From positions 124,001 through 188,000 of the forward strand of contig PEAA01000001.1 of assembly GCA_002753275.1 (NCBI GenBank): 64,000 bases of DNA, read 5' to 3'. Shown here piece by piece: positions 1 through 64,000 of this stretch. A program made the position numbers and the translations under genes. The notes under the pieces were generated by a model that was not told where the DNA came from, did not search any database, and saw only the letters and a list, made by a program, of their open reading frames with translations. The first letter of the stretch is position 1, and the number at the start of each line of letters is the position of its first letter. This DNA comes from Zetaproteobacteria bacterium (GTDB taxonomy: Bacteria; Pseudomonadota; Zetaproteobacteria; Mariprofundales; Mariprofundaceae).

Positions 1-595
1 TATTGAAATCATCAGGGGAGCGGCGCATCAATAGATCCGCGATGTCTTCAATATGCGTAGGTTCAACCAAGGCATGCAGCAATCCAATGTGTCCAATTTG
101 TAGCAGTGGTGATTGTAGTCCCGCCTGTTGCATGCAAAGCGCTGCCAAGTAGATCACTTCAAAATCAGCTTGATCCGATGAAAGTCCTAGGGCTTCAACT
201 CCCATCTGCCACTGTTGGCGTGAATCCATGTGGCCATGAGGACGGGATTGCAATACTGGGCCTGAATAGCAAAGTTTCAGGCAAGCCTCTTGTTGCATGC
301 GAGTTGCTGCAATGCGCGCAATTTGTGGCGTCATGTCGGGGCGAATCGCTAGCAATCCTGCCCCTGCGGGATCGGGAAATACAAGCGTTTGATCGGAAAG
401 AAAACGCCCTGCGCCAGCCATTAACGATTCTGGGCGTTCAACAAGGGGTGGAATCACCTCTTGGTAGCCATGTTCATCAAACAGTTGGAATAATAGTGCC
501 TGTAACTGGCGCATCTTTTTTGCACGGATGCCAAACACATCATCCAGACCTACAACTGGTTTTAAATCACTCACGCTCCCCCCATCTTCAATCAT
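1..595 (-). CDS. hisZ: ATP phosphoribosyltransferase regulatory subunit HisZ (partial, 3' end outside window)
   Basis: Read by hand on the minus strand; the frame stays open to the window edge, so about 198 residues are visible. The protein looks like a histidyl-tRNA synthetase catalytic-domain paralogue: an N-terminal DDVFGIRAKKM-type segment, then LLAIRPDMTPQIARI (class II motif 2 region) and a following QWQMGVEALG segment. HisZ lacks aminoacylation and instead partners with short-form HisG in the first step of histidine synthesis. A true hisS lies at 61518-62756, which supports HisZ over HisS here. Start is uncertain: ATG at 595, or an in-frame GTG at 574 (giving VSDLKPVVGLDD) behind a G-rich stretch. 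It follows the aminotransferase gene by about 48 bases on the same strand. Confidence 0.85.
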   Translation of the reverse strand, partial: MIEDGGSVSDLKPVVGLDDVFGIRAKKMRQLQALLFQLFDEHGYQEVIPPLVERPESLMAGAGRFLSDQTLVFPDPAGAGLLAIRPDMTPQIARIAATRMQQEACLKLCYSGPVLQSRPHGHMDSRQQWQMGVEALGLSSDQADFEVIYLAALCMQQAGLQSPLLQIGHIGLLHALVEPTHIEDIADLLMRRSPDDFN

Positions 596-643
596 ACGCT
601 GTCACAACAAGCGCGTTTGTATTTTTTATACAAAAGTCTTTAC

Positions 644-1807
644 TTATTGATGGCGTGGAAAACGCGCTACCAATACTTCCTGAGCTGCGGCAACACCTGT
701 GCCCATTTTTACAGGGTATCCAAAGCGGTTCAACCCCATCTCCAATGCGCTCATAGCCGTTACCATATCAAAGGCGTCATAATAACCCAAATGTGCAATT
801 CGAACGATTTTTCCTGTTAAATCATCCTGACCACCCGCAAAGGTAACCCCCATCGATTGACGCAAATAGTTTACAAAGGCGCCACCATCAATGGATTCTG
901 GAATGAACGCTCCCGTTGCTGATGTTGCTGGGGCTTTTGAAACTAAACGCATGCCCAAGGCAGTAACCCCAGCGCGAATGGATGCTGCTAAAATCTTATG
1001 GCGTGCATACATGGCCTCAAAACCTTCTTCATGCATCATTTTTAGAACCTCATTAAGACCAATGATTAAGGATGCTGCAGGTGTCCATGCAGTGGTGTCT
1101 TTGCCTTTTTTCTGATTTTTTCGTTCAGTTAGGAGGTCAAAATAGAATGTTTTTCGTGATGGATTTTTCTCAATGGCAGCCCATGCTTTTTCTGAAATGG
1201 CAATCGTTGCTAATCCTGGCGGCAACATTAAAGCTTTTTGTGAGCCTGAAATGACCACATCAAGCCCCCATGTATCCATCGGCATATCAATGACGCCCAA
1301 TGCGGTAATTGCATCGACAACCGTCACGCAATTTTCCAGATCTTTCGTTAAAGCAGCGATCGCTTGAATGGGTTGTTCTGTGGTTGTTGATGTTTCTGAT
1401 GCTTGTACAAAAACAGCTTTGGCATGTGGGTTTTCAGATAATGATTTTGCCACATCTTCCACGGCAATCGCTTCACCCCAAGCCGTTTTGACTTCGATGG
1501 CATGAATACCATGCTTGGCTGCGATATCACCCCAACGCTCACCAAACTTCCCTGCATTGACATAGATGATGGTATCGCCACTGGCGCAAAGGTTGATCAT
1601 TGCGGCTTCCATGGCGCCTGATCCACTGCATGAGAGCATCAAGGCATCACTTTCAGTTTGATATAACTGCTCAAGCATCATCTTGGTTTCGGCAAAAATA
1701 GCTGAAAATTCAGGTGTGCGATGGTGCATCATCGGTGCAGCCATTCGCAACAATGCGCGCTCAGGAACCATCGTTGGGCCTGGTGATAACAAATAGCGTT
1801 TGAGCAT
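644..1807 (-). CDS. class V aminotransferase (alanine/serine-glyoxylate type)
   Basis: About 387 residues. PLP-dependent fold type I enzyme of the alanine-glyoxylate / serine-glyoxylate aminotransferase family. The N-terminus MLKRYLLSPGPTMVPERALL carries the family SPGPT motif. The PLP lysine is expected in the segment VISGSQKALMLPPGLA, and the glycine-rich CSGSGAMEAA stretch precedes the phosphate-binding region. The open frame extends upstream to 1978 but would overlap rnd. I chose ATG 1807 because a GAGGAA Shine-Dalgarno sits just upstream and the family N-terminus begins there. Members act in glyoxylate/serine/glycine exchange; some in this family serve other routes, so the substrate is not assigned. 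It is divergent from rnd and upstream of hisZ. Confidence 0.85.
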   Translation of the reverse strand: MLKRYLLSPGPTMVPERALLRMAAPMMHHRTPEFSAIFAETKMMLEQLYQTESDALMLSCSGSGAMEAAMINLCASGDTIIYVNAGKFGERWGDIAAKHGIHAIEVKTAWGEAIAVEDVAKSLSENPHAKAVFVQASETSTTTEQPIQAIAALTKDLENCVTVVDAITALGVIDMPMDTWGLDVVISGSQKALMLPPGLATIAISEKAWAAIEKNPSRKTFYFDLLTERKNQKKGKDTTAWTPAASLIIGLNEVLKMMHEEGFEAMYARHKILAASIRAGVTALGMRLVSKAPATSATGAFIPESIDGGAFVNYLRQSMGVTFAGGQDDLTGKIVRIAHLGYYDAFDMVTAMSALEMGLNRFGYPVKMGTGVAAAQEVLVARFPRHQ

Positions 1808-2003
1808 AGATAGATTCCTCAATTCGAAATTTTCCTCAATGCGAAACCTGTAAAATGGATGGGCTCTGGTATCCACTTTATAAAACGGTTTCCTATAAGC
1901 AAACGGGGCGAGACTATAGCCAAGATAGGTAGCTTCAAGGTGAAATTGCGAATTGATGATTTCTTCCTTGGTTTTCATCGTAAAAAGACGCTATTGTTTG
2001 ACC

Positions 2004-3206
2004 ATGACTAAAATCAATTTTCAATGGATTCAAACCCCTGATGCGTTAAAAAAAGCGTGTGTAGAGATGGGACGATCAAAACTTTTATGTGTGGATACAG
2101 AGTTTCATCGAGAAGACACCTACGCTGCGGAATTTGCACTGTTGCAAATTGCCAGTCGTGAAGCATGTTATATTATTGATCCATTGGCGATTGATGATTT
2201 GAGTCCAGTTTGGGAAGTTTTATGCAATCCTGATATTCTCAAGGCATTTCACGCAGCAAGACAAGATGTCGAAATTATCTATGCTAAATGTGGCAAACTC
2301 CCCCTTCCCCTTTTTGACACACAAGTTGCGGCAGCATTGCTCGGGTATGGTCAGCAGATTGGTTTTGGGAATCTGGTGCAACGCATCTCAAAAGTTACGC
2401 TGGCGAAGCAGGAGTCTTTCAGCAATTGGATGAAACGACCACTTACGCCAAGTCAATGTGCGTATGCTGCGGAAGATGTCATCTATCTCATGCCGGTTGT
2501 TCAGCAACTGCAAGAGGAGCTGCAAGCCCGAAAACGGGAGTCATGGCTTGATGAAGAGCAGGCCACACTTTGTTCGGAAGATACATATACAGAGCATGAT
2601 GAAAGTATGTTTTGGCGTGTGAAACAGATGAATAAGCTTCGCCCTGCACAATTGGCTGTTTTAAGAGAAATTACGGCGTGGCGAGAGCGACAAGCGCGAC
2701 GAAAAAATATTCCTCGCCGTCGCATCGTCGGTGATGAACAACTGTTGGAGATGGCGAAGAAGCCCGCGTTATCGGAAGATGTTTTGTTGCACATGCGTGG
2801 TCTGAGTGCTGGTTTTGTTAAACGGTTTGGCAAAGAGATTGTAGAAGAGTGGAATCAAGGGCGGGCGTGTCCGGAAGAAAAATGGCCACGCATGCCGAAA
2901 CGCCCCTGCAATACACAAGGCACAGATTTGCGCGCTGAGATGTTGGATACCCTTGTTAAGCTTCGCGCTGAAGATGAAAAAATATCTGCGCTGATTCTTG
3001 CCAATAAGTCCGAACTGGCAGAGCTGGCTTCATGGGGAAAAGAGTGTTCAGGAACACCTCCGGAACTGGAATGTCTTAAAGGATGGCGCAAAAAACTTGT
3101 TGGCAATGATCTGCTACATCTATTGCGTGGTGAGGTCAGTTTAAAAATTAATCCAAAAAATGGACAGCCGACTATCACATCGAATATCCAAACGGCTACT
3201 GAGTAA
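2004..3206 (+). CDS. rnd: ribonuclease D
   Basis: 400 residues from ATG 2004; an in-frame extension to 1953 is possible but has no clear ribosome site. The N-terminal DEDD-family 3'-5' exonuclease domain shows the first motif as VDTEFHRE, a second around FHAARQDVEII, and the third as YAAEDVIYL. HRDC domains follow (about 210-380; EITAWRERQARRKNIPRRRIV is typical of RNase D). The enzyme trims 3' ends of tRNA precursors and small stable RNAs. It is divergent from the aminotransferase gene, and the next gene starts 5 bases after its stop, so the two are probably co-transcribed. Confidence 0.9.
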   Translation: MTKINFQWIQTPDALKKACVEMGRSKLLCVDTEFHREDTYAAEFALLQIASREACYIIDPLAIDDLSPVWEVLCNPDILKAFHAARQDVEIIYAKCGKLPLPLFDTQVAAALLGYGQQIGFGNLVQRISKVTLAKQESFSNWMKRPLTPSQCAYAAEDVIYLMPVVQQLQEELQARKRESWLDEEQATLCSEDTYTEHDESMFWRVKQMNKLRPAQLAVLREITAWRERQARRKNIPRRRIVGDEQLLEMAKKPALSEDVLLHMRGLSAGFVKRFGKEIVEEWNQGRACPEEKWPRMPKRPCNTQGTDLRAEMLDTLVKLRAEDEKISALILANKSELAELASWGKECSGTPPELECLKGWRKKLVGNDLLHLLRGEVSLKINPKNGQPTITSNIQTATE

Positions 3207-3211
3207 TATTG

Positions 3212-3853
3212 ATGAAATTTGGTTTTACCATTGATGCACTCTCCTCTTCCGGCAAAGAGGCATGGCGATTAGAAAAAGAGTGTGGTTCATGGCGATCGAT
3301 TACCTATGCTGAACCCTTGCAGATATCGGATGCGCTGCTCACCGAGCCCGATGAGCTCAGTCAATGGCTTAACATGCGCATGCAAAAGAGCCGTGAACTG
3401 GGGCTGACTCCGTATAAAAAGAGTAATCCTTTTGATTTCCTTATGCGAGGTGTTTTCACTCATCTTGTGTTGCATCGGTTAAGTGCAGCGCCGATTCCCG
3501 ATCAAGTACAGATGGTTAAAACGATTGCTTCACTAGCCATTGGAACACCGTGGCTTCTTTATTTAAATGTGGCGGGGCAATTTGAGGCACTGAACACCCA
3601 AACAGACTCTATTCTCAAGAGTGTTGTGATTGCGGTGCGTGGTGAAATTGCTTCAAGCCCTGAATATATAGGTGTGGAGGCAGCAAAGAATGAAGAGATG
3701 ATGGCAGTGCTGTATGTGCAGTTTTTGGGAGGTTGGCTTGAACATCTCAAAACAAAAAATATGCAAGTTTTTATTCCTGATGCAAAAGATGTGAAAGAGA
3801 AAGAAGCGTGGTTGCAAGCCATTGCTGATTGGCAGCCAGAAGGTGTCATTTAG
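3212..3853 (+). CDS. hypothetical protein downstream of rnd
   Basis: 213 residues from ATG 3212; a TTG directly before it (3209) is also possible. I do not recognise the family. No signal peptide and no convincing membrane span; one moderately hydrophobic stretch (IASLAIGTPWLLYLNVAG, around residue 110) could be buried. The C-terminus is rich in Lys/Glu (DAKDVKEKEAWLQAIADW). It lies five bases after rnd and immediately before a hairpin and tRNA-Gln, so it is probably transcribed with rnd. A role in RNA metabolism is only guilt by association. Confidence 0.7.
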   Translation: MKFGFTIDALSSSGKEAWRLEKECGSWRSITYAEPLQISDALLTEPDELSQWLNMRMQKSRELGLTPYKKSNPFDFLMRGVFTHLVLHRLSAAPIPDQVQMVKTIASLAIGTPWLLYLNVAGQFEALNTQTDSILKSVVIAVRGEIASSPEYIGVEAAKNEEMMAVLYVQFLGGWLEHLKTKNMQVFIPDAKDVKEKEAWLQAIADWQPEGVI

Positions 3854-3855
3854 CG

Positions 3856-3870
3856 CCCTTTGAAAAAGGG
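3856..3870 (+). terminator. short hairpin after the rnd operon
   Basis: Six-base stem CCCTTT/AAAGGG with a GAA loop begins two bases past the stop codon. A T-rich run (CTTTTTTCTTTC) lies about 20 bases further on rather than directly after, so it is a weak intrinsic terminator candidate. Confidence 0.35.
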
Positions 3871-3926
3871 TTTACAGTCACTTTTTTCTTTCAATTTGGA
3901 TTATAAAACTTAGAGTGCATCGCCAT

Positions 3927-4000
3927 TGGGAGATCGTCTAGCGGCAGGACTACGGACTCTGACTCCGTCAACCAAGGTTCGAATCCTTGTCTCCCAGCCA
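3927..4000 (+). tRNA. tRNA-Gln (anticodon CUG)
   Basis: Folded by eye. Acceptor stem TGGGAGA pairs with TCTCCCA. The D-arm contains AGCGGCAGG. The anticodon stem ACGGA/TCCGT encloses loop CTCTGAC with anticodon CTG (reads CAG, Gln). The T-arm has the canonical GGTTCGAATCC. Discriminator G and an encoded CCA at 3998-4000. The U1-A72 start is typical of bacterial tRNA-Gln. A clear terminator hairpin follows at 4031-4060. Confidence 0.95.
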
Positions 4001-4030
4001 AATAAAAGCTATATATAGCAACAAAAGCAA

Positions 4031-4060
4031 AGGGCTAGTGAGAAATCGCTGGCCCTTTTT
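4031..4060 (+). terminator. intrinsic terminator after tRNA-Gln
   Basis: Eight-base stem AGGGCTAG/CTGGCCCT (one G-T wobble) around a 10-base loop, followed directly by TTTTT. This is a standard rho-independent terminator for the tRNA transcript. Confidence 0.8.
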
Positions 4061-4069
4061 CTTTGCCCA

Positions 4070-4091
4070 TGGGGCACTGGTGGGACACTAG
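4070..4091. repeat. two tandem 11-base imperfect direct repeats next to tRNA-Gln
   Basis: TGGGGCACTGG (4070-4080) is followed immediately by TGGGACACTAG (4081-4091), 9 of 11 identical. They lie just past the tRNA terminator and before the YbjQ gene stop. No integrase gene is in the window. Short tandem repeats beside a tRNA can be scars of integrative elements, but nothing here proves that. Confidence 0.4.
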
Positions 4092-4099
4092 ACCACAAA

Positions 4100-4420
4100 T
4101 TACCCGACAATCACAGCCGTTCCACTGGCGCTAACCATCATCATACTGCCATCTTTACCAATGACTTCATAATCCAAATCGATACCTACGACGGCATTGG
4201 CTCCCAACTCAGTGGCGCGCTGTTGTAGCTCTTGCAAGGCAATTTGGCGCGCTTTGGCCATCTCTTTTTCGTAAGCACCCGAGCGCCCACCGACAATATC
4301 ACGAATCCCCGCAAACAGATCACGAAAAATATTGGCACCCAAAATGGCTTCACCAACCACGACCCCTTTATAGGATTGAATGGTATGCCCCTCAAGGCTG
4401 GGCGTTGTGCTTAAAATCAT
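4100..4420 (-). CDS. YbjQ/UPF0145 family protein
   Basis: 106 residues, the usual length for this small family of homomultimeric proteins (once called heavy-metal-binding domain, DUF74). Characteristic features: early [10 protein letters not shown], then [16 protein letters not shown], the [13 protein letters not shown] segment, ARQIALQEL, and the C-terminal [16 protein letters not shown]. Cytoplasmic; molecular role unknown in the family. ATG 4420 is preceded by AGGAGAT. It is 18 bases downstream of thiD and could be the last gene of the queG-gph-thiE-thiD unit. Confidence 0.85.
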
Positions 4421-4438
4421 TTGAATCTCCTGTCCGTG

Positions 4439-5239
4439 TCAATGTAATGGGTCGTCTTGCTGTTGTTGCAAAGAGGTTCGTAAATCCTGCTGTAGCCAAA
4501 TCATACCTAAATTAACCGCTTCAACCAATGGATATGCTTGGCTAAGATAGACTGCAATTGCTGAAGCCAAACGGCAACCTGTACCATGCGCCGCTGCGTG
4601 GTTTAATTGCAAAGGCGGATGTGACCATTGATGCGTCATGCTACCTGGCATCGCCAATGTGTCGATAAGGGTGGATAGATTATGACCACCTTTGAGCAAT
4701 ACTGGGGTATTCCAGTGATCGGCCAGTTTCTGCGCTGCCTGTCGTGGCTCTCTAATACGATGCTCTAAAAAATACTCGGCTTCAGGAATATTGGGTGTCA
4801 CCAGCGATGCATGCGGAAAGAGCTTGGAAGCAGCCTCTTGTTTCCCTAACACATCCAAAAGCGGTTGTCCTGTTGATGAGATCATCACGGGGTCAATGAC
4901 CCATGGTAGCAACGCTTGTTCCTGCATGACCTTAGCAATCATCTCCACATGGGCCGCGTGTGCGAGCATTCCGGTTTTAACGGAACGCACATCATAGTCT
5001 CGAAAAATGGTCGTGATTTCATGATGTAGGTGGATCGTTGAGACATATTCAATGTGATCAATTTGACGATAAGATTGTGCCGTCAATGCCGTAATGGCAG
5101 AGCAGCCATGCACCCCAAGTGCGTGCATCACCCGCAAATCAGCTTGAATCCCCGCCCCTGCACAAGAGTCTGAACCTCCAATGGTTAAACAAACCGGCGT
5201 CCGTTTCTCTTGATTGAAAGGCTCACCCATGCCAAGCAT
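4439..5239 (-). CDS. thiD: hydroxymethylpyrimidine/phosphomethylpyrimidine kinase ThiD
   Basis: About 266 residues. Ribokinase-fold kinase that phosphorylates HMP and HMP-P in thiamine synthesis. Visible marks are the N-terminal CLTIGGSDSCAGAGIQADLR (substrate-binding GGSD..GAGIQAD), SVKTGML, WVIDPVMISSTG, VLLKGGH, and the C-terminal HGTGCRLASAIA anion-hole motif. The 5' end overlaps the thiE stop; candidate starts are TTG 5242, ATG 5239 and ATG 5230, and I list 5239. The overlap implies translational coupling with thiE. Confidence 0.9.
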   Translation of the reverse strand: MLGMGEPFNQEKRTPVCLTIGGSDSCAGAGIQADLRVMHALGVHGCSAITALTAQSYRQIDHIEYVSTIHLHHEITTIFRDYDVRSVKTGMLAHAAHVEMIAKVMQEQALLPWVIDPVMISSTGQPLLDVLGKQEAASKLFPHASLVTPNIPEAEYFLEHRIREPRQAAQKLADHWNTPVLLKGGHNLSTLIDTLAMPGSMTHQWSHPPLQLNHAAAHGTGCRLASAIAVYLSQAYPLVEAVNLGMIWLQQDLRTSLQQQQDDPLH

Positions 5240-5852
5240 CAACCATCATTCTTGCCATGGATTCAATATCGCTGCTCTCAAAAAGTGATGAAATTACTGC
5301 CGCGCTATCCGCACCTGCCAAGCGAATCGCGGCAAGCGTTTCTAAATCAATACCGCCAATCGCAACAATATTGGCTTGTGGAAAGAGTGTGCGCGCTTTT
5401 TGTAACCTTGGCAGTCCAATCACCGGCACATCTGCCTTGGTTGTGGTGGCAAAAATCGCGCCCAAAGAGATATAATCAGCGCCTTGCTCAAGCGCATGCT
5501 TGGCCATCACAGCATCCGCCCTACAAGTGACCCCAACCACCATATCGTCGCTGAGTTGGGTGCGAAGTTGCTGCATGGTGTGAATATCACTCTTGCCCAA
5601 ATGGACACCATCTGCATCGACAGCATTGGCAATGGCCGCAGAGTCGTTGACAAACAATGTGGCATGGTAACGCAGCGTCAATTCCCGCAGTGCACCTGCC
5701 CGTTTGCACTTATATTTAAACCCCTGCTTTTTATCACGAATTTGCAACACCCGAATGCCACCATTTAGGGCTGATTCCGCACGGAATAACAGATCATCCA
5801 GTGCGATATCTGCGGGCAAAATCCCATAAATTCCGCTGATAGGTTTATGCAT
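5223..5852 (-). CDS. thiE: thiamine-phosphate synthase ThiE
   Basis: 209 residues, TIM barrel. Couples HMP-PP to HET-P to make thiamine phosphate. Recognisable segments: LQIRDKK, LFVNDSAAIA, DGVHLGKSD, VVGVTCR, GADYISLGAIFATTTK and VAIGGIDLE, the standard ThiE order. Overlaps gph upstream by 8 bases and thiD downstream, so it is an internal gene of the queG-gph-thiE-thiD operon. The rest of thiamine synthesis in the window is the unlinked thiC. Confidence 0.92.
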   Translation of the reverse strand: MHKPISGIYGILPADIALDDLLFRAESALNGGIRVLQIRDKKQGFKYKCKRAGALRELTLRYHATLFVNDSAAIANAVDADGVHLGKSDIHTMQQLRTQLSDDMVVGVTCRADAVMAKHALEQGADYISLGAIFATTTKADVPVIGLPRLQKARTLFPQANIVAIGGIDLETLAAIRLAGADSAAVISSLFESSDIESMARMMVDAWHG

Positions 5853-6522
5853 CGAAGAGCGTTAAGAGTGCCGAAAAGGTAGGTAATGAGATCACCTGAT
5901 CAGCATATTCGGCAGGCATATCTTGATAGCCATGTTCAGCAAAACAGACCTTCATACATTTGGCATTGAGCCCAGCTTCAACATCAAAACGGGTATCACC
6001 AACCATCACAGTCTCGGATGGCGAGACACCCATCGCCCGACAACATTCAAAGAGCATATCAGGCGCTGGTTTTTTTGCGAAACCATCTTCAGGTGAGAGT
6101 GCCAGTGTTAAATAGGGTGTGAGTCCAAGTTGATCAAGCACTTGCACGCGCGCTTTCGCCGGCTTTGCGGTCACGACCGACATTGGAATTCCACGCGCAC
6201 GCAACGCATTCAATGTCTCCATCACCGTTGGAAATGGTACACCAAAGTCTGCGGGGTGCTGTTCATAAATATCAGCAAAGGCGTGGTAGAGTGCCATCGT
6301 GTCAGGATGTTCCATCGGTTTTCCAAGAACATTTGAAGCAAGCTTTTGCGCTCCGCCGCCCACATGCGGTTGTGTCTCAGCCAGGCTTAACTGAAAATCA
6401 TACCCCAGCTGTTTCAATGCACGGTTGGCATTGGCTTGGATATCGGGCAATGCATCAACCAGTGTGCCATCCAGGTCAAAAATGAATGCTTTAGGTGCCC
6501 CTCTTTTTTCATTGTGCATCAT
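5845..6522 (-). CDS. gph: phosphoglycolate phosphatase-type HAD hydrolase
   Basis: 225 residues. HAD superfamily, subfamily I, with motif I FDLDGTLVDALPDI (nucleophile Asp and acid/base Asp), motif II serine/threonine in SVVTAKP, and motif III/IV MVGDTRFDVEAGLNAK. Length and cap position match Gph, which detoxifies 2-phosphoglycolate from DNA end repair. A general nucleotidase or sugar phosphatase function cannot be excluded. Overlaps queG by 14 bases upstream and thiE by 8 downstream. Confidence 0.85.
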   Translation of the reverse strand: MMHNEKRGAPKAFIFDLDGTLVDALPDIQANANRALKQLGYDFQLSLAETQPHVGGGAQKLASNVLGKPMEHPDTMALYHAFADIYEQHPADFGVPFPTVMETLNALRARGIPMSVVTAKPAKARVQVLDQLGLTPYLTLALSPEDGFAKKPAPDMLFECCRAMGVSPSETVMVGDTRFDVEAGLNAKCMKVCFAEHGYQDMPAEYADQVISLPTFSALLTLFDA

Positions 6523-7702
6523 TAACTCCTATGAAAACTTCATTGAAACAATGCATGGCATCGCTAAATTCAGCACAAACCGCTGCATCACGCTCATGTT
6601 GCCAATGGTATGCGAATTGAGAGGCAATTTCTCCCTTTTTTAAATGGGGATTGCATGGATTTAATGCAAGGATTCTTGCAGTAGCCCAAACACTGTGGGC
6701 GCGAATTATAGCCTCATCATCTTCAAGTGCACCAAGAAGCAAGGGAATAAAGTCAATATTTCCAGAATTACCCATTGCAATTGCGACATTACGCAACAAT
6801 CCCGATCGCTTGCTACGCTTGATGGGAGAGCGATGAAAACGCTCCCGAAACCCCACATCGTCCAATGAAAACAGTACAGATAACGATGGTAATTTTTGTG
6901 CTTGGCGACTTTGAAAATGGTCAAGTGTCAACGGCATCACCTTTCGATTCCATGGACAGACCATCTGGCAATCATCACAGCCAAAAATGCGATTCCCCAT
7001 CAAGGGACGAAGCGCTCGATCAATGATGCCTTGGTACTCAATGGTGAGATAGGAGATACATCGACGCGCATCAACCACATAGGGGGCAACAATCGCCTGG
7101 GTAGGACAGGCCGTGATACAAGCGTTACAAGAACCGCAATGAGAGGAGGCCGGCAAATCAGCTTCAATGGGTGCTGTGGTAAAGATTTCACCTAGCAAAA
7201 AGTATGAGCCAAACTCTCGATGAATGGTCAGCGTGTGTTTCCCCTGCCAACCTAACCCTGCCCGCTCCGCAAGTGCATGTTCTAAAATGGGCGCCGTATC
7301 GACAAAGACCCGCTGATCATGAACCCCCAGCAATTGATCAAGTGATTGTGCCAGCGCTTTTAGTTTTCTCTTCATGATATCATGGTAATCATCACCGTGC
7401 GCATAGGCGCCAATGATGCCATAGGTGTTGTTTTTTAAGGCATAATCCAAAGTATAAGGTGGGGCGTGGTAGCGCATGGCAACACTTAATACACTTTGAA
7501 TATCGGTGAGGATTTTGGTTGGTTCTTTGCGCAGTTGAACGCGGGAGGCTTCCGCCATGTAGTGCATTGTACCATGCATTTCGTTGTTAACCCATTGATC
7601 CAGCGCATGACGATGAACATCAGAAAACTGAGCTCGGGTTACATGGCATAAATCAAACCCATGCATGGCTGCCAATTGGCAAATCTCTTTTTTAAGGGTC
7701 AT
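6509..7702 (-). CDS. queG: epoxyqueuosine reductase QueG
   Basis: 397 residues. Cobalamin-dependent iron-sulfur enzyme that performs the last step of queuosine synthesis in tRNA. Two [4Fe-4S] clusters are evident: CGSCNACITACPTQAI and CDDCQMVCPWN. The family segment VDTAPILEHALAERAGLGWQGKHT is present, and a HEAT-like C-terminal region (ALEDDEAIIRAHSVWATARI) follows as usual. First gene of the queG-gph-thiE-thiD run; a bidirectional hairpin separates it from the cytochrome gene upstream. Confidence 0.93.
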   Translation of the reverse strand: MTLKKEICQLAAMHGFDLCHVTRAQFSDVHRHALDQWVNNEMHGTMHYMAEASRVQLRKEPTKILTDIQSVLSVAMRYHAPPYTLDYALKNNTYGIIGAYAHGDDYHDIMKRKLKALAQSLDQLLGVHDQRVFVDTAPILEHALAERAGLGWQGKHTLTIHREFGSYFLLGEIFTTAPIEADLPASSHCGSCNACITACPTQAIVAPYVVDARRCISYLTIEYQGIIDRALRPLMGNRIFGCDDCQMVCPWNRKVMPLTLDHFQSRQAQKLPSLSVLFSLDDVGFRERFHRSPIKRSKRSGLLRNVAIAMGNSGNIDFIPLLLGALEDDEAIIRAHSVWATARILALNPCNPHLKKGEIASQFAYHWQHERDAAVCAEFSDAMHCFNEVFIGVNDAQ

Positions 7703-7735
7703 TGGATAGGCTATGGATGCATCAATAAAAAATTT

Positions 7736-7770
7736 CTAAGGGGCAAAATTATTGGGATTTTGCCCCTTAG
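7736..7770 (-). terminator. strong hairpin terminator after the diheme cytochrome gene
   Basis: Perfect 14-base stem CTAAGGGGCAAAAT / ATTTTGCCCCTTAG around a 7-base loop. On the minus strand it is followed by an A/T-rich run with six T residues (AAATTTTTTATT), so it should end transcription from the cytochrome operon before queG. Confidence 0.85.
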
Positions 7771-7791
7771 TAATATAGGTCAGTCTAGAGA

Positions 7792-8343
7792 TTAATCGAT
7801 CAGATCATCCCAGTTACGGAAGTTGGGAATATCGACAGTTCCATTATCGAAGACACCTTCATGGGCTTCGGTGTGGCATTTATTGCAATAAGAGAGTGAA
7901 CGAACACGCGCATTCTCTTCGATCATTTTACGCGGAATTTCGCCATGTTTCTTTTTGAAGTAAGGAACTTGGGTGATTCGCATCGGTGTAACATCATCAG
8001 GAATCGACTGGTTGATCTTAATGGAGCGTTTGTAGTGCCAAGTGGTATCGGCACCATTTTGTGTCAAGAATGCTTCAATCGTCAGGCGATCCGCTTCTGG
8101 AACTTCCGCATTTTCACCAAAGTGGTTGGCCAATTCACTACGCTGCATTAATTTAGCCCATGAACGCGCAGGAAGAAGGCCAGGTTGATAGGCAAAATGG
8201 CACTCGGCACAATTTTGTTGATAAGTGCTGTTTTTTAATGGCTCTACACCTTTATGACGCGGAAAGCCCAAAATATCATGTGCCATTGCGGTGACTGGGA
8301 TCGATACACACACGGATAAGAACAGAATCTGTTTAATATTCAT
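7792..8343 (-). CDS. diheme cytochrome c (DHC family)
   Basis: 183 residues with a signal peptide (residues 1-21, ending AMA|H). Two heme c sites: CAECH near residue 45 and CNKCH near residue 153. Spacing and the intervening LPARSWAKLMQ and segment near TTWHYKRSIKINQSI resemble the DHC diheme cytochrome c family, periplasmic electron carriers usually encoded next to a cytochrome b-type membrane protein. Here the gene lies 12 bases after a His-rich membrane-protein gene, which fits that arrangement. Redox partner is unknown. Confidence 0.85.
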   Translation of the reverse strand: MNIKQILFLSVCVSIPVTAMAHDILGFPRHKGVEPLKNSTYQQNCAECHFAYQPGLLPARSWAKLMQRSELANHFGENAEVPEADRLTIEAFLTQNGADTTWHYKRSIKINQSIPDDVTPMRITQVPYFKKKHGEIPRKMIEENARVRSLSYCNKCHTEAHEGVFDNGTVDIPNFRNWDDLID

Positions 8344-8355
8344 ATCAATAGGTCC

Positions 8356-8967
8356 TTAAAATTCAATATATAGAGCTGCCGCCATAAGCGCGCCCCCTGC
8401 AATACCCGCTGCAGCATGACTGCCTTTGCCCATGCCGTACTGTTTTGGACCTTTGGAAACAGCATAAGCATAAGCACCAGTTGCCAAGACCCCTAGCAGC
8501 ATGTGGGCTGTGTCTGGATCCATAATGCTTGGCTCTAAATCTTCAAAGTGCAGTGTGAAACCACTCAATACCGCAGCGCCACCCAAGGCCGCTGCTGTTA
8601 AGCCTGCATAGTGATGAAAACCTTTCTTGATGGGTTTCCCGACGCTATTGGCATTGTTCTCATTATCTGGCGCGGTCATTCCAGCGAGTGCTGCCGCTAA
8701 GAAGGAAGCTGCACCTAGATAGCCATGCATCTTGTCTGCGGTCATGAATGGCTCTTCAAAGGGTGCTTCCATGGATGCTCCACCATCAACAGATGATTGC
8801 GTATTCCCCGAGGCATCTGCCAAAAATAAATTTTTAACGCCTTGAGTTGCAATCGGTTGATGTGGTTTCAGGTCATAATAGGCATCCGCAGCCATCGCAT
8901 TTCCACCCATAAGGCATATGCTTGTCGTAACAATCAAAGGGAGTTTTAACCAACTTATCATAGACAT
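8356..8967 (-). CDS. His-rich four-helix membrane protein, possible b-type cytochrome partner
   Basis: 203 residues. N-terminal signal-like segment (1-26), a soluble stretch to about 75, then four hydrophobic Ala/Gly-rich helices (about 78-98, 118-139, 150-171, 182-202). Histidines sit at or in each helix: H81, H118/H119, H140, H155, H184. That pattern suits bis-His heme b binding as in cytochrome b561-type proteins, but I do not recognise an exact family. The adjacent downstream diheme cytochrome c supports a role in electron transfer across or at the membrane. Start ATG 8967; an alternative Met is two codons later. Confidence 0.65.
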   Translation of the reverse strand: MSMISWLKLPLIVTTSICLMGGNAMAADAYYDLKPHQPIATQGVKNLFLADASGNTQSSVDGGASMEAPFEEPFMTADKMHGYLGAASFLAAALAGMTAPDNENNANSVGKPIKKGFHHYAGLTAAALGGAAVLSGFTLHFEDLEPSIMDPDTAHMLLGVLATGAYAYAVSKGPKQYGMGKGSHAAAGIAGGALMAAALYIEF

Positions 8968-9272
8968 CCTTTTTCTTTCTCATTGAGATTAAGTTTACTC
9001 TTGCTTGTTACAAGAGCACTTCGTGATAAAAAAATCTCTCATCACATTGATTTAATTGCTGTTTTATTCAGCATCAAGATGGTTGAATATCAACAATATG
9101 CGCAACACTGCCACTTACATGTTATTAAGGTCAAAACTATTTTTTTACGGTTTCTTACATATTGAATACTCCGATGTCTTATGGTACCTTTTGCATGCAG
9201 TATAAATTAAGTTACTGATCATTTTTTCGTAGGTGACTCCTATATATTGCGCTTTTAAGGAGTCCTGAAACA
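8968..9272. other. 305-base divergent intergenic region
   Basis: A/T-rich region between the minus-strand cytochrome pair and the plus-strand ABC exporter operon; it must hold both promoters. TGCAGTATAAAT around 9196-9207 resembles an extended -10 element reading plus, but no convincing -35 is seen. No coding potential beyond a short unsupported frame. A hairpin covers the exporter ribosome site (separate entry). Confidence 0.5.
9235..9264 (+). promoter_or_regulatory. hairpin sequestering the Shine-Dalgarno of the ABC ATPase gene
   Basis: GACTCCT (9235-9241) is exactly complementary to AGGAGTC (9258-9264), which contains the AAGGAG ribosome site (9257-9262) of the next gene. Loop 16 bases. 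The start codon is TTG at 9273. An RNA fold here would block initiation, as in RNA thermometers or attenuated leaders. Structure seen by eye; regulation is inference. Confidence 0.45.
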
Positions 9273-9989
9273 TTGTCATTGATATCAACATCCTCTCCCT
9301 CTTCAAAGACGCTTCCTATTTTAAGGGGGCAGCATCTTCATCTCTGGTTTGATCATGAGAAAACCAAAGCGCTGGATGATATGAATTACGCCATTTCAGA
9401 GAACGAGTTTGTGGCGATTACCGGGCCAAGTGGATGTGGCAAGTCAAGCCTGCTTAATTTGTTGGGAACATTAGAAATCCCGACCGGTGGAACGCTTTTT
9501 TTTCGTAATCAAAACTACCATGACATTCAAGACCTTGCCCTGTTTCGCCGTCAACATATTGGGTTTATTTTTCAATCGTTTCATCTTATCCCTACGCTAA
9601 GTGCGTTAGATAACATTCTGGTGCCTACCCTTGGAAATTCTCAGCAAAAAAAAGATGTGACGGAGCGTGCATTGGACTTACTTAACATGCTGAACCTGGG
9701 AGGCCGTTCTAACCACTTCCCTAGTCAGCTGTCAGGTGGTGAGCGCCAACGCGTTGCCATTGCACGCGCATTGATTAATCAGCCCGATATTCTTTTGGCT
9801 GATGAACCCACAGGAAGCCTTGATTCAATCAATGCACAACAAGTGCTTGATATTTTATGTGAAATTAAGCAGCAACAGTCCCTTACCATTGTGATGGTGA
9901 CCCATGATCCTGCTGTTGCACTGCGCGCAGACCGAGAAGTCCGTATGCGTGATGGCAAGGCGTTGGATATGACACAGGTGTTAACATGA
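9273..9989 (+). CDS. ABC transporter ATP-binding protein, LolD/MacB type
   Basis: 238 residues. Nucleotide-binding domain with Walker A GPSGCGKSS (about residue 51), Q-loop FIFQSFHLIPTLSALDNI, signature LSGGERQRVAIARAL, Walker B ILLADEPTGSLD, and H-loop VMVTHD. The length and SFHLIPTL segment place it with LolD/MacB/FtsE-type exporters. TTG start at 9273 is chosen because AAGGAG lies 10 bases upstream; the next ATG would cut into the domain. Its stop overlaps the permease start by 4 bases. Confidence 0.9.
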   Translation: MSLISTSSPSSKTLPILRGQHLHLWFDHEKTKALDDMNYAISENEFVAITGPSGCGKSSLLNLLGTLEIPTGGTLFFRNQNYHDIQDLALFRRQHIGFIFQSFHLIPTLSALDNILVPTLGNSQQKKDVTERALDLLNMLNLGGRSNHFPSQLSGGERQRVAIARALINQPDILLADEPTGSLDSINAQQVLDILCEIKQQQSLTIVMVTHDPAVALRADREVRMRDGKALDMTQVLT

Positions 9990-11113
9990 ATCTTATCCGT
10001 TTTGCCTTTAACAATCTTTATCGTCGTCCCGCGCGTACGATTCTAACACTCTCCGCCATCTCTTTTGGCATCGCTGCAATTGTCGCTTTAACCGCCATCG
10101 CATGGGGGTTTGAGGCAAGTTGGCAAAAAGCCAATGATGCGCGTGGAACGGATCTTATCGTCACCCGACTGGCAAGCCAAAATAGTATGCCATCGCCCTT
10201 TTCTGCCGAAAAGGTTCAACATGATCTGTTAATGATTCCACATGTGAATCAAGCGGTTGGCCTATTAAGTGAGATGTTAAGTGTCAGTTATGACTCCCCA
10301 CCGCTGTTTGTTTTTGGATGGGAACTCCCCAGTTATTTATGGCAACACTTGCAGTTGCTCGAAGGTCGTTGGCCACAAACACGCGATGAACAAGCCGTAA
10401 TGATCGGCGCATTGGCGAAAGAACTTTTACATAAAAGTATTGGTGATACGATTGAAATTGAAGGTTTCTCATATCCTGTGATTGGGGTGTTTCAGAGCTC
10501 AGCCTTGGTTGAAAATGGTGCTATTTTGATGAGTTTAACCCAGATGCAACACACCGTGGACAAAGAGGGCAAAGTCAATGTGCTCAATTTGCAGGTTGAT
10601 GCTGATCTTGCGGTGAAAGAGATCGAACAGATAAAAAAGACGATCAACAACACCTTCAAAGGATTTATGGCCATTACCTCGGGGGAGTTAGTCAGTCAAA
10701 ATGCCATCGTTCGCATCTCTAAAGCGATGAGCAATGCAACCATTTTGATTGCAAGTTTGGTTGGCGCCTTGATCGTTTTTAATACGATGTTAATGAGCAT
10801 CAGTGAGCGTACCCGCGAAATTGGACTGTTGCTTGCGTTAGGGTGGCATCCACGCACGATTATGAAGTTGATTATTTCAGAATCTGCGATTCTATCATTG
10901 GCAGGCGGAATGCTCGGTATGATTTTAGGAATAGCCTTAACATATGGACTCGAACATCTCGAATTGATGCGTGGAAAGATTGATGCCATCGTCTCCCCTG
11001 CGTTTCTGTTGGCCGTTTTAGGTCTTTCGATCATTTTGGGCGTTTTGGGCGGCTTATATCCCGCATTAAAAGCGGCGCGTACTCAACCTTCACATGCACT
11101 CCGCCAAGAGTAA
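9986..11113 (+). CDS. ABC transporter permease, FtsX/MacB/LolCE type
   Basis: 375 residues. N-terminal membrane helix (ARTILTLSAISFGIAAIVALTAIA), a large periplasmic MacB_PCD-like domain (about 45-235), then three C-terminal helices around 250-275, 300-325 and 340-362, with the typical ISERTREIGLLLALGW cytoplasmic motif. Works with the upstream ATPase as a type VII (mechanotransmission) ABC system. Whether it moves lipoproteins, lipids or another substrate cannot be told from sequence; a LolA-like protein encoded next suggests a lipid or lipoprotein role. Confidence 0.88.
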   Translation: MNLIRFAFNNLYRRPARTILTLSAISFGIAAIVALTAIAWGFEASWQKANDARGTDLIVTRLASQNSMPSPFSAEKVQHDLLMIPHVNQAVGLLSEMLSVSYDSPPLFVFGWELPSYLWQHLQLLEGRWPQTRDEQAVMIGALAKELLHKSIGDTIEIEGFSYPVIGVFQSSALVENGAILMSLTQMQHTVDKEGKVNVLNLQVDADLAVKEIEQIKKTINNTFKGFMAITSGELVSQNAIVRISKAMSNATILIASLVGALIVFNTMLMSISERTREIGLLLALGWHPRTIMKLIISESAILSLAGGMLGMILGIALTYGLEHLELMRGKIDAIVSPAFLLAVLGLSIILGVLGGLYPALKAARTQPSHALRQE

Positions 11114-11129
11114 CCCCTTGGATTATTCG

Positions 11130-11912
11130 ATGCCCCGCTATTTCATGCTTATATTTTTACTTATGATTGGCATGGTTGGCAGTGCCGTCTCCGCTGAAGA
11201 GAGTGCGCAAAATATTATCCATCGTATTTTGCAGCATCGTTTAAGTCAGGGCTTCGAAGTACGCATGAATATTGAGGTATTCGATGCAGAGAACCAGCGC
11301 CAGCAGCCATTGAAGGTTGCGCTTATTGGTCGCTATGTTGAACAACAGCAACAATTGTTGATTCGTGGCATCACGCCTGCCAAGTATACACATCAAATTT
11401 ATGCTGCAGAGGTTGGGAAAAACCAACCTCCAAGAATGTTTCGTCGTTATGGCGTAGAGAATCACAGCGTAGAACCTTTCAACATTGAGTCCCCACTGTT
11501 TGATTCAGGGTTGATCGCCTATGATATGTTGATGCCATGGTGGTATTGGCACGATCAGCAACTTATCGGCAACCAAATGGTTAATGGTCATGACTGTATC
11601 GTGATACAATCGGTAGAACAGCCCTTGCTGATCGGTCAAGAGATTCACCGTGTGATTTCCTATATTGATCGCAAAGAGCTATTCCCTTGGCGTATTGAAA
11701 TTTTTAACAATGAACAGCAACGCCTGCGAACCCTTGAAGTCCAACAAGTGATGCGCCTGGAAAGTGGTGCGCTTACTGCCAAAGCTCTGACAGTCGAACA
11801 ATTCAATCACCAAGTAAGCAAAATATTTATTTACAGTGGTGATGAGCATTATTTGATTCAACCTGAAAGTTTTTCTATACTAGAATCTACACCACAGGAA
11901 GTTCAACCATGA
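11130..11912 (+). CDS. LolA-like outer-membrane lipoprotein-sorting family protein
   Basis: 260 residues from ATG 11130; the frame is open from 11094 but that would add residues before a normal signal peptide (MPRYFMLIFLLMIGMVGSAVSA). The mature part is a predicted half-barrel of the LolA/LolB superfamily: repeated beta strands (EVRMNIEVFDAE, LKVALIGRYVEQQQQLLIRGI, VNGHDCIVIQSV, RVISYIDRKELFPWRIEIFN). Proteins of this kind accompany FtsX-type exporters and carry hydrophobic cargo in the periplasm. It overlaps the next gene by 4 bases. Confidence 0.75.
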   Translation: MPRYFMLIFLLMIGMVGSAVSAEESAQNIIHRILQHRLSQGFEVRMNIEVFDAENQRQQPLKVALIGRYVEQQQQLLIRGITPAKYTHQIYAAEVGKNQPPRMFRRYGVENHSVEPFNIESPLFDSGLIAYDMLMPWWYWHDQQLIGNQMVNGHDCIVIQSVEQPLLIGQEIHRVISYIDRKELFPWRIEIFNNEQQRLRTLEVQQVMRLESGALTAKALTVEQFNHQVSKIFIYSGDEHYLIQPESFSILESTPQEVQP

Positions 11913-12703
11913 AAGCGCGACCTTCAAAAAAGAACATCCACCCTTTCGATGAAATTTCAGGCGCTTGGTGCAATACTGATGCCAGTACTAGCAGCATCAT
12001 GGAATCTGTCAGTTTTGTGACACCGGTCTTAGAGTCTTTCTTCATTCATACCGTCAATGAATCGATCAACACCCTTTCAGGTGAACATACTCCATTGCTT
12101 GAACGCGGAAAATCATTCATTCAAGAGGAGGCCAACCATTCACGCATCCATGGTCTATTTAATGAGCATCTCTTTGCCTACCTCGGTAAAAAACCACCTG
12201 GACTGCAGTTGACCTATTGGGTGCTGAAACAGATTCGCACCAAAGTATCACTCCACTCACGCCTGCTGCTCGCCGCTGCGCTGGAGCATATTGCGGCCGT
12301 ATTATCAAAAGTATATCTGCAAGAGCAGTCCAATATGACCATGACTTCAGATTATGCACAGGCGATGTTTCTCATGCACGCCAATGAAGAGATTGGTCAC
12401 CGTTCCGTTGTATTCGATTTATGGCTCAACCATGGAACTTCCAACATTTTAAGTAGGATGTTGGTCATTGCGCTTATCTTAAGTGGAGGTGCGCTCTATT
12501 TGATCGGTTCATTTCCATGGATTTTATACAAGAAACATATCCATCATTCGAAAACGCACATGATCACGGCCATTTTATTGAGTCTTGGCAACATCGCTTT
12601 CCGCATGCTTCAAGCGCTGTTTGATCGGCGAACCTACTGCGTAATCTACGAACTTTTCAGCTTTATTCGCCCCAACTATCACCCTGATCATCTGATCCAA
12701 TAA
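11909..12703 (+). CDS. predicted metal-dependent hydrolase, di-iron ferritin-like fold (PF10118-like)
   Basis: 264 residues. Alpha-helical protein with carboxylate/His motifs spaced like di-iron oxygenase-type bundles: SFIQEEANHSRIHGLF (about 71-86), ALEHIAAVLSKVY (about 125) and MLMHANEEIGHRSVVFDL type EEIGH motif (about 157-170). Two hydrophobic segments (VIALILSGGALYLIGSFPWI and a later one) suggest membrane association. Annotated in the family as predicted metal-dependent hydrolase; real chemistry is unknown. It is the fourth gene of the ABC exporter operon, overlapping its neighbour by 4 bases, so modification of an exported lipid is a reasonable guess. Confidence 0.7.
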   Translation: MKARPSKKNIHPFDEISGAWCNTDASTSSIMESVSFVTPVLESFFIHTVNESINTLSGEHTPLLERGKSFIQEEANHSRIHGLFNEHLFAYLGKKPPGLQLTYWVLKQIRTKVSLHSRLLLAAALEHIAAVLSKVYLQEQSNMTMTSDYAQAMFLMHANEEIGHRSVVFDLWLNHGTSNILSRMLVIALILSGGALYLIGSFPWILYKKHIHHSKTHMITAILLSLGNIAFRMLQALFDRRTYCVIYELFSFIRPNYHPDHLIQ

Positions 12704-12708
12704 CCTGC

Positions 12709-13533
12709 ATGCCACCTCTATTTGATCCGCAATGGCTCACCATCTTTTTGCTACTGGGTGCTTTTGTTGGTTTTATGGCGGGGCTTTTGGGGATTGGCGG
12801 TGGCGGCATTATGGTACCGATGCTCACCACTATTTTTTTGGCGCAAGGTATGCCCCTCGAGCAAGTTGTGCACATTGCGCTTGGAACTTCTATGGCCTCT
12901 ATTGTGGTGACTTCGCTTTCCAGTATGCGCGCCCATCATCTCCGCCAAGGTGTATTGTGGCCTATTGTTTTTGCCATGGCTCCCGGGATTCTTGTCGGCA
13001 CCTATTTGGGGACTTATCTCGCTTCGCTGACCAGCAGCTTTCTGCTCTCTATACTGTTTGCAATGTTTATGGCCTATATCTCACTGCAGATGTTTATCGA
13101 TAAAAAGCCCCAGCCATCAAGGCAGCTTTCAGGAAGATTTTCTCTCTCTGTGGGTGGGGCGGTTATTGGTGGTCTATCGGCACTGGTCTCCATTGGCGGT
13201 GGTTCTTTTACTGTGCCCTATCTTATTTGGCAAAATGTTGATATTAAGAAAGCCATTGGAACTTCCGCAGCCATTGGCTTTCCCATCTCTTTCGCGGGCA
13301 CGATCGGTTATATGTTTAATGCGCCTTTGCATTCAAATGCAACATCTCCCTATTTGATCGGTTTTATTGATTTTTATGTTGTGTTGCTGATTTCGATCGC
13401 CAGCGCCTTGACCGCGCCGTTGGGTGCACGCATGGCTCATCGATTGCCGATACCAATGCTTAAAAAAGTCTTTGCATGTCTATTGATCGGATTAAGTATG
13501 AAAATGGTGATCACGATTGTTGGCGCAGTTTAA
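12709..13533 (+). CDS. TSUP (TauE/SafE) family membrane transporter
   Basis: 274 residues with eight to nine predicted helices. The two internally repeated family motifs are clear: GFMAGLLGIGGGGIMVPML in the first half and GGLSALVSIGGGSFTVPYL in the second. Members export or import sulfite, sulfoacetate, thiosulfate or related anions. Substrate not assignable here. Starts five bases after the hydrolase gene, so it is likely co-transcribed with the ABC exporter operon. Confidence 0.9.
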   Translation: MPPLFDPQWLTIFLLLGAFVGFMAGLLGIGGGGIMVPMLTTIFLAQGMPLEQVVHIALGTSMASIVVTSLSSMRAHHLRQGVLWPIVFAMAPGILVGTYLGTYLASLTSSFLLSILFAMFMAYISLQMFIDKKPQPSRQLSGRFSLSVGGAVIGGLSALVSIGGGSFTVPYLIWQNVDIKKAIGTSAAIGFPISFAGTIGYMFNAPLHSNATSPYLIGFIDFYVVLLISIASALTAPLGARMAHRLPIPMLKKVFACLLIGLSMKMVITIVGAV

Positions 13534-13587
13534 TCGATATTTTTCGAGCAAAAAAACATTATTGAGGCTACTATTGCCGATAATTTC

Positions 13588-13638
13588 AGGAAGCTAGTGC
13601 GTGAAGTTCGATGGTCATTGATTGAATCTAGCCTTCCT
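13588..13638 (+). other. inverted repeat in the phnA-like leader
   Basis: AGGAAGCTAG (13588-13597) pairs with CTAGCCTTCCT (13628-13638, one bulged C) around a 30-base loop, ending just before the TTGGAG ribosome site of the next gene. Could be a terminator of the upstream operon or a leader structure; no T-run follows. Confidence 0.35.
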
Positions 13639-13658
13639 CAACCCCTTGGAGTGCAATA

Positions 13659-13997
13659 ATGAGTGCTTTACCTAAATGTCCGCAATGCGGGTCCGAATAT
13701 ACCTACGAAGATGTCAATATGTATGTCTGCCCAGAATGTGCCCATGAATGGCCACAAGTTGCGGCTGAAGAAGGCAACGGTGAAAAAGTTTATCGTGATG
13801 CCAATGGGCAAGTTCTACAAGATGGCGATAGTGTGACGGTGATTAAAGACTTGAAAATTAAAGGCTCTTCCTCTGTGGTGAAAGTGGGTACCAAGGTGAA
13901 AAATATCCGTCTGGTTGATGAAGACCATGATATCGATTGTAAGATTGATGGCATTGGTGCGATGAAACTAAAATCAGAGTTTGTCAAAAAGATTTAA
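13659..13997 (+). CDS. PhnA/YjdM-family zinc-ribbon protein
   Basis: 112 residues. N-terminal zinc ribbon [25 protein letters not shown] and a C-terminal domain [29 protein letters not shown] typical of the PhnA-like family (E. coli YjdM). Despite the historic name, the family is not shown to act in phosphonate use; the role is unknown. TTGGAG lies upstream of ATG 13659. The next gene (EncFtn-type ferritin) starts about 90 bases after its stop, behind a hairpin. Confidence 0.88.
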
Positions 13998-14025
13998 TCA
14001 TCGCATAGTCTCCGCACGATTTATG

Positions 14026-14053
14026 GGAGATGCTGTACCTAATCAGTATCTCC
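14026..14053 (+). other. hairpin between the phnA-like and EncFtn genes
   Basis: Ten-base stem GGAGATGCTG / CAGTATCTCC (one G-T wobble), loop TACCTAAT, ending 36 bases before the EncFtn start. The TTGATT that follows is not a strong T-run, so it may be a partial terminator or a leader element. Confidence 0.45.
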
Positions 14054-14089
14054 TTGATTCGTATGATTGAGTATCAATGGAGGCAAGCC

Positions 14090-14374
14090 ATGAGTAATGA
14101 AGGATTTCACGAACCGATTGATGAACTTTCCGATGACACGCGCAATATGCATCGCGCCATCACCTCTCTGATGGAGGAGTTGGAAGCGGTTGATTGGTAT
14201 AATCAGCGCATGGATGCGTGTAAAAATGATGAGCTAAAGGCGATTCTAAAGCACAACCGTGATGAAGAGAAAGAGCATGCAGCGATGCTTTTGGAGTGGA
14301 TTCGCCGTCAAGACCCAGCCTTTGATCATGAATTGAACGATTATCTTTTTACAGAGAAGCCGCTGTCGCATTAA
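14090..14374 (+). CDS. EncFtn-type ferritin-like protein without cargo-loading tail
   Basis: 94 residues from ATG 14090 (TGGAGG upstream; the longer open frame from 14030 is rejected). It matches the encapsulated ferritin (EncFtn) family closely: HRAITSLMEELEAVDWYNQR, ILKHNRDEEKEHAAMLLEWI, and ending DYLFTEKPLSH. By alignment with the Rhodospirillum rubrum protein from memory, ferroxidase ligands correspond to E30, E60 and H63. EncFtn forms a ring decamer with iron sites at subunit interfaces. The family's C-terminal encapsulin-targeting peptide is absent and no encapsulin gene is nearby, so this is likely a free ferroxidase or iron-handling protein. Confidence 0.88.
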   Translation: MSNEGFHEPIDELSDDTRNMHRAITSLMEELEAVDWYNQRMDACKNDELKAILKHNRDEEKEHAAMLLEWIRRQDPAFDHELNDYLFTEKPLSH

Positions 14375-14375
14375 T

Positions 14376-14429
14376 GAAACGGATGGCCTTGCGCAGATCG
14401 AGGGTTAGATGTGCGAGGTCATCCGTTTC
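14376..14429 (+). terminator. long stem-loop directly after the EncFtn gene
   Basis: GAAACGGAT (14376-14384) pairs with ATCCGTTTC (14421-14429); the stem continues inward with GGCCTTGCG against TGCGAGGTC using wobbles, giving about 17-18 pairs and a loop near 16 bases. No T-run follows, so it may stop decay or pause transcription rather than act as a classic intrinsic terminator. Confidence 0.45.
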
Positions 14430-14551
14430 TGATGTTGAGGCGATGCTTATTTGTTCGTGACCTCATGAAAAATAAGGCAACTGCAAGAAATACCATGCAA
14501 TTTTCTAATTCGATGTTAATCTGCACCATCTTCTTTGACGAGGAGTGTGCA

Positions 14552-14569
14552 ATGCGTTGCAAACATTGA
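14552..14569 (+). CDS. possible five-codon leader peptide upstream of the DEAD-box helicase gene
   Basis: ATG CGT TGC AAA CAT TGA (Met-Arg-Cys-Lys-His-stop) with GAGGAG ending six bases before the ATG, a better ribosome site than that of the helicase itself. It ends 47 bases before the helicase ATG at 14617. An overlapping in-frame GTG-started extension of the helicase (from 14545) would use the same region, so this is tentative. Confidence 0.3.
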   Translation: MRCKH

Positions 14570-14616
14570 TCACAATAGATTGGTTCAACGCTTTATTTTC
14601 TAACATAGGTTCATAC

Positions 14617-16248
14617 ATGACAACAACTGAAAACCCCGTGACATTCCAAGACTTAGGCTTGAGCGAAGAGATAATGCGCGCCATTGCCGCAACGGGTTAT
14701 GAAACCCCCTCTCCCATTCAGGCTGAAATTATTCCTCATGTGATTGCAGGAAAAGATGTTTTGGGGCAAGCGCAAACAGGCACGGGGAAAACAGCAGCAT
14801 TTGCACTTCCTGTTTTATCGACCCTTGATCTACAGCAGTCCAAACTTCCTCAGGTGTTGGTTCTTGCGCCGACGCGTGAGTTGGCGATCCAAGTCTCTGA
14901 AGCCTTTCAAAAATATGCTTCGCACCTTCCAAATTTTCATGTTCTTCCCATTTATGGTGGCGAAAGTTACACGGGGCAATTGAAAGCACTTAGCCGTGGC
15001 GTACATGTGGTTGTCGGTACACCTGGGCGTGTGATGGACCATATTCGTCGTGGCACCTTGCGCCTTGATGCCATTAAAACCCTGATTCTTGATGAAGCGG
15101 ATGAGATGTTGCGCATGGGCTTTATTGATGATGTCGAATGGGTGCTTGAGCAGATGCCCAAAACGCGTCAAATCGCCCTTTTTTCAGCGACCATGCCGCG
15201 TGAAATCAAGAGCATTACTGAGCGTTACCTCAATGATCCCGAAGTGGTGGTCATTAAACAAGCAACGGCGACAGCGACAACCATTAATCAACGCTATTGG
15301 GTGGTCAGTGGTCACCATAAGCTGGATGTCCTTACCCGCATCTTAGAAGCAGAAGATTATGATGGTATCATTGTATTTGTTCGCACTAAAACTGCCACGG
15401 TTGAGTTGGCAGAAAAGTTGGCAGCGCGTGGCTATGCCGCTACAGCATTGAATGGGGATATTCCACAAGCCAACCGTGAACGCATTGTCGATCAGTTAAA
15501 ATCTGGAAAATTCGATATTTTGGTGGCTACGGATGTGGTTGCCCGCGGGCTTGATGTCAAGCGCATTAGTCATGTGATTAACTACGATATTCCGCATGAT
15601 ACCGAAGGCTATGTGCATCGTATTGGTCGCACAGGGCGTGCAGGTCGCAGTGGCGAAGCGATTTTGTTTGTTGCTCCGCGCGAACAGCGCCTGCTGGCAG
15701 CGATTGAACGGGCGACTCGCCAAAAGATTGAACTGCTTAAATTGCCAACGATTGAGTTGATTAATAACAAACGCATTACTGAATTTAAGCAACGCATCAC
15801 CGATGAAATTGCCTCCAAAGATCTATCATTCTTTTATGAAATTATGGAACAGTACAAACGGGAAAATGACATCTCCTCACTTAACTTGGCTTCAGCATTG
15901 GCCAGCCTTTTGCAAGGTGATCAACCACTTCTTCTTGATGAAAAAGAGATTCCAAAAGCCCGTTTAGAAACGCCCTCAGATCGTGGTGATCGTGGTCGTG
16001 GTCGTAGCAATGACCGTCGTGGAGGCGGTGGTGGTGCCGGTGCCGGTGGTCGTCCTCGTCGCAGCAATAGCGAAGGTGGTGGTAGCCGTAATGAGCGTAG
16101 CGGTGGTTCATTCAACAAAGCAGGTAGCGGCAAGCCGGGTCGCCCGGGCTCCGCTGGAAAACCTTCGGGTAAACCAAGAAGTGATCGCTCTTCTGATCGT
16201 AAATCAACACCACTGGGCGGCGGCAAGCCACCCCGTAAAAAGTTTTAA
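14617..16248 (+). CDS. DEAD-box RNA helicase (DeaD/CsdA-like)
   Basis: 543 residues. Q motif FQDLGLSEEIMRAIAATGYETPSPIQ, Walker A AQTGTGKTAAFALP, motif Ia PTRELAIQ, GG and TPGR, motif II DEAD (LILDEADEML), motif III SAT, then C-terminal helicase motifs (VFVRTKTATVELAE, ATDVVARGLDV, HRIGRTGRAGR). A DbpA/CsdA-like region precedes a basic Gly/Arg/Ser-rich tail (about 470-543; GRGRSNDRRGGGGGAGAGG), which likely binds RNA. The leader of over 200 bases is consistent with cold-regulated deaD genes. ATG 14617 chosen; an in-frame GTG at 14545 is possible. Confidence 0.92.
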   Translation: MTTTENPVTFQDLGLSEEIMRAIAATGYETPSPIQAEIIPHVIAGKDVLGQAQTGTGKTAAFALPVLSTLDLQQSKLPQVLVLAPTRELAIQVSEAFQKYASHLPNFHVLPIYGGESYTGQLKALSRGVHVVVGTPGRVMDHIRRGTLRLDAIKTLILDEADEMLRMGFIDDVEWVLEQMPKTRQIALFSATMPREIKSITERYLNDPEVVVIKQATATATTINQRYWVVSGHHKLDVLTRILEAEDYDGIIVFVRTKTATVELAEKLAARGYAATALNGDIPQANRERIVDQLKSGKFDILVATDVVARGLDVKRISHVINYDIPHDTEGYVHRIGRTGRAGRSGEAILFVAPREQRLLAAIERATRQKIELLKLPTIELINNKRITEFKQRITDEIASKDLSFFYEIMEQYKRENDISSLNLASALASLLQGDQPLLLDEKEIPKARLETPSDRGDRGRGRSNDRRGGGGGAGAGGRPRRSNSEGGGSRNERSGGSFNKAGSGKPGRPGSAGKPSGKPRSDRSSDRKSTPLGGGKPPRKKF

Positions 16249-16267
16249 GGCTGTAAGTTAAGTTCAC

Positions 16268-16310
16268 ACTCTCCTTTGCATTGCGGCAATGCCAACATGT
16301 GAAGGAGAGT
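16268..16310. other. inverted repeat between convergent deaD-like and tsaE genes
   Basis: ACTCTCCTT (16268-16276) pairs with AAGGAGAGT (16302-16310). A second small palindrome (GCATTGC G GCAATGC) lies in the loop, giving a cruciform-like element. No T-run on either side. Confidence 0.4.
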
Positions 16311-16346
16311 ATGCGTTGAAATGAAAGTGGTGGTTAAAAAATCTCT

Positions 16347-16373
16347 GTCATGCGGAGTTGATCCGCGATCCAG
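16347..16373. repeat. dispersed palindromic repeat, copy 1
   Basis: Starts GTCAT, has inner hairpin GCGGA-GTTGA-TCCGC, ends GATCCAG. The same arrangement of conserved ends (GTCAT ... ATCCAG) around a GCGG/CCGC stem occurs at 26412-26439. Both copies are intergenic, between genes on the downstream side of at least one transcript. Confidence 0.55.
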
Positions 16374-16434
16374 AAAATAGAGAAAAAACGGGATGCCGAA
16401 TAACCTCGCAATGATCAATGCATCGAAATTGTCT

Positions 16435-16875
16435 TCAATTCACACTTACCTGATCAATAGTCAGGGTTCGTGCCCCCATATCATTGTCAACGGCAGTTAA
16501 GGTGACATGTATTGTCTCCTTGGGAAGCAGTGATGCCGCCCGCGTGGGCCACTCGATCAAAGCGATCCAAGGGGCTATGAAGTAGTCTTGAACCCCTAAC
16601 ATCTCCACCTCTTCATGGGATGATAAACGGTACCAATCCATGTGCGCCACTTGGCAACCTTGACCTTCATAGGTTTGAATCAGTGTAAAGGTTGGGCTTG
16701 GCATGGCATGGTCAGTCACCCCCAGCGTGCGCATCAACGCCCTGGCAAAAAAGCTTTTACCCGCCCCCAAATCACCATAGAGCGCAACGGTATCTCCTGC
16801 TTGTAATGTCTTAGAAAATTGCGCTGCAAATTTCCGGGTTTCCTCTTCATTGGCAAGAAAAAACGATGGCATCAC
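16435..16875 (-). CDS. tsaE: tRNA threonylcarbamoyladenosine biosynthesis ATPase TsaE
   Basis: 146 residues. P-loop GDLGAGKSFFARALMRTLGV, then SPTFTLIQTYEG and HMDWYRLSSHEEVEMLGVQDYF, and LIEWPTRAASLLP, the standard TsaE order and length. Cytoplasmic ATPase working with TsaB and TsaD to make t6A at position 37 of ANN-reading tRNAs. ATG overlaps the stop of the upstream CBS gene by 4 bases. Confidence 0.92.
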   Translation of the reverse strand: MMPSFFLANEEETRKFAAQFSKTLQAGDTVALYGDLGAGKSFFARALMRTLGVTDHAMPSPTFTLIQTYEGQGCQVAHMDWYRLSSHEEVEMLGVQDYFIAPWIALIEWPTRAASLLPKETIHVTLTAVDNDMGARTLTIDQVSVN

Positions 16876-17330
16876 GGTTTGAGATGTTTTGCCAACTCTC
16901 GAATCACATCATGTTTGGTAATAACACCGACCACGGTGTCACCTTGCAAAACAGGCAGATAGTGTACACGCAACTCAGCCATCATCGATGAAATCTCATC
17001 CAATGGGGTATCGATTTGAACCGTTGTCACTTCAGCCGTCATCAACTCTTTGGCTGTCAGTGCCTGCATGGTAGCAATCTCTTCTTCAAAACGAGACTCA
17101 CCCAGTGGGATCACCAGATCAAAGATAGCCAAGGTGGTGGGAATATGCAGACGGCGTTGCGGCTCGATCAAATCATTGGCTGTAATCACACCAAAAAGAT
17201 TTTTTTCCTCATCAACTACCAACATGCCATCACAATGCTCAGCGGCAAAACGCACGGTCAAGGATTGTACTGAGTCATCAAGTAGACAGTAATCAGGCGC
17301 ATCATTCATCATATCTTTTGCAGTAATCAT
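16872..17330 (-). CDS. CBS-domain-pair protein
   Basis: 152 residues made almost entirely of a tandem CBS pair: first SVQSLTVRFAAEHCDGMLVVDEEKNLFGVITANDLI, second TAEVTTVQIDTPLDEISSMMAELRVHYLPVLQGDTVVGVITKHDVIREL. CBS pairs bind adenine nucleotides and sense energy or ionic state. Target unknown. A linker of about 30 residues separates the halves. Lies 74 bases after thiC and overlaps tsaE by 4 bases. A second CBS protein is at 59220. Confidence 0.85.
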   Translation of the reverse strand: MITAKDMMNDAPDYCLLDDSVQSLTVRFAAEHCDGMLVVDEEKNLFGVITANDLIEPQRRLHIPTTLAIFDLVIPLGESRFEEEIATMQALTAKELMTAEVTTVQIDTPLDEISSMMAELRVHYLPVLQGDTVVGVITKHDVIRELAKHLKP

Positions 17331-17404
17331 TGCTTATCTCCCTTCATCATATTCCATTATGGAATCGTCATCGTAACCTAATACCATCCCATCGATCAGT
17401 ACGC

Positions 17405-19267
<1,863 letters not shown>

Positions 19268-19399
19268 TCATACCTCCAGCGAAAATTGAGCGCGAGTATA
19301 GCGAAGGATGGCTATCATATATAGGCAAGATCTATAGGGGCATCGTCAGAGCTCTTTTGATAGGTGAACTTTTATAAGCATGCGCCTAAACTTGCCACC

Positions 19400-20377
19400 A
19401 TGTTGTCCTATATTTTCAAACGCCTTGGCGGCATGCTCCCTCTTCTGCTTGGCATTACGCTTATTTCGTTTGCCATGATGCATCTTGCTCCTGGAGAGCC
19501 TTCGGTTGTTGGTAATGAATTTAACCCCAAAGTATCTGCCGAAGATATTGAGCGTTTGCGCAGCTATTATGGTCTTGATAAACCCCTTTATGAACAATAC
19601 TGGCAATGGTTACAGCGTTTGGCCGTGCTTGATTTTGGCAATTCGTTTTCGGCAGATAGCCGCCCGGTGCTTGATAAAATTATTGAGCGACTGCCGGTGA
19701 CGATCTGGATCAATGCTCTGGCGATGTTGCTGATTCTGGTTTTGGCTATTCCCATTGGTGTCATTTCAGCCATGCATCAAAATTCGTGGCTTGATCGTGG
19801 TTTGACGGTATTGGTTTTTCTTGGTTTTGCTATCCCCTCTTTTTGGCTTGGATTGCTGCTAATGATTGGCTTGGGGGTCAATATCCACCTGCTCCCTATT
19901 TCAGGAATTCACGATTATAATTGGCAGCAGATGGGCTGGTGGCAACAACAAATGGATTTTTTTCAGCATCTGATTCTTCCGGTTATTGTGGCGGCTATTG
20001 GTGGCATTGCCGGCATGAGTCGCTTTATGCGCGCCGGTATGCTCAATGTGATTCGTTCTGATTATATTACCACTGCGCGTGCGATGGGAATTTCAGAATC
20101 GAGGGTGCGTTATCGTTTAGCGCTTAAAAATGCCATGCTACCGATCATCACTTTACTAGGTCTCTCTATCCCCGGATTGATTGGAGGCTCCGTGATTGTT
20201 GAGCAACTTTTTTCCATTCCGGGCATGGGACTTCTCTTTTATGAGGCGGTGATGGCACGCGATTACCCCCTGGTGATGGGCATTACCGTGATGGGGGCCA
20301 TCCTCACCTTGCTGGGAAATCTCATTGCTGATATTGCCTATGTTTGGGCCAATCCACGCTTGCGGCATCGCCAATGA
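19400..20377 (+). CDS. oligopeptide/dipeptide-type ABC transporter permease (OppB/DppB family)
   Basis: 325 residues from ATG 19400 (MLSYIFKRLGGMLPLLLGITLISF); the frame opens at 19364. Six membrane helices, the family extracytoplasmic APGEPS...LRSYYGLDKPLYEQYWQWL segment, and the EAA cytoplasmic loop around TARAMGISESRVRYRLALKNAMLPI. Forms the channel with the next gene. Overlap of 4 bases (ATGA) with the partner permease. The ATPase pair is encoded 9 kb away on the other strand; no solute-binding protein gene is in the window. Confidence 0.9.
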   Translation: MLSYIFKRLGGMLPLLLGITLISFAMMHLAPGEPSVVGNEFNPKVSAEDIERLRSYYGLDKPLYEQYWQWLQRLAVLDFGNSFSADSRPVLDKIIERLPVTIWINALAMLLILVLAIPIGVISAMHQNSWLDRGLTVLVFLGFAIPSFWLGLLLMIGLGVNIHLLPISGIHDYNWQQMGWWQQQMDFFQHLILPVIVAAIGGIAGMSRFMRAGMLNVIRSDYITTARAMGISESRVRYRLALKNAMLPIITLLGLSIPGLIGGSVIVEQLFSIPGMGLLFYEAVMARDYPLVMGITVMGAILTLLGNLIADIAYVWANPRLRHRQ

Positions 20378-21192
20378 GACACGCTCTCTCAAATCCTATG
20401 TTGATGGTCGGGCTCGCTATTGTTCTTTTTGTCACCACGATGGCAGCGCTTGCCCCATGGCTCGCCCCATTTGATCCCGCTGAAATTCATGTCCACGCCA
20501 TTTTATTGCCTCCATCCATAGAGCATTGGTTTGGCACCGATATGTTGGGGCGCGATATTTTAAGTCGCATGCTCTATGGTGCCCGCGTCTCTCTTGCGGT
20601 GGGACTCATTGCGGTGGGGATATCAATCTCGATTGGGATTGTTTTGGGCGCAATTGCAGGTTATTTTGGTGGAAAGATTGATGCCATTCTCATGCGTATC
20701 ACCGATATGGTGCTATGTTTTCCCACCTTCTTTCTCATTCTGGCGGTGATCGCTTTTTTAGAACCTTCGCTATGGAATATCATGATTGTCATTGGATTAA
20801 CTTCATGGATGGGGGTGACCCGCTTGGTACGCGCAGAATTCTTGGCACTAAAAGAGCAGGAGTTTATCTTGGCGGCCAAATCCTTGGGTGTTTCTCATTT
20901 GCAGATAATGTTGCGTTATATGCTCCCCAACGCCATGGCCCCTATTTTGGTCTCCGCAGTGCTGGGGATTGCAGGTGCGGTTCTTTTGGAGTCGGGGCTC
21001 TCCTTTTTGGGGTTGGGTGTGCAGCCGCCAGATCCATCATGGGGAAATATGCTGACAGAGGGCAAAGATAATATCCAAATTGCATGGTGGATTTCACTCT
21101 TTCCAGGCTTGGCTATTTTAATCACAGTCCTTGGCTATAACCTTTTGGGCGAAGCGCTACGCGATCTTCTTGATCCAAAAATGAAACCATAA
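20374..21192 (+). CDS. oligopeptide/dipeptide-type ABC transporter permease (OppC/DppC family)
   Basis: 272 residues from ATG 20374. Typical OppC features: N-terminal helix, PFDPAEIHVHAILLPPSIEHWFGTDMLGRDILSRMLYGARVSL, and EAA loop AAKSLGVSHLQIMLRYMLPNAMAPILV, then FLGLGVQPPDPSWGNML. Second subunit of the channel with the preceding gene. An alternative start at 20344 adds ten residues and is rejected because the ATGA overlap is usual. tadA starts 9 bases after the stop. Confidence 0.92.
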   Translation: MRHALSNPMLMVGLAIVLFVTTMAALAPWLAPFDPAEIHVHAILLPPSIEHWFGTDMLGRDILSRMLYGARVSLAVGLIAVGISISIGIVLGAIAGYFGGKIDAILMRITDMVLCFPTFFLILAVIAFLEPSLWNIMIVIGLTSWMGVTRLVRAEFLALKEQEFILAAKSLGVSHLQIMLRYMLPNAMAPILVSAVLGIAGAVLLESGLSFLGLGVQPPDPSWGNMLTEGKDNIQIAWWISLFPGLAILITVLGYNLLGEALRDLLDPKMKP

Positions 21193-21201
21193 AGTCACAT
21201 C

Positions 21202-21675
21202 ATGCCAACATCTGACGATTACATGCGCCAAGCACTGCATGCTGCGCAACAGGCCGAATCATTGGGTGAAGTGCCAGTTGGGGCAGTTTTACTGCTTGAT
21301 AATGGTCAAATTTTCACCGGCCATAATATCCCTATTGGCAGCCATGATCCTACGGCACATGCTGAAATGGTTGTGTTGCGGCAAGCGTGTACTGCCCTAG
21401 AAAATTACCGTTTGCCAGCCAATAGCACCCTCTATGTCACGCTTGAACCCTGCATTATGTGTGTCGGGGCGCTCATTCATGCCCGTTTAAGCCACTTGGT
21501 TTATGCTGCCGATGAACCTAAAACGGGGGCAATCCATTCACTCTATCAACTGGGTAGCGATGCCCGTTTAAACCATCAAATGCACATTCAATCAGGGTTG
21601 CTTGCCGATGAAAGCGGCCAGCTGCTACGCAGATTTTTTAAGCAGCGCCGGAAAAAAAGAGGTAATCATCCATAA
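21202..21675 (+). CDS. tadA: tRNA-specific adenosine deaminase TadA
   Basis: 157 residues. Zinc-dependent deaminase with catalytic HAEM (Glu proton shuttle) and zinc ligands in TLEPCIMCVGALIHARL. The EVPVGAVLLLDNGQIFTGHN start and ENYRLPANSTLYVT stretch are family-typical. Converts A34 to inosine in tRNA-Arg(ACG). Probably transcribed with the two permease genes upstream. Confidence 0.93.
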   Translation: MPTSDDYMRQALHAAQQAESLGEVPVGAVLLLDNGQIFTGHNIPIGSHDPTAHAEMVVLRQACTALENYRLPANSTLYVTLEPCIMCVGALIHARLSHLVYAADEPKTGAIHSLYQLGSDARLNHQMHIQSGLLADESGQLLRRFFKQRRKKRGNHP

Positions 21676-21760
21676 CGCTTTTCCCCCAAAAAAAGAATCC
21701 TGTTTTATTCTGCCCAGCATCAGTTCAACAACGCATTACGCCGATATTTCATGGCGAGCA

Positions 21761-22003
21761 TCACGACCAAGCCCGAATGATGCCAATGGTGTTGACCATT
21801 AAAAAAAAGACATTGAGTGCAAAAATCCAATGGGTTTGCCGGAGATGCGAAGCGATGCCAATCAGCAAGGAGCCGACCCAAAAAATGATGTAGAGATAGA
21901 AAAAGTTGGTTTCGGGGCCATACCACGCCACATAAATGGAGCCGATCATGGTTAAGGGAACCCCAACAGATTCCAATCCGTTGGGAGAGAAGCGTTTTAA
22001 CAT
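21761..22003 (-). CDS. small three-helix membrane protein, unknown
   Basis: 80 residues from ATG 22003 (TTG at 22009 also possible). Three hydrophobic segments: SVGVPLTMIGSIYVAWYG, NFFYLYIIFWVGSLLIGIA and WIFALNVFFLMVNTIGIIRA. The pattern resembles small transporter-like or SWEET-like half proteins, but I cannot assign it. It directly follows the 5'-nucleotidase gene with 6 bases between stop and ATG, so it may be coupled to nucleoside handling. Confidence 0.6.
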   Translation of the reverse strand: MLKRFSPNGLESVGVPLTMIGSIYVAWYGPETNFFYLYIIFWVGSLLIGIASHLRQTHWIFALNVFFLMVNTIGIIRAWS

Positions 22004-22009
22004 CGCCAA

Positions 22010-22930
22010 TTACCCATGCAAACTTGAGTCGGATCGGTAAGGAACCTTCGCCGAAGGGACATGCTTATTGGCAGGCTGCACATGCAGATCTTGATCATCG
22101 AAGAAGATGTGCGGGCGAAACGCTTTCAGCACCTGATCTTTGGGAACACCGCCCAAAAAGTAGGCCTCATCAAGAAAGACATTCCATGCCCGCAAGGTAT
22201 TGACCACCCGCGTATGGGCGGGGCTTGAGCGCGCGGTGACCAGTGCTAAACGAAAGGGGTTATCTTCGGGTGGAAACTCTTTCTGCAAGAAGGCCAAGGT
22301 TTTAAGTAACTTGGCAAAAGGCCCTTCCAAAAGAGGCGTATCTTGATTCTCTTTTTCATGCTTGATAAATGCCTCAAGCCCCTGCTCTTTGAAGATCTTT
22401 TCAGACTCCTCGGAAAAAAGCACCGCATCGCCATCAAAGGCGATACGCACCTGCCCTTCAACGGGTTCATACCCTTGCGGCGCATCATATAAGAGTGCCG
22501 AAGCCACACCATGATCGATCGCTCCTTGCACATCCTCTTCAGATTTAGATAGAAAAAGATCAACACTGAACGCTTCCAAATACTCTTGTAGCGAGTTCCC
22601 ACCACCAAAGGCGGCGCGGGTAATATCGAGCCCATAATGTTCGATGGAATTGAAAATTCGCAGCCCTGTATCGGGAGTGTTTTTGGACATGATCACCACT
22701 TCAACGGCACGGTGATGCTGTTCTTTGACCAGTGCGTTGACCTTCAAAAGCCCTTGGATCATATAAAATGCGGAGCCTGGTTTTAACACTTCTTGTTCAT
22801 GTTTGCGCTGGTATTGACGGTAAGCATCGACCCCTTGGGTGGTAAAGACATTGTTTTCATCTTCAAGGTCAAAGAGCGCCCGTGATGAGATACCAATGAC
22901 CAAACATTCAGAGAGATTGAGCGCTGCCAT
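22010..22930 (-). CDS. cytosolic 5'-nucleotidase family protein (PF06189-like)
   Basis: 306 residues. Matches bacterial relatives of mammalian cytosolic 5'-nucleotidase I: LVIGISSRALFDLEDENNVF, EVVIMSKNTPDTGLRIFNSI, TRAAFGGGNSLQEYLEAF, VDLFLSKSEEDVQGAID, VRIAFDGDAVLFSEESE (Asp motif) and PHIFFDDQDLHV. HAD-like phosphatase acting on nucleoside monophosphates. Followed closely by a small membrane protein; the porin-like gene lies 11 bases upstream of its start on the same strand. Confidence 0.85.
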   Translation of the reverse strand: MAALNLSECLVIGISSRALFDLEDENNVFTTQGVDAYRQYQRKHEQEVLKPGSAFYMIQGLLKVNALVKEQHHRAVEVVIMSKNTPDTGLRIFNSIEHYGLDITRAAFGGGNSLQEYLEAFSVDLFLSKSEEDVQGAIDHGVASALLYDAPQGYEPVEGQVRIAFDGDAVLFSEESEKIFKEQGLEAFIKHEKENQDTPLLEGPFAKLLKTLAFLQKEFPPEDNPFRLALVTARSSPAHTRVVNTLRAWNVFLDEAYFLGGVPKDQVLKAFRPHIFFDDQDLHVQPANKHVPSAKVPYRSDSSLHG

Positions 22931-22941
22931 ATAAAACCACC

Positions 22942-23931
22942 TTAAAATTGATACGCAACACCTGCGGAGAGATAACCAAACATGGTATTAAAGCGATGAT
23001 TGGTGCGTGTGTTGTACAATAAGGGCATGTCTCCCAAGAGGAAATGATCCATGATACGCCCGTGACCATACGCACTGATACCTTCACCAAAATCCCATGC
23101 AAGATAACCATCAAGCCACTGGGCGGTATTGTAATCGACCTTGCCGGCTCTTGGAATATAACCTTGGCGATTGATCTGTATAGCGGTGTAATCCATCGAA
23201 AGCAGGAGCGGCTTGATCGGGTGCCAATCTGCCCCTAATGCAAGCGATGTATGGTACTCGTTCCAAGGGGTGGATTGTGGTGCTTGGCTGGCTAAAAGAG
23301 ACATGATTATGGGTGAAACAGAACTCATGTTTGCAGAAACAGTGTACCGTTTCAACTCTCCACTGAGATACAAAGAAAAGTTATTGGATAGTTGATATGA
23401 GGAGCGAACGGCACCTGTCCAGGCATGATCTTTGGCTGCAAGTGAAACCAATGGTAATCCATTGGCTATGGTTACATTGATACCTTGAAAATCATAGCGG
23501 TAAAAATTTTCATTTTTAGCCTTGTCGGAGGTATATCCCAATTCAATGGCTGCACGCATTTTAGGGCCAGCATAAAAAATATATTGGGCCCCCAGTTTGT
23601 AGCTAGAAATTTGTGATTCGATGACTTTGGGTTCTGTTGTGCGCAATGAACGCTGATTATTTCGCCCAACATGATACAGTAAAATCAATTCATCCGTCGC
23701 AGCATAATGGATGCCGGCATTGATCGAACGATAGTAATCAAGCGTTGCTGAGCCAGCAGGTAGCTTTTGGCTATAATTGGTAGGATCCAAGGATGGAGAC
23801 ATATAGTCTCCTTGAAGATAAAGCGTGCCTTCATCTTGATTTAAAGATGAAATAATGGGTCTGTTTATTTCAGATGCATTGGCTAAAGATGCTGTCATTA
23901 ACCCAATAACTAAGCTGATAATTGTTTTCAT
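22942..23931 (-). CDS. outer-membrane beta-barrel protein, unknown family
   Basis: About 329 residues from ATG 23931 (GGAGTAAAA upstream); signal peptide MKTIISLVIGLMTASLANA. The mature part shows alternating amphipathic strands and ends in YQF, an outer-membrane insertion C-terminus (final Phe). Strand-like segments include TLYLQGDYMSPSL, SINAGIHYAATDELILLYHVG, KLGAQYIFYAGPKMRAAIELGYTSD, LALGADWHPIKPLLLSMDYTAIQ and FGYLSAGVAYQF. Probably a barrel of about 12-14 strands. Function not recognised. Located between a lipoprotein gene (24007) and the nucleotidase. Confidence 0.75.
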   Translation of the reverse strand: MKTIISLVIGLMTASLANASEINRPIISSLNQDEGTLYLQGDYMSPSLDPTNYSQKLPAGSATLDYYRSINAGIHYAATDELILLYHVGRNNQRSLRTTEPKVIESQISSYKLGAQYIFYAGPKMRAAIELGYTSDKAKNENFYRYDFQGINVTIANGLPLVSLAAKDHAWTGAVRSSYQLSNNFSLYLSGELKRYTVSANMSSVSPIIMSLLASQAPQSTPWNEYHTSLALGADWHPIKPLLLSMDYTAIQINRQGYIPRAGKVDYNTAQWLDGYLAWDFGEGISAYGHGRIMDHFLLGDMPLLYNTRTNHRFNTMFGYLSAGVAYQF

Positions 23932-23950
23932 TTTTACTCCAAATAGCTTT

Positions 23951-23982
23951 TCAAAAAAAAAGGGATGCCTGAGCATCCCTTT
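23951..23982 (-). terminator. intrinsic terminator after the lipoprotein gene
   Basis: Ten-base perfect stem AAAGGGATGC / GCATCCCTTT with loop CTGA. On the minus strand it runs into a T-tract of nine bases. It separates the lipoprotein transcript from the barrel-protein gene. Confidence 0.9.
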
Positions 23983-24006
23983 CTGTGATATATGCAAATA
24001 CCAAAC

Positions 24007-25671
24007 TTATTTTAAAGTAATGGTACCCGTGATACCACGCGCATTGATATAAGGTGTAGTGGCAAATAAATTAGCCATGGTTCCACCATTATTCAATCCC
24101 ATGGGTAGTCCCATTGAAAAATCAAAGGCATAAGTACCTGCTATTAATACTGTAGTTAAATTAACAGAAGCATTGTTGATCTTATTGTTAATGGTTGATA
24201 ACAATGCATTGGCATCAACCGTTAAATTATTAACTTTTGATGGTGGTGTGTTTGCAAAGGTTACAATATTGCTATTTGCCGCTGAATTGGTCACGGCACC
24301 AGTAATGGTTACTGCAGGTGCAGCTGTAACCGCTGTGTAATCAAGCTTAGCACCTGTAGGAATGGATATCGCTTTTACCACTCCCGCAGCATCGACCTCC
24401 ATCAGAACCTGATCAATCGTTCCTTGAACTTTTTGCGTGCCACTGATTGATTTAATTTGAAAGTTAAAGGGAACATTGTAAGTGTTAACACCTCCTAATA
24501 CAGCTGTTCCTAATGCAGCTGTTCCGGTAGAATCATTTAAAGCAGTAAAGCCAAACTTAAGCACAATATCCTTGGTAGAAACAGAAACAGGGGGTGTAGA
24601 TGTTAAATTTACAGGTGTATTGGTTAATGTATAACTGGCTACAGATCCTGCGACTGTTCCAACAGTAAAGGTTGGTTCTAATCCAAAACCTCTTACAACC
24701 GCGGGAGAAACCTGGGTTGTTACAGCTGTCGTTAATGCTGGTCCTACATTGCTTGAAAGGGCTGTGGTGACACTGGTAGGTGCCGCATTTCCGTTCGTTG
24801 AAGCTTGATTGGTTACCCCTGTTGTTAAATTGCTCAATATCGCTGAAGAACCCAGTGTTGTTACAGCCGCTTGTGCGGTTGCTATCGCAGCTGTATTTAC
24901 AGAACCTGTTGCTGTTGTTCCTAAAGGTGCGCCGGCCTTAATATCAGTCGCAGCATTTTTAGCAAATGTTGCAAGTGTAACGGTTGGTGTTGCCGGATTT
25001 GCAGCATTGGCCGTATTTAAAATCTTAGCAACAGTCGCAGACGCTGTGATTAACTCAGCCGCGATTTTAGAGTCAGCTGCACTCATCATATTCAATTTAG
25101 CTGGATCAACGGCCTTACCTGAACTATCTGTCGTGCTTACGCCCAAAGCGGTCAGTGCTTGATTACCCGCATTGCTAATGGCTGCTGCAACATCCGTTGC
25201 TCCCCCTAGCAACGCTTGCTTGGTCAATTCTGTTTGAATAGATGTCACAGGGTTTAAATTTGCTTGCCCCGCCGCCGCAGAAGCGACATCCGCCACGATC
25301 ATCGAAGTAGGTTGAGAAGTTGTTGAAACCCCCCCGGTCATTTCATCTACATATTGTCCTGAAACTACAATTTCAAAAGGACCAACGGCGCTGCTTGGCA
25401 TGACAACAGAATATGAACCAATATCATCGGTTACGGTCCCTGTAGCAATCGCAGTTGTAGCACGCACACCATTAACAACTTGATAGACATTTACAGGTGT
25501 GCCAAAAAGGTATGGCCCTTTAGATACAACACCATTGACAGTGGTGCTTGCAGCCACCGGTGCAGAGGTCGTACCACCACCACCACAACCTGTGGTTATA
25601 AAGCTCATTCCAACCATACCCGCTGCAACAACCATCGGTATTGCGATTTTTTTCACACCGTTTGAAATCAT
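24007..25671 (-). CDS. large Ala/Thr/Val-rich lipoprotein, unknown function
   Basis: 554 residues. Lipoprotein signal peptide with lipobox ITTGC|GGGG (Cys about residue 29). Just after it, a beta-sandwich-like region resembling carboxypeptidase-regulatory or prealbumin-like repeats (VNGVVSKGPYLFGTPVNVYQVVNG ... ATGTVTDDIGSYSVVMPSS). The central 130-330 is low-complexity, rich in Ala/Thr, probably helical. The C-terminal half contains strands such as FNFQIKSISG and GTYAFDFSMGLPMG. I do not recognise the family. Likely exposed on the outer membrane, perhaps as a stalk or binding protein. Ends in a strong terminator. Confidence 0.75.
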   Translation of the reverse strand: MISNGVKKIAIPMVVAAGMVGMSFITTGCGGGGTTSAPVAASTTVNGVVSKGPYLFGTPVNVYQVVNGVRATTAIATGTVTDDIGSYSVVMPSSAVGPFEIVVSGQYVDEMTGGVSTTSQPTSMIVADVASAAAGQANLNPVTSIQTELTKQALLGGATDVAAAISNAGNQALTALGVSTTDSSGKAVDPAKLNMMSAADSKIAAELITASATVAKILNTANAANPATPTVTLATFAKNAATDIKAGAPLGTTATGSVNTAAIATAQAAVTTLGSSAILSNLTTGVTNQASTNGNAAPTSVTTALSSNVGPALTTAVTTQVSPAVVRGFGLEPTFTVGTVAGSVASYTLTNTPVNLTSTPPVSVSTKDIVLKFGFTALNDSTGTAALGTAVLGGVNTYNVPFNFQIKSISGTQKVQGTIDQVLMEVDAAGVVKAISIPTGAKLDYTAVTAAPAVTITGAVTNSAANSNIVTFANTPPSKVNNLTVDANALLSTINNKINNASVNLTTVLIAGTYAFDFSMGLPMGLNNGGTMANLFATTPYINARGITGTITLK

Positions 25672-25761
25672 ATGACAAAACTCCCGTTTTTTGAGTTAAA
25701 AGCAAAAAATATATTGGCGTATTAAACCTTTCTTACCATTCATTGCAAGGAATAATTTTAC

Positions 25762-26388
25762 TCACTGTGGCAATGTTAACATCGCTATAAAATCGCTGCG
25801 TGAGATTTCATGTGCACCGAGGCTTGCCAGGTGATCTGTGTGAAATTGTACATCAATCACCTTCCACTGCTCGTTTTTTGCACGCTCCACCAATGTCGCC
25901 AATGCCATTTTTGAGCCATCACGCGCATGGCTAAACATCGACTCAGCAAAAAAAATTTGATCGATAAAAACGCCGTAGAGCCCGCCAATTAAGCGATGAT
26001 TGTCCCACACCTCAATGGAATGGGCATAGCCAAGGGTGTGTAATTGTTTATAAGCCTCAATCATTTCTGGCAATATCCAAGTTTCCACATTGCCATGGCG
26101 TGGTGCTGCACATGCATGAATGATGGCTGAAAAATTATGATTCCATGTGCATCGATAGCGCGCTTGTCTCATGCGCCGAGCAAGTCGCGTGGCGCAATAA
26201 AATTCGTCAGGAAAAAGAACCATGCGTGGATCGGGAGACCACCAAAGCGGCAACTGCCCTTCCGCATACCAAGGGAAGATTCCTCTGCGATACGCAGCAA
26301 GCAGTACTTCTGGCTGCAAGCCATAGCCGATCGCCACCAAGCCATTGGCATCGGCTGAAGTGAGTGGATCAGGAAATTGAATGGACAT
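25762..26388 (-). CDS. aat: leucyl/phenylalanyl-tRNA-protein transferase
   Basis: 208 residues. Family N-end rule enzyme that adds Leu or Phe to proteins with N-terminal Arg/Lys. The diagnostic segments are GLVAIGYGLQPEVLLAAYRRGIFPWY, LPLWWSPDPRMVLFPDEFY, YRCTWNHNFSAIIHACA, WILPEMIEAYKQLHTLGYAHSIEVW, LIGGLYGVFIDQIFFAESMFS and WKVIDVQFHTDHLASLGAHEISR. Lies about 90 bases from the lipoprotein gene and about 126 bases from the helicase gene upstream. Confidence 0.95.
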   Translation of the reverse strand: MSIQFPDPLTSADANGLVAIGYGLQPEVLLAAYRRGIFPWYAEGQLPLWWSPDPRMVLFPDEFYCATRLARRMRQARYRCTWNHNFSAIIHACAAPRHGNVETWILPEMIEAYKQLHTLGYAHSIEVWDNHRLIGGLYGVFIDQIFFAESMFSHARDGSKMALATLVERAKNEQWKVIDVQFHTDHLASLGAHEISRSDFIAMLTLPQ

Positions 26389-26411
26389 GATTACGGCTCA
26401 AATGATCGACT

Positions 26412-26439
26412 GTCATTGCGGGCATGAGCCGCAATCCAG
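26412..26439. repeat. dispersed palindromic repeat, copy 2
   Basis: Begins GTCATTGCGG, inner hairpin TTGCGG-GCATGAG-CCGCAA, ends CAATCCAG. Same ends and layout as 16347-16373, with a different stem sequence, so the two are related by ends and fold rather than simple identity. Sits between aat and the DinG-type gene. Confidence 0.55.
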
Positions 26440-26514
26440 CAGCCTTGGTGACTGCTTCGCTGCACTGTGGATAATGAAGATGTGCGACATGAGGTGTGAA
26501 CAAATTCATCAAGA

Positions 26515-28383
26515 TCAATGATCAAGCCCCTCGAAAAACCAACGAATCTCGGCAATATCAACCACCACCGGCGCAGGTGGCATATTGTTCATGATCTCTT
26601 TGCCATAGCGTTTGCCATAAATCCGCGAATCGAGGATCGCCATGACGCCATGGTCACTGTGCGCACGAATGAGGCGCCCGACTCCTTGCCGTAAAATGGC
26701 AATGGCTTCAGGCAGTTGAATGTCCATAAAGCCATTGCCTCCCTGCGCTTCACAATCGGCAATGCGCGCCATAAGCAGCGGATCATTGGGCGGCGCAAAG
26801 GGGATTTTATCGACAATCACCAACGAGAGTGCATCGCCTGGAACATCCACACCCTCCCAAAAACTACGCGTCCCACACAAAATGGAGTGGCGATCATTGC
26901 GAAACTTTTCAAGCATCAAATCTTTCGACTCTCCTGCCCCTTGAATGTAAAGATTCCACGGTAAGCGTTCTTGTAAAATGGGGGCAACTTTTTGCAACAT
27001 ATACCACGAGGTGAACAGTACAAAGGCCCGCCCTTGCGATGCGCGCAGCAGGGTCTCCATCTCATCAACCATCATCATCTGCCCCTCATCGGAGCGTGTA
27101 TCATGCAGATGTCTGGGAAGATAGGTCATCGCTTGCGTCGCATAATCAAACGGCGATGGATGGTGGGTTGTTTTTGCCTCTGCGTTGCCCAAGCGATGCT
27201 TGGCATAATCAAACGAATCGGAGACACGCAAAGTCGCTGAAAGCAGGATAAAGGCGGCATCTCGGCTCCATAAATGTTGATCGAGCACAGGGCCGGTCTT
27301 TACGGGTGCCACTTGATAACGGCGTCGCTCCCCCTCCCCCTCACTCCAACTGACAAACCCGCTTGCAGGTTGCATGACTCTCTGCATATCCATATCAATC
27401 TCTTGTGCCCGTTCAAACATCCGTGCCAAATCATCGCTACGATCTTTGCGACTCTCCGACCAAATCACAAACTGCTGCCACTGTTCATGGACAGGATTGA
27501 TGCTATCTTCAAGCCACGATTTCAACACCTTGCGCCCATGCAAGACAATATCTCGGCCAAGATCACTCTCATCGCCCATCTCTTCAAGTGCTGTTTGCAT
27601 ATCATTGAGCCAGGTAATCAGACGCAGGCGCGTCAAAGTGACGCCAAAATGTTGGCAAGCAAGTGCCGGCAGGCTATGCGCTTCATCCAAAACATAGGCA
27701 TCAAATTGGGGAAGAATCTCTCCGTACTCACTGCTTTTCAGGGCTGCATCGGCAAGCAACAAGCTGTGATTGGAGATGACAATATCCGCTTCCATCGCTT
27801 TTTGTCGAGCCTTCATCAGTGGGCATTGATGAAAATCACCACACTTGCTGCCTGTGCATTGCTCGGAACTTGCCGTAACCATGGCGCCAATGCCCTTCTC
27901 ATGCACATCAAAGCCAAGGCCAGAGAGGTCGCCATCGCGACTTTTTTTCGACCAATCCAGCACATGGAGCAGCGATTTTTGCGCCCACATCTCCACCTGC
28001 GCACTGGTCAAGTGTTGTTGCAAGCGCGCGGGACAAAGGTAATTGTGGCGCCCTTTGAGCAGCGCTACCCGTCTTGTCGCCCCCAGCGCTTTTTGCACCG
28101 CAGGAAGATCACGAAACATCAACTGATCTTGCAGCGCTTTGGTGTGGGTTGAGATCAATACCTTCTCATTGGAGCGCAGAGCTGGCACCAAATAGGCCAA
28201 GGTTTTTCCTGTGCCTGTTCCCGCTTCTGCAAGCAGCATCACCCCTTGATCCAGGGCTTCAGCGATCTCGATCGCCAAATCGGTTTGGGCTTGCCGTTGT
28301 TCAAAGTGATCCAATGAAGTTGTTAAAGCACCATGGGGTGAAAAGTCTGCCGCAACGCGCTCAGGAAAGGTCACGAAATGCAT
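26515..28383 (-). CDS. DinG/YoaA-type superfamily 2 DNA helicase
   Basis: 622 residues. XPD-like helicase: Walker A LLAEAGTGTGKTLAYLVPA, an iron-sulfur-type cysteine cluster around CTGSKCGDFHQCPLM, DEAH box VLDEAHSLPALA, motif III LLSATLR, then C-terminal motifs FVLFTSWYML, FWEGVDVPGDALSLVIVDKIPFAPP and RQGVGRLIRAH. The 5'-3' helicase acts in DNA repair and R-loop or fork maintenance. Starts 3 bases after the oppF stop; likely the last gene of that operon. Large antisense open frames inside it are shadows. Confidence 0.92.
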   Translation of the reverse strand: MHFVTFPERVAADFSPHGALTTSLDHFEQRQAQTDLAIEIAEALDQGVMLLAEAGTGTGKTLAYLVPALRSNEKVLISTHTKALQDQLMFRDLPAVQKALGATRRVALLKGRHNYLCPARLQQHLTSAQVEMWAQKSLLHVLDWSKKSRDGDLSGLGFDVHEKGIGAMVTASSEQCTGSKCGDFHQCPLMKARQKAMEADIVISNHSLLLADAALKSSEYGEILPQFDAYVLDEAHSLPALACQHFGVTLTRLRLITWLNDMQTALEEMGDESDLGRDIVLHGRKVLKSWLEDSINPVHEQWQQFVIWSESRKDRSDDLARMFERAQEIDMDMQRVMQPASGFVSWSEGEGERRRYQVAPVKTGPVLDQHLWSRDAAFILLSATLRVSDSFDYAKHRLGNAEAKTTHHPSPFDYATQAMTYLPRHLHDTRSDEGQMMMVDEMETLLRASQGRAFVLFTSWYMLQKVAPILQERLPWNLYIQGAGESKDLMLEKFRNDRHSILCGTRSFWEGVDVPGDALSLVIVDKIPFAPPNDPLLMARIADCEAQGGNGFMDIQLPEAIAILRQGVGRLIRAHSDHGVMAILDSRIYGKRYGKEIMNNMPPAPVVVDIAEIRWFFEGLDH

Positions 28384-28386
28384 ACG

Positions 28387-29355
28387 CTATTCATCAATGC
28401 AGGGGTGAATGCAGGCGCAGGGTTGTTGTGCCAACAGTGCCTGCGCTGAGATGGTGGCACAATCATGCTGTGCGCTTGCGCAGCGTAAACGATAAGCGCA
28501 TCCGCTTTGGGCGACATCTTCTTGATCGGCCAGCACCTCTACCGCATCAATGGGTTGACGCGCATCGGGATGGGCAATCGGCACTGAGTTTAATAGATTG
28601 ATCGTATAGGGATGATGCGGTGTGGCAAAGATCGCCTCGGCACTTCCCTGCTCAACGATGCGCCCCGCAAACATGATGGCGACCTCATCAGCAATATGGC
28701 GAACCACCGAGAGATCGTGTGAAATGAAGAGATAGGCAAAACCGTGTGCTTGTTGCAGCGATTTTAACAGGTTTAAGATTTGCGCCTGCACAGAAACATC
28801 AAGAGCAGAGACAGGCTCATCAAGCACCAACACCTTGGGCTGCACAATCAACGCTCTGGCAATACCAATGCGTTGACGCTGCCCCCCTGAAAATTGATGT
28901 GGGTAGCGTTGCATCACCTCAGGGTTGACGCCACACAACTCAAGCATCTCTGCCACACGCGCCACACGCTCTTTTTTTGACAAATTCGCAGCGTGAACAC
29001 GCAGCCCCTCGCCGACGGTATCGACAATCTTCATGCGTGGATTCAGCGACGCAAACGGGTCTTGAAAAACCATTTGGATATTTTTTCGATGTGCACGCAA
29101 CGCCTTGCCTTGCAGATGGGTGATTTCATGCCCCAACAGATGAACTTCGCCGTGGTCAGGCTCCAAAAGTCGCATCGCCAGCCGCGCGGTCGTGGACTTG
29201 CCACTGCCCGATTCACCGACAATCGCCAGAGTTTTTCCTGCCTTGAGCGTGAGTGAAACCGCATCAACGGCGGCAACACGATCATCACTTTTCGACCAAA
29301 AACCGCCACGATCAAACGATTTTCGTAAGGATTGAAGTTGCAATACAGTCGTCAT
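28387..29355 (-). CDS. oligopeptide/dipeptide-type ABC ATPase (OppF/DppF family)
   Basis: 322 residues from ATG 29355 (open frame begins 29379). Walker A IVGESGSGKSTTARL, Q-loop MVFQDPFASLNPRMKI, signature FSGGQRQRIGIARAL, Walker B VLVLDEPVSALDVSVQ, H-loop LFISHDLSV, and C-terminal oligopeptide-transport region with Cys residues. Pairs with the upstream ATPase (4-base ATGA overlap). Matches permeases at 19400-21192. Confidence 0.92.
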   Translation of the reverse strand: MTTVLQLQSLRKSFDRGGFWSKSDDRVAAVDAVSLTLKAGKTLAIVGESGSGKSTTARLAMRLLEPDHGEVHLLGHEITHLQGKALRAHRKNIQMVFQDPFASLNPRMKIVDTVGEGLRVHAANLSKKERVARVAEMLELCGVNPEVMQRYPHQFSGGQRQRIGIARALIVQPKVLVLDEPVSALDVSVQAQILNLLKSLQQAHGFAYLFISHDLSVVRHIADEVAIMFAGRIVEQGSAEAIFATPHHPYTINLLNSVPIAHPDARQPIDAVEVLADQEDVAQSGCAYRLRCASAQHDCATISAQALLAQQPCACIHPCIDE

Positions 29356-30350
29356 TGTAGCTCCGCAACGCGTAAACAACGCGCCATGTGAGGCGATGGG
29401 GAGATGGATGAATCACCTGAAGGCGATTGCCAACAATTTAGGGCAATGTCATTTTGCGTGCAGGATGCGATCTTCTTTGTGCATCGCGGTGCAAAGCGGC
29501 ATCCCGAAGGCCATCTCCCCGGTGCTGGAACTTGCCCTGAGATGACTTTTAAGGTTGCATGTTTTTCGCGATTTGCTTCGGGACGACACTGCATCAATGC
29601 TTGGGTATAGGGATGCGATGGCGCTTCAAAAATATCCGCAACGGCGCCATACTCGATCACTTCACCGGCATACATCACGGCAACATCATCGGCCATTTCA
29701 GCCACCAAACCAAAATCATGCGTGACCAACAACATGCCTAAATTTCGTTTGCGTTGCAGATTGCGCAGTAAATGGATCATCCGTTTTTGCACCGAGACAT
29801 CGAGCGCCGTGGTTGGCTCATCCGCAATGATATAATCCGGGTCACCGGCCATCGCCATCGCGATCAAAATGCGTTGTCGCATGCCGCCGGAGAGCGAATC
29901 GGGATACTGTTTTAATAACTGCTCCACCTGCTGCAAACCGACATCGTGCAATAACTGTTTGGCGCGCGCCAAGGCTTGTTGTTTATTCATATCAAGATGA
30001 AGACGGATCACTTCGACAATTTGACTGCCAACACTAAAGACGGGGTTAAGTGCTGTCATCGGCTCTTGAAAAATCATCGAAATTTTGCCGCCGCGCACTT
30101 TGCGTAACGATTCTCGATCCATTGCATCCAGATCGATACCCTCCAAGAGGATTTTTCCAGATGTTTTTTTAACCCCTTGAAATTCGCCCAATCGTAACAG
30201 TGCTTGTGCTGTTAAACTTTTTCCGCATCCCGACTCTCCTACTAGGGCCAAGACACGCCCAGGTTGAATGTTCAACGATAGATTTGATACGGCTCGGACA
30301 GGCTCTCCATCGACGGTGATTTGAAGCGTGAGTCCCTGGACTTCAAGCAT
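29352..30350 (-). CDS. oligopeptide/dipeptide-type ABC ATPase (OppD/DppD family)
   Basis: 332 residues. Walker A LVGESGCGKSLTAQALLRL, IFQEPMTALNPVFSVGSQI, signature LSGGMRQRILIAMAMAG, Walker B YIIADEPTTALDVSVQ, LLVTHDFGLVAEMADDVAVMYAGEVIEYG, and the family C-terminal domain with CRFAPRC and later cysteines. First ATPase of the pair. It begins 18 bases after the cupredoxin gene, so the transporter ATPases are in an operon with two periplasmic redox proteins. Confidence 0.92.
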   Translation of the reverse strand: MLEVQGLTLQITVDGEPVRAVSNLSLNIQPGRVLALVGESGCGKSLTAQALLRLGEFQGVKKTSGKILLEGIDLDAMDRESLRKVRGGKISMIFQEPMTALNPVFSVGSQIVEVIRLHLDMNKQQALARAKQLLHDVGLQQVEQLLKQYPDSLSGGMRQRILIAMAMAGDPDYIIADEPTTALDVSVQKRMIHLLRNLQRKRNLGMLLVTHDFGLVAEMADDVAVMYAGEVIEYGAVADIFEAPSHPYTQALMQCRPEANREKHATLKVISGQVPAPGRWPSGCRFAPRCTKKIASCTQNDIALNCWQSPSGDSSISPSPHMARCLRVAELQ

Positions 30351-30368
30351 GCTTTTCTCCTGGGGTAC

Positions 30369-30689
30369 TCATTTGACCATCACACGAAGGTGCATGGTGG
30401 GGTGAATGGCACATTCGACCTCAAAACTCCCCCCCTTACGGAAAGGGATTGTGACATCAATACCAGGCAATTGTTGGCTGATTTCAAAGGGGTAGACCTT
30501 TGAAAGAGAAAATAGATTATGTTCGGTATTCTCTTCAGCATTGAGAAAACGAATAGAGTCCCCCCGATTGATCATAATTTCTGTTTGAGAAAATTCGCGG
30601 TTTTTCATGATGATGTCATAGGTTGCGGCGTAAAGGTTGCCTGAAAAGAGAAACGATGCCAGGAGCGTTAAACGACAAAGAGCGTTCAT
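30369..30689 (-). CDS. periplasmic cupredoxin-like protein
   Basis: 106 residues from ATG 30689 (GAGGAGA upstream); signal peptide MNALCRLTLLASFLFSGNLYAA. Greek-key fold expected: strand pattern TYDIIMKNREFSQTEIMINRGDSIRFLNAEENTEHNLFS. Type I copper ligands are visible: His in EHNLFS, Cys in VECAIHPTM, His and Met after it. Similar to plastocyanin/amicyanin-like electron carriers. It directly follows a cytochrome c peroxidase-type gene (11 bases), so it likely passes electrons to or from it. Confidence 0.85.
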   Translation of the reverse strand: MNALCRLTLLASFLFSGNLYAATYDIIMKNREFSQTEIMINRGDSIRFLNAEENTEHNLFSLSKVYPFEISQQLPGIDVTIPFRKGGSFEVECAIHPTMHLRVMVK

Positions 30690-30699
30690 GATTTTCTCC

Positions 30700-31755
30700 T
30701 CATTGCGGCAAAATGGGCAGCGTTGTTTGCGTATCGCTACCATTCAGGCTTTTTAAAAATTCAACAATATCATCCATCTCATCATCGGTTAGGTGAAGCG
30801 GATGAATGTGCATGGAGATGCTGCTACGGCGGACAAAGCTTTCATTATAATGATCTAAGATGCTGCGTAGTGTTTGAAAGCCACCGTGGTGCATATAGGG
30901 TGCTCTTTTGGCGACATTGCGTAAACTGGGTGTTTTAAAGGCGAACTGCATGGCCAAAAAAGGTAAATAGTTCGCCCGACCAATATCCATATCTGGAAGT
31001 CCGATGTCATGAAAGCTATGGTCAGAAAATTCCCATCCCGAATGGCATGCAACACAGCCAGCCTTGCGGTTAAATAGGATAAATCCATGTTGGGCTTGCG
31101 CAGAGAGCGCGGTATTATCACCTGCAATCCAAGCATCAAAGGGTGCGTTTCCTGAAACAATACTGCGCTCATAAGTGGCGAGCGATTGAATGACATTTTC
31201 AGCGCTGATCGCCGTCTCGTCGTAAGGGAATGCATTTTGGAAAAGTGTCAGGTATGCTGGGATTTTTGCTAATTTCGCTAGCAAACGCTCCATTGGGATA
31301 TTGAGTTCAGCCGTTGATTCGATGGAAATGAGCACCTGTTCTTCAATAGAGGCGGCGCGACCATCAGAAAAATAACGGCTGTCCAGCCCCATATTCAGCA
31401 GCGATTGGGTTCTTCTAGGAAACGGGCTTTTGCCGATTTTCCGTGTGTAAGAGAGGCCATTTTGCCAACCTAAACTTGGATTGTGGCAGGTTGCACAGGC
31501 TGTTTGCTGGTTGGTTGAAAAACGGGGGTCAAAAAAAAGCATCTTTCCAAGCACTAACTTTTCAGCAGAAAAGAGGTTATTTTCAGGATAGGTTACTGAG
31601 CCTTTTTCTTGAAAACGCGTTTGCATGCGCAGTAGATCGGCATCGGAAACTTCAATGGCACATGTGAGGGATGGAATGATCAAAAAAGCGAATAAAAAGG
31701 TTGCTGTGCTTAACCAACCTTGAAAGATCGCCGTAATATGATTGTTCATTTTCAT
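30700..31755 (-). CDS. diheme cytochrome c peroxidase/MauG-family protein
   Basis: 351 residues with a signal peptide (cleavage near SLTCA|IE). Two heme c motifs: CATCH (about residue 93) and CVACH (about residue 237). The region LGKMLFFDPRFSTNQQTACATCHNP is typical. TPSLRNVAKRAPYMHHGG holds a Met expected as distal ligand of the high-potential heme. Family members reduce H2O2 or oxidise partner proteins in the periplasm. Start ATG 31755 or 31749. Divergent from ribE; followed by cupredoxin. Confidence 0.9.
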   Translation of the reverse strand: MKMNNHITAIFQGWLSTATFLFAFLIIPSLTCAIEVSDADLLRMQTRFQEKGSVTYPENNLFSAEKLVLGKMLFFDPRFSTNQQTACATCHNPSLGWQNGLSYTRKIGKSPFPRRTQSLLNMGLDSRYFSDGRAASIEEQVLISIESTAELNIPMERLLAKLAKIPAYLTLFQNAFPYDETAISAENVIQSLATYERSIVSGNAPFDAWIAGDNTALSAQAQHGFILFNRKAGCVACHSGWEFSDHSFHDIGLPDMDIGRANYLPFLAMQFAFKTPSLRNVAKRAPYMHHGGFQTLRSILDHYNESFVRRSSISMHIHPLHLTDDEMDDIVEFLKSLNGSDTQTTLPILPQ

Positions 31756-31879
31756 GCCCTCTATTCAATCGTTTTGAAAAAATATCGCAAGTTGAAGTCA
31801 CGCCTTTGCAAATGTGTACCTATCGACAAGCAAAGAAAAGAAAGTGCAATCAATGATGAAAACCGCTATTTTTCGGGCA

Positions 31880-32503
31880 ATGTTTACTGGAATCATTCAA
31901 GATGTTGGGACAATTGTGGCGATCCATCGTGAAATGGAGCAGACCCATATGCGTTTCGCTACCCATTTGCGCACAGACCTGCCAGGTTCAGCATGGCAAC
32001 TGGGAGATTCGATCGCGGTTGATGGTTGCTGTTTGACGGTCACTGAATTGGATCGCAATGCGTCAATTCATCAATTCACGGCGACGCTCTCGCTCGAAAC
32101 GCTCCGGCGCACATGTTTTAACAACGCCCGTGTCGGGAAAAAAATAAACATTGAACCCGCGCTCTGCATGGGTGATCGCTTGGGTGGTCATCTTGTTACA
32201 GGTCATATTGATGCAACGATGCGTTTGGTAGTGATGCATACGGTCGGTGAACATCTGCAAATGCAGTGGTCTGTTCCAAGGCCGTTTCGTCCTTATGTGA
32301 TTCAGAAAGGTTCGATTGCCATCAATGGCGTAAGTTTAACCCTCAATGAGGTGGATGATAAAACGGTCACGGTTAATCTTATTCCCCACACCCTGGCTCA
32401 TACCAATCTAGGAACACTTACTGTGGGTGATGAAGCCAACCTCGAAACCGATATGATGGGCCGCTATGTTGAGCGTATTTTAAGTTATCAGGAGAGACCA
32501 TGA
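31880..32503 (+). CDS. ribE: riboflavin synthase alpha chain
   Basis: 207 residues from ATG 31880 ([18 protein letters not shown], the family start); the frame is open from 31814. Two lumazine-binding repeats, each with [15 protein letters not shown]- and [16 protein letters not shown]-type signatures and the [11 protein letters not shown] motif. Trimeric enzyme that dismutates dimethylribityllumazine to riboflavin. No RFN/FMN riboswitch is visible in the leader. ribD is not in the window. Overlaps ribBA by 4 bases. Confidence 0.93.
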
Positions 32504-33699
32504 GTCTTGCAAGTTGTGAAGAGCTACTCGAAGAGTTGCGCGCTGGGCGCATGATTATTTTGGCCGATGATGAAGATCGTGAGAATGAAGGCGATTTGAT
32601 TATGGCAGCTGAGTGGGTGACCCCGGAAGCGGTCAATTTTATGGCGACCCATGGCCGTGGTTTGATCTGCCTCGCCATGACCGAGGCGCAAACGGAGAAA
32701 CTCAATATTCCATTAATGGTCTCATCCTCCAATAGCAAGTTTAAAACCAACTTTACTGTTTCGATCGAAGCTGCTGAAGGTGTCACTACAGGCATCTCCG
32801 CATATGACCGTGCACATACGATTCGTACAGCCATTGACCCACGCTCCACGCCTGCAGATATCCACATGCCGGGCCACATCTTCCCTCTTGTCGGGCGTGA
32901 TGGTGGCGTGCTGGTTCGTGCAGGTCACACGGAGGCGAGCATCGACTTGGCGCGCATGGCCGGCTTAACGCCCGCGGGGGTTATTTGTGAAATAATGAAT
33001 GAAGATGGCTCGATGGCGCGCATGCCGGAGTTGAAAGCGTTTGCCAAAAAACATGGCCTTAAAGTGGGTTGTATTGCTGATATTATTCGCCATCGCCTCA
33101 AACATGATTCGCTGGTTAAACGGGAAGCGGAAGTGCGTATGCCGACGGAGTTTGGCACATTTAAAATGCTTGCCTACACCAACCAGATGGATCAAGCGGA
33201 GCATGTGGCCTTGGTGATGGGTGATCCCGATGAAAACACCCCTACTCTGGTACGGGTTCACTCCGAGTGTTTAACGGGAGATGTTTTTGCTTCTCGTCGT
33301 TGCGATTGCGGTTCACAACTGCATGCCGCGATGCGGCAAATTGCGGAGGCAGGATCGGGAGTGATTCTCTATTTGCGTCAAGAGGGGCGAGGAATCGGGT
33401 TGCTCAATAAATTAAAAGCCTATGCACTGCAAGATGCCGGCCATGACACAGTTGAAGCCAATCAAAAACTGGGTTTTAAAGCGGATCTTCGTGATTATGG
33501 TATTGGCGCGCAGATTTTGCGCGATGTCGGTCTGCGCAAGCTGAAACTACTCACCAACAATCCCAAAAAGATTATTGGTCTCGATGGATATGGTTTAGAG
33601 GTTGTGGAACGGGTTCAATTGCAAACCACACCGCATGAAGAAAATATTAGTTATCTACAAACCAAACGCGACAAAATGGGGCATATCCTATGGGTTTAG
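32500..33699 (+). CDS. ribBA: bifunctional DHBP synthase / GTP cyclohydrolase II RibBA
   Basis: 399 residues. N-terminal RibB domain with [11 protein letters not shown] and the [13 protein letters not shown] motif; C-terminal RibA domain with [20 protein letters not shown] (zinc cysteines) and [15 protein letters not shown]. The RibA zinc-binding C...CDC is intact. Both activities feed riboflavin synthesis. 4-base overlap with ribE and 10-base overlap with ribH show tight operon packing. Confidence 0.95.
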
Positions 33700-34172
33700 A
33701 TGCACCGCGCCTATCGGGTCAGGTTGATGCCACCGGCATGAGTATTGGCATTATTGTTAGTCGATTTAATACAGAAATTACCCAAGCACTGCTGCAAGGG
33801 GCTGTCAATGCACTAAAATCTCACGGCAGCACCAACCAAGATCTTCATATTGTTTATGTTCCAGGTGCTTTTGAAATTGGAACGATTGCAGCATTTATGG
33901 CCAAATCAGAACGCTACGATGCGATCATCTGTTTGGGTTGTGTCATTCGTGGTGGAACCGCCCATTTTGAATATGTTTGCCGCGGGACCATGGATGCGAT
34001 CAATGCTATTGCCATGCGTGGTGATATCGGGGTTGGCAATGGTGTGCTTACCGTTGATACCTTTGAACAAGCACTCGAAAGGGTTGGTGGCTCACATGGT
34101 CATAAAGGTGCGGAAGCGGCACTCACAGCTGTTGAAGTCACCACCACGCTGCGAAAATTGGGGAATATATGA
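33690..34172 (+). CDS. ribH: 6,7-dimethyl-8-ribityllumazine synthase
   Basis: 160 residues. Icosahedral-type enzyme condensing DHBP with the pyrimidine intermediate. Family marks: [62 protein letters not shown], and [17 protein letters not shown]. Catalytic His in the HFEYVC stretch. Overlaps both neighbours (ribBA, nusB). Confidence 0.96.
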
Positions 34173-34660
34173 GCGAACATAACGATCAAACAATGAAAAA
34201 AGGGAAAACGAAAACGAAGTCCCCCAATCGCCATCAAGCGCGTGAATCTGTGCTTGAAATTCTCTACGCATGGCACAGCGGCGAAGGTGACAATGCGGTG
34301 TTGCCCGCCCTTTTAGCGGATCGTTTTCAAGAAGAGGGGCGTGAGTCACAAGATCAAGATTATGTGCGTGAAGCGCTCTATGGTATCGTTGATCATACTG
34401 AGGCGATTGACGCAACCATTTTGAAAGCATTAAAAGGTCGGTCGCTCAAAAGCATCGCTCAAATTGAGTGGAATGTATTGCGCCTGGCAACTTGGGAGAT
34501 GCAAAACCGTCTGGAGATCCCCTACCGTGTGATTATCAATGAGGCCTTGGAAATTACCCGCGATTACGCCGATGAAGCGGCGCGCGGCTTTATCAATGGC
34601 GTTCTTGATAAACTGGCCAAAGATCTTCGCCCTGTTGAGATCAATAACAAAGAGAAATAG
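34169..34660 (+). CDS. nusB: transcription antitermination factor NusB
   Basis: 163 residues. RNA-binding helical protein that joins NusE (S10) at boxA in rRNA operons. Segments ARESVLEILYAWHSGEG, VREALYGIVDHTEAID, QIEWNVLRLATWEM and PYRVIINEALEITRDYADEAARGFINGVLDKL are diagnostic. Basic N-terminus (KKGKTKTKSPNRHQ). The ribH-nusB coupling is a common proteobacterial arrangement. Convergent with the diguanylate cyclase gene. Confidence 0.95.
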   Translation: MSEHNDQTMKKGKTKTKSPNRHQARESVLEILYAWHSGEGDNAVLPALLADRFQEEGRESQDQDYVREALYGIVDHTEAIDATILKALKGRSLKSIAQIEWNVLRLATWEMQNRLEIPYRVIINEALEITRDYADEAARGFINGVLDKLAKDLRPVEINNKEK

Positions 34661-34718
34661 TGATAATTTTTCAAGGTATTGCTTATTTGGGTGTTGAGAA
34701 CTTCAGCGTTACGCTTCC

Positions 34719-36122
34719 TTAACGCTCTTGATAGACCAATACTTGATTTCGCCCGCCCTCTTTGGCTTGATACATCGCCTTATCGGCACAAAGAATGGAC
34801 CTGTCCATCTGATCTTCAAATGAGCAATAGATTCCAATAGAGACGGTTACTTTGATCGTCTCACCCATACTGCAAACAAACGGCATGTGTTCGATTTGAT
34901 AACGGATCCGTTCTGCCATGGCTTGCCCTTGAGATAGATTGGTCTGCGGCAAGATAATTAAAAACTCTTCGCCACCATAACGAACAAAGAGATCATGCTG
35001 ACGAATATGTTCGCTCATAATCATGACGATATGTTTAAGTACCTGATCGCCGATGGTATGCCCGAAGGTGTCATTGATATGTTTAAAATGGTCAAGGTCC
35101 AACATCATGGTGCAGGTGCTCAAACGATTCTTTGTCGATTGGTCATAAATATCAGGAGCCTTAAGATAAAGGTGATAGCGGTTATTGACCCCAGTTAAGG
35201 GATCAACTCTACTTTTTTGATCCATGGCATCATACTGAGAGCGGATAATTTGGTTTGATTCTAACATGGTGCGGGTTAACGAGCCGATCTCATCATTGCT
35301 GGTTGGCATATTGTTACGATCAAAATCATCCAAGCCAATATGAGCCAGAGCATAACGAAGTTTTTGTAAAGGTTTGCCGACAAATCGTTGAATCGCCCAT
35401 GCCATGAGCGCCATCAATAAGGCATAAATGAATAGGATTGCACCCATTCCCATCATGCGTGTTTTGTGAAAAACCTCTAATTCTTCGTGCATGGGAATGG
35501 TGACGCTGAGACCGCCGCGAACATCGCCCAGTTTGTAGCCTTGAAATCCATGGCATTGAATACATGAACTCTCAACTCTTAATGGAACCATATAGCGAAA
35601 ATAGGGTTTGTCATCGTGTTCGATATAGAGGATACGCTCTTTAGCCCCCTCTTTTTCAAATGCGAGTAAGGACGCTTTTTCAAATGTGTCGGGCGCATTG
35701 TGGGGATTAATTAATTTTAAACTGGTCAAATGAAAGCGAGTATCGGAGTACAATGCTGAGCCCTCAGCAATCTCTCGCGTCATCAATGCAGGGTTAATGA
35801 GTGCAAAATGTCGGCCTTGCTGATCAATAATTTCGGGTTCAATGCTACTTTTCCCCGCCTTCTCAGGGCCCATTTGATACAGGTATGGATTCACTGTTTC
35901 TCCGGGGCGGAGCATGACATAGACGCCCCCATGCTCCGCATTCCAATGGCGAGTGATTTGCACTTGATTGACAATTTGCCGTGCCTGTTTGGTTAAAAGG
36001 AGATCGAGTTGGTTTTGCTCGGAATATTGATAATAAAAGCCAAAAAGAAGCGTAGCAAAGGCAAAGCCAATGGAAACAATGGCAATAATTTTTCGTTCAA
36101 GATTAAAGTTTTTTTCTACCAT
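34719..36122 (-). CDS. membrane diguanylate cyclase with periplasmic CxxCH (DUF3365-like) sensor domain
   Basis: 467 residues from ATG 36122 (GTG 36125 also possible; GGAGG upstream). TM1 about 12-30, then a periplasmic domain resembling DUF3365/Tll0287-like sensors with CIQCHGFQGYKLGDVRGGLSV (heme c motif). TM2 about 232-252, HAMP-like linker, and GGDEF domain with LDLDHFKHINDTFGHTIGDQ and active RYGGEEFLIILP. The catalytic GGEEF is intact, so c-di-GMP synthesis is likely, driven by redox, gas or small-molecule sensing through a c-type heme. Convergent with nusB. Confidence 0.88.
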   Translation of the reverse strand: MVEKNFNLERKIIAIVSIGFAFATLLFGFYYQYSEQNQLDLLLTKQARQIVNQVQITRHWNAEHGGVYVMLRPGETVNPYLYQMGPEKAGKSSIEPEIIDQQGRHFALINPALMTREIAEGSALYSDTRFHLTSLKLINPHNAPDTFEKASLLAFEKEGAKERILYIEHDDKPYFRYMVPLRVESSCIQCHGFQGYKLGDVRGGLSVTIPMHEELEVFHKTRMMGMGAILFIYALLMALMAWAIQRFVGKPLQKLRYALAHIGLDDFDRNNMPTSNDEIGSLTRTMLESNQIIRSQYDAMDQKSRVDPLTGVNNRYHLYLKAPDIYDQSTKNRLSTCTMMLDLDHFKHINDTFGHTIGDQVLKHIVMIMSEHIRQHDLFVRYGGEEFLIILPQTNLSQGQAMAERIRYQIEHMPFVCSMGETIKVTVSIGIYCSFEDQMDRSILCADKAMYQAKEGGRNQVLVYQER

Positions 36123-36262
36123 CACTCCTCCTTAGGGATGAACCAGATAAGAAGCGCTCTGTAAGATGGCATACTTATTCTCTCACTGCATCGTAGATAG
36201 TCATCAGCTAAAATCAAACAAATTTTCTTTGTAAAGGTTGTTATCCACCAATAAAAAACACT

Positions 36263-39200
36263 ATGCTTTCCACCATGCGCACTCTTCGACAGCAACTTAT
36301 CCAACTTTTCACGCAACACCATCCCGAATTTATTGATCGCCATCTTCCCGCGCGGCTACAGGCCAATTTACTCCATGATGCGCTGGCACTGCTTCCGCAT
36401 GATCAAGCCGTGCCGACGCGATTTTCTCTTTCTATTCGTACGATTAGTCATGATAAGTTACACCGCCATTTGTTGTTGATTCGTTGCCCTGATCAAGCTT
36501 TTTATTTCGATGCAATCAAGGCCTATCTCTTCCAACGCGATATTCAATCGATTAAAGAACAGACCTTGATTGCTTCTTGGGATAGCCAGAAGCGCCAGAT
36601 ACATCCACCTACATCGACTGGGCAATCGATTATGTTGATTGCGATTCACCTTTCAGCAACCCTACTGAGTGATCCAGATCAATTGTTAAACGATATTGAA
36701 GCGATCTTGTTGAGTGTAGATCAATCGGTGCTCGATTTTAATGCCATGCATCAACAATTAGCCCATATTGGTGCATGTTTGAAGGATGATGCAGCCAATG
36801 ATGCTTCGTTACTTGAATGGATTCGTGAAGATCGTTATCTTCTTTATGGCTTTGAATCGGCTCATCATCAGCTTGGATTGATGCACCACCGGCGCAATAT
36901 GAATCGGGTGGTACAGTATCTTCATCGTGATATATTTAATCTGCCCAAAGCGACGAAACCGAGTATTGAATGGTTACATTTGTCGGCCATACAAAACCAT
37001 CTTTATAGTCGGAATCACCTTGAAGTGTTACGCCTCTGCTGGCAGGAGCATGGAGCATTACATCAAGCGATTTTGATTGGCCACCTTTCGCGAAGTGCCC
37101 GTTACAGCAACGCTACGCAACAGAGTTGGCTGCAAAAGCAATGGAACGAAATTCGTCAACAATCTGAAATGGTTCAGTCAACCTTTTACGCCCGTGAAAT
37201 TCGCACCCTCTACGATAGGATGCCCAAGCCGTTGTTACACTCGGTATCTTCCGATCAGTGGTACCTTGCACTGAAAAATATTCTCCAGATCAATACTCCT
37301 TTGCAGATTTCGCATGCACATTTAATCCCGAACATTGGCGATGTTGATCTTTTGTTGATCACCGTGGCGCGCAAACGCTTTGGGCCCAATATTCTGCATC
37401 ATGTGAAGCAAAACCTTGCTCAGCTTGGTTTGAAAGTGGGTCAAAACACCCAATTTACCGATGCAGGAAATTTTGTACTTTTTGCACTTTCGATTGAGAA
37501 GAGGGTTGAACAATGGCCCGATGCACTGACTCTCGAAAACGCGATTCAAGAGTGCATTAAATTTTGGAAAGACCGTGCCAAAGAGGCGATTCTTGCATGT
37601 ACCCATTGCATCGATTTACCCAGGGTTCTCGATGATTTAAGTCATGTCTCTCCACTTTATGAGAGCATGTTTCCACCTGAGCAATTTCTGATGGATATTC
37701 AGAAAGTTGATCCTATTGTGCAATCGCAACGAAGTTTTATCCGGTTACGGCAAGATGGGGAAATCCTTGAGGTACATCTTTTAAGTGCCCATGCGATGCT
37801 TTTGGGGCGTATTGTTCGTATGATGCAAGGGTTTGGACTTGTTTGTATTGAAAACAATGTGGCAGAGCTTGGACAGGGTGGACGAAAAATTACCATCAAT
37901 CGCATTCGTTGTGCGTTTAATGGTTATCAAGACAGTGTGATGGATCATCTTAAAGATGCCCTTGAAGCTGTAGTGAATGGCGAGGCTGATGATGACCCGA
38001 TCAACCATTTAATTCTTCTTACCCCCCTCAAAATTGGCGAAGTGGCGATTTTGATTACGCTGCGTAATCACCTGGTACAACTTTATCCGCAAGCATCTTC
38101 AACGGCGCTCTCCAATATGCTCAACGAAAATCCTGAGGTTGCGACGCGATTGTATCAGCGATTTTATACGATCCATAGCGGAGCATTGCCCACAGCAGAG
38201 GATGAAGATGCGCTTAATCAAGCCTTTGCCGCGATTAAAAATTTAAATGATGATCAATGGTTGCGCCACTTTCTTATCTTGATTCAGGCTTCATTACGAA
38301 CCAATGGTTTGATACGACAGAATCATGACCCTATTGCGATAAAAATTGATCCTTCTCTGATTCCAGGCCTGCCTCAGCCGGTTCCTTATCGAGAAATTTT
38401 TGTACATGGCCGCATGATGCAAGGGATTCATCTACGGGCAGGAAAAGTGGCTCGCGGAGGAATCCGCTTTTCAGATCGTCCGGATGATTTTCGTTCGGAA
38501 GTCCATGGCTTGATGGCGACACAAGTCGTTAAGAATGGTCAAATTTTGCCTACTGGTGCTAAAGGCGGTTTTATTGTTCAACATCGTTGGGATGATCTAT
38601 CGGAGTCAGCCTCTTCTCAGAGAGGAAAAAGAACCGTTACCCGAGAAGAGATTTTGTCGCAATACCAACAGTTTATTCGAGCCCTACTTTCATTGAGTGA
38701 TAATTTATCGGGAGATCAACTGCTTCCACCCCACGCAATCTATGTGCCACAGGAGGATCAAAATGATCCCTACCTGGTTGTTGCTGCGGATAAAGGGACG
38801 GCAAGCTTTTCCGATGAAGCCAATGCCATTTCACAAACCCATCACTTTTGGCTGGATGATGCTTTTGCCAGTGGCGGTAAACATGGTTACGATCATAAAG
38901 CGATTGGTATTACTGCTCGAGGCGCGTGGGTCTGTGCGGCACACCATCTTCAATCCCATCAAATTGATGCGTGGCAAGCGCCCTTAACAGTTGTCGGAAT
39001 TGGTGATATGTCTGGTGATGTCTTTGGTAACGGTCTTCTGCTTAACCCCCATACGCAACTGATTGCTGCATTTAATCATGCCTATATTTTCCTTGACCCA
39101 AATCCAAATCAGAGTGAAGCCTTCGCTGAGAGACAACGCCTTTTTACGCAAGGGTTCAATTGGGATCAATACAATCGCGCATTGATCAGCCATGGAGGGG

Positions 39201-40846
39201 GCGTTTTTGACCGTGGTAGTAAAACAATTTTTCTCTCTCACGAAGTTCGTCAAGCCTTGGATATCAATGCCGATGAATGCTCTGGAGAAGCATTGATTCA
39301 AGCGATTCTCTCTGCCCCTGTGGATATGCTCTACAATGGTGGCATTGGCACTTATATTAAAGCTGCCTGTGAAAGTCATCAGGAGATTCTTGATCCTGCC
39401 AACAACAGTGTGCGTATTGATGCGGAGCAGCTACGCTGTAAAACGGTTTGCGAAGGTGGAAATCTAGGAGTGACCCAGTTGGCGCGTCTGCTTTTTGCTG
39501 CCAAGGGAGGGTTAATCAATACCGATGCGATTGATAATGCTGCAGGTGTGCACATGTCAGATCGTGAAGTGAATATCAAAATTCTCTTTTCTGCGACATC
39601 ACTTGCAACGATGCCCCGTGCAGAGCGTAATAAGATTCTCAAGCAGATGACCCATGAAGTGACCGAGCAGTGTCTTGCACATAATCAGATGCAAGCGCGT
39701 GCATTATCATTGGCAGCTTACGATGGGGCAAACCATCTACCGCGTTTGATGCGCCTTTACACTTACCTTAATGATCACCATTATTTGTATGAAAAACATG
39801 CGCAATGCCTTGGAATTTCTCATGAACAGCAACTGTTGCTCAAGCCACAATTATCCATGGTCTTGGGTTGTGAAAAAAATCGTATCCATGCTTGCCTGGA
39901 TGTAGAAAACTTTGCCGATTGGAGCTGTTTTTCTAGACGGTTTTTAATGGATTATTTCCCCAAAAAGATTCAGCGCAGTTTTGCAGCGATCGTTCCTAAC
40001 CACCCTATGGCCAGCGGGATTGTCCATATTCAAGTCTGTAATCATGTCATTAACCATTTTGGTTTAACCACGCCATTTCATATTGAGTCACTTTCGACTG
40101 TACCGATCTCACATATTGTCCATGGATTATTATTGGCTGATGAACTATTACAAACGGAAAAATTGCGCCATTTTATCTGGGCGCTGCCAAAACTTGACGA
40201 TGCACTGGCGTTACAAACATCCTTGCATCAAGTGATTATGCAATATGCACTCGATCTCATTCAACAATTTGATATGACTTTGTGTGATGAGGTTTGGATG
40301 GTTGCGCGCAAGCATGAATTGAAGCTATTAAAGCAGATGATTCTTTCGCAGCAATCTGTTGCGAGTTTTGAACCCCTACTGCAACAAGGATTGAATGAAG
40401 AGATGGCGCGTCACTATTTCTCGGTGGAGGCAATGGTACCGATGGCGACTGCTGTGCATGTCGTGGCTCATGATCGAGTTGATCAAGAGGATGAAGTGTT
40501 GTCAGAGCTTATCCATCTGGCATATCAAAGCTTTCAATGGTTGCCCTTTAAACAACTTGAATCATCATTACAGACGCCATTGTGGGGCAAGGATGAACCC
40601 GGGCATAATTTACGCCGTGAGTGGTTGCACCGTTTGTCGATTTTGAAGTCGAAGGCGATTCGACAAGTGTTGCACGCCTCGTCAAAGGGTGTTGTTTGGG
40701 CTGGTCAGCGTCATTGGCTTGTGATGCAAGGAATTCTACAAAATCCAGCGCGTTTTTATGATGAAATTGAGAATCATCGTTTACAATTGATCGTCTATTT
40801 AACGCAACTTGAATCGTTGATTGATGAAACAGTGATCCATGAATAA
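36263..40846 (+). CDS. NAD-specific glutamate dehydrogenase, large (about 170 kDa) class
   Basis: 1527 residues, slightly shorter than the 1600-residue examples I know. The central catalytic core shows LRAGKVARGGIRFSDRPDDFRSEVHGLM, VKNGQILPTGAKGGF, PYLVVAADKGTASFSDEAN, GYDHKAIGITARGAW, VVGIGDMSGDVFGNGLLL and GGIGTYIKA, VCEGGNLGVTQLARL. Long N- and C-terminal regulatory regions flank it. Converts glutamate to 2-oxoglutarate and ammonia with NAD, usually catabolic and allosterically regulated. Start ATG 36263; an ATG four codons later is possible. Alanine racemase follows 54 bases downstream. Confidence 0.9.
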   Translation: MLSTMRTLRQQLIQLFTQHHPEFIDRHLPARLQANLLHDALALLPHDQAVPTRFSLSIRTISHDKLHRHLLLIRCPDQAFYFDAIKAYLFQRDIQSIKEQTLIASWDSQKRQIHPPTSTGQSIMLIAIHLSATLLSDPDQLLNDIEAILLSVDQSVLDFNAMHQQLAHIGACLKDDAANDASLLEWIREDRYLLYGFESAHHQLGLMHHRRNMNRVVQYLHRDIFNLPKATKPSIEWLHLSAIQNHLYSRNHLEVLRLCWQEHGALHQAILIGHLSRSARYSNATQQSWLQKQWNEIRQQSEMVQSTFYAREIRTLYDRMPKPLLHSVSSDQWYLALKNILQINTPLQISHAHLIPNIGDVDLLLITVARKRFGPNILHHVKQNLAQLGLKVGQNTQFTDAGNFVLFALSIEKRVEQWPDALTLENAIQECIKFWKDRAKEAILACTHCIDLPRVLDDLSHVSPLYESMFPPEQFLMDIQKVDPIVQSQRSFIRLRQDGEILEVHLLSAHAMLLGRIVRMMQGFGLVCIENNVAELGQGGRKITINRIRCAFNGYQDSVMDHLKDALEAVVNGEADDDPINHLILLTPLKIGEVAILITLRNHLVQLYPQASSTALSNMLNENPEVATRLYQRFYTIHSGALPTAEDEDALNQAFAAIKNLNDDQWLRHFLILIQASLRTNGLIRQNHDPIAIKIDPSLIPGLPQPVPYREIFVHGRMMQGIHLRAGKVARGGIRFSDRPDDFRSEVHGLMATQVVKNGQILPTGAKGGFIVQHRWDDLSESASSQRGKRTVTREEILSQYQQFIRALLSLSDNLSGDQLLPPHAIYVPQEDQNDPYLVVAADKGTASFSDEANAISQTHHFWLDDAFASGGKHGYDHKAIGITARGAWVCAAHHLQSHQIDAWQAPLTVVGIGDMSGDVFGNGLLLNPHTQLIAAFNHAYIFLDPNPNQSEAFAERQRLFTQGFNWDQYNRALISHGGGVFDRGSKTIFLSHEVRQALDINADECSGEALIQAILSAPVDMLYNGGIGTYIKAACESHQEILDPANNSVRIDAEQLRCKTVCEGGNLGVTQLARLLFAAKGGLINTDAIDNAAGVHMSDREVNIKILFSATSLATMPRAERNKILKQMTHEVTEQCLAHNQMQARALSLAAYDGANHLPRLMRLYTYLNDHHYLYEKHAQCLGISHEQQLLLKPQLSMVLGCEKNRIHACLDVENFADWSCFSRRFLMDYFPKKIQRSFAAIVPNHPMASGIVHIQVCNHVINHFGLTTPFHIESLSTVPISHIVHGLLLADELLQTEKLRHFIWALPKLDDALALQTSLHQVIMQYALDLIQQFDMTLCDEVWMVARKHELKLLKQMILSQQSVASFEPLLQQGLNEEMARHYFSVEAMVPMATAVHVVAHDRVDQEDEVLSELIHLAYQSFQWLPFKQLESSLQTPLWGKDEPGHNLRREWLHRLSILKSKAIRQVLHASSKGVVWAGQRHWLVMQGILQNPARFYDEIENHRLQLIVYLTQLESLIDETVIHE

Positions 40847-40900
40847 CGCATCTTTTTGCGGGCGCTTTCTTGATGGCGCCATTTACGGCATGATTCGATA

Positions 40901-41977
40901 ATGCGACCCGCGATTGCCTATATCCATCTTGATCATCTTCGTTACAACTATCAAGTCCTTGCGAGCCAGGCCGATGGTGCCTATATGATCGCAGTGGTGA
41001 AAGCTGATGCTTATGGTCACGGATTGCGTTGGGTTGCGCCAGTTTTGTGGCAAGAAGGATGCCGCTATTTTGCTGTCACCGATGCGGAAGAAGGCATGCG
41101 TCTGCGAGATATACTGACACCGCAGCGTAGCGCCAATATTCTCTTGCTTTCGGGTATTTTTGATGAAGAAGATGCCAGGTACTGTGTTGATGCGCAACTC
41201 ATTCCAGCACTGACCCATGAGCAACAGATTGCGTGGTTAAAAGCGCATCACTTTGCTGGTGGTATCTGGATAAAGGTCAATACAGGGATGCATCGTTTGG
41301 ATGCTGATTCTCCTGAAAAATTGTTGCAATGCTGCGATGAAGCATCCATTCAAGTGATTGGTATCATGTCCCATTTGGCGTGTGCCGATACGCCAGATCA
41401 TCCCTTGAATGTGCATCAGCATGATCATTTTTTTACGATGTACCAACGCCTGCTGCCAACGGCACAGGCCTCTCTGCTCAATAGTGCGGGGTTGATCTCA
41501 CCGACAGGAAAACACTATGACTATGTGCGTACAGGTATTGCGCTTTATGGTTCTGAGCCTGTTGTGCAAAAAAAACTGGGGCTGAAACCTGTCATGCAAC
41601 TTACAGGAAAAGTGATTCAGATCCATACATTGAATCCTGGTGATGCCATCTCTTATGGAGCCACTTTTGTTGCAGAACGACCGATGCAACTGGCGATTGT
41701 CACCCTTGGCTATGCCGATGGTTTACCGCGTGCGCTCTCCAATTGTGGTCATGCTTATTGCAAGGGTCATTATTACCCGATGGTTGGTCGGGTCTGTATG
41801 GATTATTGTCAGTTGGACTGTACCAATACTCCTCTCGCCGTAGGTGATTGTGTGGAGTTTTGGGGAGGCCATCTGTTAGCCGATGATATTGCCATGAAAC
41901 TTGATACTATTTCTTACACGCTATTTACGGGTGTAGGTGAGCGCGTTCATCGTCAGGTGGTCGTTTCTACGCAATAA
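40901..41977 (+). CDS. alr: alanine racemase
   Basis: 358 residues. PLP fold type III enzyme supplying D-alanine for peptidoglycan. PLP lysine K34 in AVVKADAYGHG; later NTGMHRLD, LNSAGLI, YVRTGIALYG, catalytic Tyr in GDAISYGATFVA, and MVGRVCMDYCQLD. Slightly shorter at the C-terminus than some homologues but complete. ATG 40901 is consistent with the family start (RPAIAYIHLDHLRYN). Confidence 0.94.
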   Translation: MRPAIAYIHLDHLRYNYQVLASQADGAYMIAVVKADAYGHGLRWVAPVLWQEGCRYFAVTDAEEGMRLRDILTPQRSANILLLSGIFDEEDARYCVDAQLIPALTHEQQIAWLKAHHFAGGIWIKVNTGMHRLDADSPEKLLQCCDEASIQVIGIMSHLACADTPDHPLNVHQHDHFFTMYQRLLPTAQASLLNSAGLISPTGKHYDYVRTGIALYGSEPVVQKKLGLKPVMQLTGKVIQIHTLNPGDAISYGATFVAERPMQLAIVTLGYADGLPRALSNCGHAYCKGHYYPMVGRVCMDYCQLDCTNTPLAVGDCVEFWGGHLLADDIAMKLDTISYTLFTGVGERVHRQVVVSTQ

Positions 41978-42016
41978 AAAGTTGATATTTTGCGATAAAC
42001 AACGCATACATTGGCA

Positions 42017-42481
42017 ATGTTAAAATTTCTTCTTTTCTTACTCATTACCATTCCATTGGTTGAGCTCTATGTTTTAATTGAAGTTGGCTCCTCTATTGGT
42101 GGGCTTGCAACGATTCTTCTCTGTCTTGGCACGGCAGCACTTGGCGCAACCTTGGTTCGTTATCAAGGGTTAAAAACGATTATCTCGGCGCAAGAGAGTT
42201 TTATGCGTGGTCAAGCGCCGACGGAACAGGTGCTGCATGGTATTTTACTTGCACTTACGGGGATTTTATTGGTGACCCCAGGTTTTGTGACCGATATTCT
42301 TGGCTTCTTGCTTTTGATTCCTGCGCTTCGAAACTATCTGGTTGTGCTTTTTATCGCGCAACAAGCGCAAAAGATTGAACAGCAGCGCCGCTTCCGCCAA
42401 GAATATCATGATGTTATCGATATTGAGATTGAACCTCAGCGTGATCCAATCAAAGATCGCCTGCAGTCGTATGATCGATAG
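42017..42481 (+). CDS. fxsA: FxsA family inner-membrane protein
   Basis: 154 residues from ATG 42017 (TTG 42011 possible). Three to four membrane helices: LKFLLFLLITIPLVELYVLIEVG, GGLATILLCLGTAALGATLVRYQG, and VLHGILLALTGILLVTPGFVTDILGFLLLIPAL. The VTPGFVTDILGFLLLIPALR motif is the FxsA hallmark. FxsA overproduction relieves F-plasmid exclusion of phage T7 in E. coli; native role unknown. Convergent with gpmI. Confidence 0.92.
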   Translation: MLKFLLFLLITIPLVELYVLIEVGSSIGGLATILLCLGTAALGATLVRYQGLKTIISAQESFMRGQAPTEQVLHGILLALTGILLVTPGFVTDILGFLLLIPALRNYLVVLFIAQQAQKIEQQRRFRQEYHDVIDIEIEPQRDPIKDRLQSYDR

Positions 42482-42505
42482 TATATGGTTGCTATTCTGT
42501 TGAAT

Positions 42506-42543
42506 GCTTGACCCGCAGCAATAACACGGATGCCAGGTCAAGC
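42506..42543. terminator. hairpin between convergent fxsA and gpmI
   Basis: GCTTGACC (42506-42513) pairs with GGTCAAGC (42536-42543), eight perfect pairs, loop 22 bases. No T-run directly follows; a weak bidirectional terminator at best. Confidence 0.4.
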
Positions 42544-42555
42544 GCTCAAGGATTC

Positions 42556-44232
42556 TTAGCAACTTTTACTACTATTTTTTTCAATCAATGATGGGGCCAT
42601 ATTCTTCGCAGCTTGTAGATGGAGCATCTCCAATATCGTCGCTGCAATATGAGAGAGACCAGGACACTGCGTAACACTATCTTTCGCTTGAGGTTGGCGA
42701 AGTTGATAACTACCATCGAAATGGGGATCAAACAGAATGCAAGGAACAGGATTGATGGAGTGTTTGGTGGAGCGTTCTAGCTGCCCCCCTTTTTCAATGG
42801 TCATCTCCTCGGCATTGCCATGATCTGCGGTGATTAATGCCATGCCCCCGACTTCTTGAAGTGCATTAACAATACGCCCAACAGCAATATCAACCGCCTC
42901 AACAGCAGCAACTGCCGCATCCATTGAACCACAATGGCCAACCATGTCGGCATTGGCAAAGTTGATCAGTCCAAAATCATATTCACCACTATGAATAAGT
43001 TCGATCGCTTTATCGGCAACCTCAACGGCTTTCATGGCAGGCGCATCTAAAAATTCAATGCCACGATCGGATGGAATCAATACATAATCTTCAAGTGAAC
43101 TATCAAGCGGTTGGCGATACCCCCCATTAAAAAAGAAGGTGACATGGGCATACTTTTGCGTTTCAGCAAGACGAAACTGTTTCATGCCAAGTTCGACCAG
43201 TTGTCGTCCCAGCGGTCGTTCAACCTTGGTCGTTCCCATCACCTGTAGAGGCGGTAAATTACGATCTTCATCATAAACCATCATGCCGGCATAACATACA
43301 TCGGGACGAGACCCACGATCGAAACCATCAAAATCATCCAGACAAAAGGCTTCGGTCAATTCAATTGCTCGGTCACCACGGAAATTCATCATCAACACAG
43401 CATCGCCATTGACAATGTTACCGTTCGTTTGACAGGATCGATTTTGAATTAAAAAACCGGGAAGATCTTGATCGACCAACCCTTCGGTTTGCGCACGGAA
43501 AAAGTTGATTCCATCTGTCACGGAAGCAAAAGTGTGCGCACACGCTCCATGCACCATCGCTTGCCAGCCCAAAGCGACCTTGCCCCAGTCACGATCACGA
43601 TCCATAACGACCCGTTCACGACCACCTGCATAGTGAAATGCGTAATCAAACCCTGTGACTTGGTTGATCTTCTCAAATTCAGCCTCAATCATTGCCACAT
43701 AGGTTTCAGCCGATTGAATGGCGACATCACGCCCATCAAGGAGCGCATGGATGCGCAGCTTATGAACCTTTTGCGTAAAGGCATAGCGAATCACCGTAAT
43801 AAAGTAATCAATGTGCGAGTGAATATTCCCATCGGAGAGCAATCCAACCAGATGAAGAGTCCCCCCCTTCTGCGCCGATTGTATCAATTGTTGCAAGACT
43901 TCGGAGTGGTAAAAGGAGCCGTCTTCAATGGCTTTGTTAATGCGGGTTGGCCCCTGATCCAAGATCATGCCTGCACCCATTGTTAAGTGCCCTACCTCTG
44001 AGCCCCCCATATCTTTGCTGGCAGGAAGGCCAACATAGGTGCCATGGGTCATCAATGTTGTATGGGCAAAATGGTTCCATAGATGATCAAATGTGGGTGT
44101 ATGCGCATGGGCGATTGCATCCCCTGTACCACCACTGCCCATGCCCCATCCATCCATAACAATCAGTAATACAGGGCGATTGGGTGCTGTCGTAGTCAAC
44201 CCATTGTTTGATTCTTTTTGGTACGCAACCAT
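42556..44232 (-). CDS. gpmI: 2,3-bisphosphoglycerate-independent phosphoglycerate mutase
   Basis: 558 residues from ATG 44232 (AAGGAG upstream; the open frame starts at 44256). Alkaline phosphatase superfamily, Mn-dependent. LLIVMDGWGMGSGGTGDAI, catalytic Ser in GGSEVGHLTMGAGM, HIHSHIDYF-type segment (LLSDGNIHSHIDYF), VVMDRDRDWGKV, NFRGDRAIEL, INFANADMVGHCGSMDA and ALITADHGNAEEM. Longer than the usual ~510 residues, with additions near the C-terminus. Glycolysis/gluconeogenesis. Confidence 0.95.
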   Translation of the reverse strand: MVAYQKESNNGLTTTAPNRPVLLIVMDGWGMGSGGTGDAIAHAHTPTFDHLWNHFAHTTLMTHGTYVGLPASKDMGGSEVGHLTMGAGMILDQGPTRINKAIEDGSFYHSEVLQQLIQSAQKGGTLHLVGLLSDGNIHSHIDYFITVIRYAFTQKVHKLRIHALLDGRDVAIQSAETYVAMIEAEFEKINQVTGFDYAFHYAGGRERVVMDRDRDWGKVALGWQAMVHGACAHTFASVTDGINFFRAQTEGLVDQDLPGFLIQNRSCQTNGNIVNGDAVLMMNFRGDRAIELTEAFCLDDFDGFDRGSRPDVCYAGMMVYDEDRNLPPLQVMGTTKVERPLGRQLVELGMKQFRLAETQKYAHVTFFFNGGYRQPLDSSLEDYVLIPSDRGIEFLDAPAMKAVEVADKAIELIHSGEYDFGLINFANADMVGHCGSMDAAVAAVEAVDIAVGRIVNALQEVGGMALITADHGNAEEMTIEKGGQLERSTKHSINPVPCILFDPHFDGSYQLRQPQAKDSVTQCPGLSHIAATILEMLHLQAAKNMAPSLIEKNSSKSC

Positions 44233-44406
44233 GACACGACTCCTTACGCGCGACAAGGCCGCGTAAATTGATTCAATTTTTTTGGCAATGATAGCAGAAT
44301 CGTGTTATTTTCACCAATGGATCAAAAAACCAAAATCCGATATTGCCAAATGTCAGACTGATGCTTTCGGCGGTCTGTACGGTATTCACCCAAATTGAAG
44401 GCATAT

Positions 44407-44590
44407 TGAATCGCCCCGAATTCATCGGAGGCTGTTTTATCTGAGTCATCATGCTGCTTTTTGATACTCAGTTTGTCGATAGTAAAGCTCTTCATACTCA
44501 AGTGGCGGCATATCGCCAAGTGGTCGCATGATTCGCCGATTGTTGAACCATTCAACCCAGATCAGGGTTGCACGCTCCACATCATCCACG
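44407..44590 (-). mobile_element. remnant end of an IS3-family insertion sequence
   Basis: Starting at 44407, TGAATCGCCCCGAATTCATC and the following GGAGGCTG read like a terminal inverted repeat of IS3-family (IS51/IS407-like) elements. The adjoining minus-strand coding part gives VDDVERATLIWVEWFNNRRI and EYEELYYRQTEYQ, the C-terminus of that family's transposase. Only the 3' end of the element remains; it is joined to IS1380-type coding sequence at about 44590. Confidence 0.65.
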
Positions 44591-45546
44591 CCGCGCATGC
44601 GGTACCAGCGCATGATGGTTGCAGGGTCGTCTGTGCGATTGGTGGCGATAACATGGTAGAAATAGGCATCTCCGTGGCCGTCCAGCTCTTGTTGTTTTCC
44701 CCTGCGAAACACGATCAGGCGGAACGCCTTCCTGGTTTTCTCCATGCTGTGGATCACGCTCGCTAGAGCTCCGTCACCAAATGGAACCCAGTCCGTTTCA
44801 GCAATCGCCTGAATCGCGGCAATCACTGCAGGATCTTTTTTGGCACCAATGGCGAACATGACGCCATCATGTTCGCAATCGTTGATAACATCTGTCTGAT
44901 AGGTAGCGGAATCAGCCCGCAATCTAGTGATATGTTTACCTTTCGGCATGTTGGCTTTGCACGCCTTGATAAACGCTCGATTATCACTGGCTGGTGCTTC
45001 ATTTCCTTCGCGAAACTCTTCATGCACAATCAGGCCATTCTCTGCCAGATGCCCCGCTATAGGCATGTACCCCTTTTCATTCTTGTAGGTGCATTGCGCT
45101 GCATACTTCTCAGCAGTGATCTGAGTCGCATCAATATCCAATGTATATGCGTCACGCGTCTCCTGATTGAGAGCCCATGCCAACAGCTCGTTGCGAACAT
45201 TCAGAAGATCGGAAATGGCACTTCCTTTGCCCATTCGCCGAAGCCAGTCACCCACGGCATCGCTGCTCGGAACTGTGATCCCAAGGGCGGTTTTCAAAGC
45301 ATCGTCGTTGGAGAGCATGCGAAGATCCTCAAGAGACCGGCCTCCACCATGCAGCATCAGTATCAGTGACTGAATATACACGCTTGGCATGAAGCCTCTG
45401 CCACTTCGAGGAAGCGGGAGGTGATGGTCGATCATGGCTGGCACCTTCATCGCTGCCATGAATTCACCCAAAAGCGCCAGACCCGCATGGGAAGTTAAAC
45501 TCTCATCCGTCGCGGATAGCTTGAATGGCATTACAGTTTGGTTCAT
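44449..45546 (-). pseudogene. chimeric transposase: IS1380-type N-terminus fused to IS3-type C-terminus
   Basis: 365-codon open frame. Residues 1-319 look like IS1380-family DDE transposase: LPRSGRGFMPSVYIQSLILM, LSNDDALKTALGITVPSSDAVGDWLRRMG, TLDIDATQITAEKY (first Asp), ITRLRADSATYQT (second Asp) and DAYFYHVIATNRTDDPATIMRWY. From about residue 320 the sequence switches to VDDVERATLIWVEWFNNRR, the end of IS3-type transposases. The IS1380 C-terminal part with its catalytic Glu is missing, so the enzyme should be inactive although the frame is open. Family calls are from memory of motifs. Confidence 0.7.
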
Positions 45547-45769
45547 GATTCTTTCACCTCATTGGTGTCGAGAGTTCATGACTCGAACACGCTCAAACCT
45601 ACCATATCAACGAGGTTTCTGACTGGGCGTTATTTTACAATGTCGGAATTAGGGAAAAATCTGTGATCATGGCGATTCAATCGCGTTGCATTGTCGATGC
45701 TTAAATAAAAAAATAGATTTATGCGAGTAAACACTCCATGATGCGATGATTAAAGGGGGAAATACTCTT
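45547..45769. other. intergenic region upstream of tandem GGDEF genes, includes IS1380 left flank
   Basis: About 220 bases between the transposase start and the first GGDEF gene. The transposase side probably holds the left end of the IS1380-type element, but I could not define an inverted repeat or a target duplication. A promoter for the GGDEF pair must lie here or in the IS end; none is clear. Confidence 0.35.
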
Positions 45770-47059
45770 TTGTTGAAGCAGCATTTTCTTTATAATGTTT
45801 TTGAAAATGATTCTGTCGGTGTCATTCAAATGGACATTAATGGTTATATGAAAACCGTGAATCATAAATTTTCAGAGATGGTTAACTTTGCTAGAGATGA
45901 CCTGATCAATCAAAACTTCCAGTATCTGGTTGCGGATGAAGATCGCTATCTGGTTGCTTTTTTGCACAATCATTTGATGCACCGCATCAAACATCGAAAC
46001 CACCGTCTGATGTTGGATAAACGCAAAAACAGACCCATTGTCACCCATGTCAGTTTTGCACTTGAATTTGATGAAGTTCATCAAGAGCACTATTATATTG
46101 TCATAGTGCAGGATATGTCAGAGCTCTCAAGTTTAACCAAAGAGCTGCTCAATCAGAAAAAAATTCTCCGTGATGTGATTGATCATATTGATGTGCATCA
46201 GGCGGTGATCGATCGCCACTGGCACTATACTTCGGTGAATCAACTTTTTGCTCGTGCTTGTAGTCGATCCATTGAAGAGATTGAGGGCAGACATATTCGT
46301 GATGTTCTTCCTGATCATCAGTATCAACAGATGATCCCTATGCTTCAACGCTGCTTTCAAGGTGAAAAGTGTACTTGGGACCAAGAGTTTACCCTTGCCG
46401 ATCAAAGTGTTCATTACGGGGTTGCCTCGCTCGCGCCGATTCTCAACAAGTTCAATGAGATCGATCAGTGTGTTCTCACCACTTATGATATGACGGAGCA
46501 GGTATTAACACAGCGTGCCCTTGAAAAAACCAAAGATGATCTCCAGCGACTGGTTCATCTTGATCCAATGACGCAAGCCTTTAATCGGCGCTATTTTATG
46601 AGTATGGCCGAGAAAACCATTGCATCAACGCTACGCAATCAAGATTCTCTTTCAGTCGCAATGATCGATATCGATGACTTTAAATCGATCAATGATACCT
46701 TCGGTCATGCGGTCGGAGATCATGTGATTATCACTTTGGCACAACAACTTTCTGCGCTAACACGCACTTCGGATGTTGTTGCGCGGCTGGGCGGTGAAGA
46801 GTTTGCGATTATTCTTCCACGCACGCAATCTGATGGCGCAAAAATTATTGCTGAGAAAGTCCGTGTGCAAATCGAAGCACATGATGTGCAAATTAACGAT
46901 ATTGATTTCCAATTTACCATTAGTATTGGCATTGCAGAGATCTATCTCAATATAGATACAACCATCGACACCATTTTACACCGTGCAGACACAGCGCTTT
47001 ATTATGCCAAGAAACATGGTAAAAATCAGGTGATTGCTCATGCTGATATTTCTGATTGA
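45770..47059 (+). CDS. PAS-PAS-GGDEF diguanylate cyclase
   Basis: 429 residues. No membrane span; cytoplasmic. PAS1 about 1-120 (FENDSVGVIQMDINGYMKTVNHKFSEM), PAS2 about 130-255 (AVIDRHWHYTSVNQLFARAC), then a GGDEF domain: HLDPMTQAFNRRYF, MIDIDDFKSINDTFGHAVGD and VARLGGEEFAIILPRT; all catalytic features intact. Start unclear: ATG 45746, or TTG 45770 behind AAGGGGGA. I prefer TTG because the neighbouring paralogue aligns there and also uses TTG. A tandem paralogue follows 43 bases later. Confidence 0.88.
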   Translation: MLKQHFLYNVFENDSVGVIQMDINGYMKTVNHKFSEMVNFARDDLINQNFQYLVADEDRYLVAFLHNHLMHRIKHRNHRLMLDKRKNRPIVTHVSFALEFDEVHQEHYYIVIVQDMSELSSLTKELLNQKKILRDVIDHIDVHQAVIDRHWHYTSVNQLFARACSRSIEEIEGRHIRDVLPDHQYQQMIPMLQRCFQGEKCTWDQEFTLADQSVHYGVASLAPILNKFNEIDQCVLTTYDMTEQVLTQRALEKTKDDLQRLVHLDPMTQAFNRRYFMSMAEKTIASTLRNQDSLSVAMIDIDDFKSINDTFGHAVGDHVIITLAQQLSALTRTSDVVARLGGEEFAIILPRTQSDGAKIIAEKVRVQIEAHDVQINDIDFQFTISIGIAEIYLNIDTTIDTILHRADTALYYAKKHGKNQVIAHADISD

Positions 47060-47102
47060 ATAGTGAGCCTGTGATGGTTCATAGGTAAGGAGCTTTAAGT
47101 CA

Positions 47103-48374
47103 TTGAGAAGTCATGATCATTTTACATTTAATCTCTTTGAGAATGATGCCGTAGGCATTGTCCAAACTAACTGCTCGGGAACGATTTTAGCTGCCAATCA
47201 TAAATTTTCTCAGAGGTTAAATTTAGATAACAACGCGCTCATTGGCTGCAAGTTTCAGATGCTTATTCCCGAGAGCGAGCGTATGCCTCTCTCATTTTTA
47301 CACGAAGATTTACTTCATCGAATTAAAAACCGTGATTTCCGTATTCATCTACATAAGTTGAAAAATAAACCCATTTTGGTCCACCTCCATTTTTCTCTCG
47401 AACATGATGAAACGACACAAGCGCGTTACTATATTATCGTTGTACAGTTCATGTCTGAAATTTCCTCTTTTGCCAAGGAGATTATTGATCATAAAAAGGT
47501 TCTTCATCAATTGATTCAGCATGTTGATGCCTATCAAGCGATGATTGATACCAAGGGAAACTTTACTTCGGTGATGCCTCTTTTTGCTGATGCGTATGGG
47601 CATAATGTCCATAAGATTGAGGGAAAACATATTTCAGAGGTGATCCCTGCTCCAGCATATCATGAAATGCTCCCTTATATCGGTCGCTGCTTTAATGGTG
47701 AGCGTTGTACATGGGAAAATGAGTATACACTCTCTGATGAGAGTGTTCATTATGGATTGTCAGCATTGGCACCCATTTTTAATGAACACAATGAAGTGGT
47801 GCAGGCACTGGTAACCAACTATGATCTTACCGAGCAGGTGTTGGCGCAAAGTGCATTGCAAACAACCCATGTCTATTTACAACAGCTGGCCAGTATTGAC
47901 CCCATGACCCAAGTCTATAATGCACAATATTTTGAGACGATTTCAGAAAAAAGCATTGCATTGGCAGTGCGTAACCAAGATCCGCTATCGCTACTGCGTG
48001 TTGATATTGATGATTTTTATTTGATCAATACATCATTGGGAACCACATTGGCAGATCATATGATTGTCGTATTGGCAGAACAATTGACCTTGCTGACGCG
48101 TAAGGCCGATGTGGTTGCGCGTCTGGGAGGGAAAGAGTTTGCCATTCTTCTGCCCCGTACCGATCGTAAAGGGGCTATCACCATTGCTGAAAAAATATGT
48201 CAAACCATCGCTGAATTTCAACCTGAAATTGACGGGATACCTTTACAGTTTACAGTCAGTATTGGTGTCGCATCGTTAGATGCACAACAAGCATCTCCTT
48301 TGAAGGAGATGATGGAGTATGCACGCCGTGCGGTAAATAGTGCCAAGAGCAATGGCAAAAATTGTGTGGTCTAA
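47103..48374 (+). CDS. PAS-PAS-degenerate GGDEF protein, paralogue of upstream gene
   Basis: 423 residues, collinear with the preceding gene through both PAS domains (FENDAVGIVQTNCSGTILAANHKFSQRL ...) and into the GGDEF domain. Catalytic residues are degraded: the motif is GGKEF at 48126-48140 instead of GGEEF, FKSINDTFGH is replaced by FYLINTSLGT, and FNRRYF by YNAQYF. GTP turnover is therefore unlikely; it may bind GTP, c-di-GMP or its twin. TTG start at 47103 is supported by AAGGAG ten bases upstream. Confidence 0.85.
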   Translation: MRSHDHFTFNLFENDAVGIVQTNCSGTILAANHKFSQRLNLDNNALIGCKFQMLIPESERMPLSFLHEDLLHRIKNRDFRIHLHKLKNKPILVHLHFSLEHDETTQARYYIIVVQFMSEISSFAKEIIDHKKVLHQLIQHVDAYQAMIDTKGNFTSVMPLFADAYGHNVHKIEGKHISEVIPAPAYHEMLPYIGRCFNGERCTWENEYTLSDESVHYGLSALAPIFNEHNEVVQALVTNYDLTEQVLAQSALQTTHVYLQQLASIDPMTQVYNAQYFETISEKSIALAVRNQDPLSLLRVDIDDFYLINTSLGTTLADHMIVVLAEQLTLLTRKADVVARLGGKEFAILLPRTDRKGAITIAEKICQTIAEFQPEIDGIPLQFTVSIGVASLDAQQASPLKEMMEYARRAVNSAKSNGKNCVV

Positions 48375-48453
48375 GATCTAAGGGATGCGCTCGAAGAGGA
48401 TCCTCCCTTGTGAAAAAAAGGAATATTCATTTTTAATCAACAGGGTTAAACAA

Positions 48454-48477
48454 CAAAGACTCCCGAGGGAGCCTTTG
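48454..48477 (-). terminator. intrinsic terminator after the peroxiredoxin gene
   Basis: CAAAGACTCCC GA GGGAGCCTTTG: eleven-position stem with one A-C mismatch. On the minus strand the sequence continues TTGTTGTTTAA. It also lies downstream of the plus-strand GGDEF gene and could act for both. Confidence 0.75.
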
Positions 48478-48514
48478 CTTTTGTAACATTGAGATAAAAA
48501 CTGTAGAAATATGA

Positions 48515-49162
48515 TTACAGTTTATCTGCTTCTGAAGCCAAGTACGACGCGACTCCTTCAGCATTTGGAACCATACCTTTATCGCCTTTGTTCCAGCCTG
48601 CAGGACAAACTTCGCCGTGCTCTTCTGTAAATTGCAGTGTATCAATCATGCGTAACATTTCATCGACATTACGACCTAATGGAAGATCATTGACGACTTG
48701 ATGGCGAACGATCCCCTTCTTATCAATTAAGAAAGAGCCACGGTAGGCGACATCGCCCGATAGTAAATGCATTTCGATACCATCTTCATCAATCAATGAT
48801 TCACGGTTGATTAACACATCATAATCCGCTGCGATTTTCTTGGTTAAATCGGCAACCAATGGATAGGCAACAGGACCAATGCCACCTTGATTCACAGGGG
48901 TGTTTCTCCATGCAACATGGCTAAATTGTGAGTCAACAGAGACGCCAATCACTTGAACCCCACGCGCTTCAAACTCTTGAATGCGATGATCAAAGGCAAT
49001 TAACTCAGATGGACATACAAAGGTGAAGTCGAGAGGATAGAAAAAGATAACAATCTCTTTTCCTGCATAATCAGCCAATGAAAAACTCTCATTGATACTG
49101 CCATCTGCCATTACGGCAACTGCAGTAAATTCAGGTGCTTTTTTTCCTACCAATACAGCCAT
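48515..49162 (-). CDS. typical 2-Cys peroxiredoxin (AhpC/Prx1-type)
   Basis: 215 residues. Peroxidatic Cys in FYPLDFTFVCPSELIAFDHR; resolving Cys in EHGEVCPAGWNKGDKGM. C-terminal tail (ASYLASEADKL) is typical of eukaryote-like Prx. Scavenges H2O2 and organic peroxides in the cytoplasm. ATG 49162 with AGGAG upstream. A twelve-base G tract lies in the upstream gap toward pyrF, 115-130 bases before the start. Confidence 0.93.
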   Translation of the reverse strand: MAVLVGKKAPEFTAVAVMADGSINESFSLADYAGKEIVIFFYPLDFTFVCPSELIAFDHRIQEFEARGVQVIGVSVDSQFSHVAWRNTPVNQGGIGPVAYPLVADLTKKIAADYDVLINRESLIDEDGIEMHLLSGDVAYRGSFLIDKKGIVRHQVVNDLPLGRNVDEMLRMIDTLQFTEEHGEVCPAGWNKGDKGMVPNAEGVASYLASEADKL

Positions 49163-49278
49163 TTTACTCTCCTATTTGTTAAAGTTTTAACATTAAATCT
49201 ATGCCAAGCATAAATCATTTGCCGATCCATTTCACCCCAATACTTCTCCGGACTTTATTGACGCCCCCTAGTTTATTC

Positions 49279-49290
49279 GGGGGGGGGGGG
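49279..49290. repeat. G12 homopolymer between pyrF and the peroxiredoxin gene
   Basis: Uninterrupted run of 12 G (C on the minus, transcribed strand). It is outside coding sequence, after the pyrF stop (49309) and 117-128 bases before the peroxiredoxin start. Together with CGCCCCC nearby it can form a G/C stem. Such tracts slip during replication; also a known sequencing-error type. Confidence 0.6.
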
Positions 49291-49308
49291 CGAGGGATGA
49301 TGATGAAA

Positions 49309-49983
49309 CTAGCGCGAGGCTTTGTGCATCATTGCAACGGCTTCATCAGCAGCATGCACAGGGTTGGCCGCGGCCAAGATGGGGCGTCCAACGACCAAGT
49401 AGTCAGCCTTCTGCTTGATTGCATATTCAGGTGTCGCAACCCGTTTTTGATCTTGTAGTTCTTGATCTCCCCAACGAATTCCCGGTGTGACAGTAATAAA
49501 GTCTTGGCCGCATATAGCTTTGATCGCCTCAACTTCATGAACACTGCAGACGATGCCTTTCAACCCTGCATCGTGTGCCATCATCGCGCGTTCTAACACC
49601 AAGCCTTGTGCTTCCTCTTTGGGCATTGGGTCTGATGTGAGTACGGTGACGGCAATCAGTTGCATGGATGGGAACGCCGTTGCTGCTTTTGCAGCTGCCT
49701 TGAGCATCTCAGGCCCCCCCGCCGCATGAACATTGATCATGTTGACGCCATGATCGCCTGCACTTGCAACGGCTTGCGCAACGGTGTTGGGAATGTCATG
49801 AAACTTTAAATCCAAGAATATCGGGTGTTGTTCGGAGAGTTGTCGAATCAACCTGGGGCCTTCGGCAACAAAGAGGCGTAAGCCTACTTTAAGCCAGCCG
49901 ACATGCGTACCCAATTGATCACGCAGCATCAGTGCATCTTTTGCTGTAGGCACATCAAGCGCCACCATTAAACGGTTTTTCAT
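49309..49983 (-). CDS. pyrF: orotidine 5'-phosphate decarboxylase
   Basis: 224 residues, TIM barrel. MVALDVPTAKDALMLRDQLG, LKVGLRLFVAEGP, catalytic DLKFHDIPNTV, HAAGGPEMLKAA, AVTVLTSDPM and TPGIRWGDQELQDQKRVATPEYAIKQKADYLVVGRPI. Final step of UMP synthesis. Its ATG overlaps the lapB stop by 4 bases, the gammaproteobacterial lapA-lapB-pyrF order. Confidence 0.96.
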   Translation of the reverse strand: MKNRLMVALDVPTAKDALMLRDQLGTHVGWLKVGLRLFVAEGPRLIRQLSEQHPIFLDLKFHDIPNTVAQAVASAGDHGVNMINVHAAGGPEMLKAAAKAATAFPSMQLIAVTVLTSDPMPKEEAQGLVLERAMMAHDAGLKGIVCSVHEVEAIKAICGQDFITVTPGIRWGDQELQDQKRVATPEYAIKQKADYLVVGRPILAAANPVHAADEAVAMMHKASR

Positions 49984-51128
49984 GAGAGATCATCCTTCAT
50001 CATATGCATGGTTCCCCAAGTGTGACATTGCGGACATTGCCAACGCAAATCGATGACCTCAACCCCACACTCAGAGCAGTAGTATTGTTTCATACTTTTT
50101 CGCCAGTTTTTGGCAAATTGGGTCAATGGATCGCGCTCGTCACCATGGAGGACAGCCAAGCGCAGTGAGGCTCGAAGAGATTGGGGCGTATAATGAAGCG
50201 CTTGTAATAAGGCGCGTGATGCTGTGGCACCATGCAGTTGATGAATTCCTTCGATCCAGGCCAACGCGGTTGACTCATGGCGGTGGTACTGTTTCCAAAG
50301 CTGTTGCATCGTTTGGGCAAAGGGTCCTTCGATGAATTGTGGGTTGGGAATTAAGATTGTAATTGCTAAGGCAACATGCTCAGGCGAGTGTCGCCACATC
50401 TCTTCCAGTGAGATACAAATTTGTTCAAAGGATTGTTGCTGCAACAAAATACGAATGTTAATGATATAGGCTGACGCACATGTTTGATCAAGTTGCAAAG
50501 CCATTTCGACATGCGATGAAGCCAATGCATACTGCTCTTCTTTGAGGGCTTTCTTTGCCAATTCGGCAAAGAGATATGCGCGATGAAGGTATTGAGGTGT
50601 TTGGCTGAGCTGTTCGAGTTGTTGCAGTAAATTTTCTGCCTCTTGCCACTCACCGCTCTGTTCGCGAATGCGAAGGCACGCTTCAAGTGCTGGTTTATGG
50701 TTAGGTTTGAGTTCCAATGACTTTTCATAGAAACGGAGCGCACGGTCAAGCAAACCACCCGTTTGAAAATCTTTGGCCAGAGCCATGGTTGCTTCCAATC
50801 GGTTGAGTTCGGAGACATTGGGCCGCGCCAAAATATTTTGATGGATACGGACAGCTCGTCCGATCTCCCCCTGGCTACGAAACATCTCTCCAAGCGACAT
50901 ATAGACATCGATCGCTTCTGTGCGAAGACGGGCGACTTGCACCATCTCTTGAATAGCTTTGTCCGGTGCATCTGAAAGAAGGTAATTGATCCCGCGCAAC
51001 AATGGGCTGACACGGTTATCTTCTTCAGGTTCCCTCTCTTTGCCTTCGCCATTTTGTCGTTGCTGCCAAAAGAGTGTGAGTAAAACCAATAGCAGGGCAG
51101 AAATGATAGTTAATAGAATATCCGTCAT
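49980..51128 (-). CDS. lapB: lipopolysaccharide assembly protein LapB (YciM)
   Basis: 382 residues. N-terminal membrane anchor (LLTIISALLLVLLTLFW), then TPR units: SPLLRGINYLLSDAPDKAIQEM, VYMSLGEMFRSQGEIGRAV, LDRALRFYEKSLELKPNHKPAL and others. C-terminal rubredoxin-type zinc module YYCSECGVEVIDLRWQCPQCHTWG. LapB controls LpxC turnover and LPS balance. Coupled to pyrF; lapA lies 32 bases upstream. Confidence 0.93.
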   Translation of the reverse strand: MTDILLTIISALLLVLLTLFWQQRQNGEGKEREPEEDNRVSPLLRGINYLLSDAPDKAIQEMVQVARLRTEAIDVYMSLGEMFRSQGEIGRAVRIHQNILARPNVSELNRLEATMALAKDFQTGGLLDRALRFYEKSLELKPNHKPALEACLRIREQSGEWQEAENLLQQLEQLSQTPQYLHRAYLFAELAKKALKEEQYALASSHVEMALQLDQTCASAYIINIRILLQQQSFEQICISLEEMWRHSPEHVALAITILIPNPQFIEGPFAQTMQQLWKQYHRHESTALAWIEGIHQLHGATASRALLQALHYTPQSLRASLRLAVLHGDERDPLTQFAKNWRKSMKQYYCSECGVEVIDLRWQCPQCHTWGTMHMMKDDLS

Positions 51129-51160
51129 GAAAATTTCAGCCGTTGAGGATGCGTGAGGGT

Positions 51161-51454
51161 TTAAAGATCATCTTGAAGTGGGATGTTGCGTAAGTTTTCA
51201 ACTTCTTGATGCAGGCGATGGTTCTCCCCACGCAGATGGCTAATTTCCCGTTTATGTTTTTGGCGTGAAAAACTGAGTGAGAGCATTCCCCCCATGAAGC
51301 CACAAAGAAAAGCGATAAAAATTGGTGTGTAGAGAGGGATATCATTGGAAACAACACCCGCCAGTGCAATGTGGACAGGTATGGTGTTGGAGAGCGCGAA
51401 GTAAGTTGCAAAAGAGGTAATCACGATGATCACCACGACATTGATCCAGTTCAT
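51161..51454 (-). CDS. lapA: lipopolysaccharide assembly protein LapA
   Basis: 97 residues. Two membrane helices (VVVIIVITSFATYFALSNTIPV and the one at LYTPIFIAFLCGFMGGMLS) and a C-terminal cytoplasmic coiled-coil-like tail (HKREISHLRGENHRLHQEVENLR). This DUF1049 architecture is that of LapA, LapB's partner in the inner membrane. Position next to lapB and ihfB confirms it. Confidence 0.88.
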   Translation of the reverse strand: MNWINVVVIIVITSFATYFALSNTIPVHIALAGVVSNDIPLYTPIFIAFLCGFMGGMLSLSFSRQKHKREISHLRGENHRLHQEVENLRNIPLQDDL

Positions 51455-51540
51455 GATGCTACCTCCTTGGCTGCATGATCACCGGGGAAATCTGGGTAGG
51501 ATTGCCCCGTCATTGTGACCGTAGGGTTGATCGATGGGTA

Positions 51541-51828
51541 TTACGCTTGACTTTGGTTGACTCGGTCACGCAAATCTTTGCCTGGTTTAAAGTGCGCAGC
51601 AAACTTCGGTTGCACTTGGACGCTTTCTCCTGTTTTGGGGTTGCGCCCTGTGCGTGCATCGCGTTTGCGCAGTGAGAATGTTCCAAATCCACGCAGTTCG
51701 ATGTGGCCACCATTTTCCATGGTTTCAAACATGGTTGCAAAGACTTCATTGACCACAAGCTCAACTTCTTGTTGGGTGAGTCCATTGCACTCTTTGGCGA
51801 TTTTTTGAATCAATTCCGATTTTAACAT
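51541..51828 (-). CDS. ihfB: integration host factor beta subunit
   Basis: 95 residues. HU/IHF fold: MLKSELIQKIAKECNGLTQQEVELVVNEVFATM, IELRGFGTFSLRKRDARTGRNPKTGESV (DNA-bending arm with the Pro-containing RNPKTG tip) and AAHFKPGKDLRDRVN. Ends with the IHF-beta-like tail. Its location immediately downstream of rpsA is classical for ihfB. Nucleoid protein, bends DNA. Confidence 0.93.
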   Translation of the reverse strand: MLKSELIQKIAKECNGLTQQEVELVVNEVFATMFETMENGGHIELRGFGTFSLRKRDARTGRNPKTGESVQVQPKFAAHFKPGKDLRDRVNQSQA

Positions 51829-51840
51829 GTTTGAATTTCC

Positions 51841-53529
51841 TTACTGTTTGAGTTTGAGTAGTGCCAATGCTAGGGCTGAAGGCTGCTCTTTCTCTTGCAT
51901 CTGTTTGCTGTAATGTTTCACGGCATCACGCTCTTGATCGCGTAAGAGTTGATTCACCGATAGATTGACTTCACGCCGTTTACGGTTGACATCAATCACT
52001 TTGGCTTCCACTTCGCTGCCAATGACAGGTTCACCGGCATCTTTGGGCATTTCACGCAACGCTAATCGAGCGACAACACCTTCGGCCACTTCAACCATCG
52101 CAGCACCCTTCTCGACAGCGATCACTTTGCCATGGACCATGGCCCCGCGCTGTGCCCCCTTCACGAAGAGTTCAAAAGGATCGGATGAGAGCTGTTTGAT
52201 ACCAAGTGCGATGCGTTGTTTGTCGATGTCGACACCCAGGACAACACACTCAACCTCTTGCCCTTTCTTGTATTGACTTAATTGTTCATCACCATTTTCA
52301 TTCCATGAAAGATCACCAATATGAACCATGCCATCAAGCTCATCGGTGAGACCTACAAAAAAACCAAAGGGTTTAATGTTGCGAATTTTTCCTGAAACCT
52401 TGCTTCCCGCTGGGTGATCCGCCAGCCATGCTTGCCAAGGATTTTCTGTCACAGCGCGCAGGCTCAGTGCAATGCGACGCTCACTTGGTTCAATCGATAG
52501 AACAGCAACATCAACGACATCGCCAGCATGGAGCATCTGCGAGGGTTGAACACTCTTGTTGGTCCAGCTCATTTCTGAGATGTGGATCATCCCTTCCACG
52601 CCCGATTGAAGTTCAACCACTGCGCCAAACTTGAGCAGGCGGCGAACGGTGCCGGTTAAACGCATGCCTGGTTCATAAGTCTCTTCAACTTCATCCCATG
52701 GGTCAGCAATCAAACTTTTCATTGAGAGCGAGATTTTTCCTTGTTCTGCATCCAGTTTAATAATTTCCACATTGACTTGTTGGCCAATCGTCAGAATCTC
52801 ATCGGGGCGATCAAAACGACGCCATGCCATATCAGAAATATGCAGTAATCCATCGATACCACCTACATCAATAAAGGCACCGTAATCAGTGAGTCGTTTG
52901 ACCTTGCCGATGATTTTGTCACCCACAGCGACGCTTTCAAAAAAGGATTGCTTGATTGATTCTAACTGCAGCTGCTGTGGTCGTTTGCGTGAGACGACAA
53001 TGTTTTCGGGGCGGCGTGATAGTTCAATCAGTGCCACTTCAAAGATCTCATGATTGATGCCTTGTAAGTTGGAACCCGATTCTGAACGGGGCATAAAGGC
53101 TCGCACACCGCTAATGGTCACTTGATAGCCGCCTTTGGTCTCTTTTACCAATTGCGCCGCAACCGTTTTACCTTGCGCCATCGCCTCTTCCAGCGATTTC
53201 CAAATAATACTCTTATGGGCTTCCAGCACAGAGAGTCGCATCCGCCCCTCATTGGAGACGACAAGGGCCGAGAGTTCATCACCCACTTTGGGTAGATCTG
53301 AGCCCATGCTTTGAAATTCCGCAACAGGAATCATCGCTTCTGCTTTGGTACCAACATCAAGAATGACAACATCATTATCAACCGTAACAACGATACCGGT
53401 AATCATTGCGCCCGAGTTTAACTCGGTCGATGTCTGGAGAGAGGCCTCAAAAAGTGCCGCAAATGATTCATCATCGGGCGTTGCGTTCGCATCAAGGTTC
53501 GCTTGGTCAGTGTCAAAGTTGTTTGTCAT
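51841..53529 (-). CDS. rpsA: 30S ribosomal protein S1
   Basis: 562 residues with six S1 repeats. First two are ribosome-binding (ITGIVVTVDNDVVILDVGTKAEAMIPVAEF and the KTVAAQLVKETKGGYQVTISGVRAFMPRS region), then KVKRLTDYGAFIDVGGIDGLLHISDMAW, GTVRRLLKFGAVVELQSGVEGMIHISEMSW, GKIRNIKPFGFFVGLTDELDGMVHIGDLSW and a sixth. Essential for initiation on structured mRNAs. 4-base overlap with cmk; ihfB starts 12 bases after its stop. Confidence 0.97.
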   Translation of the reverse strand: MTNNFDTDQANLDANATPDDESFAALFEASLQTSTELNSGAMITGIVVTVDNDVVILDVGTKAEAMIPVAEFQSMGSDLPKVGDELSALVVSNEGRMRLSVLEAHKSIIWKSLEEAMAQGKTVAAQLVKETKGGYQVTISGVRAFMPRSESGSNLQGINHEIFEVALIELSRRPENIVVSRKRPQQLQLESIKQSFFESVAVGDKIIGKVKRLTDYGAFIDVGGIDGLLHISDMAWRRFDRPDEILTIGQQVNVEIIKLDAEQGKISLSMKSLIADPWDEVEETYEPGMRLTGTVRRLLKFGAVVELQSGVEGMIHISEMSWTNKSVQPSQMLHAGDVVDVAVLSIEPSERRIALSLRAVTENPWQAWLADHPAGSKVSGKIRNIKPFGFFVGLTDELDGMVHIGDLSWNENGDEQLSQYKKGQEVECVVLGVDIDKQRIALGIKQLSSDPFELFVKGAQRGAMVHGKVIAVEKGAAMVEVAEGVVARLALREMPKDAGEPVIGSEVEAKVIDVNRKRREVNLSVNQLLRDQERDAVKHYSKQMQEKEQPSALALALLKLKQ

Positions 53530-54242
53530 GGGTATGTTTCCACCTGGTTGTTCAAAATAATAAGTTTTCTTCGCTCAAGTATGGCAAGAATACGATCAAT
53601 CACTTCATCGGGGCGCATTGTGGTTGAATCGATAAAAATTGCATCATCGGATTTTAATAAGGGGGCAATATCACGGGAGGCATCGCGTGCATCGCGTGTT
53701 TTCATCTCGTTTAAAATGGCTTCAATGGATGAATTGTCATCACCTTTTTCACGCAGCTGCATCCAGCGCCGGCGTGCTCGCTCGCGTTGTGAGGCGGTGA
53801 GAAAAAATTTAGCCTCAGCATCAGGAAGAACCACCGTACCGACATCCCGCCCATCCATGATACATCCTGCTTTTGCAACCGTTTGTTGCAAACTTAGTAA
53901 GGCCCTGCGCACCCCTTGCAAGCTGGCTACAGAAGAGGCTACGGCAGCAACGGCTTCGCTGCGCAGCTCGGCATTGCACTTGTTGCCCCCAAAAAAGATC
54001 CCTTCACAGTTCCACACAAGTTTCTTTTGACTCGATTGAAGTAGGGCGACAAGGGCCTCTTCATCTTCGGGCGCTGTGGCGCTATTGATCGCACGCCATG
54101 CGACAAAACGGTAGAGTAATCCTGTATCAAGCACGGGGAGTTGTAGAAATTCCCCCAGCGTTTTGGCGATGGTTCCCTTGCCCGATCCAGAAGGGCCATC
54201 AATGGCGATGCGAAGACCTGGAATGGTTTGAATTGATTTCAC
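53526..54242 (-). CDS. cmk: cytidylate kinase
   Basis: 238 residues. P-loop IAIDGPSGSGKGTIAKTLG, LDTGLLYRFVAWRAI, IMDGRDVGTVVLPDAEAKFFLTASQRERARRRW and the NMP-binding/LID region. Phosphorylates CMP and dCMP. Located between aroA and rpsA with 4-base overlaps on both sides, a standard proteobacterial arrangement. Confidence 0.95.
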   Translation of the reverse strand: MKSIQTIPGLRIAIDGPSGSGKGTIAKTLGEFLQLPVLDTGLLYRFVAWRAINSATAPEDEEALVALLQSSQKKLVWNCEGIFFGGNKCNAELRSEAVAAVASSVASLQGVRRALLSLQQTVAKAGCIMDGRDVGTVVLPDAEAKFFLTASQRERARRRWMQLREKGDDNSSIEAILNEMKTRDARDASRDIAPLLKSDDAIFIDSTTMRPDEVIDRILAILERRKLIILNNQVETYP

Positions 54243-55582
54243 GCCTCATCTTTCCAAGCAACATTCATACCCAACTGTTGCGCTGTTGCAACAAAGGATG
54301 GAAAGGATGTGGCAATGGCGGCGGCGTTGATGATGGTGATGGGGGCATCCGCACATTGCGCAGCCACAGCCATGGCCATGGCGATACGATGGTCGCCATG
54401 GGCATCCACCGTTACACCACCTTTCAATCGTTTTTGTCCTTGAATAATGACGCCGTCCGGCTTCTCTTCGATGGAGGCGCCACACGCCTGTAGTGCTTTG
54501 ACCATAGTGGTGATGCGATCAGACTCTTTCACCCGCAACTCTTCAGCTTGTGAAAGGATAAAGCTTCCTTCGGCAAGAGCCGCAGCAACGAAAAGCACAG
54601 GAAATTCATCAATCGCATCGGGAACATCATTGGGATCGACATTAATCCCATGAACTCCTCCCCCTCGAATAAAGATATCACTGACAGGTTCGTCACCAAT
54701 TTTTTTCTCTTGTAGCAATGAAATGTCTCCGCCCATTGCGGTTAAAATACGGCGCCAACCGTCACGCCGAGGGTTGAGCCCCACTTGTTGCAGTAGCACT
54801 TCTGATCCTGGAATTATGGCGGTTGCAACGGCAAAAAAGGTCGCTGATGATGGGTCCGCAGGAATATGCAAGACTCCGGCGGGTGCCGTTAATGTACCAG
54901 AGGGTTGCACGGTAATCAGACCGCTGTTGTCGATCGAAACAGGCTGCCCAAAGAGTGGAAACATCCGTTCGGTATGATCTCTCGTGGGTTTGGGTTCACG
55001 CACGGTTGTGTCTCCCTCGGCATAGAGTGCGGCAAACATCACACATGATTTGACTTGGGCGCTGGCGACCTCTGATTGAAAGGCCATCGCTTTCAAGTTG
55101 CCGCCACGAATGGCAAGAGGTAACAATTCTCCCTCTTTAGCACCATCTACATGGGCACCCATGCGGCGAACAGGTTCTGCGACACGACGCATCGGCCGTT
55201 TGTGGAGGGAGGCATCGCCTACCAGCACGGTGTGAAAGTTTTGCCCCGCCAGCACGCCAGTCATCAAGCGGGCACAGGTTCCAGAATTGCCAGCATCCAG
55301 CACCTGTGAGGGCTCTTGCAAGCCATAGAGACCAACGCCATGGATCCGCAATTTGGTTTGATCATCACTGAGCCATTCGATGGTAACCCCCATCGCCTCA
55401 AACATTTTTGCGGTGGCAATGTTATCTTCGCCAGGCAGGAATCCCTCAATTTCTGTGATGCCATTAGCCAATGAGGCAAGCATGACGGCACGGTGTGACA
55501 TTGACTTGTCACCCGGAGGGGTGAAGGCACCTTTTAAGGGTTGATCTGCTGCACCTGCAATAAGTGTTCCACCAATATTCAC
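54239..55582 (-). CDS. aroA: 3-phosphoshikimate 1-carboxyvinyltransferase (EPSP synthase)
   Basis: 447 residues from GTG 55582, whose GTGA overlaps the tyrA stop; the open frame starts at 55609. Family motifs: PPGDKSMSHRAVMLASLANG, DAGNSGTCARLMTGVLAG, SLHKRPMRRVAEPVRRMGA, and RVKESDRITTMVKALQACGA. PEP + shikimate-3-P to EPSP. The variant at PPGDKS..N.GTCAR is class-II-like in appearance, but the class was not tested. Confidence 0.94.
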   Translation of the reverse strand: MNIGGTLIAGAADQPLKGAFTPPGDKSMSHRAVMLASLANGITEIEGFLPGEDNIATAKMFEAMGVTIEWLSDDQTKLRIHGVGLYGLQEPSQVLDAGNSGTCARLMTGVLAGQNFHTVLVGDASLHKRPMRRVAEPVRRMGAHVDGAKEGELLPLAIRGGNLKAMAFQSEVASAQVKSCVMFAALYAEGDTTVREPKPTRDHTERMFPLFGQPVSIDNSGLITVQPSGTLTAPAGVLHIPADPSSATFFAVATAIIPGSEVLLQQVGLNPRRDGWRRILTAMGGDISLLQEKKIGDEPVSDIFIRGGGVHGINVDPNDVPDAIDEFPVLFVAAALAEGSFILSQAEELRVKESDRITTMVKALQACGASIEEKPDGVIIQGQKRLKGGVTVDAHGDHRIAMAMAVAAQCADAPITIINAAAIATSFPSFVATAQQLGMNVAWKDEA

Positions 55583-56493
55583 TGTTTTTCTCCATAAGTT
55601 TTTAACCATTGATCGCGCGCCTCTTTGGCTGAGGTAAACATGCCGAGAAGCGCATCTCCATCTTCATGTTCAATGGCGTTGCGTATCCTTGTAAGTTGTT
55701 GTTGATAACCATCCAGGGTTTGTAACAGGGCTTGCCGATTGCTTAGGGCAATATCACGCCACATCGCCGGAGATGAAGAGGCGATGCGGGTAAAGTCACG
55801 AAAGCCACCAGCAGCAAATTCAAACGGGTCATAAGGTTGTTGCTTACCTGTTTCGCATACACCATTGACCAGTGCAAAGGCTGCTAGATGGGGAAGATGG
55901 CTCACTGAAGCCAACAGGGTGTCGTGATGTTCAGCAGACATTTCGATGAGCACAGATCCTGTCGCCTGCCAGATCTGATAAACCCTCGATAAGGCGTCGT
56001 CACTCATTTTGGCATGGGGAGTAATGATACAACGACGACCTTGAAAGAGTGAGTCGAAGGAGGCTTCGACTCCTGATTGTTCGGTTCCGGCAATGGGGTG
56101 TGCGGGAACAAAACGGTCAATATGGTTGGGGAGATGTATTTCTGCCATTGCGATCGCATGCGATTTGGTGCTTCCGGCATCGGTGATGATGGCATGGGCT
56201 GGCAGCGCCACATTGAGGATGGAAAAGATTTGTGCGTATGCCCCCATGGGTACGGCTAAAATAATTAAATCGGCAGATGCAACTGTGGCAGCCAAATCAT
56301 GGCTCCAGTCATCAATAATACCCAGTTGTTCTGCCCGCTCCAGGTTGGCGGTTTCACGCCCTACGCCGCTGATGCGTTGTACCAATCCTTCACGCCGAAG
56401 GCAGCGAACGATGGAGCCACCAATTAGCCCCACGCCAATCACCACGGCATGTGAAAAGATTGATCCCCCATTGTTGGGTGCGGTCATTTTCAT
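55579..56493 (-). CDS. tyrA: prephenate/arogenate dehydrogenase
   Basis: 304 residues. Rossmann start VVIGVGLIGGSIVRCLRREG, then LAVPMGAYAQIFSIL, ITDAGSTKSHAI, FVPAHPIAGTEQSGVEASFDSLFQGR and the prephenate dehydrogenase helical C-domain SHLPHLAAFALVNG. No chorismate mutase or ACT domain is fused; the mutase is in pheA. Substrate (prephenate versus arogenate) not certain. Follows hisC in the aromatic operon. Confidence 0.93.
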   Translation of the reverse strand: MKMTAPNNGGSIFSHAVVIGVGLIGGSIVRCLRREGLVQRISGVGRETANLERAEQLGIIDDWSHDLAATVASADLIILAVPMGAYAQIFSILNVALPAHAIITDAGSTKSHAIAMAEIHLPNHIDRFVPAHPIAGTEQSGVEASFDSLFQGRRCIITPHAKMSDDALSRVYQIWQATGSVLIEMSAEHHDTLLASVSHLPHLAAFALVNGVCETGKQQPYDPFEFAAGGFRDFTRIASSSPAMWRDIALSNRQALLQTLDGYQQQLTRIRNAIEHEDGDALLGMFTSAKEARDQWLKTYGEKQ

Positions 56494-56502
56494 CCTTTTT
56501 TC

Positions 56503-57618
56503 CTAAGCAGCCGTAGAGAGTGTAGGTAGGATCGATGCAAGTGCTTGCACAAGATGGAGGTTTTCAATCTCCGTGCCGACAGTAATGCGTAGGAAATCAA
56601 CCATGCCATAGCCTGCAAGGGGGCGAACAATGATGCCGATATCTTCGAGTTTGTTGACTAAACACGCAGCCTCCGGGTGTTTTAACAAGACAAAATTGGC
56701 ATAACTCTGCCCCCCAAGCACCCCCAATCGTTCAAGCTCATTTTCAAGTTTTTGCCGTGCTTCTAAAATATAACGCACCTTATCTTCAACCCAGGCACCA
56801 TCGTGCAGCGCAGCAATAGCCGCTTCCTGTGCGGGCAAATTAACATTGAACGGTTCACGGAAACGGTTGACCACAGAGACAACGCTCGCATCCATGATGG
56901 CATAGCCGACACGACACCCTGCCAATCCATACGCTTTGGAGAATGTGCGTGAAATCACCAGCCCAGGATGGGATAGTTTTGCCACGCTATCGCCAATCGA
57001 TTCGGTGACAAATTGCGTATAAGCTTCATCCAGTAGCACGATGATATGTTCGGGAATACGGTTGAGCATTGCTTGAATTTCATCATTACCAAGCAATGTC
57101 CCCGTTGGGTTGTTGGGGTTGGCAATGCAGATGATCTTGGTCTTTTCGGTGATGGCATCGGCCATAGCGCAAAGGTCATGGCCGAGCATTGCAGTGTCAG
57201 GCACGGCAATGCCCGTTGCACCGGATGCGGTGGTGGCCAGCGCATAAACAATAAACGCTTTTTGGCTATAGATTACCTCATCACCGGCACCTGCAAAGGT
57301 ACGAATGATTAACTCTAAAACCTCATTGGAACCATTTCCGACGACAATTTGTGAGGGTAATATTTTGTGATGTTGGGCAATTGCCTGTTTCAGTCGAATG
57401 GCATCACCATCGGGATAGAGGTGGAGATGCTCTGCACTGTTTTTAAACGCTTGGATCGCTTTAGGAGGTGGTCCAAACGGGTTCTCGTTGGAGGCCAGTT
57501 TAATGGCGTGAGAGAGCCCTTTTTCACGCAACAAGGTTTCAATCGGTTTCCCTGGAACATAAGGGATAAGATGTTGTGCCTGTGGAACAGCACGCGCCAA
57601 CCAACACTCAGTAGTCAT
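56503..57618 (-). CDS. hisC: histidinol-phosphate/aromatic aminotransferase
   Basis: 371 residues, fold type I PLP enzyme. IKLASNENPFGPPPKAIQAF, LYPDGDAIRLKQAIAQHH, VGNGSNEVLELIIRTFAGAGDEVIY, PNNPTGTLL, LLDEAYTQFV and PLP Lys in VISRTFSKAYGLAGCRVGYAI. Lying between pheA and tyrA, it may act mainly on aromatic keto acids or serve both aromatic and histidine routes. Start ATG shares one base with the pheA stop (TAATG). Confidence 0.92.
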   Translation of the reverse strand: MTTECWLARAVPQAQHLIPYVPGKPIETLLREKGLSHAIKLASNENPFGPPPKAIQAFKNSAEHLHLYPDGDAIRLKQAIAQHHKILPSQIVVGNGSNEVLELIIRTFAGAGDEVIYSQKAFIVYALATTASGATGIAVPDTAMLGHDLCAMADAITEKTKIICIANPNNPTGTLLGNDEIQAMLNRIPEHIIVLLDEAYTQFVTESIGDSVAKLSHPGLVISRTFSKAYGLAGCRVGYAIMDASVVSVVNRFREPFNVNLPAQEAAIAALHDGAWVEDKVRYILEARQKLENELERLGVLGGQSYANFVLLKHPEAACLVNKLEDIGIIVRPLAGYGMVDFLRITVGTEIENLHLVQALASILPTLSTAA

Positions 57619-58799
57619 TAAAGCATCCTTGAGACTGGGTATGAACCCAAGAGTTTGACAGAGATTCCTTCAAAGGCTGTGATCTCCTCTAAGGCCTCAG
57701 CGACATTTTTTTCATCACGATGACCTTGAACATCGATCAAAAAGACATATTCCCACAGCCGCTTCTTGGAAGGACGCGATTCGATACGCGAGAGACCGAC
57801 TTTGCGTTTGGCAAAAGACGCCAAGACATCATTCAATGCTCCCGCACGATCTTGAATGGAGAGTACCAGTGCTGTTTTATCTTCACCCGATGGTGGGGAG
57901 TCATGCTTGCCAATGACCAAGAAACGGGTGGTGTTATCATGAAAATCTTCGATGTTTTTTTGTACCAACGGCAGATCGCTGCGATCAACAATGGTGTATC
58001 CTCCAATCGCCGCAGCGGAGTGGCCAATTGAATTGTTTGGATTTTCTGATTTCGCCCGCTCGATCATTTCTGCAGCATAGACAGTGGAGGCAACTTCCAT
58101 CTGTTCGGCATGGGGAAGGTGCGCTTGCAGCCAGTTGCGGCATTGTGCCAACGGCTGTGGATGGGAGATAACCACCTTAATATCTTCCAGTTTTTCAGCA
58201 TAGCTAAAAAGATGGTGATGGATGGAGAGTTGCACCTCCGCACAGACCAACACATCGCGGTCATCATCGGCAAAGAGATCCATCGTGTGCGTGACGGCGC
58301 CTTCAAAGGCATTCTCTACAGGGACAACGCCATAGGTTGCTCGCCCCGCCTCGACCGCATCAAAAACCTGCGCCAGGTTTCCACAACTTAAATAGTTGGG
58401 ACTGGTACCAAATTGACGCGTTGCCGCGGTATGGGTGAAGGTTCCTTCGGGACCCAAAAATGCGATGGTCATCGGGTGTTCAAGTGCCAGGCAGGAGCCA
58501 ATGATTTCGCGATAAATGCCGTGGATCGCCTCATCAGGGATATGTGATTCATGGCTTTTTTCAGAGAGGTGTTGATTACGGTCGAGTAACCTGCGAATGA
58601 TCTTCGCTTCGCGACTGGGAACATAAAAAGGGGCATTTTTTTGGTCTTGTTTGAATTCACCGACCTGCCCCGCAAGACGCGCCCGTTGATAAATAAGTTC
58701 AAAAATTTGATCATCAACAGCATCGATGCGTTGACGAAGATCATCAAGGTTGTGAATGGAAGTTTTATTGGTTGGCTTGTTACTTGGCTGATCACTCAT
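57618..58799 (-). CDS. pheA: chorismate mutase-prephenate dehydratase (P-protein)
   Basis: 393 residues with AroQ chorismate mutase (about 18-100; DDLRQRIDAVDDQIFELIYQRARLAGQVGEFK), prephenate dehydratase (about 108-285; AFLGPEGTFTHTAATRQFG, VVPVENAFEGAVTHTMDLFADD, and TTRFLVIGKHD) and a C-terminal ACT domain (TALVLSIQDRAGALNDVLASF, ESRPSKKRLWEYVFLIDVQGH) for Phe feedback. Overlaps the receiver gene upstream by 4 bases. Confidence 0.96.
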   Translation of the reverse strand: MSDQPSNKPTNKTSIHNLDDLRQRIDAVDDQIFELIYQRARLAGQVGEFKQDQKNAPFYVPSREAKIIRRLLDRNQHLSEKSHESHIPDEAIHGIYREIIGSCLALEHPMTIAFLGPEGTFTHTAATRQFGTSPNYLSCGNLAQVFDAVEAGRATYGVVPVENAFEGAVTHTMDLFADDDRDVLVCAEVQLSIHHHLFSYAEKLEDIKVVISHPQPLAQCRNWLQAHLPHAEQMEVASTVYAAEMIERAKSENPNNSIGHSAAAIGGYTIVDRSDLPLVQKNIEDFHDNTTRFLVIGKHDSPPSGEDKTALVLSIQDRAGALNDVLASFAKRKVGLSRIESRPSKKRLWEYVFLIDVQGHRDEKNVAEALEEITAFEGISVKLLGSYPVSRML

Positions 58800-59191
58800 C
58801 GGTTTTGACCCAATGCCTCAGCAATCGCGATATAAAGCGCACTTGAGAGATAGGGTTTCAGCAGATAACTTGAAAAATGGACATCATCGGCAGGAATGCG
58901 ATCTTCGGCGTGACCCGTAACAAGAATAATCTGGATATCAGCATTGATTTTTTGAATTTCGCGGGCGCACTCAATGCCATTCATGCCTGGCATACTTAAG
59001 TCTTGCAAAACAAAGTCGATGCGCCCACCCTGCTCTTGCAAAAGAGTCAGCGCGGCTTGACCACTGTTGGCATCAAACACCTCCACGCCATGTTTGTCGA
59101 GCATCATGCGTGACATCAAACGCATCGCATCATCATCATCAATGAGCAACCCGCGTTTGCCTTGTAAAAAAGCCATATCCATTGTAACCAT
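58796..59191 (-). CDS. stand-alone response-regulator receiver protein
   Basis: 131 residues, single CheY-like domain without output. Acidic pocket GLLIDDDDAMRLMSRMML, phospho-acceptor Asp in FVLQDLSMPGMNGIECA, Thr in ILVTGHAED and Lys in SSYLLKPYLSS. ATG 59191 with GGGAG upstream; an ATG at 59182 is possible. ATGA overlap with pheA; no cognate histidine kinase in the window. It follows the CBS gene by 28 bases, a wider gap than elsewhere in the array. Confidence 0.9.
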   Translation of the reverse strand: MVTMDMAFLQGKRGLLIDDDDAMRLMSRMMLDKHGVEVFDANSGQAALTLLQEQGGRIDFVLQDLSMPGMNGIECAREIQKINADIQIILVTGHAEDRIPADDVHFSSYLLKPYLSSALYIAIAEALGQNR

Positions 59192-59219
59192 CCCCTACTC
59201 CCTCAGCCCTCTCACTTGC

Positions 59220-59627
59220 TTAGAAGAGGCGCAATAATCCTTTCATTACCATGTCGGTGTAGCTGACAATGCCAATGACATTGCCTTCACGATCCACCAC
59301 CGGTGCACGCGCCAAACCAAAATTGCTGAAAAGCATGCTGGCATGTCGAATGTCCATTTCTGGATGCACGGTAATGGTCGGCTTGGCCATCACTTCATAG
59401 ATTGACATTCGATCGGGAGATACATTTTTTGCCAAAACCTTTCGTGCAATATCTGCAATCACGACGATGCCATATTCATCATGTTCATGGAATTTGTCCA
59501 CAATCAAACATTTTGTCTCGACATGCTCCATCATTTCCAAGGCTTGGCGTACGGTTGCGCGCCCATCAACGATGTCATATTGGGTCTTCATGACATCGCG
59601 GACGGAAACAAATTTTCGTTGATTCAT
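59220..59627 (-). CDS. CBS-domain-pair protein, partner of PII-like/DUF1538 genes
   Basis: 135 residues, tandem CBS: MKTQYDIVDGRATVRQALEMMEHVETKCLIVDKF and VMAKPTITVHPEMDIRHASMLFSNFGLARAPVVDREGNVIGIVSYTDMVM. Soluble; nucleotide binding likely. Its ATG overlaps the stop of the PII-like gene by 4 bases, so they are translated together. Likely a sensor or regulator for the two DUF1538 membrane proteins encoded just upstream. Confidence 0.85.
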   Translation of the reverse strand: MNQRKFVSVRDVMKTQYDIVDGRATVRQALEMMEHVETKCLIVDKFHEHDEYGIVVIADIARKVLAKNVSPDRMSIYEVMAKPTITVHPEMDIRHASMLFSNFGLARAPVVDREGNVIGIVSYTDMVMKGLLRLF

Positions 59628-59974
59628 AGTTTCTCCTCCACATCTTTCATCAAGGTTTGAATTTGAGAGCGAAGTCCAATGGTATCTTCAACATCGAGTT
59701 GAAACGCGACTCCACTGCCCGGATTTTGTTCAAAGCCCGCAGCCTCGGCAACATCTTCCAAAATGTGACGGCTGAGATGCTCCTCGACCAGGAAAAGCAG
59801 CATATCTCGACTGCTTTCAAGGGTTAAACCAAAAAAACTCTTTTTGGGATTGAGCCCTTCACCCCGGGCATCGCCAATGACGGTTGCACCGGTAGCCCCT
59901 GCTTGCCGTGCTGCATTCATGACAGATTCTGTTTTCTCTTTGTCCAACAATACGATCAGTAGTTTAAAATGCAT
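59624..59974 (-). CDS. PII-like (nitrogen-regulator-superfamily) signalling protein
   Basis: 116 residues, about the size of GlnB. Segments [40 protein letters not shown] and a C-terminal helix-strand consistent with the ferredoxin-like PII fold, with a variant middle (NPKKSFFGLTLESSRDMLLFLVEEHLSRHILEDV) in place of the uridylylated T-loop Tyr. It is a PII-like relative rather than GlnB/GlnK. Starts on the last base of the DUF1538 stop (TAATG), with GGAGTGAG upstream. Confidence 0.8.
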   Translation of the reverse strand: MHFKLLIVLLDKEKTESVMNAARQAGATGATVIGDARGEGLNPKKSFFGLTLESSRDMLLFLVEEHLSRHILEDVAEAAGFEQNPGSGVAFQLDVEDTIGLRSQIQTLMKDVEEKL

Positions 59975-60771
59975 TACTCACTCCCCTTCTCTCCATGATT
60001 ACTCCCTTGGTTGTTACGATGATTGATCCATTGTGAAAGTTGCGCATAGCCCATCACCGTCATAATGGGAAATGCACAGGCAAAGGCAATTAAGCCAAAG
60101 CCATCCATCAAAGGACTGCGTCCTGGAATCGATTCTGCAAGCCCCAAGCCCAATGCCGCAAGCATCGGTACCGTCACGGTTGAGGTGGTGACTCCCCCTG
60201 AGTCATAGGCAAGTGGGATGATGGTTTTGGGGGCGCGAAAGGTTTGCAAAATGATGATGATGTAGATGACCATGATGTAGATCCACAGCTCGGCACCTGT
60301 GACGATACGGAAGCAGCCAATGGCAACCCCGAGCGCAACCCCGATGGAGGCAGCAATACGCAAGCCAAGGGCTGAGATGGTTCCTGCTGAAATGGTCTCA
60401 GCTTTCAGTGCAACGGCCATCAAAGCGGGCTCTGCCATTGCGGTGGCGATACCAATGGTAAAGCCAAAAACATAGACCCAGCCGTAATCTTGCCAATGAA
60501 TCATCACCCCATCGATGGAGGGAGTACCATAGACAAACATCGGGTTGGTCAGTTGTTTAGCCATCATCTCCCCCAATGGAAAGATCGACTCTTGCAGCCC
60601 CACCAAAAAGAGTGCCAAGCCAAGAATGACATAGACAATCCCTTGAAGAATCTGTTTCAAATTGGCCACAGGGCGTTTTAAGATGAGGTATTGAAAACCA
60701 AAAAGCACAGCGATGACGGGAATGACATCGCGCAGTGTTGAGATCAAGGTTTCGATTAACAGATCAATCAT
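59974..60771 (-). CDS. DUF1538 membrane protein, subunit B
   Basis: 265 residues, about six to seven membrane helices. Family core: [69 protein letters not shown]. Same architecture as the preceding gene (60768-61514), with which it overlaps by 4 bases, so the two probably form a heteromeric channel or transporter. Function unknown; the linked PII-like and CBS proteins suggest metabolic gating. Confidence 0.85.
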
Positions 60772-61514
60772 GCAAAGACCACGATGCCGTAAAGCATGAC
60801 AAAAAGCACAGGTAAGAGCGAGGCGAAGGCGATCATGCCAAAACCATCAAGAATGGGATTGCGGCCACGCAGTGAGGATGCGAGCCCGACCCCGAGCGCG
60901 GTGATCAGGGGGACAGTGATGGTGGAGGTGGTCACACCACCAGAATCGTAGGCAATACCAATCATACTTTCCGGTGTGAACGAGGTCATCGCAATCACCA
61001 GAATGTAGCCAGAAATGATGCAGTAGTGCAGTGGCCATGCAAAAATGATACGCAAAACACCGAGTAAAATGGCGACGCCAACCGAAAGAGCAACGGTTAA
61101 ACGAAGCCCCAACGCATAGTCATCCATGGCGCGTTGTGTATGGTCGATTAAATGACCCTCAGCGGCGACTTCTGCCGCCTTGGAAGCAACGGCTATCAAG
61201 GCGGGCTCGGCAATGGTGGTTCCGAACCCCAATAAAAATGCGAAAAGAAAGAGCCAGAATGAACTCCCCTTGCGTGCAAATGCTTGCGCCAACCCCTCCC
61301 CCAAAGGAAAGAGACCAATCTCCAATCCACGCACAAACAGCGCCAATCCGATCATCACCAAAAAGAGTCCTGAAACCATGTGCTCCAGTGCAAACAGCGA
61401 TTGCTGAAATACGACCACCTGAAAGAAAGCAATCACCAAAACAATAGGAGTCAGATCGCGTATGGCGTCCAATAGCGGCCGAAGCGCATCTTTTAGCAAT
61501 AGGATCTGTTTCAC
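60768..61514 (-). CDS. DUF1538 membrane protein, subunit A
   Basis: 248 residues. Starts with an amphipathic segment ([30 protein letters not shown]), then helices around [24 protein letters not shown] and [30 protein letters not shown], and core [57 protein letters not shown]. First gene of the DUF1538/PII-like/CBS group; starts 3 bases after hisS. Confidence 0.85.
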
Positions 61515-61517
61515 GAA

Positions 61518-62756
61518 CTACCCGGCAATAACCTGAAGGGCAGCCTCAAGGGTTATCTGTTGTTGTTCACCGGTGGCCATGTTTTTCAAGCTGATGAGGC
61601 CTTGTGCCGCTTCAGATTCACCGATAACCACGACAAATCTGGCCTGTTCACGGTTGGCGCGTTTGAACTGCTTTTTACTGTTACCGAGCCCGCAATGAAC
61701 AACGCATAAATCGGCATGTCGCAGTTGTTGTGCGAGGTTCAAACTATGATTGAGAAGTGCATCACCCATGGTGATTACAGCGACATCGACGCTTGCAGAT
61801 TCAGCTTCAGGCAGAAGCATTGCCAACCGCTCAACCCCCATGGCAAAGCCGATGGCAGGGGTTGCTTCTCCCCCCAGTTCTGCAACCAAGCCATCATAAC
61901 GCCCCCCAGCCAACACAGTGCCTTGTGAACCGAGTTGATCGGTGACCGCTTCGAAAGCGGTACGGTTGTAGTAATCGAGCCCACGGACAATGCGAGGATT
62001 GACACGGTAAGGCACTTTCAACGCATCAAGCCCAGACTTTAACCCGGTGAAGTGCTGGTCACACCCTTCGCACAAATGGGCAACCATCTCAGGTGCATCG
62101 GTGAGGGCATTTTGGCAGCTGGCGATTTTACAATCGAGGACGCGCAACGGATTTTTATCCATCCGTTCACAGCATGTTTCACACAAGTTCGCATGCTGGG
62201 TGGTTAAAAATTTCACCAACAAATCGCGGTAAAGAGGACGACACTGCTGGCATCCCAACGAGTTGATCTCCATGCGAACTTGTGAAATACCTAAATCTTC
62301 TAAAAAGGCGGCAGCCATGGCGAGCAGTTCAATATCTTCACTGGGGCCTTCGCCACCAAACCATTCGACACCGATCTGTTGAAATTGACGCAAGCGCCCC
62401 TTTTGTGGGCGTTCACGGCGAAACATCGGACCTGCATAGAACCAGCGCTGCGCTCCTGCTCTGGTGAGCCCCGCTTGTAAAAAAGCGCGCACGGCTCCAG
62501 CCGTCCCTTCCGGGCGCAGGCAGAGATCATCGCCCCCTTGATCGACAAAGTGGTACATCTCTTTGGAGACAATATCGGTTGCTTCACCAATGGAACGAAC
62601 AAAAAGTTCGGTGGGCTCAAGAATGGGCAGGCGCACCTCTTCAAAGGCGTAACGCTTAAAGATAGCACGCGCACGCTGTTCGACTTGTTGCCACTGGCGC
62701 ACATCTTGGGGCAGACCATCATGCACCCCGCGAATACTCTTTAATTGCACAGCCAT
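61518..62756 (-). CDS. hisS: histidyl-tRNA synthetase
   Basis: 412 residues. Class II motifs: IRGVHDGLPQDVRQWQQVE, EPTELFVRSIGEATDIVSKEMYHFVDQGGDDLCLRPEGTAGAVRAFLQAG, FYAGPMFRRERPQKGRLRQFQQIGVEWFG (motif 2), and LAGGRYDGLVAELGGEATPAIGFAMGVERL (motif 3). A C-terminal anticodon-binding domain follows. Three bases after ispG. Confidence 0.97.
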   Translation of the reverse strand: MAVQLKSIRGVHDGLPQDVRQWQQVEQRARAIFKRYAFEEVRLPILEPTELFVRSIGEATDIVSKEMYHFVDQGGDDLCLRPEGTAGAVRAFLQAGLTRAGAQRWFYAGPMFRRERPQKGRLRQFQQIGVEWFGGEGPSEDIELLAMAAAFLEDLGISQVRMEINSLGCQQCRPLYRDLLVKFLTTQHANLCETCCERMDKNPLRVLDCKIASCQNALTDAPEMVAHLCEGCDQHFTGLKSGLDALKVPYRVNPRIVRGLDYYNRTAFEAVTDQLGSQGTVLAGGRYDGLVAELGGEATPAIGFAMGVERLAMLLPEAESASVDVAVITMGDALLNHSLNLAQQLRHADLCVVHCGLGNSKKQFKRANREQARFVVVIGESEAAQGLISLKNMATGEQQQITLEAALQVIAG

Positions 62757-62759
62757 CGA

Positions 62760-63860
62760 TTACTCCTCAGTTTTTGCTTGGCGCATTGCGTTGGCTTTGC
62801 ACTCAACCTCATCAATCAATTTTTCTAACATTTGATCGGATTTTACTTTTTCAGCCTTTTCACCATCACGGTAAAAGGTGTGCACAGGAAAACCACCGGT
62901 GATGCCCATGGCAGCCTCTTTGGCTTCACCTGGGCCATTGACGACACAACCAATGACGGCGACATCAATGTTTTCATGGATATGTGCAAGCCCTGCTTCC
63001 AATCGGTTGACGGTATCAATGACATTAAATTTTTGCCGTGCACAGGTTGGGCAGGCGATAATATTCACCCCGCGATGGCGCAACCCCAAACTTTTGAGCA
63101 TCTCAAAACCAACTTTGATCTCCTCTTCAGGTTTGGCCGCCAGCGAGACACGAATGGTATCGCCAATGCCATCGGCCAGTAGTAAGCCCAGTCCAATGGA
63201 AGATTTAATCGTGCCGGCAAAGAGGCTGCCCGATTCTGTAATGCCCATGTGCAGTGGATAATCGACCAAACCGGCCAATTTTCGGTAGGCGCATACGGTC
63301 ATAGGAATGTTGCTCGCTTTGAGTGAAACCTTGATGTCGTGAAAGTCCATCTCCTCAAGAATGCGAATATGACCGAGCGCAGATTCGACCATTGCATCGG
63401 CACATGGCTCGCCATATTTCTCATCGAGGTGTTTTTCCAATGAACCGGCATTGACCCCGATACGAATAGAAATGCCGCGCTCTTTGGCCGCTTTTACAAC
63501 CCGTTCAACACGGTCACGATCGCCAATGTTGCCAGGGTTAAGGCGCAAGCCATGTACTCCCGCTTCCAGTGATGCAAGGGCCATTTTGTAGCTAAAGTGA
63601 ATATCGGCAATCAGTGGTACTTGCGTTTGATTAATAATTTCACGCATTGCCGTTGCTGATTCTGCATCGGGCACAGAGACACGAACAATATCGGCGCCTG
63701 CCGATTGCAGGCGTAAAATTTGTTGCACCGTGGCATCGATGTCCGTGGTTTTGGTGTTGGTCATGGACTGTACCGCGATGGGAGCATCGCCCCCTACCGC
63801 GACATTGCCCACCATGATCTGCCGAGACTTGCGCCTCGGCTTGAGAATGGAGTCACGCAT
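62760..63860 (-). CDS. ispG: 4-hydroxy-3-methylbut-2-en-1-yl diphosphate synthase IspG (GcpE)
   Basis: 366 residues. MEP isoprenoid pathway [4Fe-4S] enzyme. [53 protein letters not shown], and Fe-S cysteines in [12 protein letters not shown] and [12 protein letters not shown]. Coupled to hisS, a frequent pairing. A zinc-ribbon gene ends 12 bases upstream. Confidence 0.96.
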
Positions 63861-63872
63861 GGTCGTAATCGA

Positions 63873-64000
63873 TCAATACGATTTTTTGAAAGCCGTTTTA
63901 TGGCACTTGGGGCAAGGTGGAATCCGACCACTTTTTTTGAAGTGCAACTCATAGCCACACGCTTCGCAAGTGAGGGTTCCCGCACTGGTAATCTCTCCTG
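63873..64000 (-). CDS. zinc-ribbon protein, C-terminal part only (5' end outside window)
   Basis: Read by hand; too short for a complete frame in the window. The visible 42 codons give GEITSAGTLTCEACGYELHF, then KKSGRIPPCPKCHKTAFKKSY and stop, a two-CxxC zinc ribbon as in DUF1451/YbeL-like proteins (CEACG / CPKC). Family assignment is tentative. Transcribed with ispG. Confidence 0.65.
   Translation of the reverse strand, partial: GEITSAGTLTCEACGYELHFKKSGRIPPCPKCHKTAFKKSY

What the first reader, a model, noticed from the sequence alone, without database searches (positions are those of the whole stretch)
14090..14374. Encapsulin-type ferritin without capsid or cargo tag
Seen: 94-residue protein matching EncFtn throughout (RDEEKEHAAM, EELEAVDWY) that stops right after YLFTEKPLSH; no C-terminal tag and no encapsulin gene within the window. 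Known: classical EncFtn is loaded into encapsulins by a C-terminal peptide. Inference: a free iron ferroxidase, possibly tied to the iron-rich lifestyle guessed for this organism. Free EncFtn-like proteins may already be reported in some lineages; I could not check.
Basis: partly seen in the sequence, partly recalled or inferred. Interest (0 to 1): 0.6.

Follow-up and report, generated by a model that had tools for sequence, protein, structure and literature searches.

The report
Shell-free ring ferritin, widespread and known
The gene encodes a small iron-oxidising ferritin of a type usually locked inside a virus-like protein shell, but this bacterium and almost all others with this short version have no shell gene, so it probably works free in the cell; the protein type is already described, and the genome survey showing that it goes without a shell is the useful part.

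Summary
Observation confirmed. Window 14090-14374 encodes a 94-residue EncFtn-like protein (PF22277, 145 bits) with every ferroxidase residue of R. rubrum EncFtn and no GSLK-type cargo tag. Its closest solved relative is N. europaea NE0167 (3K6C, 77% identical, 95 aa). That class is already described as "Non-EncFtn" (He 2016) and "s-FLP" (Eren 2024), so the protein itself is a new member of a known kind.

What the searches add: the genome (93.9% complete, class Zetaproteobacteria) has no family-1 encapsulin, no PF00210 ferritin/Bfr/Dps and only this one EncFtn. None of 78 genomes of the class has an encapsulin. Of 50 named genomes carrying the short form, 48 have none; one of the other two has a shell gene with its own tagged EncFtn beside it. 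In 398 sampled Pseudomonadota genomes, both tagged EncFtns sit beside a shell gene, while 20 of 22 untagged ones have no shell in the genome, and the other two shells sit beside a tagged peroxidase.

Eren et al. listed the s-FLP end "LFTDKPIAHE" as a putative targeting peptide. The same segment occurs in tagged EncFtns upstream of their real tag, so it is probably just the end of the domain.

Most likely function: a free cytosolic decameric ferroxidase (inferred, untested).

The parts
14079..14083 (+). Shine-Dalgarno-like GGAGG, 6 bases before the ATG at 14090
   Evidence: read in sequence
14090..14374 (+). untagged (short) EncFtn-like ferroxidase, 94 aa; single copy in the genome
   Evidence: PF22277 145 bits, TIGR04535 135 bits, 3K6C 77% identity, AlphaFold model pLDDT 89.5, best PDB fold match 3K6C
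14174..14200 (+). helix-1 ferroxidase segment: E29, E30, E32, W36, Y37 (R. rubrum E31, E32, E34, Trp, Y39)
   Evidence: alignment to Rru_A0973; E29/E30/E32/Y37 invariant in 103 untagged and 5 tagged proteins
14252..14278 (+). helix-2 ferroxidase segment: H55, E59, E60, E62, H63 (R. rubrum H57, E61, E62, E64, H65)
   Evidence: alignment to Rru_A0973; E59, E60, H63 invariant
14342..14371 (+). C-terminal segment YLFTEKPLSH: end of helix 3 plus short tail; counterpart of the putative s-FLP targeting peptide LFTDKPIAHE of Eren 2024; no GSLK tag follows
14424..14442 (+). weak terminator-like stem downstream (about chance expectation)
   Evidence: 1 found, 0.5 expected

Best explanation
A stand-alone EncFtn. 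Two-helix subunits pair to build a di-iron ferroxidase site at the dimer interface (E30, E60, H63, Y37), and five dimers form an open ring. Because the host has no encapsulin, the ring works free in the cytoplasm, taking up excess Fe2+ and oxidising it to Fe3+ to limit Fenton chemistry. The Fe3+ is released to other ligands rather than stored as a large mineral. Shown: the gene, the intact ligands, the lack of a tag and the lack of a family-1 shell or PF00210 ferritin in the assembly. Inferred from close relatives: decamer, ferroxidase activity, failure to mineralise without a shell. Inferred only: the cellular role.
For: Family and fold. All R. rubrum ferroxidase and entry-site ligands conserved. 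No shell in own genome, 0/78 of class, 48/50 carrier genomes without one. Where carriers do have an intact shell gene, it has another tagged cargo: EncFtn ending LTLGSLKPERR in L089, DyP-type peroxidase-like protein ending GSLGIGSLKK in L123 and L124. Tagged EncFtns in the sample sit beside their shell gene (G222, G308). No conserved gene neighbour across 80 carrier loci, so no operon partner suggests a substitute shell. Tag-truncated R. rubrum EncFtn is an active ferroxidase on its own but precipitates iron; NE0167 crystallises as a decamer (PMC5012862, PMC11202242).
Against: No biochemical data on this protein. R. rubrum EncFtn without its shell is slower and precipitates iron, so a useful free role is not obvious. 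The assembly is 93.9% complete, so a shell or ferritin could in principle be missed (the class-wide 0/78 makes a missed shell unlikely). Encapsulin families 3 and 4 were not searched, and the family-2 search had silent controls.
Confidence: 0.78

Rival explanations
1. Cryptic cargo: the conserved end LFT(D/E)KPIAH is an unrecognised targeting peptide and the protein is loaded into a shell not yet recognised (idea floated in Eren 2024).
For: The C-terminal segment is conserved: H94 in 91 of 103 untagged proteins. The review lists it as a putative, uncharacterised targeting peptide.
Against: 0/78 class genomes and 2/50 carrier genomes have a family-1 shell match. The same segment (YLFTEGPIT, YLFTERPI, YLFTEAPIT) is present in tagged EncFtns ahead of the real tag, so it belongs to the domain. 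In the model, YLF is the last turn of helix 3.
Confidence: 0.06
2. The ring has lost iron work and serves another purpose, for instance as a scaffold, or binding other metals or peroxide chemistry.
For: Free R. rubrum EncFtn stores no iron. 43 of 50 carriers also have a classical ferritin, Bfr or Dps, so storage is usually covered.
Against: All ferroxidase and entry-site ligands are invariant in 103 untagged sequences; only H55 and E62 (exit site) change, in four sequences. R. rubrum EncFtn shows no peroxidase activity.
Confidence: 0.1
3. Main iron store of this cell: the short EncFtn replaces ferritin by forming mineral with help from another factor.
For: No PF00210 ferritin, Bfr or Dps in this assembly.
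Against: 76 of 78 class genomes lack a PF00210 match and most of these also lack EncFtn, so the class evidently manages without either; isolated EncFtn does not mineralise.
Confidence: 0.06

Closest known systems
NE0167 of Nitrosomonas europaea (PDB 3K6C), the s-FLP type of Eren et al. 2024 / Non-EncFtn of He et al. 2016
   Same: 77% identity over all 94 residues, near-equal length, same ligands, no tag, best sequence and fold match
   Different: Other organism. I found no report of NE0167's biochemistry or shell status; here the genome and class were checked and lack a family-1 shell.
R. rubrum EncFtn Rru_A0973 and H. ochraceum EncFtn (tagged, FLP-TP type)
   Same: Same domain and ferroxidase site, about 60% identity
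   Different: They carry a disordered linker and SLGIGSLK tag and work inside a shell. Residue 84 is Thr in 5 of 5 tagged, Asp/Glu in 99 of 103 untagged.
Pyrococcus furiosus EncFtn fusion (5N5E)
   Same: Same EncFtn fold class
   Different: Fused to the shell protein; only a weak sequence match (E 0.63)
Classical ferritin, bacterioferritin, Dps (PF00210)
   Same: Ferritin superfamily, di-iron carboxylate chemistry
   Different: Closed cage of four-helix subunits; this protein scores below the PF00210 cut-off (13.7 against 24.5 bits)

Membership tests
EncFtn-like domain (PF22277) | Score over the curated cut-off across the domain | tested here: met
   145.1 bits against 27, profile 2-85 of 85
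EncFtn-like domain (PF22277) | Ferroxidase ligands E32, E62, H65, Y39 and entry site E31, E34 (R. rubrum numbering) | tested here: met
   E30, E60, H63, Y37, E29, E32 in the window protein
EncFtn-like domain (PF22277) | Two long antiparallel helices plus a short third helix | tested here: met
   H15-43, H47-74, H76-87; TM 0.87-0.90 to 3K6C, 1.7 A
EncFtn-like domain (PF22277) | Decameric ring with Fe at the dimer interface | not testable with these tools
   inferred from 3K6C and 5DA5
s-FLP / Non-EncFtn | About 95 aa, no long disordered tail, no targeting peptide | tested here: met
   94 aa, ends YLFTEKPLSH
Encapsulin cargo (FLP-TP) | C-terminal GSLK-type targeting peptide | tested here: not met
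   absent
Encapsulin cargo (FLP-TP) | Family-1 shell gene nearby or in the genome | tested here: not met
   0 in own genome, 0/78 in class; controls positive
Encapsulin cargo in another shell family | Family-2 shell (PF19307) in genome | tested here: inconclusive
   0/56, but no control genome rang
Active ferroxidase | Fe2+ oxidation in vitro | not testable with these tools
   needs purified protein

The most novel reading that the evidence does not exclude
Untagged EncFtn rings are the commoner form of this family in Pseudomonadota and form a shell-free iron-oxidation system that evolution keeps apart from encapsulins; in a few Fe(II)-oxidising bacteria, such as this one, the ring is the only EncFtn- or PF00210-type ferritin.
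Probability: 0.55. Interest if true: 0.5.

Novelty: new member of a known kind. Interest (0 to 1): 0.36.

Why it matters
The family is named after its shell, and NCBI's model TIGR04535 ('encapsulin-associated ferritin-like protein') passes this shell-less protein, so the name will mislead annotators. The survey bears on a question left open in the 2024 review: whether s-FLPs are encapsulated. Genome content says almost never. It leaves a testable puzzle: what use is an open ferroxidase ring that in vitro precipitates iron when it has no shell?

Tried and rejected
Frameshifted or truncated tag: rejected, since the best 80 relatives in other genomes end at about the same place without a tag. Conserved operon partner: none found; the largest sense-strand neighbour family occurs in 5 of 81 loci (a glutathione-reductase-like protein), and a peroxiredoxin-like protein follows in 3, too few to build on. 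Transfer on phages: no match in 50,697 phage records; 7 plasmid records only. Vertical inheritance in the class: the tree scatters the Zetaproteobacteria rows among Gamma-, Beta- and Alphaproteobacteria, which suggests transfer, but 95 columns cannot resolve it. Papers on Zetaproteobacteria and ferritin gave no statement about storage proteins in the class.

Full report
Observation. The open reading frame 14090-14374 on the + strand is preceded by GGAGG six bases before ATG and encodes 94 residues ending YLFTEKPLSH. It matches Pfam EncFtn-like over the full profile (145.1 bits, cut-off 27) and NCBI's TIGR04535 (135.1 bits, cut-off 125). Flanking genes are a YjdM/PhnA zinc-ribbon protein upstream and a DEAD-box helicase downstream (read from its motifs); neither is iron-related.

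What it is. The nearest solved structure is NE0167 of Nitrosomonas europaea (3K6C; E 5.6e-45, 77% identity, 95 aa), ahead of the tagged EncFtns of H. ochraceum and R. rubrum. An AlphaFold model from 28 window and locus sequences (mean pLDDT 89.5) has helices 15-43, 47-74 and 76-87; its best PDB match is again 3K6C (1.7 A over 90 columns). The R. rubrum ligands E31, E32, E34, Y39, H57, E61, E62, E64, H65 map to E29, E30, E32, Y37, H55, E59, E60, E62, H63 of this protein. In 103 untagged and 5 tagged relatives E29, E30, E32, Y37, E59, E60 and H63 are invariant; H55 and E62 change only in four sequences, which fit the divergent f27 group.

No shell. The genome holding the window (1.86 Mb, 55 contigs, 93.9% complete) has no Linocin_M18/encapsulin match while three control genomes ring, one EncFtn only, and no PF00210 ferritin, bacterioferritin or Dps while all 14 controls ring. 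Across 78 genomes of the class: 0 encapsulins, 5 EncFtns above cut-off, 2 PF00210 ferritins. The class is Zetaproteobacteria, inferred because the EncFtns of three of its members are identical, over the compared stretch, to those of named Zetaproteobacteria/Ghiorsea loci: L002 = L010, L004 = L032, L003 = L053.

Wider survey. A genome-collection scan found at least 534 relatives; the best 80, all short forms, come mostly from Gamma-, Beta- and Alphaproteobacteria. Nearly all end within a few residues of ...YLFTDKPIAH. Of 50 named carrier genomes, 48 have no family-1 encapsulin and 43 have a PF00210 ferritin. The two exceptions: G104 (Thiohalocapsa) has a shell gene with a tagged EncFtn (LTLGSLKPERR) beside it, its short EncFtn lying elsewhere; G102 has a partial shell-like match with an internal stop. 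In 398 Pseudomonadota genomes, 24 have EncFtn above cut-off and 8 an encapsulin above cut-off. The two tagged EncFtns (G222, G308) are next to shell genes. Of 22 untagged, 20 lack a shell; the other two (G166, G181) have shells adjacent to a peroxidase-like protein ending GSLGIGSLKK. This sample includes the window's own family, so 5 of the 22 are Zetaproteobacteria. Fisher tests: p 0.0004 for 3 tagged against 50 named carriers, p 0.022 in the phylum sample alone; carriers do not differ from the 2% baseline (p 0.31). Species are related, so these p values are only indicative, and the 50 carriers were picked for similarity to the window protein.

The putative targeting peptide. Eren et al. 2024 (PMC11202242) list LFTD(E/N)KPIAHE as an uncharacterised putative targeting peptide of s-FLPs and leave their encapsulation open. 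Tagged EncFtns have the same segment (YLFTEGPIT, YLFTERPI, YLFTEAPIT) followed by a linker and the true tag. So the segment is the end of the domain, and with no family-1 shell in the genomes it is unlikely to be a shell-targeting signal there. Untagged and tagged forms differ at residue 84 (Asp/Glu in 99 of 103, Thr in 5 of 5) and at the near-terminal His94 (91 of 103). This His is worth testing as a contact or metal site; that is a suggestion only.

Function. Established for a relative: tag-truncated R. rubrum EncFtn is an active ferroxidase, slower than with its shell, forming precipitate rather than a stored mineral, without peroxidase activity (PMC5012862). The likeliest role here is free cytosolic Fe2+ oxidation or buffering. 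It is not a lineage-wide need: most class members lack it, and the tree hints at gene transfer.

Verdict. The type was described in 2016 and 2024; the genome-wide absence of shells is a useful addition that I did not find stated in the papers searched. Interest moderate to low.

Noticed in passing
class of the window genome (78 genomes): Only 2 of 78 Zetaproteobacteria genomes have a PF00210 ferritin/bacterioferritin/Dps match, although all 14 control genomes ring; how this Fe(II)-oxidising class stores or buffers iron is unclear.
   Followed up: partly
L107-L111, L112-L115: Two further untagged EncFtn groups outside the NE0167-like one: one placed with the tagged proteins in the tree (L107-L111), one very divergent in family f27 (L112-L115, N at 55, K at 62). 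Both lack GSLK tags, so the untagged state may have arisen more than once.
   Followed up: partly
L102 1396-1764: An EncFtn with a long Lys/Pro/Ala-rich tail (122 aa) but no GSLK tag and no encapsulin in the genome.
   Followed up: no
window 14090-14374 against NCBIfam TIGR04535: The model named 'encapsulin-associated ferritin-like protein' accepts this shell-less protein above its cut-off, so automatic annotation will wrongly imply an encapsulin.
   Followed up: yes
window 11909-12703: PF10118 predicted metal-dependent hydrolase (131 bits), three genes upstream of the EncFtn.
   Followed up: no
80 carrier loci: A peroxiredoxin-like gene lies directly downstream of the short EncFtn in 3 loci (e.g. 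L087 6316-6846) and a glutathione-reductase-like gene nearby in 5; weak hint of a link to peroxide stress.
   Followed up: no

Follow-up and report, generated by a model that had tools for sequence, protein, structure and literature searches.

Organization of the locus

Five closely spaced genes lie between hisS and pheA on the minus strand of the window, which is the whole stretch of 64,000 nucleotides that was analysed. In the order of transcription, the genes and their two neighbours are as follows.

61518 to 62756, minus strand: hisS, upstream neighbour, assigned from its open reading frame and translation and given for context only
60768 to 61514, minus strand: umpA-like DUF1538 membrane protein, 248 aa, GTG start, putative antiporter subunit A
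59974 to 60771, minus strand: umpB-like DUF1538 membrane protein, 265 aa, putative antiporter subunit B with seven predicted helices
59624 to 59974, minus strand: PII-like protein, 116 aa, the sole P-II match in the genome
59220 to 59627, minus strand: stand-alone pair of CBS domains, 135 aa, a common but optional member of the module
58796 to 59191, minus strand: single-domain receiver, 131 aa, a local addition outside the conserved module
57618 to 58799, minus strand: pheA, downstream neighbour, assigned in the same way as hisS and likewise context only

The GTG codon of the umpA-like gene is separated from the hisS stop codon by 3 nt. The two membrane protein genes overlap by 4 nt, the umpB-like and PII-like genes by 1 nt (TAATG), and the PII-like and CBS-pair genes in the sequence ATGA. 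A gap of 28 nt precedes the receiver gene, which overlaps pheA by 4 nt. Every coordinate and overlap of the five-gene array in the preliminary description of this DNA agrees with the open reading frame listing. The domains of all five proteins score above the Pfam gathering cut-offs. In a scan of the stretch, promoter and terminator matches within the array occurred at chance level only, a result consistent with one long transcript shared with the housekeeping genes.

The membrane pair is homologous to UmpA and UmpB

Both membrane proteins match Pfam DUF1538 (1.4e-66 for the umpA-like and 5.6e-62 for the umpB-like protein; 209.2 and 224.2 bits in the two subunits, compared with a cut-off of 22.6), and both contain the core [11 protein letters not shown] and the motif DGFG(M/L)IAFA. 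Each subunit is nearest to its own type. The umpA-like protein matches NCBIfam UmpA (NF041627) best, at 1.9e-109 and 364.6 bits, and the umpB-like protein matches UmpB (NF041628) best, at 1.8e-101 and 338.8 bits; the curated cut-offs of 490 and 500 bits are not reached. By these profile matches, the membrane pair is homologous to UmpA/UmpB, a two-part sodium(potassium)/proton antiporter. The DUF1538 proteins UmpAB of Halomonas zhaodongensis act as a heterodimeric, pH-dependent Na+(Li+,K+)/H+ antiporter in antiporter-deficient E. coli (PMC5484666). Because the curated cut-offs are not reached, the pair is named a DUF1538/UmpAB homolog and not a UmpAB equivalog, and we infer its probable substrates, Na+(Li+,K+)/H+, from the Halomonas homolog. 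The substrate had previously been described as unknown, and this homology now provides the class of function. Among 392 genomes of another order, no UmpA exceeds the curated cut-off; the closest reaches 428 bits, and its locus (L204) contains both PII and CBS.

An AlphaFold2 model of a single UmpB chain, built with 58 sequences, has a pLDDT of 88 and comprises seven helices. Two of these helices are broken, near E114-P115 and near D190-SGGVTT, and the residues E114, D190 and D223 are invariant in the 58 UmpB homologs. Ion/proton exchangers such as NhaA typically have acidic residues in broken helices; on this ground E114 and D190 of the modelled chain are taken as a probable ion/proton site. 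A comparison of the DUF1538 profile with the PDB returned no entry or chain matching by sequence. Kinship of fold to the known antiporters was considered and rejected, since a Foldseek search of the PDB with the single-chain model produced nothing at E<=0.001 and best TM-scores of about 0.2. No internal repeat was detected in DUF1538 by profile-profile comparison of its halves. The genome of the window also encodes NhaA.

It is unlikely that the pair moves a substrate other than Na+ or K+, for example an amine or another cation, under PII gating, with the Halomonas activity as a side activity. The scores below the curated cut-offs would fit such a substrate, as would the lack of a solved relative or fold match for DUF1538 and the fact that antiport was demonstrated for one homolog only, expressed in a foreign host (PMC5484666). 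Against it, UmpB homologs from many marine and halophilic genera share the subunit order and more than 50% identity, and the core acidic motif is invariant.

The PII-like protein and the CBS pair

PII proteins are known chiefly for sensing nitrogen and carbon and for gating the transporters of ammonium and bicarbonate. The PII-like protein of the window matches Pfam P-II at 3.4e-10 and 40.6 bits (cut-off 25), and Foldseek assigns it the PII fold, with GlnK1 and CPII as the best matches. The T-loop of the family bears the motif K-T-F-F-G-L-x-L-E-x-Q-R-D, and its residues 45-57 are more conserved than the remainder of the protein (3.03 compared with 2.48 bits per position), as expected if the T-loop meets one partner. 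In canonical PII, Mg-ATP and 2-oxoglutarate are bound by the residues Q39, K90, R101 and R103. The corresponding family positions 42, 89, 100 and 102 are variable, I/V, G and variable, which makes canonical 2-oxoglutarate sensing unlikely. Neither a second PII nor an Amt ammonium transporter was found in the window's genome, which is 94% complete. A nitrogen role through Amt is thus rejected, the PII-like protein has no classical nitrogen job in this genome, and a nitrogen role is unlikely.

The CBS pair matches Pfam CBS in two stretches (2.3e-17, 63.5 bits). The second repeat contains G119-I-V-S-Y-T-D125; the first contains G53...D59, without the Ser/Thr.

Co-occurrence of umpAB, PII and CBS

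Co-occurrence was assessed in three surveys, all of which started from DUF1538/Ump and chose their loci without regard to PII; a few genomes are common to several surveys, which makes the counts partly dependent on one another. The first survey comprised 80 UmpB-anchored loci from public genomes and, as these are the nearest relatives, leans to close kin: PII lies directly downstream in 78/80, followed by CBS in 74/78. In 40 loci spanning families of Pseudomonadota, PII was observed in 37 and CBS in 26 of these 37. The third survey, of 20 loci from another order, yielded PII at all 20 and CBS at 18. PII is also present at 3/3 UmpAB-type loci of Desulfobacterota (L183, L184, L186). The gene order UmpA-UmpB-PII-CBS is found in most of the approximately 140 loci examined, a recurrence far beyond chance. 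The preliminary description had proposed a heteromeric transporter forming a module with PII-like and CBS partners, an idea at risk had DUF1538 rarely co-occurred with such genes. The module survives these counts, and the heteromeric transporter, joined by a PII-like protein and in most cases also by CBS, is conserved across Pseudomonadota and in Desulfobacterota.

PII and CBS also stay joined away from umpAB. The umpAB genes of a sister family lack both partners at their own loci (L062, L063), and PII with CBS is located elsewhere (L164-L166), in one case behind a malic-enzyme-like gene (L165). A Beggiatoa genome exhibits the same split, with umpAB in L081 and PII plus CBS in L193. PII and CBS therefore behave as a pair. 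The antiporter is not the sole setting of this PII subfamily, because members without a DUF1538 neighbour exist: 28 of 110 strong matches have no listed DUF1538 within 2.5 kb. Inspection of the loci revealed that four of these 28 do adjoin DUF1538 (L187-L190), and six belong to genomes without any DUF1538 match (G022, G117, G129, G145, G181), some of which are incomplete.

A fused DUF1538 lineage with its own PII branch

Some genomes contain a deep lineage of DUF1538 in which the two domains are fused in one protein, mostly with WDCGGVTT/WDSAGVTT cores. At the fused loci reached via DUF1538, PII lies next door in 4/4 (L042, L044, L181, L185); a fifth (L182) ends at a contig edge. In addition, all nine weak, divergent PII matches inspected in deep-lineage genomes adjoin DUF1538 (L167-L169, L172, L173, L191, L195-L197). 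Several fused loci contain two PIIs or a tandem-PII protein, and in Desulfobacterota tandem-PII proteins of 369 and 381 aa follow the fused DUF1538. CBS is absent from every fused locus and is also missing from some lineages besides this one.

In the PII tree, the partners of fused DUF1538 form a separate branch. Where one genome carries both systems (L042, L044), its PIIs group by partner type and not by genome. The partner label changes 11 times on this tree, compared with a mean of 37.2 after shuffling, and only the coarse split by partner is to be trusted, since few alignment columns underlie the tree and some of its branches are long.

This split bears on the reading in which PII and CBS never touch the antiporter, and the PII, serving general nitrogen/carbon sensing, shares a transcript with umpAB solely so that they are expressed together. 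Canonical PIIs do sense nitrogen status, and some PIIs of the subfamily lie elsewhere in suggestive surroundings, one directly before dusB-ntrBC-like genes (L158) and another near an argB-like gene (L155). A general sensor is nonetheless improbable: the genome of the window lacks both an ammonium transporter and a second PII, the canonical ligand residues are not conserved, two separate PII lineages track two DUF1538 lineages, and the adjacency of DUF1538 and PII persists across two phyla.

The receiver gene and the hisS-pheA setting

The receiver matches Pfam Response_reg at 1e-20, and its best kin are receiver domains within frames of 673 and 788 aa. No ortholog was found in 70 other genomes of the family, and the receiver, previously counted as part of the module, is rejected as a member. 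It is very improbable that the array is a larger, local signalling operon whose receiver also controls the transporter by phosphorylation, given this absence and a family locus with pheA after CBS (L064), despite the short same-strand gap between CBS pair and receiver and an OmpR-type regulator that follows PII at L041 and L042, two loci from another family.

The position between hisS and pheA had been suggested to tie the module to amino acid or nitrogen status. Homologs of hisS lie upstream of umpA in four family loci and a pheA homolog lies downstream of CBS in one other, L064; several further family loci have neither. As the setting is common to some family members only, it lends no support to such a link and is rejected as a functional clue.

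A proposed PII-gated cation/proton antiporter module

We consider it probable that positions 61514-59220 encode a four-gene, PII-gated cation/proton antiporter module, for which we infer the docking of PII, its ligand, the direction of control and the role of the CBS pair. UmpA and UmpB, two homologous proteins of seven helices, would form an inner-membrane heteromer that exchanges Na+ (Li+, K+) for H+. Halomonas UmpAB is active in E. coli without PII or CBS (PMC5484666), which suggests that these proteins are regulators and not needed parts. In both SbtA-SbtB and AmtB-GlnK, the T-loop reaches into the transporter's exit on the cytoplasmic side (PMC8352866), and by this precedent a PII trimer is proposed to gate UmpAB from inside. 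The PII-like protein, predicted to be a trimer by analogy of fold, would dock on the cytoplasmic face of UmpAB through its T-loop and, depending on a small ligand in the clefts between its subunits, open or close transport. Rather than 2-oxoglutarate, this ligand would probably be an adenine nucleotide, bound non-canonically. The CBS pair may serve as a second, optional sensor acting with PII. For the direction of control, inhibition is the simpler guess.

Tentatively, and with somewhat less than even confidence, DUF1538 may represent an unrecognised class of PII-gated cation/proton antiporters with a fold absent from the PDB. In such a class, CBS and a dedicated PII lineage, present singly, doubled or in tandem, would couple pH and Na+/K+ homeostasis directly to the adenine-nucleotide state across Pseudomonadota and Desulfobacterota. 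In the open-access literature searched, DUF1538 is named in only five papers, and no published link of PII-like proteins to DUF1538, to an antiporter or to CBS was found. The antiporter and the gating of transporters by PII are each known; the two together appear to be unreported. The presence of PII, usually with CBS, behind umpAB suggests a widespread way of tuning ion exchange to cell state. If an antiporter family indeed has its own PII, and often its own CBS pair, metabolites would directly control ion and pH homeostasis in many bacteria of marine and halophilic habit, and a function would be at hand for the non-nitrogen PIIs found in many genomes.

Comparison with known systems

CPII, the carboxysome-associated PII-like protein of Thiomonas intermedia, is the second-best fold match to the window PII, and the crystals of this Foldseek match contain adenine nucleotides and bicarbonate. 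In contrast to this likeness of fold, the family profile searched against PDB sequences at E<=0.01 does not list CPII. The module resembles AmtB-GlnK in combining a membrane transporter with a co-encoded PII, and the top fold matches include GlnK structures; unlike AmtB-GlnK, it occurs in a genome without Amt and its PII does not conserve the canonical GlnK ligand residues.

SbtA-SbtB, the cyanobacterial bicarbonate transporter with its PII-like regulator, shares with the module a transporter gene beside a dedicated PII-like gene and the PII fold, and docking of the T-loop from the cytoplasm is the analogy proposed here. Some SbtB proteins bear a C-terminal CGPxGC redox loop (PMC8352866). The window PII differs in lacking this loop, as its 116 residues include no cysteine, and the module includes a CBS partner that SbtA-SbtB does not have. 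SbtA also differs from the membrane pair, given that no PDB chain, and so no SbtA chain, matches the DUF1538 profile.

Compared with UmpAB of Halomonas zhaodongensis, the window pair lies below the equivalog cut-offs and is accompanied by PII and CBS, neither of which is mentioned in the UmpAB paper (PMC5484666). Conversely, the two systems have in common paired homologous DUF1538 proteins, overlapping genes, the same subunit order and a strong profile match.

PII proteins with and without DUF1538 neighbors

In the genome that carries the window (G000), neither an ammonium transporter nor a second PII besides the window's own was found in a search of the whole genome, which is 94% complete. 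Elsewhere, PII proteins of the Ump subfamily, the lineage of the window's PII-like protein, were observed apart from DUF1538 at three loci (L158, L155 and L156), for example 5´ of dusB-ntrBC-like genes (L158) or near an argB-like gene (L155). These three PII proteins possibly serve another partner.

Variation in module composition

At locus L050, the stand-alone CBS gene is absent. Two CNNM/CorC-type proteins with CBS domains are encoded directly upstream of umpAB-PII (L050:6809-9413). Beside the fused, two-domain DUF1538 protein of the second lineage, tandem-PII proteins were observed in two Desulfobacterota loci.

Tandem-PII proteins in Desulfobacterota
L181:1824-2933, tandem-PII protein of 369 aa, directly 3´ of a 713-aa fused DUF1538 protein
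L185:1888-3033, tandem-PII protein of 381 aa, directly 3´ of a 706-aa fused DUF1538 protein

Two complete DUF1538 systems occupy a single cluster in each of L205 and L207, where the gene order is PII, UmpA, UmpB, PII, CBS, fused Ump, PII and CBS. In Aliamphritea spongicola (L146), stop codons interrupt umpA and the CBS gene has a split reading frame, whereas open frames persist in umpB and across most of PII; these disruptions reflect either a decaying module or sequencing errors. In published work, a machine-learning model ties Pfam families, DUF1538 among them, to bacterial growth pH (PMC13255231).
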